A stretch of DNA of 21,749 bases, from assembly GCA_040755715.1 (NCBI GenBank), contig JBFLXN010000034.1, forward strand, positions 1 to 21,749. Reading direction: 5' to 3'. This DNA is from JBFLXN01 sp040755715 [NCBI: Candidatus Edwardsbacteria bacterium] (GTDB lineage Bacteria; Edwardsbacteria; AC1; JBFLXN01). The translations under genes were made by a program, and so were the position numbers. The notes beneath the pieces are model-generated. The model worked only from the letters and a program-made list of their open reading frames with translations, was not told the DNA's origin and made no database searches. Of this stretch, positions 1-21,749 are shown piece by piece. Numbering within the stretch: position 1 is the first letter of the stretch; each line of letters opens with the position of its first letter.

Positions 1-330
1 GCTAACCCAGTGTTGCGCTATGAGGACCAATGCGAAGATTATCAATATATGTCCCAAGAATTCAGGATGGCGAACAAAAGCATACATCCCACTTTCAACA
101 AGAGTTTCTTTGCTAATACCTTTTTCTCCCGATGCATGTCCTTTTTTGCGTGATTGGCTTGAGCACAACACAAAAACGATTCCAAATGCCAAGATTATCC
201 ATCCAAGGCATAACAGTATCCCCAAATTAGCCCAGTTATAGAAAAGAATACAAAATACGATTAGCAAGCAATATAATCCAATATATGCAATATGACCAGC
301 TATGTGAATAACGCTTTTTTCATGTGGCAT
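1..330 (-). CDS. ICMT/PEMT-like membrane methyltransferase (partial, C-terminus outside window)
   Basis: This reading frame starts with ATG at 330 on the minus strand and stays open for 110 codons to the window edge, so the C-terminus is missing. The protein has two hydrophobic segments (about residues 8-30 and 36-56), a basic loop (SQSRKKGH), then GMYAFVRHPEFLGH (81-94) and another hydrophobic stretch. The G-Y-x-x-V-R-H-P-x-[YF]-x-G pattern is characteristic of the isoprenylcysteine carboxyl methyltransferase / phospholipid methyltransferase superfamily, integral membrane enzymes that use S-adenosylmethionine. The start lies 12 bp after the O-methyltransferase stop, so the two are probably co-transcribed. 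The substrate cannot be told from sequence: protein carboxyl, lipid amine or small thiol methylation are all possible. Confidence 0.75.
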   Translation of the reverse strand, partial: MPHEKSVIHIAGHIAYIGLYCLLIVFCILFYNWANLGILLCLGWIILAFGIVFVLCSSQSRKKGHASGEKGISKETLVESGMYAFVRHPEFLGHILIIFALVLIAQHWVS

Positions 331-342
331 AATAGTTTTTCC

Positions 343-1335
343 TTATTTATTGGCAATTATAATATTGGTAGGATCCGAGGGAGTAGAAACATCTATTGCT
401 CTTACCTTCCTAAAACCAGCTTTAGAAAGCTCATCAATGTATTCTTTCAAACTATATACATGGTGTTCATAACCACGAACTGATAGCATGAATTCAAAAA
501 GTGCAGCTACTAACGGGCCTGTTTTATCATCATTTAGAACCCAGCGTCTATATATTAAGGCGCCATTTTGCTTTAGTGACTGATATATCTTTCTTATAAT
601 ATTTGATATTGCAACATCTGAGGCAAAGATGATATCGTAATTTTTACCAAAATCATCCTTTGTGAAATCGCCAGACACCAGTTTTATTCTCCTTTGCATA
701 TTGTATTTTTTTACAAACTCTTTGGTTATTTTTATTACATGAGGTAGATCAAAAACTATAATTTCCAAATCTTTTTTCATTTGAGCAAGTGCTATTGAAT
801 AAAGTCCATGCCCACCACCGAGATCCAAAAGTTTCTTAGCCTTTTTAAATAAAGATAAAGAAGAGATCTTTTTAAGCGCTCTTTGAATATCCCCGCTGAT
901 TGCACCTTCGGCATTACCCAAGATGAATTGGCGATTTATCTCTTCAGTATAACCTTCTTGAATTTCTTTACTCTTCAATCCATGTTTTAACTTTAACAGA
1001 AAATCAAAACTTTTTCTTTTAAGTTTGATTAGATTTCCTTGATAAAACTGCTTACCTTTAACAAGAAATGTATTAGAAAGTGTAGTATTCAAGTATTTAT
1101 TATCCACTTTTGAAAGCAAATTAAGTGCAACTAATGTATTCAAAAATGCTTCGGTTAAATAGGAGTCTGATTGAATCTTTTTAGAAACGTATTTAGCAGT
1201 CCTTGGTTTTCTAAGTAACCTAAAAATATCATAATCTAAACTCAAGAATAATAATTGTGAAATTTCATAGCCTCTTGCTATTTCATTCAGTGGCTCTAAA
1301 CTAACTCTAGGAAAACAATTTATTATCTTTTTCAT
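343..1335 (-). CDS. class I SAM-dependent O-methyltransferase (methyltransferase family 2 type)
   Basis: A 330-residue protein with the two-part architecture of the plant-COMT/hydroxyneurosporene-type O-methyltransferases. Residues 20-90 form a winged-helix dimerisation-like domain, followed by a helical linker. The Rossmann domain has motif I LLDLGGGHG (169-177), the acidic strand FDLP (195-198), GDF (222-224) and a C-terminal sheet ending TNIIIANK. The family transfers a methyl group from SAM to small-molecule hydroxyls or carbons; the substrate is not deducible here. It lies 53 bp downstream of nikR and 12 bp upstream of the ICMT-like gene on the same strand. No convincing Shine-Dalgarno precedes ATG 1335; the upstream bases are occupied by an inverted repeat. 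AT-rich codon use resembles that of nikR. Confidence 0.82.
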   Translation of the reverse strand: MKKIINCFPRVSLEPLNEIARGYEISQLLFLSLDYDIFRLLRKPRTAKYVSKKIQSDSYLTEAFLNTLVALNLLSKVDNKYLNTTLSNTFLVKGKQFYQGNLIKLKRKSFDFLLKLKHGLKSKEIQEGYTEEINRQFILGNAEGAISGDIQRALKKISSLSLFKKAKKLLDLGGGHGLYSIALAQMKKDLEIIVFDLPHVIKITKEFVKKYNMQRRIKLVSGDFTKDDFGKNYDIIFASDVAISNIIRKIYQSLKQNGALIYRRWVLNDDKTGPLVAALFEFMLSVRGYEHHVYSLKEYIDELSKAGFRKVRAIDVSTPSDPTNIIIANK

Positions 1336-1338
1336 TTT

Positions 1339-1365
1339 GTAATACTGTTTTTAAAATCGTGTTAC
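1339..1365. promoter_or_regulatory. inverted repeat upstream of the O-methyltransferase, possible NikR site
   Basis: GTAATAC (1339-1345) and GTGTTAC (1359-1365) form a 7-bp inverted repeat with one mismatch and a 13-bp spacer. It ends 3 bp before the methyltransferase start. The heptamer GTATTAC also occurs at 1819-1825 in the nikR promoter. Published NikR operators in several lineages are widely spaced inverted repeats of similar composition. Binding by NikR is inference; an AT-rich coincidence is possible. Confidence 0.35.
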
Positions 1366-1388
1366 TATCAGCAAAAAAATAATACTAC

Positions 1389-1802
1389 CTATATTTCTTT
1401 ACCAGTTGTTGCCATGGTTAGAGAACCATGTTTTACACCCTTTGTTGATTTTAATCTGTAAGCTAATTTTTCAATTTCTTTAGGGTTTCCTTTAACCACA
1501 ACTATTTCCAGACAATTATCGTGGTCTAAATGAATATGTTGGGATGAAACAATTAACTTATGGAAATCGTGTTGCTGACTAGTTAATTTATTTTGTAGAT
1601 CTCTTTTATGATGATTATAAACTAATGTAATTGCTCCAGCAACCTCTTTACCTTCTATCCATTGGTTCTTAACCAGATTTTCTCTGATCAAATCTCCGAT
1701 CGCTTTGGAGCGAGTGGGGTATTTTTGCACCTTAATTTGTTTATCAAACTGGTCTACTAGTCTTTCGTCAAGGGTTATACTTACTCTTTTCAATATAGAC
1801 AT
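1389..1802 (-). CDS. nikR: nickel-responsive transcriptional regulator NikR
   Basis: A 137-residue protein with an N-terminal ribbon-helix-helix DNA-binding domain (LKRVSITLDERLVDQFD, with TRSKAIGDLIRENL as the second helix) and a C-terminal ACT-like nickel-binding domain. The metal ligands of the family are all present: His78, His89, His91 and Cys97 (in QQHDFHK and SSQHIHLDHDNCLE), matching E. coli H76, H87, H89 and C95. NikR is a tetramer that represses nickel-uptake genes when it binds Ni(II). ATG 1802 was chosen over GTG 1805 because AAGGA lies 8 nt before it. A good promoter lies directly upstream and a candidate operator overlaps its -10, suggesting autoregulation. No nickel transporter or nickel enzyme is in the window; the only same-strand neighbours are two methyltransferases. 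Confidence 0.94.
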   Translation of the reverse strand: MSILKRVSITLDERLVDQFDKQIKVQKYPTRSKAIGDLIRENLVKNQWIEGKEVAGAITLVYNHHKRDLQNKLTSQQHDFHKLIVSSQHIHLDHDNCLEIVVVKGNPKEIEKLAYRLKSTKGVKHGSLTMATTGKEI

Positions 1803-1818
1803 CACCTTAATCCTTATA

Positions 1819-1843
1819 GTATTACAATCTTAATGATTATAAC
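1819..1843. promoter_or_regulatory. candidate NikR autoregulatory operator
   Basis: On the plus strand GTATTAC (1819-1825) faces TTATAAC (1837-1843) across 11 bp as an imperfect inverted repeat. It covers the nikR -10 and the expected transcription start. Symmetry is weak (about 4 of 7 positions), so this rests mainly on position and on the GTATTAC shared with the site at 1339. Confidence 0.33.
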
Positions 1844-1864
1844 ATTTTTAAATTAAAAAGTCAA
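1836..1864 (-). promoter_or_regulatory. sigma-70-type promoter of nikR
   Basis: On the minus strand TTGACT (1864-1859), a 17-bp spacer and a perfect TATAAT (1841-1836) precede nikR by about 35 bp, with A/T tracts upstream. Confidence 0.72.
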
Positions 1865-2700
1865 GTTTTTTTTAAAGATTTTTTGATGTGGTTTTTCTTC
1901 TGATAAATTATTTTATTTTTCTTTTTTGAAAGATAATTTTTTGTGGATTTTTTTGTTGGGAAGTAAGACAGGAAAATAAAGGAATCATTTTAATTTTTTG
2001 GAGGGGACAATTTTTTAGAGGGTTTGGCTTGAAGAAAATAAATTTTCTGGCTTTGCTTGTTTGCTTTACCTTATTTGAGAACTCTTGGTGTTGGAGCAAA
2101 CACCGGCGGTTAGTAAATAAACGCAGGTTTGAGGAATAAGCGAGGTCTTGCCCAGATGACCGACGACGGACATTTATTCTTTCTTGCTTGGCAAAGATGT
2201 CGGGCAGATGGGCAAGGACGAGCGTTATCTGACATTGGGGAATAAACACTGGTTGCAAAATTATACTCACCGTAAGTGAGGCGTACTCACTTATGGTGAA
2301 AAAAATTTCCCCAGACCACACAGTGACCGAGCGTCGGAATACTTGGCTTTATTGCTATTCATAGATGCGAGTGTGGGTGGGTGCTGGGGAGCAGTAAACA
2401 TTTGTGGTAATTTTTGCCAATTCTGATTTAATATGGGGGAAAATTGGGATAAAAAAGGATATGTTTTGGGGAAATTCTTAAAATTCTGATTTCTGGTCGG
2501 AAAAATTTGCACAGAAAGGGCATTTTTAAGGGGTCTTATTGATGGGGTAGGGGTTTTATACCTTCCTTAAAAGATTTTTTTGTGACGGAGATTAAATTGA
2601 GGTAATTTCAATCTAATTTCTTTTTTATGAATTTAAGATTTTTCTTTTTACAATTATGGATTGTGTTAGGCAAAATTATTGAAATGGTTTGTAATTGTTT
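1865..2700. other. gene-poor spacer with inverted repeats
   Basis: I find no credible gene here: the open frames are low-complexity and resemble no family. Two structures stand out. Arms CTTGCCCAGATGACCGAC (2147-2164) and GTCGGGCAGATGGGCAAG (2199-2216) are inverted with three mismatches. A 14-bp hairpin has arms TCACCGTAAGTGAG (2267-2280) and CTCACTTATGGTGA (2286-2299), one G-T wobble and a 5-nt loop. The remainder is T- and A-rich. Confidence 0.5.
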
Positions 2701-2710
2701 TGAAAGCGGA

Positions 2711-3056
2711 GCCAGCCTTCGCTCTGCACGGAGCGAAAGCTGGCTTCCATTATTAGACAACTTTCAAACCATACCCTTGAAATTCAAAAATGAAATCTAT
2801 CATCCAATCCAAACCCGATAAGGTAATGGTCGCAGGCGCGGACACAACTTGCGTCCTCGCACTGCTCCCTTTACTTCCTGCCACACTTTCAGCGTGGCAG
2901 TTTCCCTCTGCCAATTCCATCGGTAGAGTTTGTTTACCGCCAGCCAAAAACTTTACCATTTCCCCCGCTTTTCAGCGGGGTCATCGGCTTGTTTTGTCTG
3001 GCAGTTCTTATCTATTCCCACCTTCACCCCGCTAGATACAAGGTTATCTAACGGGG
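2711..3056. repeat. cluster of short GC-rich stem-loops upstream of guaA
   Basis: At least five hairpins lie in 350 bp. They are 2711-2744 (14 bp, one mismatch), 2878-2900 (CTGCCAC/GTGGCAG), 2921-2939 (CGGTA/TACCG), 2963-2980 (CCCCGC/GCGGGG) and 3027-3056 (CCCCGCTAGATA/TATCTAACGGGG, one mismatch). A weaker one is near 2840-2856 (GGAC/GTCC). No reading frame here resembles a protein family. The CCCCGC hairpins belong to the same kind of palindrome found elsewhere in the window, so the region looks like accumulated palindromic elements; an unknown structured RNA is possible. Confidence 0.55.
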
Positions 3057-3123
3057 CAAGCCACCCTATAAGGATTTTTTATCAGAGTTTTTCCTTGACT
3101 TTTTCTCTCTATTTTGTTAAATT

Positions 3124-3152
3124 TAGACATAAATTAGCCTATATGTTATACT
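3124..3152 (+). promoter_or_regulatory. probable guaA promoter
   Basis: TAGACA (3124-3129), a 17-bp spacer and TATACT (3147-3152), with TGT just before the -10 as in an extended -10. A second candidate, TTGACT (3095-3100) with 17 bp to TAAATT (3118-3123), lies upstream. Either gives a leader of about 250-280 nt before guaA; I recognise no purine riboswitch in it. Confidence 0.5.
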
Positions 3153-3271
3153 AATAGGTGTTGTAATTGTTTTTGTAATTGGATCTGTAGGTGTTTTTTA
3201 GTTGTTTTTGTCAGTAGCTTTGGTGTAATATTTACTATGCTAACTCCAGGTTCTACGAATGGGCACGAAAG

Positions 3272-3351
3272 TTTTGAGTTTGTTGAGTTTATTGGGTTTG
3301 TCCCGATGAAATCGGGATAAACTGGGTCAACTCAACAAACCAAATAAACTG
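3272..3351. repeat. 9-nt tandem units in inverted orientation around a TCCCGAT hairpin
   Basis: Units GAGTTTGTT, GAGTTTATT and GGGTTTGTC are followed by the hairpin TCCCGAT-GAA-ATCGGGA (3301-3317). Complementary-type units follow (AACTCAACA, AACCAAATA). The whole can fold as a long imperfect hairpin in the guaA leader. Units of the same type recur at 8257-8292. Confidence 0.65.
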
Positions 3352-3404
3352 GAGGAACAGTGTCTATTTGTGTTAATTCGTGGTTTGATATCTTCAAAGG
3401 AGAA

Positions 3405-4949
3405 ATGCAAAGATACGAGACTATTCTTATTCTTGATTTTGGCTCTCAATATACCCAGTTGATTGCCAGGAAGATCCGGGAGTGCCGGGTTTATTGCGAG
3501 ATTGTGCCTTTTGATATTTCTATCGGAGAAATCATAAAGAGGAAACCGAAAGGGCTTATCTTTTCTGGCGGACCCGCTGGTGTCTATGAAGAAAAGGCAC
3601 CTCATTGTGATAAAGAGATTTTTCGTTTAGGATTACCTATTTTAGGAATTTGTTATGGAATGCAATTGATGACGCATCTTTTAGGTGGAAAAGTAGAAAA
3701 AAGTCAACACCGGGAATATGGGAGAACCACTCTCATTGTAGATAAAAAGAGGCCTCTCTTTCTCAATTTAAAGTCAAAAAAACTTTTGGTTTGGATGAGC
3801 CATGGAGATAAAGTAGTGAAATTGCCACCGAAGTTTGTTCATTTAGCTCACACCTCCAATTCTCCTTTTGCCGCAATGATGGATGAAGAGGGAAAATTTT
3901 TCGGGGTGCAATTTCATCCAGAAGTGGCTCATACCCAAAGGGGCAAAGAAATTATAAAAAATTTTTTGTTTAATGTTTGTAACTGTTCTGGAAATTGGAC
4001 AATGGAATCGTTCATCCAATCATCAATCAAAAAAATTAGGCAAAGAGTAAGAAATAGAAGAGTAATTTGTGGGCTTTCGGGAGGGGTTGATTCTTCTGTG
4101 ACTGCTCTATTGGTTCATCGAGCGATAGGGAACAAACTCTCTTGTATCTTTGTTGATAATGGGCTTCTGAGGGTAAATGAAAAAGAGGAAGTGATAAAGA
4201 CCTTTTGTGAAAATTTTCATTTGAATTTACATCTGGTTGATGCCCAGGAACGGTTTCTTAAACGATTAAAAGGGGTAATTGACCCAGAAGAAAAAAGAAA
4301 AATAATTGGAGAAGAATTTATTAAAGTCTTTACTGAAGAAGCGTCTAGGATTGGTAAAACAGATTTTTTAGCACAAGGAACACTTTATCCAGATGTGATT
4401 GAGAGTGTTTCCTACAAAGGACCTTCGGCTAAAATTAAAAGTCATCATAATGTAGGGGGATTGCCTGAGGTGATGCCACTTTCACTGATTGAGCCTCTGC
4501 GAGAACTCTTCAAGGATGAGGTTCGTCTGCTAGCTAGAAAGCTTGGCTTGCCGGAGGAAATTATTTGGCGCCAGCCATTTCCTGGCCCAGGCTTAGCCGT
4601 GAGGATTTTAGGCGAAGCAACAAAAGAACGCTTAAATATTTTGCGACAAGCTGATTTTATTGTCTTAGAGGAAATTAGAAAGGCGAAGTTCTATCATCGT
4701 TTATGGCAATTTTTTGCCGTTCTTCTGCCAGTTAAGACAGTAGGTATTATGGGTGATGAACGAACTTACGAAAATGTGATTGCTCTAAGAGCAGTAACCA
4801 GTGAAGATGGGATGACAGCGGACTGGGCAAAGTTGCCACACAAAATTTTGGGGAATATTTCTAATAGAATTATAAACGAAGTAAAGGGAGTTAACCGGGT
4901 AGTCTTTGATATTAGTTCCAAACCGCCAAGCACGATTGAGTGGGAATAG
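3405..4949 (+). CDS. guaA: GMP synthase (glutamine-hydrolysing)
   Basis: A 514-residue protein, the usual length for GuaA, converting XMP to GMP with ATP and glutamine in purine biosynthesis. The N-terminal class I glutamine amidotransferase domain starts [15 protein letters not shown]. It has the nucleophile Cys83 (GICYGMQ) and the His171/Glu173 pair (QFHPEVAH). The ATP pyrophosphatase domain has the PP-loop GLSGGVDSS (223-231). The C-terminal dimerisation domain ends in PPSTIEWE, typical of the family. ATG 3405 is preferred: a GTG at 3360 would add 15 residues encoded by spacer-type repeat sequence that does not resemble GuaA. AAAGGAG lies unusually close (2 nt) to ATG 3405. It is a single-gene unit with a long leader and GC-rich hairpins after the stop. 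Confidence 0.97.
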
Positions 4950-4977
4950 AATAAAAATCCAAATATCAAAGTTATCA

Positions 4978-5012
4978 CCCCGCCTATGGCGGGGGATCCC
5001 GCTCTAGCGGGA
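4978..5012. terminator. two adjacent GC-rich hairpins after guaA
   Basis: CCCCGCC-TAT-GGCGGGG (4978-4994) is followed by TCCCGCT-CT-AGCGGGA (4997-5012), starting 28 bp after the guaA stop. There is no T-tract, so a classical intrinsic terminator is not shown; RNA 3'-end stabilisation or a palindromic repeat element is equally likely. Confidence 0.45.
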
Positions 5013-5152
5013 CAAACCAAAAATCCAAAGTTAAAAAACCGTGAACCGTTGACCGTATCTCGTGTTCGTATCTTTACGGTCATGGACAACGGATAACCGA
5101 CCTGTCTTTTGTTTGTCATTTTGCATTTTGATATTTGAATTTTGATTTGGTA

Positions 5153-5260
5153 TTATGAAGTGGGGCCGGCTTAAAAACCGGAGGGAGATCGGTACGAACT
5201 GACCAGTGAGTCCCTTCCCATGGGCAGTACCGGGCATAATTGGGTCCCCACTTCGCATAA
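5153..5260. other. compact structured element (candidate ncRNA/leader or miniature palindromic element)
   Basis: The ends are complementary: GAAGTGGGG (5157-5165) pairs perfectly with CCCCACTTC (5246-5254). Alternatively, TTATG-AAGTGGGG pairs with CCCCACTT-CG-CATAA with a 2-nt bulge. Inside are CCGG (5166-5169)/CCGG (5178-5181) and CGGTAC (5190-5195)/GTACCG (5227-5232). GGAGGGA (5180-5186) could also pair with TCCCTTCC (5211-5218), which would make a pseudoknot. It lies 40 bp before the M14 peptidase. I do not recognise it as a known riboswitch, SRP RNA or ribozyme on either strand. Confidence 0.5.
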
Positions 5261-5262
5261 AT

Positions 5263-5290
5263 AGTTGATAGTTAACAGTTGATAGTTTTG
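5263..5290. repeat. heptanucleotide tandem array before the M14 peptidase
   Basis: Four 7-nt units in register: AGTTGAT, AGTTAAC, AGTTGAT, AGTTTTG. The period matches arrays inside the following gene (7088-7237). Confidence 0.7.
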
Positions 5291-5298
5291 AGGGAAAG

Positions 5299-7464
5299 AT
5301 GCAAAGATTAATACAAATTATTACTTTTTGTCTTTTATTCAGAATCTCGCAAGTTTATCCAGAGACTCCTGTGCCAATTTATTCCTTGATTGAAGTGGAA
5401 TTTCAGAATCGCCAGCGACTACACAATCTTGTAAGGGCGTTAGATTTAACGCCCCTGACAATAGAAGATGTAAGAGATAACCACCTCAAGGCGTTAGCCA
5501 GAACTGAGCAGATTGAAAAGATAAGGGCTCTGGGATTTAAAGTAAAAATCCTGCTTGATGACTATCGTCAGGCGCTTGATTTTCTGAAGACAAAAGCCAA
5601 TCTCGGGCAATACCACAATTATGCGGAATTGGATTCAGTGATGCATCAAATTGCCGCAGACCATTCAAGTATTGCCAAACTTGATAGTCTCGGCAAAAGT
5701 GTTCAAGGTCGCTGGCTTTGGGCTTTGAAGATTAGTAACAATCCAGCAGTGAAACAAAACAAACCGAGAATTAGACTCATTGGTGCCCATCATGGAAATG
5801 AACTAATTTCAGTAGAGGTGCCACTGTATATCGCCAATGTCTTGACGGATAGTTTTGGAATTAGTTCCCGCATTACCGATTTAGTCAACAATCGGGAAAT
5901 CTGGATTATTCCGATGATGAATCCTGATGGAGTTGAATTGGGACAGCGATGGAATGCTAATGGGGTAGATTTAAATCGTGATTATGGCTATATGTGGGAA
6001 GGAGAAGGGTTTAGTGACTCCGTCTTTTCTCAACCGGAAACCCGGGCGATTCGCCAGAACGCTCTGGAAAATACCTATACCCTCTCACTCTCATATCATA
6101 GCGGAGCCGTGGCAGTTAACTATATCTGGAATTATGACTCTTTGCGGGCACAAGATGACTCTTTGGCTTTGGTTTTAAGCAATGGTTACGCTTCTTACAA
6201 TGGCTATTGGGTAACGAATGGTTGGGATTGGTATCAGACAAATGGGGATTGTAATGACTTTTCCTATGGCACCTTTGGGGACATAGATTGGACTATTGAA
6301 CTTTCCTATGACTATGCCCCCCCCGAAAGTCTAATTGATACTATCTGTAGAGAAAATAAAGATGCCATACTTTACATTATTAACAAAGCAGGTGAAGGAA
6401 TCAGAGGAGTGGTGACCGATGCCATTTCTAACAAACCAGTGTCGGCAAGAATCAATGTCTTACCTATCAATTGGCCAGTTTATAATGATACGGTCTTAGG
6501 GGATTATCATCGGGTGCTGTTGCCAGGAACTTATGATATTAGATTTGCGGCTAATGGTTACGTGGATACTATTGTCAGTAATGTTCCCGTCACTTGGGGA
6601 AGTCCGACAATCCTCAATGTAGCGATGAGGCGAGATTCTAATCGTGTCTATGCTTATCAGGTTGTTTCAGTGAGAGAGAGGGACCCCAATGGTTCTTCTG
6701 CAAATCTCAATCACACCCTCACTCCGTCTGCCTTAGGAGCGCCAGACAGCATTTGTTTCTCCTTAGGAGTGAGAGGAAATATTGTCTTGGATATGGGCAA
6801 GGGAAGTGAGATTGTTGATGATAGTGGAGCAGATTTTAGAGTTTATGAGTGTATTGCTTTGGGAATCAGAGCCTGCAGTATTTTTGTTAGCAACAATTGG
6901 AGCGGACCTTGGATTTTCTTGGAAATGGCTAATGGCACCACTGAGTTTGACCTGGCTATCTCTGGATTAACTCAGGCAAGATATATTCGTTTAGCCGATG
7001 ATGGCGATGGCAATCCACTTGACCCATATCCTGGTTTTGATTTGGATGCGGTAAAGGCAATTCACAGCAATACAGGCAGTGAAGAACCAGATTACAGATG
7101 GCAGATTACAGATTACAGATTGATGCAAAATTATCCGAATCCATTTTCTTCAAGCACGGAGATAAGATATCAGATAGCAGATAACAGATTACAGATAACA
7201 GATAAACCGTCATTAGTTATCAGTCATCAGTCATCGGTTAGTTTAAAGGTCTACAATCTTGCTGGGCAACTTGTGCGAACATTAGTCAACGAGCTGACCT
7301 CTTCCCGATTTATCGGGATGAGGTCGGTAGTCTGGGATGCAAAGGATGAAAGTGGAAAGCGTGTGGCTCCCGGCGTCTATTTCTACAGGTTAACTGCCCG
7401 CCAAACTAACGGCGGACAAGTAGGTGATTTCACGGCGACAAAGAAGATGATTTTGTTGCGGTAG
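5299..7464 (+). CDS. secreted M14 zinc carboxypeptidase with C-terminal T9SS/FlgD-like sorting domain
   Basis: A 721-residue exported protein. Residues 1-21 look like a signal peptide. The M14 domain (about 105-365) has zinc ligands H165-x-x-E168 (GAHHGNE) and His267 (SYHSG). Substrate-site residues lie in NPDG and DLNRDYG (224-230), and the catalytic Glu is 334 (TIELSYDY), so it should be an active metallocarboxypeptidase. A transthyretin-like CarboxypepD_reg domain (366-443) follows. Next comes a beta-rich domain (450-590) resembling a jelly-roll or discoidin-type module, then a YPNPF sorting domain (608-721) ending KKMILLR. Such tails direct secretion or surface attachment in FCB bacteria. 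GAGGG precedes ATG 5299. The linker and sorting domain are interrupted in frame by 7-nt repeats (7088-7122, 7171-7237) and by a 30-bp palindrome (7296-7325). It probably digests peptides outside the cell; the substrate is unknown. Confidence 0.9.
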   Translation: MQRLIQIITFCLLFRISQVYPETPVPIYSLIEVEFQNRQRLHNLVRALDLTPLTIEDVRDNHLKALARTEQIEKIRALGFKVKILLDDYRQALDFLKTKANLGQYHNYAELDSVMHQIAADHSSIAKLDSLGKSVQGRWLWALKISNNPAVKQNKPRIRLIGAHHGNELISVEVPLYIANVLTDSFGISSRITDLVNNREIWIIPMMNPDGVELGQRWNANGVDLNRDYGYMWEGEGFSDSVFSQPETRAIRQNALENTYTLSLSYHSGAVAVNYIWNYDSLRAQDDSLALVLSNGYASYNGYWVTNGWDWYQTNGDCNDFSYGTFGDIDWTIELSYDYAPPESLIDTICRENKDAILYIINKAGEGIRGVVTDAISNKPVSARINVLPINWPVYNDTVLGDYHRVLLPGTYDIRFAANGYVDTIVSNVPVTWGSPTILNVAMRRDSNRVYAYQVVSVRERDPNGSSANLNHTLTPSALGAPDSICFSLGVRGNIVLDMGKGSEIVDDSGADFRVYECIALGIRACSIFVSNNWSGPWIFLEMANGTTEFDLAISGLTQARYIRLADDGDGNPLDPYPGFDLDAVKAIHSNTGSEEPDYRWQITDYRLMQNYPNPFSSSTEIRYQIADNRLQITDKPSLVISHQSSVSLKVYNLAGQLVRTLVNELTSSRFIGMRSVVWDAKDESGKRVAPGVYFYRLTARQTNGGQVGDFTATKKMILLR
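7088..7122 (+). repeat. in-frame heptamer array (GATTACA-type), block 1
   Basis: Five 7-nt units in register: CAGATTA, CAGATGG, CAGATTA, CAGATTA, CAGATTG. They encode the QITDYRL-type linker just before the YPNPF motif. Three units (21 nt) give a 7-residue period. Confidence 0.85.
7171..7237 (+). repeat. in-frame heptamer arrays, blocks 2 and 3
   Basis: Block 2 (7171-7205) is CAGATAG, CAGATAA, CAGATTA, CAGATAA, CAGATAA. Block 3 (7210-7237) is TCATTAG, TTATCAG, TCATCAG, TCATCGG. They encode the stretch QIADNRLQITDK through ISHQSS inside the sorting domain, between two conserved strands. Confidence 0.83.
7296..7325. repeat. 30-bp palindrome inserted in the sorting domain
   Basis: Arms GACCTC-T-TCCCGAT (7296-7309) and ATCGGGA-T-GAGGTC (7312-7325) are perfectly complementary apart from the T/T pair, with a 2-nt loop. 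The core is the TCCCGAT/ATCGGGA hairpin found in several spacers. It encodes LTSSRFIGMRS, placed between LVNE and VVWD, where related sorting domains usually have a short turn. Confidence 0.75.
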
Positions 7465-7584
7465 CAGTGCGATTTACCTGTCCCGTAGGAAATGTAATTT
7501 CCAGCGGGGTCGCACAGCATTTAATGTTGGCTGTCCAATCTGACCAATATAAATCTGTCGCATGAATGCGACCGCTACAAATTT

Positions 7585-7603
7585 GTCCCGATAAAATCGG
7601 GAC
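7585..7603. terminator. hairpin after the M14 peptidase gene
   Basis: GTCCCGAT-AAA-ATCGGGAC is a perfect 8-bp stem with a 3-nt loop, 120 bp after the stop. No T-tract follows. It is a member of the TCCCGAT palindrome family. Confidence 0.4.
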
Positions 7604-7616
7604 CGCTACAAACCTA

Positions 7617-7664
7617 CAGGCAGGAGATTTTTCTGCGACGAAGAAGATGATTTTGATAAGGTAG
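7617..7664 (+). pseudogene. remnant of a second sorting-domain C-terminus
   Basis: These 48 bases read QAGDFSATKKMILIR followed by TAG. This is nearly the same as the peptidase C-terminus GGQVGDFTATKKMILLR, 150 bp upstream, and similar at DNA level. It has no start and no upstream domain. It is most simply the tail of a deleted or recombined sorting-domain gene, or a local duplication of the peptidase 3' end. Confidence 0.72.
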
Positions 7665-7669
7665 GTCCG

Positions 7670-7800
7670 ACATTCGCAGGAGAAGCAGTATCATTGCTCT
7701 CGCAGTATTTGCAGTAATTCCAGTATCACCTTCGGCTTGGAAGGGTATTTTTCTGCGAAAGAAGTGATACTGCAAGCGTAAGCGATCCTGTGAATGAAGC
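7670..7800. repeat. imperfect inverted repeat between sorting-domain remnant and zinc-ribbon gene
   Basis: CATTCGCAGGA and GCAGTATCA on the left, and CAGTATCAC near 7721, face GTGATACTG, TCCTGTGAATG and related words at about 7765-7796. The arms are imperfect and the role is unknown. Confidence 0.35.
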
Positions 7801-7821
7801 GATTCTGCAGAGGCTATCAGA

Positions 7822-7968
7822 ATGTTCTGCCCGAGATGCAAGAGTTCAATGAGAGAAGAAAAAAGGAGTTTTCACAAAAAGCGGAAATGGGTTTGTCCCA
7901 AATGCAAGAAGGTTGTTATGCAGAAAATCAAAAAGACATCCTATAACACTCACCGTGGAGGCACATAG
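7822..7968 (+). CDS. small basic zinc-ribbon protein (48 residues)
   Basis: The frame runs ATG 7822 to TAG 7966-7968. The protein starts MFCPRCKSSM, has a Lys/Arg-rich middle, then WVCPKCKKVV and a basic tail ending NTHRGGT. The two CxxC pairs (Cys3/Cys6 and Cys25/Cys28) form a zinc-ribbon, as in short transcription-factor-S-like or ribosome-associated ribbons. AGAGG lies 8 nt before the start. Two correctly spaced cysteine pairs in so short a frame make a chance ORF unlikely. The family is unrecognised and the function unknown; nucleic-acid binding is a guess from charge and fold. Confidence 0.6.
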   Translation: MFCPRCKSSMREEKRSFHKKRKWVCPKCKKVVMQKIKKTSYNTHRGGT

Positions 7969-8001
7969 GGTTTACTTGATTTGTCGGATTTACTTACAGT
8001 G

Positions 8002-8233
8002 CTTTGTTAAATTTTGGCTCAAAATCTGCCTGGAAGCCTTCTGGCACAATAATATAAGCCTATGAGGCACTTTTCTTGTGCTTTTGAGGAGGCCCTGAAG
8101 CCCCGATTTATCGGGGCTTGGGCTGTCTTTCTTCCCCCGACTTGTCGGGGGACAAGAGAAGAACAAGCCCAGAAGGCTTAAACGTTTGTCAGTGTTGATT
8201 TTCGTGCCAATTTTAGACAAAATTTTAACAAAG
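8002..8233. other. nested inverted-repeat element upstream of sucC
   Basis: Outer arms CTTTGTTAAATTTTG (8002-8016) and CAAAATTTTAACAAAG (8218-8233) are complementary with a single extra A. Inner arms AAGCCTTCTGG (8034-8044) and CCAGAAGGCTT (8169-8179) are a perfect 11-bp match. Inside are GCAC/GTGC (near 8067-8081), AAGCCCCGAT-TT-ATCGGGGCTT (8098-8119) and a CCCCCGAC-TT-GTCGGGGG hairpin (about 8134-8151). The nesting suggests either a folded RNA of about 230 nt or a miniature element with long terminal inverted repeats. I see no protein-like frame on either strand. Confidence 0.55.
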
Positions 8234-8256
8234 TCGTGTACTTAGTTTGTCGAGTT

Positions 8257-8292
8257 AAACCCAACAAACCCAACAAACTCAATAAACCCAAT
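8257..8292. repeat. 9-nt tandem array before sucC
   Basis: Four exact-length units: AAACCCAAC, AAACCCAAC, AAACTCAAT, AAACCCAAT. They match, in reverse complement, the GAGTTTGTT/GGGTTTGTC units before guaA (3272-3351). No strong promoter is visible between here and sucC. Confidence 0.78.
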
Positions 8293-8378
8293 TATACAAT
8301 GGCGTCTCCCTGGCCGTGGTGGTGACTTCAAGGAAGAAGGGGCAGGCTGCGGTGAAACATTAGACCAGAGGAGGTTCT

Positions 8379-9509
8379 ATGAAGATTCATGAATATCAAG
8401 CAAAAGAGATTTTTGCCAAGTATGGAATGCCCATCCCTAAGGGTAAAATGGCAACTACTCCGAAAGAGGCAGAAAAGATTGCTACAGAGATTGGAAAACC
8501 AGTGGTAATCAAAGCACAGGTGCATGTCGGTGGAAGAGGTAAAGCCGGAGGAGTAAAATTTGCTAACAATCCTCCAGAAGCTAAAGAAGTCGCCGGTAAG
8601 ATTTTGGGAATGGATATAAAAGGATTGAAGGTAAAAAAAGTTCTGGTGGCAGAGAATATTGAAATTGGCAGTGAAGCCTACCTCGGAGTGATTGTTGACC
8701 GTAAGACAAAGAAACCAGTGATGATGGTTAGTGCCGCCGGGGGAATTGACATTGAAGAGGTGGCAAAAGAAACACCGGAGAAGATTCACAAATTGGCCAT
8801 TGAGCCTTTGACCGGACTCTTACCACATCAGGCAAGAAACCTTGGATTTAAACTGTATTCAGAATCAAGATTGGCCTTAGCTGCGGCAAAGGTTTTAGGT
8901 CAACTCTATCGCGTTTTTGTGGATGTTGATGCTTCGTTAGCCGAAATTAATCCGTTTGTAGTTACTCCTGCCGGAGAAATTTGGGCACTGGATGCTAAGA
9001 TTAATATTGACGATAATGGTTTGTATCGCCATCCAGAAATTGAAGCGATGAGAGATTTGGACGCCGAGGTGTCAGAAGAAATTGAAGCCAGAAACTCAGG
9101 ACTTTCTTATATTAAATTGGATGGAAATATTGGATGCTGTGTGAATGGTGCAGGATTGGCGATGGCGACGATGGATTTGATTAAACTCTACGGTGGTCAA
9201 CCGGCTAATTTTTTAGACATTGGTGGAAGTTCAAGTTCAGAAAAGGTAACTACTGCAATGAAGATTATTTTAGCCGACCAAAATGTTAAGGCAATTTTAT
9301 TTAACATCTTCGGTGGCATCACTCGTTGTGATGATGTGGCTATTGGGATTGTAGAATCATTTTCTAAGATGGAAATCAAGGTTCCGGTGGTAATCAGATT
9401 GACTGGGACAAATGAAGCTCAAGCCCGCCAGATTTTAGCAAAGACAAATCTGATTCCGGCCGCCTCAATGGCTGAAGGAGCAAAAAAGGCAATTGAACTA
9501 GCAAAATGA
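8379..9509 (+). CDS. sucC: succinyl-CoA ligase (ADP/GDP-forming), beta subunit
   Basis: A 376-residue protein, close to the usual 385-390. It starts MKIHEYQAKEIFAKYGMPIP, as is typical. The N-terminal ATP-grasp domain contains KAQVHVGGRGKAGGVK, and AEINPFVV carries metal and nucleotide contacts. The C-terminal CoA-ligase domain has GCCVNGAGLAMATMD, NFLDIGG and FNIFGGITRCDDVA. With SucD it interconverts succinyl-CoA and succinate while making ATP or GTP, in the TCA cycle or its reductive or partial forms. GAGGAGG lies 5 nt before the ATG. sucD follows after 42 bp on the same strand, so the two form an operon. Confidence 0.96.
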   Translation: MKIHEYQAKEIFAKYGMPIPKGKMATTPKEAEKIATEIGKPVVIKAQVHVGGRGKAGGVKFANNPPEAKEVAGKILGMDIKGLKVKKVLVAENIEIGSEAYLGVIVDRKTKKPVMMVSAAGGIDIEEVAKETPEKIHKLAIEPLTGLLPHQARNLGFKLYSESRLALAAAKVLGQLYRVFVDVDASLAEINPFVVTPAGEIWALDAKINIDDNGLYRHPEIEAMRDLDAEVSEEIEARNSGLSYIKLDGNIGCCVNGAGLAMATMDLIKLYGGQPANFLDIGGSSSSEKVTTAMKIILADQNVKAILFNIFGGITRCDDVAIGIVESFSKMEIKVPVVIRLTGTNEAQARQILAKTNLIPAASMAEGAKKAIELAK

Positions 9510-9551
9510 ACAAAAGACATCTTATAAAATCCATATCTCAGGAGGATAATT

Positions 9552-10481
9552 GTGAGTATCTTAATTGACAAAAAAACAAAAGTAGTTGTTCAGGGCATCA
9601 CCGGCCGGGATGGTTCTTTTCACACCCGACAGATGCTCGCTTACGGGACAAAAATTGTGGCAGGAGTGACCCCAGGAAAGGGTGGAGAAAAGACAGAAGG
9701 TGTGCCAGTATTTGATACGGTAAAAGAGGCAAGTATAGTTACCAGAGCGAATACTTCAGTCATCTATGTGCCGGCTTCGTTTGCCGCTGAGGCAATTTAT
9801 GAAGCCGCAGATGCTGGACTTCACCTAGTTGTCTGTATTACTGAAGGAATCCCGCAAATGGAAATGGTCAAACTCTGGCAATATCTTCAATCTAAAAAGA
9901 CAAGACTTGTTGGACCAAATTGCCCCGGGGTCATAAGTCCTGGAAAGTGTAAGGTAGGTATAATGCCGGCTCAAATTCATAAGCCAGGCCCAATTGGTGT
10001 GGTCTCACGAAGTGGAACACTGACATATGAAGTCGTCTGGCAATTAACCCAAGCTGGACTCGGACAGTCAACTTGTATTGGTATTGGAGGCGACCCCATA
10101 ATTGGCACAAATTTTATTGACTGCCTCTGCTTATTTGAAAAAGACCCTCAAACAAAGGCAATTGTTCTCATTGGTGAAATTGGTGGTACTGACGAAGAAG
10201 AAGCCGCACAATTTATTAAGAACAATATGAGGAAACCGGTCGTCGCATTTATTGCCGGACAAACTGCTCCTTCCGGGAAGAGAATGGGACATGCTGGAGC
10301 TATTATTTCTGGTGGAACAGGAACCGCCGCTGAAAAAATCGCCGCTTTCAAAAAAGTTGGGGTTTTGGTAGCCAGAGAGCCAGCAGAAATTCCAGTTTTG
10401 GTGCGGACGAGACTTCAATCAAAAAAGAAAATCTCTATTCGAATAGCAAAAAAGAAAAGTAGAGCAAAGTCTAAAAGATGA
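9552..10481 (+). CDS. sucD: succinyl-CoA ligase (ADP/GDP-forming), alpha subunit
   Basis: A 309-residue protein with the CoA-binding Rossmann domain ([21 protein letters not shown], 1-21; [23 protein letters not shown]). The ligase domain carries the phosphohistidine His247 in [16 protein letters not shown]. The start is GTG 9552 with AGGAGG 6 nt before it. It is about 20 residues longer than E. coli SucD (289). The extra C-terminus, from about residue 288 on, is almost all Lys, Arg and Ser and looks disordered. The first 285 residues are conventional, so activity is expected. The gene is followed directly by the conserved promoter element at 10499. Confidence 0.96.
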
Positions 10482-10498
10482 AAAATAAAACACCTGAA

Positions 10499-10601
10499 TT
10501 TCCTTGACCCCGCTAGGAAAATAGACAAAGCAGAGGAGTCATAGTAAAATCTGCCCATCAATGGCGCCGTTGGCGCCACATTAGGGCGATTTTCCTTGAC
10601 A
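10499..10601 (+). other. conserved promoter-bearing element, copy 1
   Basis: This is homologous to 21482-21612. Shared features in order are TTCCTTGACCC, ATAGACAAAG (10521-10530), AAAATCT, GCCCAT, a GGCGCC hairpin (10563-10577), and a 3' block (10572-10601) identical to copy 2 at 29 of 30 positions. TAGACA (10522-10527) with 17 bp to TAAAAT (10545-10550) could be an internal promoter in this copy. It may be a regulatory module, a small RNA gene or a miniature mobile element. Confidence 0.72.
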
Positions 10602-10625
10602 ATAAACCAGTGTTTTGAGTATATT
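10596..10625 (+). promoter_or_regulatory. promoter for the coiled-coil/HU operon
   Basis: TTGACA (10596-10601), an 18-bp spacer and TATATT (10620-10625), at the 3' end of the conserved element. It predicts a leader of about 175 nt before ATG 10806. Confidence 0.65.
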
Positions 10626-10670
10626 TATCACATTATTCTCATCTCCACTGGACCCTTTGAATCTTTACCT

Positions 10671-10803
10671 CGCACCTCGTAATACCTCACCCTTCAGGGT
10701 GAAAATGAATCCCGCCTCTGCGTGCAGGGGTGGGGTGAAAGAGGTGTAAATAGTTATTCCTAAATAATACCTCGCCCTTCAGCGGTGAGGTGCGGGGTTT
10801 ACT
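10671..10803. repeat. imperfect palindromes and CCTC-type repeats in the leader
   Basis: The units TTACCTC, GCACCTC, ATACCTC recur. CACCC-TTCA-GGGTG is a perfect small hairpin, and a CCTCGCC/GGTGAGG palindrome ends next to the start of the coiled-coil gene. The leader RNA could fold extensively near the ribosome-binding region. Confidence 0.5.
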
Positions 10804-10805
10804 TT

Positions 10806-13283
10806 ATGACTATACCAGAGTTACCCTCAAATTTTTTTAAGAGACTGAAAAAATCATTCTCGGTTTTTTTTTCTTTCTTTCCAGATGTATTTGTCCCTAA
10901 ATCACGTTTGACACTGGATGAGGCTATCAGAGAGAAGGAAGAGAAAAGAAGAGAACTGGAAATCAGTGTCAAAGAGAAACGTCGGGAAGAAGCCCAACTT
11001 CTGCGCCAAATTCGTCAAAGCCAGAAAGAGAAAAAGAAATTAGCCCTTTGGTTGGAAAAAGCAAACAAAGAGCTCTTAAACGCCCGTCAAGAGACTCAAA
11101 ACAGACAGGAAGAATGTCAAAAATTAGATGAAGAAATTGCTTCCAGAAAGAAGATCGTAAGTGCACTTGAACAACAGATTGAAAAATTAAAAGAAGAAGC
11201 AGCACTTTCTGCAGATAGAACAGCCTCTGCCAAATCTGAAGAAGTTGATGTTCTCCAGCAGCTCAAAGAGAAGAAAGTCGAAAAAGAAACTTTTCAAAAA
11301 GAGATAGCGGAGCGACAAAATGAGCTTCAATCTGTGGAGAAGAAATTAAAAGAAACTATTGACGAGCAGAAATACCTAAAGCAAAAAATTATTGCTCAGA
11401 GAAATTCCGCCTACGAGCGAGAGAAGAAACTTTCTGAATTACAAAAACAAGTAGAACAGGCAGAAGAAAAGATAGAAGAATTACGCTCGGTCCAAATCTC
11501 TCTCTTGGAAGAATTAGAAAAGAAAAAGGAAGCGGAAAAAGAAAGTGAGAAGAAAAGATTAGAAGATGAAGAAGCTATTCGGGGGTTGGAAGAAAGACTT
11601 CTTCATGAGGCAAAAGAAGAGAGTGAATTAGTTCAAAAAATTGAAAAAGAAAAAAGTGACTTAAGTGAAATTGAGAAGTGGCTAGAAACAAAGACTAAAG
11701 AAAAAGAAAGATGCACTAAATATTTAGAGGAGAAATATCAAGAAATTTCGCGGCTTGAACAAGAAATTACTGATAAAAATGAAACTCTTAAAAAACTAAT
11801 AGAATCAAATCAAAAGCTTCAAGAAGAAATCACTAAGGTCAAAGGGGAAACAAATTCTCTAAATCAGAAGATTATTGTTGGGCGAGAGGAATCTGAAAAG
11901 ATACGGCAAAAGATTGATGAACTCAAAAATAGTGAATCACAGACCCTTTTACGTTTTGAGAGAATAAAAGGAGAACTAAATCAGGCAGAGACAAAACTAC
12001 AGAGGACAAAAGAAGATTTATCTGCCGGCGAGTTAAGAATTGCAGAGAAAAACCGGGCAGAACTAGATTTGACCTGCACAATTGACCAGAAAAAAGAAGA
12101 AACCTTAGCCCTGACTAAAGTAATTGATGAAGCAAAACTGAAAATCGCTAACTTGGAAGGAAAAATTCAAGAAAAAGAAAAACAGTATGAGAATCTAAAA
12201 AGACAAATCAGTGAGGGAGAGGAAAAAAATAATAAATTAGTTGAAATAAGAAAACAGCAAGAAGAAGAAAAGGCAAAAGATGAAAATAAACTTGAAGAAC
12301 TTCAGGGAGCAAAACAACTACTTGAAGAAGAAATCCGTAACAAAATCCAAGAAGAAAGCAGTTTAGGTCAAAAGATCACAGAAAAGGAAGACGAATTTCA
12401 AGTCCTTTTGAAGAAATTAGAGAGACTTAGCCAAGAAGAAACTGACCGGCAACAGAAGATTCAATTGGCTAAACAAGAAGAAATGAGGCTGACTATTCAA
12501 CAACAGGAATTGAAAGAAGGCTTGAAAGAATTGGTGACTTTGATTGAAGGTCAAAAAGAAGAAGGACTCAAAATTAGAGCCTGGGTTGAAGAGGGAAAGC
12601 AAGAACAAGAAAGAATAAAGGAATCAATAAAACAATTTTTAGAGGAACAAAAACAAATTGAGCAGAGATTATCCGATCTTAGAGAACAAGAACAGGTGAG
12701 TTTAGGACAGATGGAGGAACAATTTTTACAGGAAAAAGAGAAAATTGAACAGAGATTATCTAAGCTAAAAATTGAAGAGCAAGCAATTTTAGACCAGCTA
12801 GAAAAAAGTCGGAGAGAAGAGGAAGAAGCCCGACAGACAGTAGAAGCGTTCAGGCAAGAAAAAGAACAGCAGGAAGTGACCTTAGAAAAGGAGAAGGAAG
12901 AAATATCTAAGTCAGAAAAAGAAAAAGAGAAGATAGAACAAAATATAGTCAATCTTCAAGCAAAAATTCAAGAATTACAAATAGCCGAACAGGAACTCAG
13001 GGAAAGAATGGTAAGAGAGGTGAAAGAGGAAGCAGGTTTGGAAGGGAGAATAAAGGTTCTGAGAGATGAAGCCTTAGAAGCAGAAAGGACAATAATGACT
13101 AAGAAAAAAGAAGGGGAAACACTTTCCCAAATGCAGGAAAGGCTGAAAAGAGAATTGATTGGTTATGAACAGCAGTTAAAAGAACGAGAAAAATTAGCGA
13201 CTACTATTGTTGAACAGAAAAGAATCCTTGAAGAATTGGAAGGAAAGATAGAAAAAAAGAGTGGGCTTTTTGCTGATGTATGA
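10806..13283 (+). CDS. giant coiled-coil protein, function unknown
   Basis: An 825-residue protein. Residues 1-38 contain a Phe-rich, Lys-containing amphipathic stretch (NFFKRLKKSFSVFFSFFPD) that could dock on a membrane. From about residue 39 to the end it is an almost unbroken Glu/Lys/Gln-rich coiled coil with local repeats (for example KEKIEQRLSKL and KQIEQRLSDL). It has no Walker A or Walker B motif and no hinge, so it is not an SMC or Rad50 ATPase. The family is unrecognised; the architecture resembles bacterial intermediate-filament-like or scaffold proteins, which is inference from shape only. ATG 10806 is preferred over GTG 10785, which lies inside repeat sequence. HU follows after 36 bp, so the two are probably co-transcribed. 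Confidence 0.85.
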   Translation: MTIPELPSNFFKRLKKSFSVFFSFFPDVFVPKSRLTLDEAIREKEEKRRELEISVKEKRREEAQLLRQIRQSQKEKKKLALWLEKANKELLNARQETQNRQEECQKLDEEIASRKKIVSALEQQIEKLKEEAALSADRTASAKSEEVDVLQQLKEKKVEKETFQKEIAERQNELQSVEKKLKETIDEQKYLKQKIIAQRNSAYEREKKLSELQKQVEQAEEKIEELRSVQISLLEELEKKKEAEKESEKKRLEDEEAIRGLEERLLHEAKEESELVQKIEKEKSDLSEIEKWLETKTKEKERCTKYLEEKYQEISRLEQEITDKNETLKKLIESNQKLQEEITKVKGETNSLNQKIIVGREESEKIRQKIDELKNSESQTLLRFERIKGELNQAETKLQRTKEDLSAGELRIAEKNRAELDLTCTIDQKKEETLALTKVIDEAKLKIANLEGKIQEKEKQYENLKRQISEGEEKNNKLVEIRKQQEEEKAKDENKLEELQGAKQLLEEEIRNKIQEESSLGQKITEKEDEFQVLLKKLERLSQEETDRQQKIQLAKQEEMRLTIQQQELKEGLKELVTLIEGQKEEGLKIRAWVEEGKQEQERIKESIKQFLEEQKQIEQRLSDLREQEQVSLGQMEEQFLQEKEKIEQRLSKLKIEEQAILDQLEKSRREEEEARQTVEAFRQEKEQQEVTLEKEKEEISKSEKEKEKIEQNIVNLQAKIQELQIAEQELRERMVREVKEEAGLEGRIKVLRDEALEAERTIMTKKKEGETLSQMQERLKRELIGYEQQLKEREKLATTIVEQKRILEELEGKIEKKSGLFADV

Positions 13284-13319
13284 AAACACTAATCCTAAAA
13301 AGAAAGGGGGGAAAAGAGA

Positions 13320-13589
13320 ATGAATAAAGCTGAGCTTGTTGATGCCATTTCAAAAGTCACCTGCACTAAGAGTGAAGCTGCCGCTGCTGTTGATGCTGTG
13401 ATTGAAAATATCACCAAGGCTTTAAAGAAAGGTGATTCTGTTACCCTGGTTGGTTTTGGCACTTTTAGTGTTAAAAAGAGAGCGGCTCGGGTAGGAAGAA
13501 ACCCACAGACAGGCAAAGAGATAAAAATTCCGGCCAAGAAAGTTCCAGTCTTTAAGGCGGGCAAGGAATTAAAGTTGGCAGTGAAATAA
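13320..13589 (+). CDS. hup: HU-family nucleoid DNA-binding protein
   Basis: An 89-residue protein, the standard HU length. It has the family helices ([31 protein letters not shown]) and beta core ([11 protein letters not shown]). The DNA-intercalating arm is [14 protein letters not shown], with the tip proline at residue 62, and the C-terminus is FKAGKELK. It binds and bends DNA without strong sequence specificity as a dimer. A GGGGGG Shine-Dalgarno lies 8 nt before ATG. It sits 36 bp after the coiled-coil gene and before a strong hairpin, closing a two-gene operon. Whether it is HU-alpha, HU-beta or an IHF-like variant cannot be decided here. Confidence 0.95.
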
Positions 13590-13620
13590 GTCTCTAAGTC
13601 TATTTTGACATCAAGTCTGC

Positions 13621-13687
13621 TTCGCCTAAAAGAGGGCGAATCTGCTCCAAGGAGTCCGTATACTCCGTCCTTTCGGAGTCGTCGGAC
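13621..13687. repeat. two hairpins in the HU 3' region
   Basis: TTCGCC (13621-13626)/GGCGAA (13635-13640) is the first. The second is a nested hairpin, GTCCG (13654-13658) and ACTCCG (13662-13667) with CGGAGT (13674-13679) and CGGAC (13683-13687). They precede the likely terminator. Confidence 0.5.
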
Positions 13688-13706
13688 CGTAGGTTAGGTG
13701 GAGAAT

Positions 13707-13744
13707 AAAGAGGGGAAACCACAAAATATGTGTTTCCCCTCTTT
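13707..13744. terminator. terminator of the HU operon (possibly bidirectional)
   Basis: AAAGAGGGGAAA (13707-13718) and TTTCCCCTCTTT (13733-13744) are a perfect 12-bp inverted repeat. The A-rich and T-rich ends give a short U-run in either direction. Confidence 0.72.
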
Positions 13745-13848
13745 AACATCAAGATATTATTTGAAACGATTTTTTGTTCCCTTAACACCTGCTTTCTTTT
13801 TTAATTTGTATAATTCGTGAAATTCGTGGTTTATTTTGAGGATAAAAA

Positions 13849-13933
13849 TGCCGGCGGAGGGAATTGAACCCCCACGGTTTTTAAAACCGGCGGATTTTGA
13901 GTCCGCTGTGTCTACCAGTTCCACCACACCGGC
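13849..13933 (-). tRNA. tRNA-Leu (anticodon CAA)
   Basis: The minus strand reads GCCGGTG at the 5' end and CGCCGGC plus discriminator A at the 3' end, forming the 7-bp acceptor stem with one wobble. The D-arm region contains GGTAGACAC. The anticodon arm is GCGGA-CTCAAAA-TCCGC with CAA at 34-36. A long variable arm (CGGTTTTAAAAACCG), typical of a class II tRNA, is followed by the T arm with GGTTCAATTCC. CCA is not encoded; TTTTT follows immediately. At 85 nt it reads UUG codons. It stands alone, without other tRNAs nearby. Confidence 0.96.
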
Positions 13934-13944
13934 AAATAAGATAT

Positions 13945-14012
13945 TTAGCCACAGATTTACACAGATTTTCACTGAATTTTTTCTGTGTTTTTTCTGTGAA
14001 ATTCTGTGGCTT
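13945..14012. repeat. 10-nt units forming an inverted array
   Basis: Units CACAGATTTA, CACAGATTTT and CACTGAATTT on one side face CTGTG-containing units ending TTCTGTGGCT on the other. AGCCACAGA and TCTGTGGCT can pair at the ends. It lies just upstream of tRNA-Leu on the minus strand. Confidence 0.6.
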
Positions 14013-14099
14013 TATTGATTCCGATACTTTTAAATACAATCACCAATAACCAATAATTCCCAGACAAATTCAAAATAGTCTTAATCATTTTGGTTTTAG

Positions 14100-14161
14100 T
14101 CATTTGGATTTGTTTGGGATTTGGGATTTAGAAATTGGGATTTATCCCGACGGAGTCGGGA
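14100..14161. repeat. GGGATTT heptamer array plus TCCCGAC hairpin downstream of the cyclophilin
   Basis: Units GGGATTT, GGGATTT, AGAAATT, GGGATTT run into ATCCCGAC-GGA-GTCGGGAT, which abuts the cyclophilin stop codon (minus strand). The hairpin may mark its transcript end, though there is no T-tract. Confidence 0.55.
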
Positions 14162-14803
14162 TTATCTTACTCCTTCTTCTACCGTGACCTTATTCATTAC
14201 CACATTCTCTAAAGGACGATCGCGCTCATCTCGTTTTGCTTTTTCTATTTTTTCTACAACCTCCATTCCTTGAATAACCTTGCCGAAAGGGATAAAGCCA
14301 AAGGCGTCCAAGCGTGTATTATCTTTTAAATTGATAAAAAATTGGGCATCGGATTGAGAGTCAATGGGTTGTTGACGAGATGCAGAAGCCATTGAGACTG
14401 TACCTCTAATATTGGATAATTTTCTTGGCTCAACTTCCATCTGACCTCCGCCGTAACCATCATTATTCGGGTCATTATCTTTGCTGTTCGGGTCTCCGCC
14501 TTGAATGACAAAATTTGGTACTACTCGGTGAAAGCTACACCCATTGTAGAAACCTTCAGTAATCAGTTTGGCAAAATTAGCCACGGTCTTTGGGGCTTCC
14601 TTGGGGAAAAGCTCTAAGACAATCTTGCCGTAGGTTGTCTCAATAGTCACCATTGGTTGATTAAATTCCATTACCTTCGCCTCCGTTTTGGGTTTTTCTT
14701 CAAGTCTCGGTGATGGTTTTTGCTTTATTTGACTTGATTTACAACTGGTGATAAGACCAATGAGAAGAATCAACCCAGTTTTTTTTGTTGTCTTAGATAG
14801 CAT
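14162..14803 (-). CDS. lipoprotein peptidyl-prolyl cis-trans isomerase, cyclophilin type
   Basis: A 213-residue protein with a lipoprotein signal (TGLILLIGLITSC, acylated Cys21) and a Lys/Glu/Pro-rich linker to about residue 48. The cyclophilin domain has FHRVVPNFVIQGGDP (Arg93 catalytic, Phe98, Gln101), GTVSMA (134-139) and SDAQFFINL (151-159). The family speeds proline isomerisation during folding; the anchor places it outside the cytoplasmic membrane. The PNSKDNDPNNDGYGGG insert is the usual bacterial surface loop with a more acidic sequence. GGAGG lies 5 nt before ATG. It is a single-gene unit with its own strong promoter and a hairpin right after the stop. Confidence 0.94.
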   Translation of the reverse strand: MLSKTTKKTGLILLIGLITSCKSSQIKQKPSPRLEEKPKTEAKVMEFNQPMVTIETTYGKIVLELFPKEAPKTVANFAKLITEGFYNGCSFHRVVPNFVIQGGDPNSKDNDPNNDGYGGGQMEVEPRKLSNIRGTVSMASASRQQPIDSQSDAQFFINLKDNTRLDAFGFIPFGKVIQGMEVVEKIEKAKRDERDRPLENVVMNKVTVEEGVR

Positions 14804-14830
14804 TTGCTCCTCCTTTCTTGATTTTTATTA

Positions 14831-14859
14831 AGTATAGCAAATGTCTCTCTTTTTGTCAA
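14831..14859 (-). promoter_or_regulatory. promoter of the cyclophilin gene
   Basis: On the minus strand TTGACA (14859-14854), a 17-bp spacer and TATACT (14836-14831). It is preceded by TTAGG and GATTTTCC, as in the two copies of the conserved element. Confidence 0.8.
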
Positions 14860-14925
14860 GGAAAATCAACCTAAGGTAAGGTTTTTTTTCTGTTAGGAAA
14901 AATTGAAAAGTGGACACTTTAAAGT

Positions 14926-15141
14926 TCAAAAGTGGACAATGCCCAAGTCATTATTTTTGAGCCTCTGAACATCGATAAGTTTGTTATTACACCAGAATCT
15001 GACCTCAGCTATGCCGTTAGACATAGGATAAATACGAAGATTTACCCAGCACTTCTCGGAAGTGCAGGGGTTTACGGTCTCCCTCGGCGGTAGCCCTACG
15101 GGCGAGGCTCTAGGTGTAACATTATTGACCTTTTTTATCAA
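14926..15141 (-). pseudogene. C-terminal fragment of a transposase with an inserted palindrome
   Basis: The frame ends VNLRIYPMSNGIAEVRFW, then CNNKLIDVQRLKNNDLGIVHF, a strand-rich end like the tails of DDE integrase-core transposases. The stop TGA (14928-14926) lies in the terminal inverted repeat. The preceding residues (RASPVGLPPRETVNPCTSEK) are encoded by palindromic repeat DNA (15049-15107) rather than by transposase sequence, so the gene is broken. Confidence 0.5.
15049..15107. repeat. palindromic unit, type TAGCCC-ACGGGC (copy 1)
   Basis: GCACTTC-TCG-GAAGTGC (15049-15065) is a perfect hairpin. It is followed by CCTC...GAGG (15082-15107) enclosing GCCC-TAC-GGGC. The TAGCCC-x-ACGGGC core recurs at 15347-15359. 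Confidence 0.6.
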
Positions 15142-15207
15142 TCTTTAGTTCTTTTATGATCTTGTTTTTCCACCTCCTGTGGAATATATCTAGGTGAATT
15201 TTTGAGA

Positions 15208-15408
15208 GCTCCGTTAGGAGCAAAATGTCTATAGATATAGAAGAATTGCAAAGCCACATAGCTCCATTAGGAGCGAAATATGGGAGAGGTATCTAGCCCA
15301 TCCATAACACACATATCGCTCCTACGGAGCTAGATTCCCTCGGGCGTAGCCCCACGGGCAAGCCTTGGGTAGCAATTCTTTGCTATAAACATATAACTCC
15401 TACGGAGT
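15208..15408. repeat. cluster of GCTCC/GGAGC palindromes
   Basis: Four related hairpins occur: GCTCC-GTTA-GGAGC (15208-15221), GCTCC-ATTA-GGAGC (15262-15275), GCTCC-TAC-GGAGC (15318-15330) and ACTCC-TAC-GGAGT (15396-15408). The 15318 copy is followed by a second TAGCCC-CACGGGC unit (15347-15359). Flanking words ATATCTAGG, GAATTGCAAAGC and AGCAATTCTTTGC recur in both orientations, suggesting nested copies of one palindromic family. Confidence 0.65.
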
Positions 15409-15497
15409 TAAATACATTCCGTAAATACCATTTTGAGTGTCCAGTTTTTCAATTTTAAATCACAGTGGTTAGGTTTTTTCCAGTAAGGTTTTTTTTC

Positions 15498-15527
15498 TTG
15501 ACAATCAACTAAAAAATAGTGTATTCT
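15498..15527 (+). promoter_or_regulatory. promoter of rpsO-pnp
   Basis: TTGACA (15498-15503), an 18-bp spacer and TATTCT (15522-15527), behind an eight-T tract. The leader to rpsO is about 130 nt. Confidence 0.68.
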
Positions 15528-15561
15528 TTAAAATAGAAGAATAAATTAGTGCTGAAGTGTT

Positions 15562-15592
15562 AAGTGCGTCCTGATTCAATCGGGACGCACTT
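15562..15592 (+). promoter_or_regulatory. leader hairpin of rpsO
   Basis: AAGTGCGTCCTGAT (15562-15575) pairs with ATCGGGACGCACTT (15579-15592) over 14 bp with one G-U wobble and a 3-nt loop. It could be the target of S15 autoregulation, as seen with unrelated leader structures in other bacteria. Its core is also a TCCCGAT-family palindrome, so it may be a repeat element. Confidence 0.5.
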
Positions 15593-15664
15593 CGACTCTG
15601 ACGACGGTAGCTTTCTCGGATTCTGCGTCGCGGAATCTTGAGTTATAAAAAGGAGATGGAGAAA

Positions 15665-15934
15665 ATGCCTTTACCAAAGGAGAAGAAGCAAGAAATAATT
15701 GGGAACTGGAAATTGCACGAAAGCGATACTGGTTCACCTGAAGTCCAAGTTGCCCTTCTAAGTGAGCGGATTAACCTGCTGACCCAGCATCTGCAAATTC
15801 ATAAGAAAGACCATTCTTCACGGCGCGGACTTTTGAAATTAGTTGGGCAAAGACGGAGGCTTTTGAATTATCTAATGAAAAGACATCTGGCTCGATACCG
15901 CACTACTGTAGAAAAACTTGATTTAAGAAAATAA
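15665..15934 (+). CDS. rpsO: 30S ribosomal protein S15
   Basis: Taken from ATG 15665, the protein is 89 residues, exactly the S15 norm. It contains the conserved [50 protein letters not shown] and a basic C-terminus. It binds the 16S rRNA central domain early in 30S assembly. AGGAG lies 9 nt before ATG 15665; ATG 15656 abuts the Shine-Dalgarno and TTG 15638 would give a non-standard extension. pnp follows on the same strand after about 100 bp, the classic rpsO-pnp pair. Confidence 0.97.
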
Positions 15935-15937
15935 AAA

Positions 15938-16017
15938 GACGCTATAGGCTAAACGCTTACACGCCAGACGCCAGATACAAAAAGACTAGAAGCGTAAAGC
16001 GTCAGGCGTAGGGCGTC
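15938..16017 (+). promoter_or_regulatory. long imperfect hairpin of heptamer units between rpsO and pnp
   Basis: Left units ACGCTTA, CACGCCA, GACGCCA (from 15953) face right units AAGCGTA, AAGCGTC, AGGCGTA, GGGCGTC (15990-16017). Pairing is GACGC (15938-15942)/GCGTC (16013-16017), ACGCTT (15953-15958)/AAGCGT (15997-16002) and ACGC (15961-15964)/GCGT (15992-15995). In E. coli the pnp leader hairpin is cut by RNase III and mediates PNPase autocontrol; a similar role here is inference. Confidence 0.55.
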
Positions 16018-16032
16018 ATTGAGGAGAAATTG

Positions 16033-18108
16033 GTGATTCATAAATTAGACTTAGAGAGCGGTGGGAGAATCCTTTCCCTTGAAACCGGCAAGGTAGCTAA
16101 ACAGGCTGATGGGGCGGTAACTGTTCGTTACGGTGATACAGTTGTTTTGGTTACGGCGGTGGCTTCGGATGAGGTATCTGAAGAACAGGATTTTTTCCCC
16201 TTACAGGTAGAATACCGAGAACCATCCTATGCGGCTGGTAGAATTCCAGGTGGCTTTTTTAAGCGAGAGGGAAGACCCAGAGAAAAAGAAATTCTCAGTG
16301 CCCGGTTGATTGACCGTCCCTTAAGACCACTTTTTCCTGAAAGTTTTCGCCACGAAGTTCAAATTGTAGCTATGGTTCTCTCCAGCGACCAAGAGAATGA
16401 TTCTGATGTGTTAGCAATGATTGGGGCCTCAGCGGCACTAGGAATTTCAGATATCCCCTTCTTTGGTCCGATTGGGGCAGTGCGAATTGGTAAGCTCAAC
16501 GGAGAATTTGTTGTCAATCCGACCTTTACTCAACTTGATATAAGTTTGCTTGATCTAACCGTAGCAGGCACAGCCGAATCAATCACTATGGTTGAGGGTG
16601 GGGCCAAAGAAATCTCTGAAGAAGAAATTCTAAAAGCCCTGAGCCTGGCCCAACAGGAAATTCAAAAGATTGTGAAGATACAGGAAGAACTGATTTCTGT
16701 TTGCGGCAAGCCAAAGCGAGGGATTGTTCCTGAAATTGTTATTCCAGAATTGGTGAAAGCAGTTGAAGAACTGACCCTGGAAGAAATTAGAATTGCCAAT
16801 ACCTTACCAGCGAAAGAGCAACGTCAGACGGCTATTCGTTCTATTATAGAAAAAGCAAACACATTCCTAAAAGAAAAATTTCCAGAACAAGAAGGTAAGA
16901 TTAAAGAAATCGTTGAAGAGATTCAAAAAAGAGATTTGCGCCGAATGATTTTGGAAGAGGGAAAACGAGCTGACGGTCGGAATTTGAGTGAGATTCGTTT
17001 GATTTCTTGTGAAGTAGGAGTTTTACCCAGGACACACGGTTCAGCTCTCTTTAGCAGAGGTGAGACTCAGAGTCTGGCAGTGACAACTTTAGGAACTGCT
17101 TCTGATGAACAAATTGTGGAAGATTTGGAGGGAGAATCTTCAAAGAGTTATATGCTTCACTATAATTTTCCTCCTTTCTCGGTTGGCGAAGTTAGACCTA
17201 TCAGAGGGCCTGGTCGTCGTGAAATTGGTCACGGGGCTTTAGCCGAACGAGCAGTTGCACCAGTGATACCTTCTGAAGATGTCTTTCCTTATACCATCCG
17301 AGTCGTTTCGGACATTTTGGAATCAAACGGTTCTTCTTCTATGGCTTCTGTTTGTGGCGCTTCTCTTTCCTTGATGGATGCAGGAGTTCCCATCAAATCC
17401 AATGTGGCTGGAATTGCTATGGGATTGGTGGTAGAGGATGAAAAAGTAGCCATTCTCTCAGATATTATGGGTTTGGAGGATCACCTCGGAGATATGGATT
17501 TCAAAATTGCCGGGACGAAGGAAGGAATAACTGCCTTGCAATTAGACATTAAAATCAAAGGATTAAAGTTAGAGATTTTGAGAAAGGCTCTTGAGCAAGC
17601 TCATACTGGTCGAATGCATATTCTAGAAACGATGGAGAGAACACTGGCTAAACCGCGAGATGAACTTTCCATTTATGCCCCGCGGATTATCTCTATTATG
17701 ATACCAAAAGATAAGATTGGTGATGTTATTGGTCCAGGAGGAAAAGTTATCAGGGCCATTCAGGAAGAGACTGGAACAAAAATTGAAATTGAAGATGATG
17801 GGAAGGTGACCATCGCAGGTGTAGGGGGGGAAGGGACTAAAAAGGCCCTGCGTAAGATAGAGGAATTGACCGCTGTGCCAGAAGTGGGGAAAATCTATCG
17901 TGGTAAGGTGAAAAGGCTCACTTCTTTTGGTGCCTTTGTTGAATTTCTGTCAGGGCAGGAAGGATTGGTGCATATTTCTGAACTTGAGCGCCGCCGAGTG
18001 GAAAGAGTAGAAGATGTGATTAAAGAAGGAGAGGAAGTTTTAGTTAAACTAATTAAAATTGATGAACAGGGAAGATACAATCTCTCCCGAAAGCAGGCCT
18101 TAGGATAA
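16033..18108 (+). CDS. pnp: polyribonucleotide nucleotidyltransferase (PNPase)
   Basis: About 691 residues, normal for PNPase, the phosphorolytic 3'-5' exoribonuclease of the RNA degradosome. The first RNase PH-like domain has YAAGRIPGGFFKREGRP and LSARLIDRPLRPLFP. An alpha-helical linker lies at about 215-310. The second RNase PH domain has RTHGSALFSRGETQ, then GPGRREIGHGALAERA, and the catalytic region GDMDFKIAGTKEGITALQLD. It is followed by KH (IGPGGKVIRAIQEETG) and S1 (GKIYRGKVKRLTSFGAFVEF) RNA-binding domains. GTG 16033 is 6 nt after GGAG; TTG 16030 is the alternative. It is probably translated from the rpsO transcript. Its last 9 bp overlap the convergent XRE gene. Confidence 0.97.
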   Translation: MIHKLDLESGGRILSLETGKVAKQADGAVTVRYGDTVVLVTAVASDEVSEEQDFFPLQVEYREPSYAAGRIPGGFFKREGRPREKEILSARLIDRPLRPLFPESFRHEVQIVAMVLSSDQENDSDVLAMIGASAALGISDIPFFGPIGAVRIGKLNGEFVVNPTFTQLDISLLDLTVAGTAESITMVEGGAKEISEEEILKALSLAQQEIQKIVKIQEELISVCGKPKRGIVPEIVIPELVKAVEELTLEEIRIANTLPAKEQRQTAIRSIIEKANTFLKEKFPEQEGKIKEIVEEIQKRDLRRMILEEGKRADGRNLSEIRLISCEVGVLPRTHGSALFSRGETQSLAVTTLGTASDEQIVEDLEGESSKSYMLHYNFPPFSVGEVRPIRGPGRREIGHGALAERAVAPVIPSEDVFPYTIRVVSDILESNGSSSMASVCGASLSLMDAGVPIKSNVAGIAMGLVVEDEKVAILSDIMGLEDHLGDMDFKIAGTKEGITALQLDIKIKGLKLEILRKALEQAHTGRMHILETMERTLAKPRDELSIYAPRIISIMIPKDKIGDVIGPGGKVIRAIQEETGTKIEIEDDGKVTIAGVGGEGTKKALRKIEELTAVPEVGKIYRGKVKRLTSFGAFVEFLSGQEGLVHISELERRRVERVEDVIKEGEEVLVKLIKIDEQGRYNLSRKQALG

Positions 18109-18453
18109 ACCTCTTTTCCTCCTTTTTTCTCCAAAGATTACTTTGGCTACTTCTGAAAGGACAAACAAATCTTCCGCTTCCTTTTTTCTCATCTCTCGTG
18201 TAAGGGATTCAATCAGTTGTTCCTTTTTGAGTTTATATTCTTCTTTCTTAAAGTAGAACAATTCTGCCAGTGTAACATCTAAGGCGGCGGCGATTTTTTG
18301 TAAAGTTTTCAGAGAGGGAGACCGTTTTCCTCTTTCAATTGCCCCGATGTAGTTGACACTTAAATCCAGAGTTTCCGCTAAAACTGTTTGGGTGAGACCA
18401 GCTGCTTTCCTTAGCTTTTTTATCCTCTCTCCTAGATTAACCAAAAGGTTCAT
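18100..18453 (-). CDS. XRE/Cro-CI-type transcriptional regulator
   Basis: A 117-residue protein. The helix-turn-helix domain (LGERIKKLRKAAGLTQTVLA, then LSVNYIGAIERGKRSPSLKTLQKIAAALDV) spans about residues 7-67. A charged helical tail (to 117) has no obvious ligand domain. The family binds palindromic DNA as a dimer. GGGAG lies 7 nt before ATG. It is convergent with pnp, overlapping by 9 bp. A TATAAT (18499-18494 on the minus strand) and the words GTAACGATTAC just upstream could form a promoter and self-operator. No partner gene is adjacent, so the target is unknown. Confidence 0.88.
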   Translation of the reverse strand: MNLLVNLGERIKKLRKAAGLTQTVLAETLDLSVNYIGAIERGKRSPSLKTLQKIAAALDVTLAELFYFKKEEYKLKKEQLIESLTREMRKKEAEDLFVLSEVAKVIFGEKRRKRGLS

Positions 18454-18471
18454 CTTCTGACTCCCTATTTT

Positions 18472-18780
18472 TATGATTGTAACGATTACGACGATTATAA
18501 ACTGCCGAGTGAAGCGAGGTTTATCTTGAGGCTTAGGAATTTGAATATAGCCACTGAATACACTGAACTCACAGAAAGTTAAAAAGTGAAAAAGGATTTT
18601 TCAGTGTTTTCAGTGCGTTCAGTGGCAAATAAATTGGGGGGTTCAGGGGGTATCCCCCTGACTATCTTGAAGTATAGGAATTTGAATCCGATACTGAATC
18701 AAACCCGAACGAAGTGAGGGTTATCTTGATAAAGTATACTTGATTGGGGGGAAAATTTGAACAATCTTTTTGTCAACATT
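18472..18780. repeat. repeat-rich divergent spacer
   Basis: It contains the 9-nt units TGATTGTAA, CGATTACGA, CGATTATAA (18472-18500), then CACTGAATA, CACTGAACT, CACAGAAAG (from 18552). Facing these are TTTTCAGTG, TTTTCAGTG, CGTTCAGTG (about 18598-18624), whose ends GCCACTGAA/TTCAGTGGC can pair. The hairpin TCAGGGGG-TAT-CCCCCTGA spans 18643-18661. A direct repeat of TAGGAATTTGAAT occurs near 18534 and 18676, each associated with an ATCTTGA word and an AAAC-GTTT palindrome. Confidence 0.6.
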
Positions 18781-18793
18781 TTTCACTATTTTC

Positions 18794-18822
18794 TTGACAA
18801 ATAGATTGAGTTATGGTAAAAT
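18794..18822 (+). promoter_or_regulatory. promoter of the receiver-protein gene
   Basis: TTGACA (18794-18799), a 17-bp spacer and TAAAAT (18817-18822), giving a leader of about 170 nt. Confidence 0.65.
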
Positions 18823-18865
18823 ATGTCCTTGGAAGAACACCGAAATATGGAAATGCAGAGACATA

Positions 18866-18945
18866 CGGCGCTGATATGATGATAAGCTAATATGTATAAG
18901 ACATTTTAATTCCGTATCAGCGTATAAGCGAATTAGCATATCTCC
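18866..18945. repeat. 8-nt units in inverted arrays in the receiver-gene leader
   Basis: Units such as CGTATCAG, CGTATAAG, CGAATTAG, CATATCTC on the right are imperfectly complementary to CGCTGATA, TGATAAGC, TAATATG on the left. The leader could therefore fold into a long imperfect hairpin. Confidence 0.55.
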
Positions 18946-19002
18946 GTTTTACCTTCATGGTTGAATTTCATATTACTGGAGAAACTACAAAGGGAGGGGA
19001 AA

Positions 19003-19374
19003 ATGTCCAAGAAAATACTGCTTATTGAGGATAGTCGGCCTCTCGGTTCTCTCTTGCGGGAAGTTTTGAAGAGAAGCGGATATTCAGTAACCTTCTTTAC
19101 TTCTATTAAAGAGGCGTTGTCTAAAATGAAGGAGGGTAAATTTGGTCTTGTTCTGATAGAATACGGTCTCTCAAAGGAGCCAGTCTTAGAAGCAATTTCA
19201 AAGTTGAAGGAAATTGATAGAGAAATAAAAATTGTGCTGTTGGCTGATGACTTCTTAAAGGACGATTTTACTCTTGAAGAATTAAGGGCCGATCGTGCAC
19301 TTTTTAAACCATTTACCAATCAACAATTCTTGGCAATGGTGGAAGAAGTGTTCAGCAAAAACAAGAAAAGCTAA
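19003..19374 (+). CDS. stand-alone receiver-domain protein lacking the phosphoacceptor Asp
   Basis: A 123-residue CheY-like receiver. It starts MSKKILLIEDSRPLGSLLRE with the acidic pair Glu9/Asp10, and has the conserved Lys102-Pro103 (LFKPF) on the last strand. At the phosphorylation position the motif is VLIEYGL, so Asp is replaced by Glu53, and the switch Thr/Ser appears replaced (LLADD). There is no output domain. A GGGAGGGG Shine-Dalgarno precedes ATG 19003; the 14 residues possible upstream are leader sequence. No histidine kinase is nearby. It may act without phosphorylation, Glu sometimes mimicking the phosphorylated state, or may be degenerate. Confidence 0.85.
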   Translation: MSKKILLIEDSRPLGSLLREVLKRSGYSVTFFTSIKEALSKMKEGKFGLVLIEYGLSKEPVLEAISKLKEIDREIKIVLLADDFLKDDFTLEELRADRALFKPFTNQQFLAMVEEVFSKNKKS

Positions 19375-19675
19375 TCTTCCCAGTTCTTGAAGAAATTCTC
19401 TTTATCGCAGAGAATTATTCTGATCTTTTTAGGTATAAATAATTTTAGGATACGCAGAGTAGAAAAGAAAAAAGGTTATGTTCTTTATCTCCGTGTCCTC
19501 CCTGGTCGTTGTTTCGGGAAGCAGAGCGTACGGGCAAGCTGTGATTTAATTTTTGGGGTCTTTCCCACTTTACTGGCAAATTTGGGATGTAATGTCTTGA
19601 TAGATATAGCAATTGTGCGTCTGTCCCAAATTACTGGCAAAATAGTTATAATTTGCTCTTTGAAATTTAATCTGA

Positions 19676-19706
19676 TAGAGTATCCTCAAAAAGAGAGGAT
19701 ACTCTA
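19676..19706 (+). promoter_or_regulatory. hairpin sequestering the transposase ribosome-binding site
   Basis: TAGAGTATCCTC (19676-19687) and GAGGATACTCTA (19695-19706) are a perfect 12-bp stem with a 7-nt loop. The 3' arm contains the GAGGA Shine-Dalgarno and ends on the A of the ATG. In other insertion sequences such hairpins block translation of transcripts reading in from outside. Confidence 0.72.
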
Positions 19707-20939
19707 TGTTCAACATCCCTAAGATTAGGATTGTAGAGCCTCAAATTCCGAAGTGGGTTCAGTGCTCTTATTGCGGTACTCGTCAAAAGTTCAAAAAGAA
19801 GACGGAGTATTGGCGAACAGTAAAGGTTCTCCACTTAGAACACCCAATGTTATTGAGAGTAAGGATGATTTGTGCTAAATGTCAGAATCCTGAGTGTTCC
19901 CACGGTAGTTTCACGCTTCCTATCGCAGGTGTTGAATATTATCAACGGGCTACATCCCAACTTATGAGAGAAGGAATAGCAGAGATCGTTGAAGACAATG
20001 TTACCTTAGAACGCATTGCTAAGCGATTTTTTCGCACCTTTAATACTACCAGCTCCAAATCGACCTTGGCTCGTTGGAAACACGGCCTAGCAGATAAATA
20101 TGAATTCCCCGAAATTATTAAGCGTCTAGAATTTTCTGGTGCCCTTTGTCTGGACGAATGCATGCCTAGAAGAGGTGGACACTATGAGCAGATTGCTGGT
20201 GAGGCTAAAAAGATTCGAATCCTTTATCTTGAACCAGTGCCAGAATTCTACGGCCGAGGAGTTACGGAAGCCTTCTGCCAAAAACTCAACCAGTGGGGAA
20301 TCAAACCCTATGGTGTAATTTTTGATCTACTTACTGCTTTTCCTAAAGTAATCGCAAAAGTTTGGCCCGAGGCATTCTGTCAGTTTGATCACTATCAATG
20401 TAAGGCAATGGATATGGCCTCACTTAAAGAATGCTCTCGTTCAGTTCCGTAAGTCCCTAAAGGGCAAAAAATGGGAATTCCATCGGGAAGAACTCTGGGA
20501 AATGAAGTGGGGCATCCTCAGGCAAATGGATCGCTGGGGAAAGAAAGAACATCTCCTAATCCCAGAGATGATTGAAATCTATTCTGGAACTGTGGTAGAA
20601 AAGGTTCTCATTTTCAAAGAGCAATTAGGGGATATCTTTGATGCTTCAGAATCTAAACGAGAGGCTTATGCCAAGAGAGATGCATTATCTAAAGAAACTT
20701 GGTGGCAAAACTCGTGGCATTTGACTAAATGTATGGAATTCCTTTTAAGCCCCAAGTTTCAATATATGGTCACTTACCTGGAGCATCCTGAAGTCCCTCG
20801 TTGCGGACAGTCCGAAACATTAATCAATGTCTTAAGACAGATGGAATCTGTGCGCAGAGGATTCAAAAGTCCAAAAGGAGGATTAGACCATCTTAAACTG
20901 TTTCAAATTATTCATTACCTCAAAGAACAATTAATATGA
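19706..20939 (+). pseudogene. ISL3-like transposase split by a frameshift
   Basis: The first frame (19706-20452, 248 codons) has a zinc-finger-like N-terminus (Cys20-x2-Cys23, Cys56-x2-Cys59, Cys64) and a helix-turn-helix region. Acidic residues lie at Asp150 (CLDEC), Asp207 (VIFDLLTAFPKV) and Asp228 (QFDHYQC). The second frame (to 20939) continues the homologous protein, starting KNALVQFRKSLKGKKW and ending with GQSETLINVLRQMESVRRG and FKSPKGGLDHL, which supplies the expected Glu. A +1 shift at CTTAAAG (20423-20429) would join them into about 410 residues, the usual ISL3 length. It could be a simple 1-nt indel (pseudogene) or recoding. ISL3 transposases cut and paste DNA by DDE chemistry. 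Confidence 0.75.
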
Positions 20940-20975
20940 TTTGCCAGTAAAATGGGAAAGACCCTATTTTTTCTC

Positions 20976-21004
20976 TTGACATATAAGTAGAAAATTTGTT
21001 AAAC
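20976..21004 (+). promoter_or_regulatory. promoter of the DUF5618-like gene
   Basis: TTGACA (20976-20981), a 17-bp spacer and TTAAAC (20999-21004) lie just outside the insertion sequence. The start codon follows within 10 nt of the -10, so the leader would be very short or absent. Confidence 0.5.
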
Positions 21005-21013
21005 TAAAAACAA

Positions 21014-21451
21014 ATGAATAAGAATAAATCAAGGGTCAGAGAATTTGGTGAGACTTCTCCTTTCCTCTATTATCAAGAGGCATTGCAGTATTATCAGAAT
21101 GCCAAAGAACTCTTGAAGAAATCAACTGTAAAATACGACCGCTATCAAGATAAAAAGTTCGTTCGGGAGACCTGTGGGACTTGTTATTTGGCGGTATTAA
21201 AGGCGATTGATGGATATTTAGTCTCTCGTGGTTTGATTAGGAAAGAATTGCCTACTTCTACTGATAGCTACTGGAATCTTTTGAACAAATATTTGACAAA
21301 GAATGGAAGGATTAAAAATGCCTTTTCTACTGTCTATGAGAATCTCCATATTTTTGGATATTATCGTGGCGGCACAGATGTGGATATGATTAAGGGAGGA
21401 TTTGAAAAGGCAAAGATAATTATTGAGGTCTTAAGTGGGAGCAAATTGTAG
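21014..21451 (+). CDS. DUF5618-like (HEPN-fold) protein
   Basis: A 145-residue, mostly helical protein. The order YYQEALQYYQNAKELL, YQDKKFVRETCGTCYLAVL, KAIDGYL and FSTVYENLHIFGYYRGGTD, with a final helix GFEKAKIIIEVL, matches my recollection of the DUF5618 family, small HEPN-like proteins common in Bacteroidetes and relatives. The HEPN RNase motif R-x4-6-H is absent: the only His (112) has no Arg in range. Toxin activity is therefore not supported. No nucleotidyltransferase partner is adjacent. The ATG lacks a clear Shine-Dalgarno (it follows AAAACAA), consistent with a leaderless transcript. The function is unknown. Confidence 0.7.
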   Translation: MNKNKSRVREFGETSPFLYYQEALQYYQNAKELLKKSTVKYDRYQDKKFVRETCGTCYLAVLKAIDGYLVSRGLIRKELPTSTDSYWNLLNKYLTKNGRIKNAFSTVYENLHIFGYYRGGTDVDMIKGGFEKAKIIIEVLSGSKL

Positions 21452-21481
21452 TGCCCCAAAATTTTTTTAAAAAACTCATTT

Positions 21482-21612
21482 TTTTCTTGACCCACTAAAA
21501 GAATAGACAAAGTAGATGGGTGAGGAAAATCTCTGCCTGAGCCGGATCTGCCTTTGGCATGATGCCCATTAGTGGCGCTAAGGGCGCCACATTAGGACGA
21601 TTTTCCTTGACA
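21482..21612 (+). other. conserved promoter-bearing element, copy 2
   Basis: This is homologous to 10499-10601: TTTCTTGACCC, ATAGACAAAG (21503-21512), GAAAATCT, GCCCAT, the hairpin GTGGCGC (21572-21578)/GCGCCAC (21584-21590), and the 3' block 21583-21612. It has an extra segment of about 25-30 nt in the middle (CTGAGCCGGATCTGCC onward). The hairpin is kept although loop and flanking bases differ. Confidence 0.72.
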
Positions 21613-21636
21613 AAGGTTTTCTAAATCCTATATAAT
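21607..21636 (+). promoter_or_regulatory. promoter at the end of element copy 2
   Basis: TTGACA (21607-21612), an 18-bp spacer and a perfect TATAAT (21631-21636). The gene it serves lies beyond the window. Confidence 0.75.
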
Positions 21637-21697
21637 AGTTACTGGTGAAAAATTATTTATTCCAACAAAAAATAGTGATTTCCAGTCTGATTATTTC

Positions 21698-21749
21698 TTG
21701 AGTATCCTCGGAAATTATGATATAATTTAAATGTCAAAAAATTTCCGAG
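21698..21749 (+). promoter_or_regulatory. second promoter overlapping a hairpin at the window end
   Basis: TTGAGT (21698-21703), 17 bp and TATAAT (21721-21726). CTCGGAAATT (21707-21716) and AATTTCCGAG (21740-21749) form a perfect 10-bp inverted repeat spanning the -10 and probable start site, as an operator would. The window ends here. Confidence 0.45.

Follow-up and report, generated by a model that had tools for sequence, protein, structure and literature searches.

The closest described counterparts of the repeat analyzed here are the Correia elements (NEMIS) of Neisseria and the RU-3 and ERIC (RU-1) repeats of enterobacteria. Correia elements are described as coming in two sizes of about 107 and 155 bp, the difference being an internal block, and as carrying 24-bp terminal inverted repeats together with a target-site duplication (PMC2229807); they are reported to hold a sigma-70-like promoter sequence and to number more than 120 in a gonococcal genome (PMC10969869). 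RU-3 and ERIC are presented as intergenic repeats of 103 and 127 bp, RU-3 forming a long stable stem-loop from imperfect inverted repeats, with a terminal TA included in these families (PMC2229807).

Here we describe a non-coding repeat of ~100 bp that is present twice, between genes, in a window of 21,749 nt (the whole stretch of DNA that was analyzed; Table 1). As these sources describe the Correia elements, the repeat is like them in being small, non-coding and intergenic, with a long stem-loop and a sigma-70-like promoter sequence, and likewise in its two sizes, here 105 and 133 bp, set apart by an internal block; it is unlike them in that its palindrome is internal, with a ~40-bp 5' module outside it, in place of terminal inverted repeats, and in that two copies are known. 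This likeness would be one of way of working, and no sequence relation is claimed. RU-3 and ERIC, as described, are similar in size and intergenic place, and RU-3 in its stem-loop, a likeness by description and not by sequence, whereas no terminal TA of the kind reported for these families is seen in the present repeat. Most likely we are dealing with a further case of the known small interspersed promoter-carrying repeats, for which two copies are too few to be proof. In particular, we read both stretches as a lineage-specific, small interspersed palindromic intergenic repeat with which a promoter obtains its -35 half, a reading to which we give an even chance.

Table 1. Coordinates of the repeat copies, their parts and neighboring features in the window.
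Feature	Position	Strand	Size	Sequence	Remarks
Repeat copy 1	10498..10602	+	105 bp		Left edge ~10498; from alignment and blastn against shuffles
Repeat copy 2	21481..21613	+	133 bp, including 31-bp insert		Left edge ~21481; from alignment and blastn against shuffles
Left end, copy 1	10498..10509	+		ATTTCCTTGACC	Imperfect direct repeat (10/12) of right end TTTTCCTTGACA
Left end, copy 2	21481..21492	+		TTTTTCTTGACC	Imperfect direct repeat (10/12) of right end TTTTCCTTGACA
Block	Starts 10503 (copy 1), 21486 (copy 2)	+		CTTGACCC	
Block	Starts 10520 (copy 1), 21502 (copy 2)	+		AATAGACAAAG	Identical in both copies
Block	Starts 10552 (copy 1), 21563 (copy 2)	+		TGCCCATYARTGGCGCY	
Block (right arm)	10572-10602 (copy 1), 21583-21613 (copy 2)	+		GGCGCCACATTAGGRCGATTTTCCTTGACAA	30/31 identical; ends in -35
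Imperfect palindrome, copy 1	10538..10600	+		GTCA AG AAAATC GCCC TGGCGCC / GGCGCCA GGGC GATTTT CT TGAC	
REP-like insert in copy 2	21532..21562	+	31 bp		Kin TCCGCC..GGCGGATCTGCCTTNGGCA in other genomes
Promoter-like sequence, copy 1	10596..10625	+		TTGACA-N18-TATATT	11/12 consensus; -35 alone inside repeat
Promoter-like sequence, copy 2	21607..21636	+		TTGACA-N18-TATAAT	12/12 consensus; -35 alone inside repeat
Third, partial site	14850..14877	-		TTAGGTTGATTTTCCTTGACA	Before cyclophilin gene; without 5' module and palindrome
Coiled-coil protein gene	10806-13283		825 aa		Downstream of copy 1, upstream of HU gene
ISL3-like insertion sequence	19556-20964				26-bp inverted ends, 96% complementary

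When copy 1 was compared with the rest of the window by blastn, two collinear pieces of 61.7 and 33.7 bits were obtained, against a maximum of 31.0 bits in 200 dinucleotide-preserving shuffles of the window, so that chance is no explanation for the repeat. An earlier note on this DNA had proposed an element of ~100-130 bp occurring twice, with the same order of blocks, a 30-bp block alike at 29 positions and an unrelated gene before each copy, all of which is borne out: both collinear pieces score above all shuffles, every named block is found, in the order CTTGACCC, AATAGACAAAG, TGCCCATYARTGGCGCY, GGCGCCACATTAGGRCGATTTTCCTTGACAA followed by TTGACA-N18 and a -10, and the near-identical block in fact agrees at 30 of 31 positions. 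The note had placed the element at 10499-10625 and 21482-21636, spans that take in the -10, which lies outside the repeat itself (10498-10602 and 21481-21613). Copy 1 starts 16 bp past the stop codon of sucD and copy 2 starts 29 bp past that of a DUF5618 gene, each in the sense direction of the gene before it, and these two genes are unrelated.

The edges of the homology are sharp. On the right, the copies agree at 30/31 positions through TTGACAA and at 2/17 over the remaining spacer (Fisher p 2e-9), and upstream of the left CTTGACCC they agree at 8/20 and 14/40 positions. Within the repeat the right arm is kept better than the left part (30/31 vs 48/66, p 0.005), and leaving out the 15-bp promoter block gives 15/16 vs 48/66 (p 0.10); the better-kept arm may reflect function instead of a neutral repeat. 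Exact matches to AATAGACAAAG are confined in the window to the two copies.

Read 5' to 3', the repeat consists of a left end TTTYCTTGACC, a 5' module of ~40 bp (CTTGACCC-N7/8-AATAGACAAAGNAGA) that lies outside the palindrome, a left palindrome arm, a short loop and the right arm GGCGCCACATTAGGRCGATTTTCCTTGACAA. The GGCGCC hairpin pointed out in the earlier note is present in both copies and belongs to a structure larger than it had described: in copy 1 an imperfect palindrome runs from G 10538 to C 10600, in which 23 of the 24 drawn pairs form, with small bulges. Its imperfections are common to both copies (an extra T after AAAATC, and ATYA against CATTA), which argues for descent from one already imperfect element and not for two converging promoters. 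The outer ends of each copy, in turn, repeat the -35 context directly and imperfectly (10/12 positions).

Copy 2 is the longer of the two because of an exact 31-bp insert within the palindrome, which can also be placed one base further on than in Table 1. With the insert removed, AAAATC and TGCCCAT are continuous in copy 2 as they are in copy 1, leaving repeat lengths of 102-105 bp, copy 2 being otherwise ~3 bp shorter; the insert also accounts for the difference of ~30 bp between the copies in the distance from AATAGACAAAG to the -35. We take the insert to be akin to REP sequences. It resembles a double palindrome, TCCGCCNNNGGCGGATCTGCCTTNGGCA, found in other genomes: a 19-base insert pattern, at up to one mismatch, occurs at 17 places in 5 of 61 genomes and its reversed control at none, and blastn of copy 2 in 98 genomes (E limit 0.01) finds four places in three genomes, all of them on the insert to within 5 bases. 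An insert-like unit in G001, G003 and G004 is part of a longer repeat with units like CCGCCATTAGCAGGTNNNNCATATA, and a REP-like unit of this kind is common to eight loci from distant genomes. The likeness to REP-type palindromes is thus that of the insert, a double palindrome with kin elsewhere, whereas the repeat around it has three times its length and includes a -35. That the palindrome took in an insert while the rest was kept is as expected of spacer-like repeat DNA.

A built-in promoter had been suggested for the element, and TTGACA-N18 with a -10 is indeed found at both copies, but only the -35 half lies inside the repeat; the predicted sigma-70-like promoter sequence, which is directed outwards, is carried by the repeat in part, with an 18-bp spacer at both copies and its -10 in the flank. 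The promoter scan overall is no richer than shuffles (28 vs 24.9 and 22 vs 20.1), so both promoters rest on their 11/12 and 12/12 consensus letters and their context. The last ~14 bp of the right block (GATTTTCCTTGACA) are an ordinary -35 context that is also found elsewhere in the window and in other genomes; specific to the element are the remaining 17 of its 31 bases, together with the left part. In the window, CTTGACA heads a listed promoter-like pair at 6/6 of its occurrences (the reversed heptamer occurs once), and the other promoter-like sites with a CTTGACA -35 are without 5' module and palindrome. Exact matches to TTTTCCTTGACA number three in the window: one in each copy and one at 14865 (minus strand), ahead of a cyclophilin gene; this last site too scores 33.7 bits in blastn, above the shuffle maximum, and the promoter-like sequence there (14859, minus) has TTAGGNNGATTTTCC just upstream of its -35. 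From its letters we read it as an ordinary promoter that shares this -35 context. Further afield, GATTTTCCTTGACA stands before a -10-like TATATA or TATAAT in two distant genomes, one distant GATTTTCCTTGACA site lying ~80 bases ahead of a gene judged by eye to be HU-like, and TTTTCYTTGACA-N16-18-TATAMT occurs at 11 sites in 9 of 41 other genomes (reversed control, 1). Judged by sequence, the CTTGACA -35 context is a promoter feature of the housekeeping sigma-70 type, and it is in its last 14 bp that the repeat resembles a housekeeping promoter with a T-rich CTTGACA -35 context. Sigma-32, sigma-54 and integron attC readings were considered by their motifs and dropped by eye.

Put together, these features would describe a repeat made of a ~40-bp 5' module and a long imperfect palindrome, with a common -35 context at the end of the right arm. 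Given a -10 located 18 bp further on, as at both copies, the repeat and its flank would together form a complete promoter for the downstream gene. The target of the copy 1 promoter would be the gene of a coiled-coil protein of 825-832 aa, and that of copy 2 would lie off the window. An interspersed palindromic repeat explains the common descent, the sharp edges and the unrelated upstream genes, as well as why an insert was tolerated and why a promoter stands at the right end, and the abundance of palindromes in the window's intergenic DNA speaks for it too; we infer that it spread by a copying mechanism, that more copies exist and that the promoters are active. Counted against a repeat family are the number of known copies, two within 21.7 kb, which makes "interspersed family" an extrapolation, and the lack of an outer terminal inverted repeat and of a clean target-site duplication.

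The earlier note had offered three readings, a regulatory module, a small RNA and a miniature mobile element that supplies promoters, of which the last, its mobility being presumed, fits best. The sharp edge at the -35, the unrelated flanks, the palindrome and the insert-tolerant interior favor it. At the outer ends, in place of the terminal inverted repeats of a MITE, there are imperfect direct repeats, and the inverted arms are internal, so the repeat is not filed as a MITE. The two ends of each copy, as a candidate target-site duplication, agree at 10/12 positions, yet the right end is identical in both copies and therefore seems to be part of the element. Nor are the copies the ends of one ordinary transposon as far as the ISL3-like element is concerned, the sole insertion sequence recognized in the window, whose ends (GGGTCTTTCCC) differ from those of the copies. 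Its transposase lies in two overlapping frames (19706-20452 and 20385-20939), the first matching the NCBIfam ISL3 model at 43 bits, below the cut-off of 180. A variant that we regard as quite unlikely is that the element inserts specifically at the -35 boxes of existing promoters and rebuilds them: the left end TTTYCTTGAC would then represent the target's former -35 and GATTTTCCTTGACA, at the right end, that of the element itself, with the old -10 and spacing retained and ~100 bp of palindromic DNA added in front of the promoter. Insertion at the -35 would explain the direct-repeat ends, the constant right and varying left ends, the N18 spacing and the unrelated flanks.

The main rival to the interspersed repeat is a shared upstream regulatory region, in which two promoters of one regulon keep the sites of a regulator (AATAGACAAAG, and the palindrome near the -35) that would activate or repress both; we consider this a possible but distinctly less probable account. 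Since promoter spacers are not conserved, a conserved region of this kind would give the sharp edge at the -35 equally well, and the equal 18-bp spacers, the identity of AATAGACAAAG in both copies and in no other exact window match, and the TTAGGNNGATTTTCC beside the -35 of the third site, with its 33.7 vs 31.0 bits, all fit it. The distance from AATAGACAAAG to the -35, however, varies by ~30 bp owing to the insert, the third site is without 5' module and palindrome, and the downstream unit of copy 2 is off the window. Among 61 genomes, TTAGGNNGATTTTCCTTGACA at up to two mismatches turns up at 5 places, spread over 4 of the genomes (reversed control, 1), and lends little support either way. 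A single ordinary segmental duplication of one intergenic region, decayed since, would agree with two copies within 21.7 kb and none found elsewhere in the searches, but both edges are sharp and the upstream genes unrelated, and we hold it to be the least probable of these accounts.

Also unlikely, in our judgment, is a structured RNA: either a small RNA, or the 3' end of the upstream operon serving as a terminator or as a hairpin for mRNA stability, in each case followed closely by the next promoter. The position of the repeat, shortly after stop codons and in the sense direction, is consistent with it, as are RNA folds that beat shuffles (copy 1, z -3.98; copy 2, z -3.36) and a single compensatory replacement of G-C by A-U in what may be a 5' stem of 3 bp. 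Of 27 pairs in the two sequences, however, 23 are invariant, 1 has a one-sided change, 1 a two-sided change and 2 break, and the covariation is equalled by 254/500 shuffles; the GGCGCC stem has one C-to-T difference, which gives a U-G pair, and 0/7 pairs changed on both sides. The earlier observation that loops differ while stems remain paired is accordingly true but uninformative, and selection on RNA structure is not supported. Moreover, the palindrome lies upstream of the conserved promoter and so would not be transcribed from it. As to a small RNA with its own promoter, which had also been proposed, a promoter inside the repeat is listed for copy 1 (TAGACA-N17-TAAAAT at 10522) and none is listed by the promoter scan for copy 2. 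Strong hairpins are common in the intergenic DNA of this window: 6 of 11 intergenic regions, one being copy 2, hold an 80-mer at or below -30 kcal/mol, and in equal steps such 80-mers make up 28/507 in intergenic DNA (25/469 with both copies left out) vs 4/1194 in eight coding regions, so that the palindrome by itself is no evidence of RNA. Rfam at gathering score matches only tRNA in the whole window and neither copy (weak matches outside the copies fall at 10715-10785, E 2.8, and 21635-21696, E 1.1), and neither copy is among the 16 sites listed by the intrinsic terminator scan, which overall is not above shuffles (9 vs 10.0 and 7 vs 10.0).

We searched for further copies of the repeat in several ways. 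A covariance model seeded with the two copies, a check proposed in the earlier note, found with filters off only these two places in the window (next E 0.24), with the matches at both copies falling on both strands of each, and gave in 98 genomes only two matches, at E 0.45 and 0.71, neither convincing. Searches with copy 1 in overlapping sets of 3, 10, 98 and 290 genomes (E limits 10, 0.01, 0.01 and 0.001) yielded no further copy, a weak negative given that the relatives are distant and that the sets were without a positive-control genome carrying a known copy: the 3 genomes gave 15 short matches, all at E 0.58 or worse, and the 98 genomes two matches that reach a few bases beyond the -35 block in both directions. 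Copy 1 had no match in phages, and copy 2 only a single 28-base match in plasmids (E 0.1). In viral contigs, GGCGCCACATTAGGNCGATTTTCC and TTAGGNNGATTTTCCTTGACA each had 0 matches; TTGACCCN{6,9}AATAGACAAAG matched five stretches with no other repeat block around, which we took for chance, and the 16-base TGCCCATYARTGGCGC matched 23 stretches, in which blastn of both copies reached at most 24 bases. Across 181 loci (1.7 Mb) no match at E up to 1 exceeded 37 bases, and the one of this length fell in the insert. Within the window, a scan with CATTAGGGCGATTTTCC at five mismatches gave 5 places, of which 7462 (plus) and 14230 (minus) were set aside as chance. Of the titles and abstract openings listed in literature searches, none names such a repeat in Edwardsbacteria or a related candidate phylum.

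The host is, by its sequence, an uncultured lineage with no close relative among the genomes reached, since the nearest genomes stand at 69% identity in polynucleotide phosphorylase (PNPase), records of Candidatus Edwardsbacteria included, and the best of 31 genomes, a different one, at 76% in SucD. When 16 window proteins were compared with 20 loci (many of 4-6 kb), matches were limited to rpsO, pnp and the C-terminal region of the M14 peptidase, and at two sucD loci other genes follow sucD, so that synteny is of no help.

Other repeated and palindromic DNA is found around the copies. A second short intergenic palindrome, TTTGTCCCGATNAAATCGGGA-like, is present in four copies (3297-3317, 7582-7602, 14141-14161 and 15565-15585). 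The M14 carboxypeptidase gene contains CAGATTACAGAT-type repeats (7088-7210), in and near its C-terminal FlgD-like domain, and its last 49 bases are repeated, 80% alike, at 7616-7664. Between copy 1 and the coiled-coil gene (10640-10805) lie further palindromes, including CCTCGCCCTTCAGCGGTGAGG, and a large hairpin (10672-10751; 80-mer at -39.4 kcal/mol); these palindromes would fall in the 5' leader of the coiled-coil gene transcript. The coiled-coil protein itself matches no Pfam family at E 0.001, and its SMC-like matches fall far short of the SMC cut-offs.

With two copies as its basis, the claim made here mainly indicates what to look for in a complete genome. If the two copies do belong to a repeat family, it would provide a portable -35 in a bacterium that has no close relative among the genomes searched, and would be an example of promoters being placed or rebuilt by small repeats. 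If it is true, in addition, that insertion at the -35 spares the promoter, this would be a neat way of life for a parasitic sequence between crowded genes.
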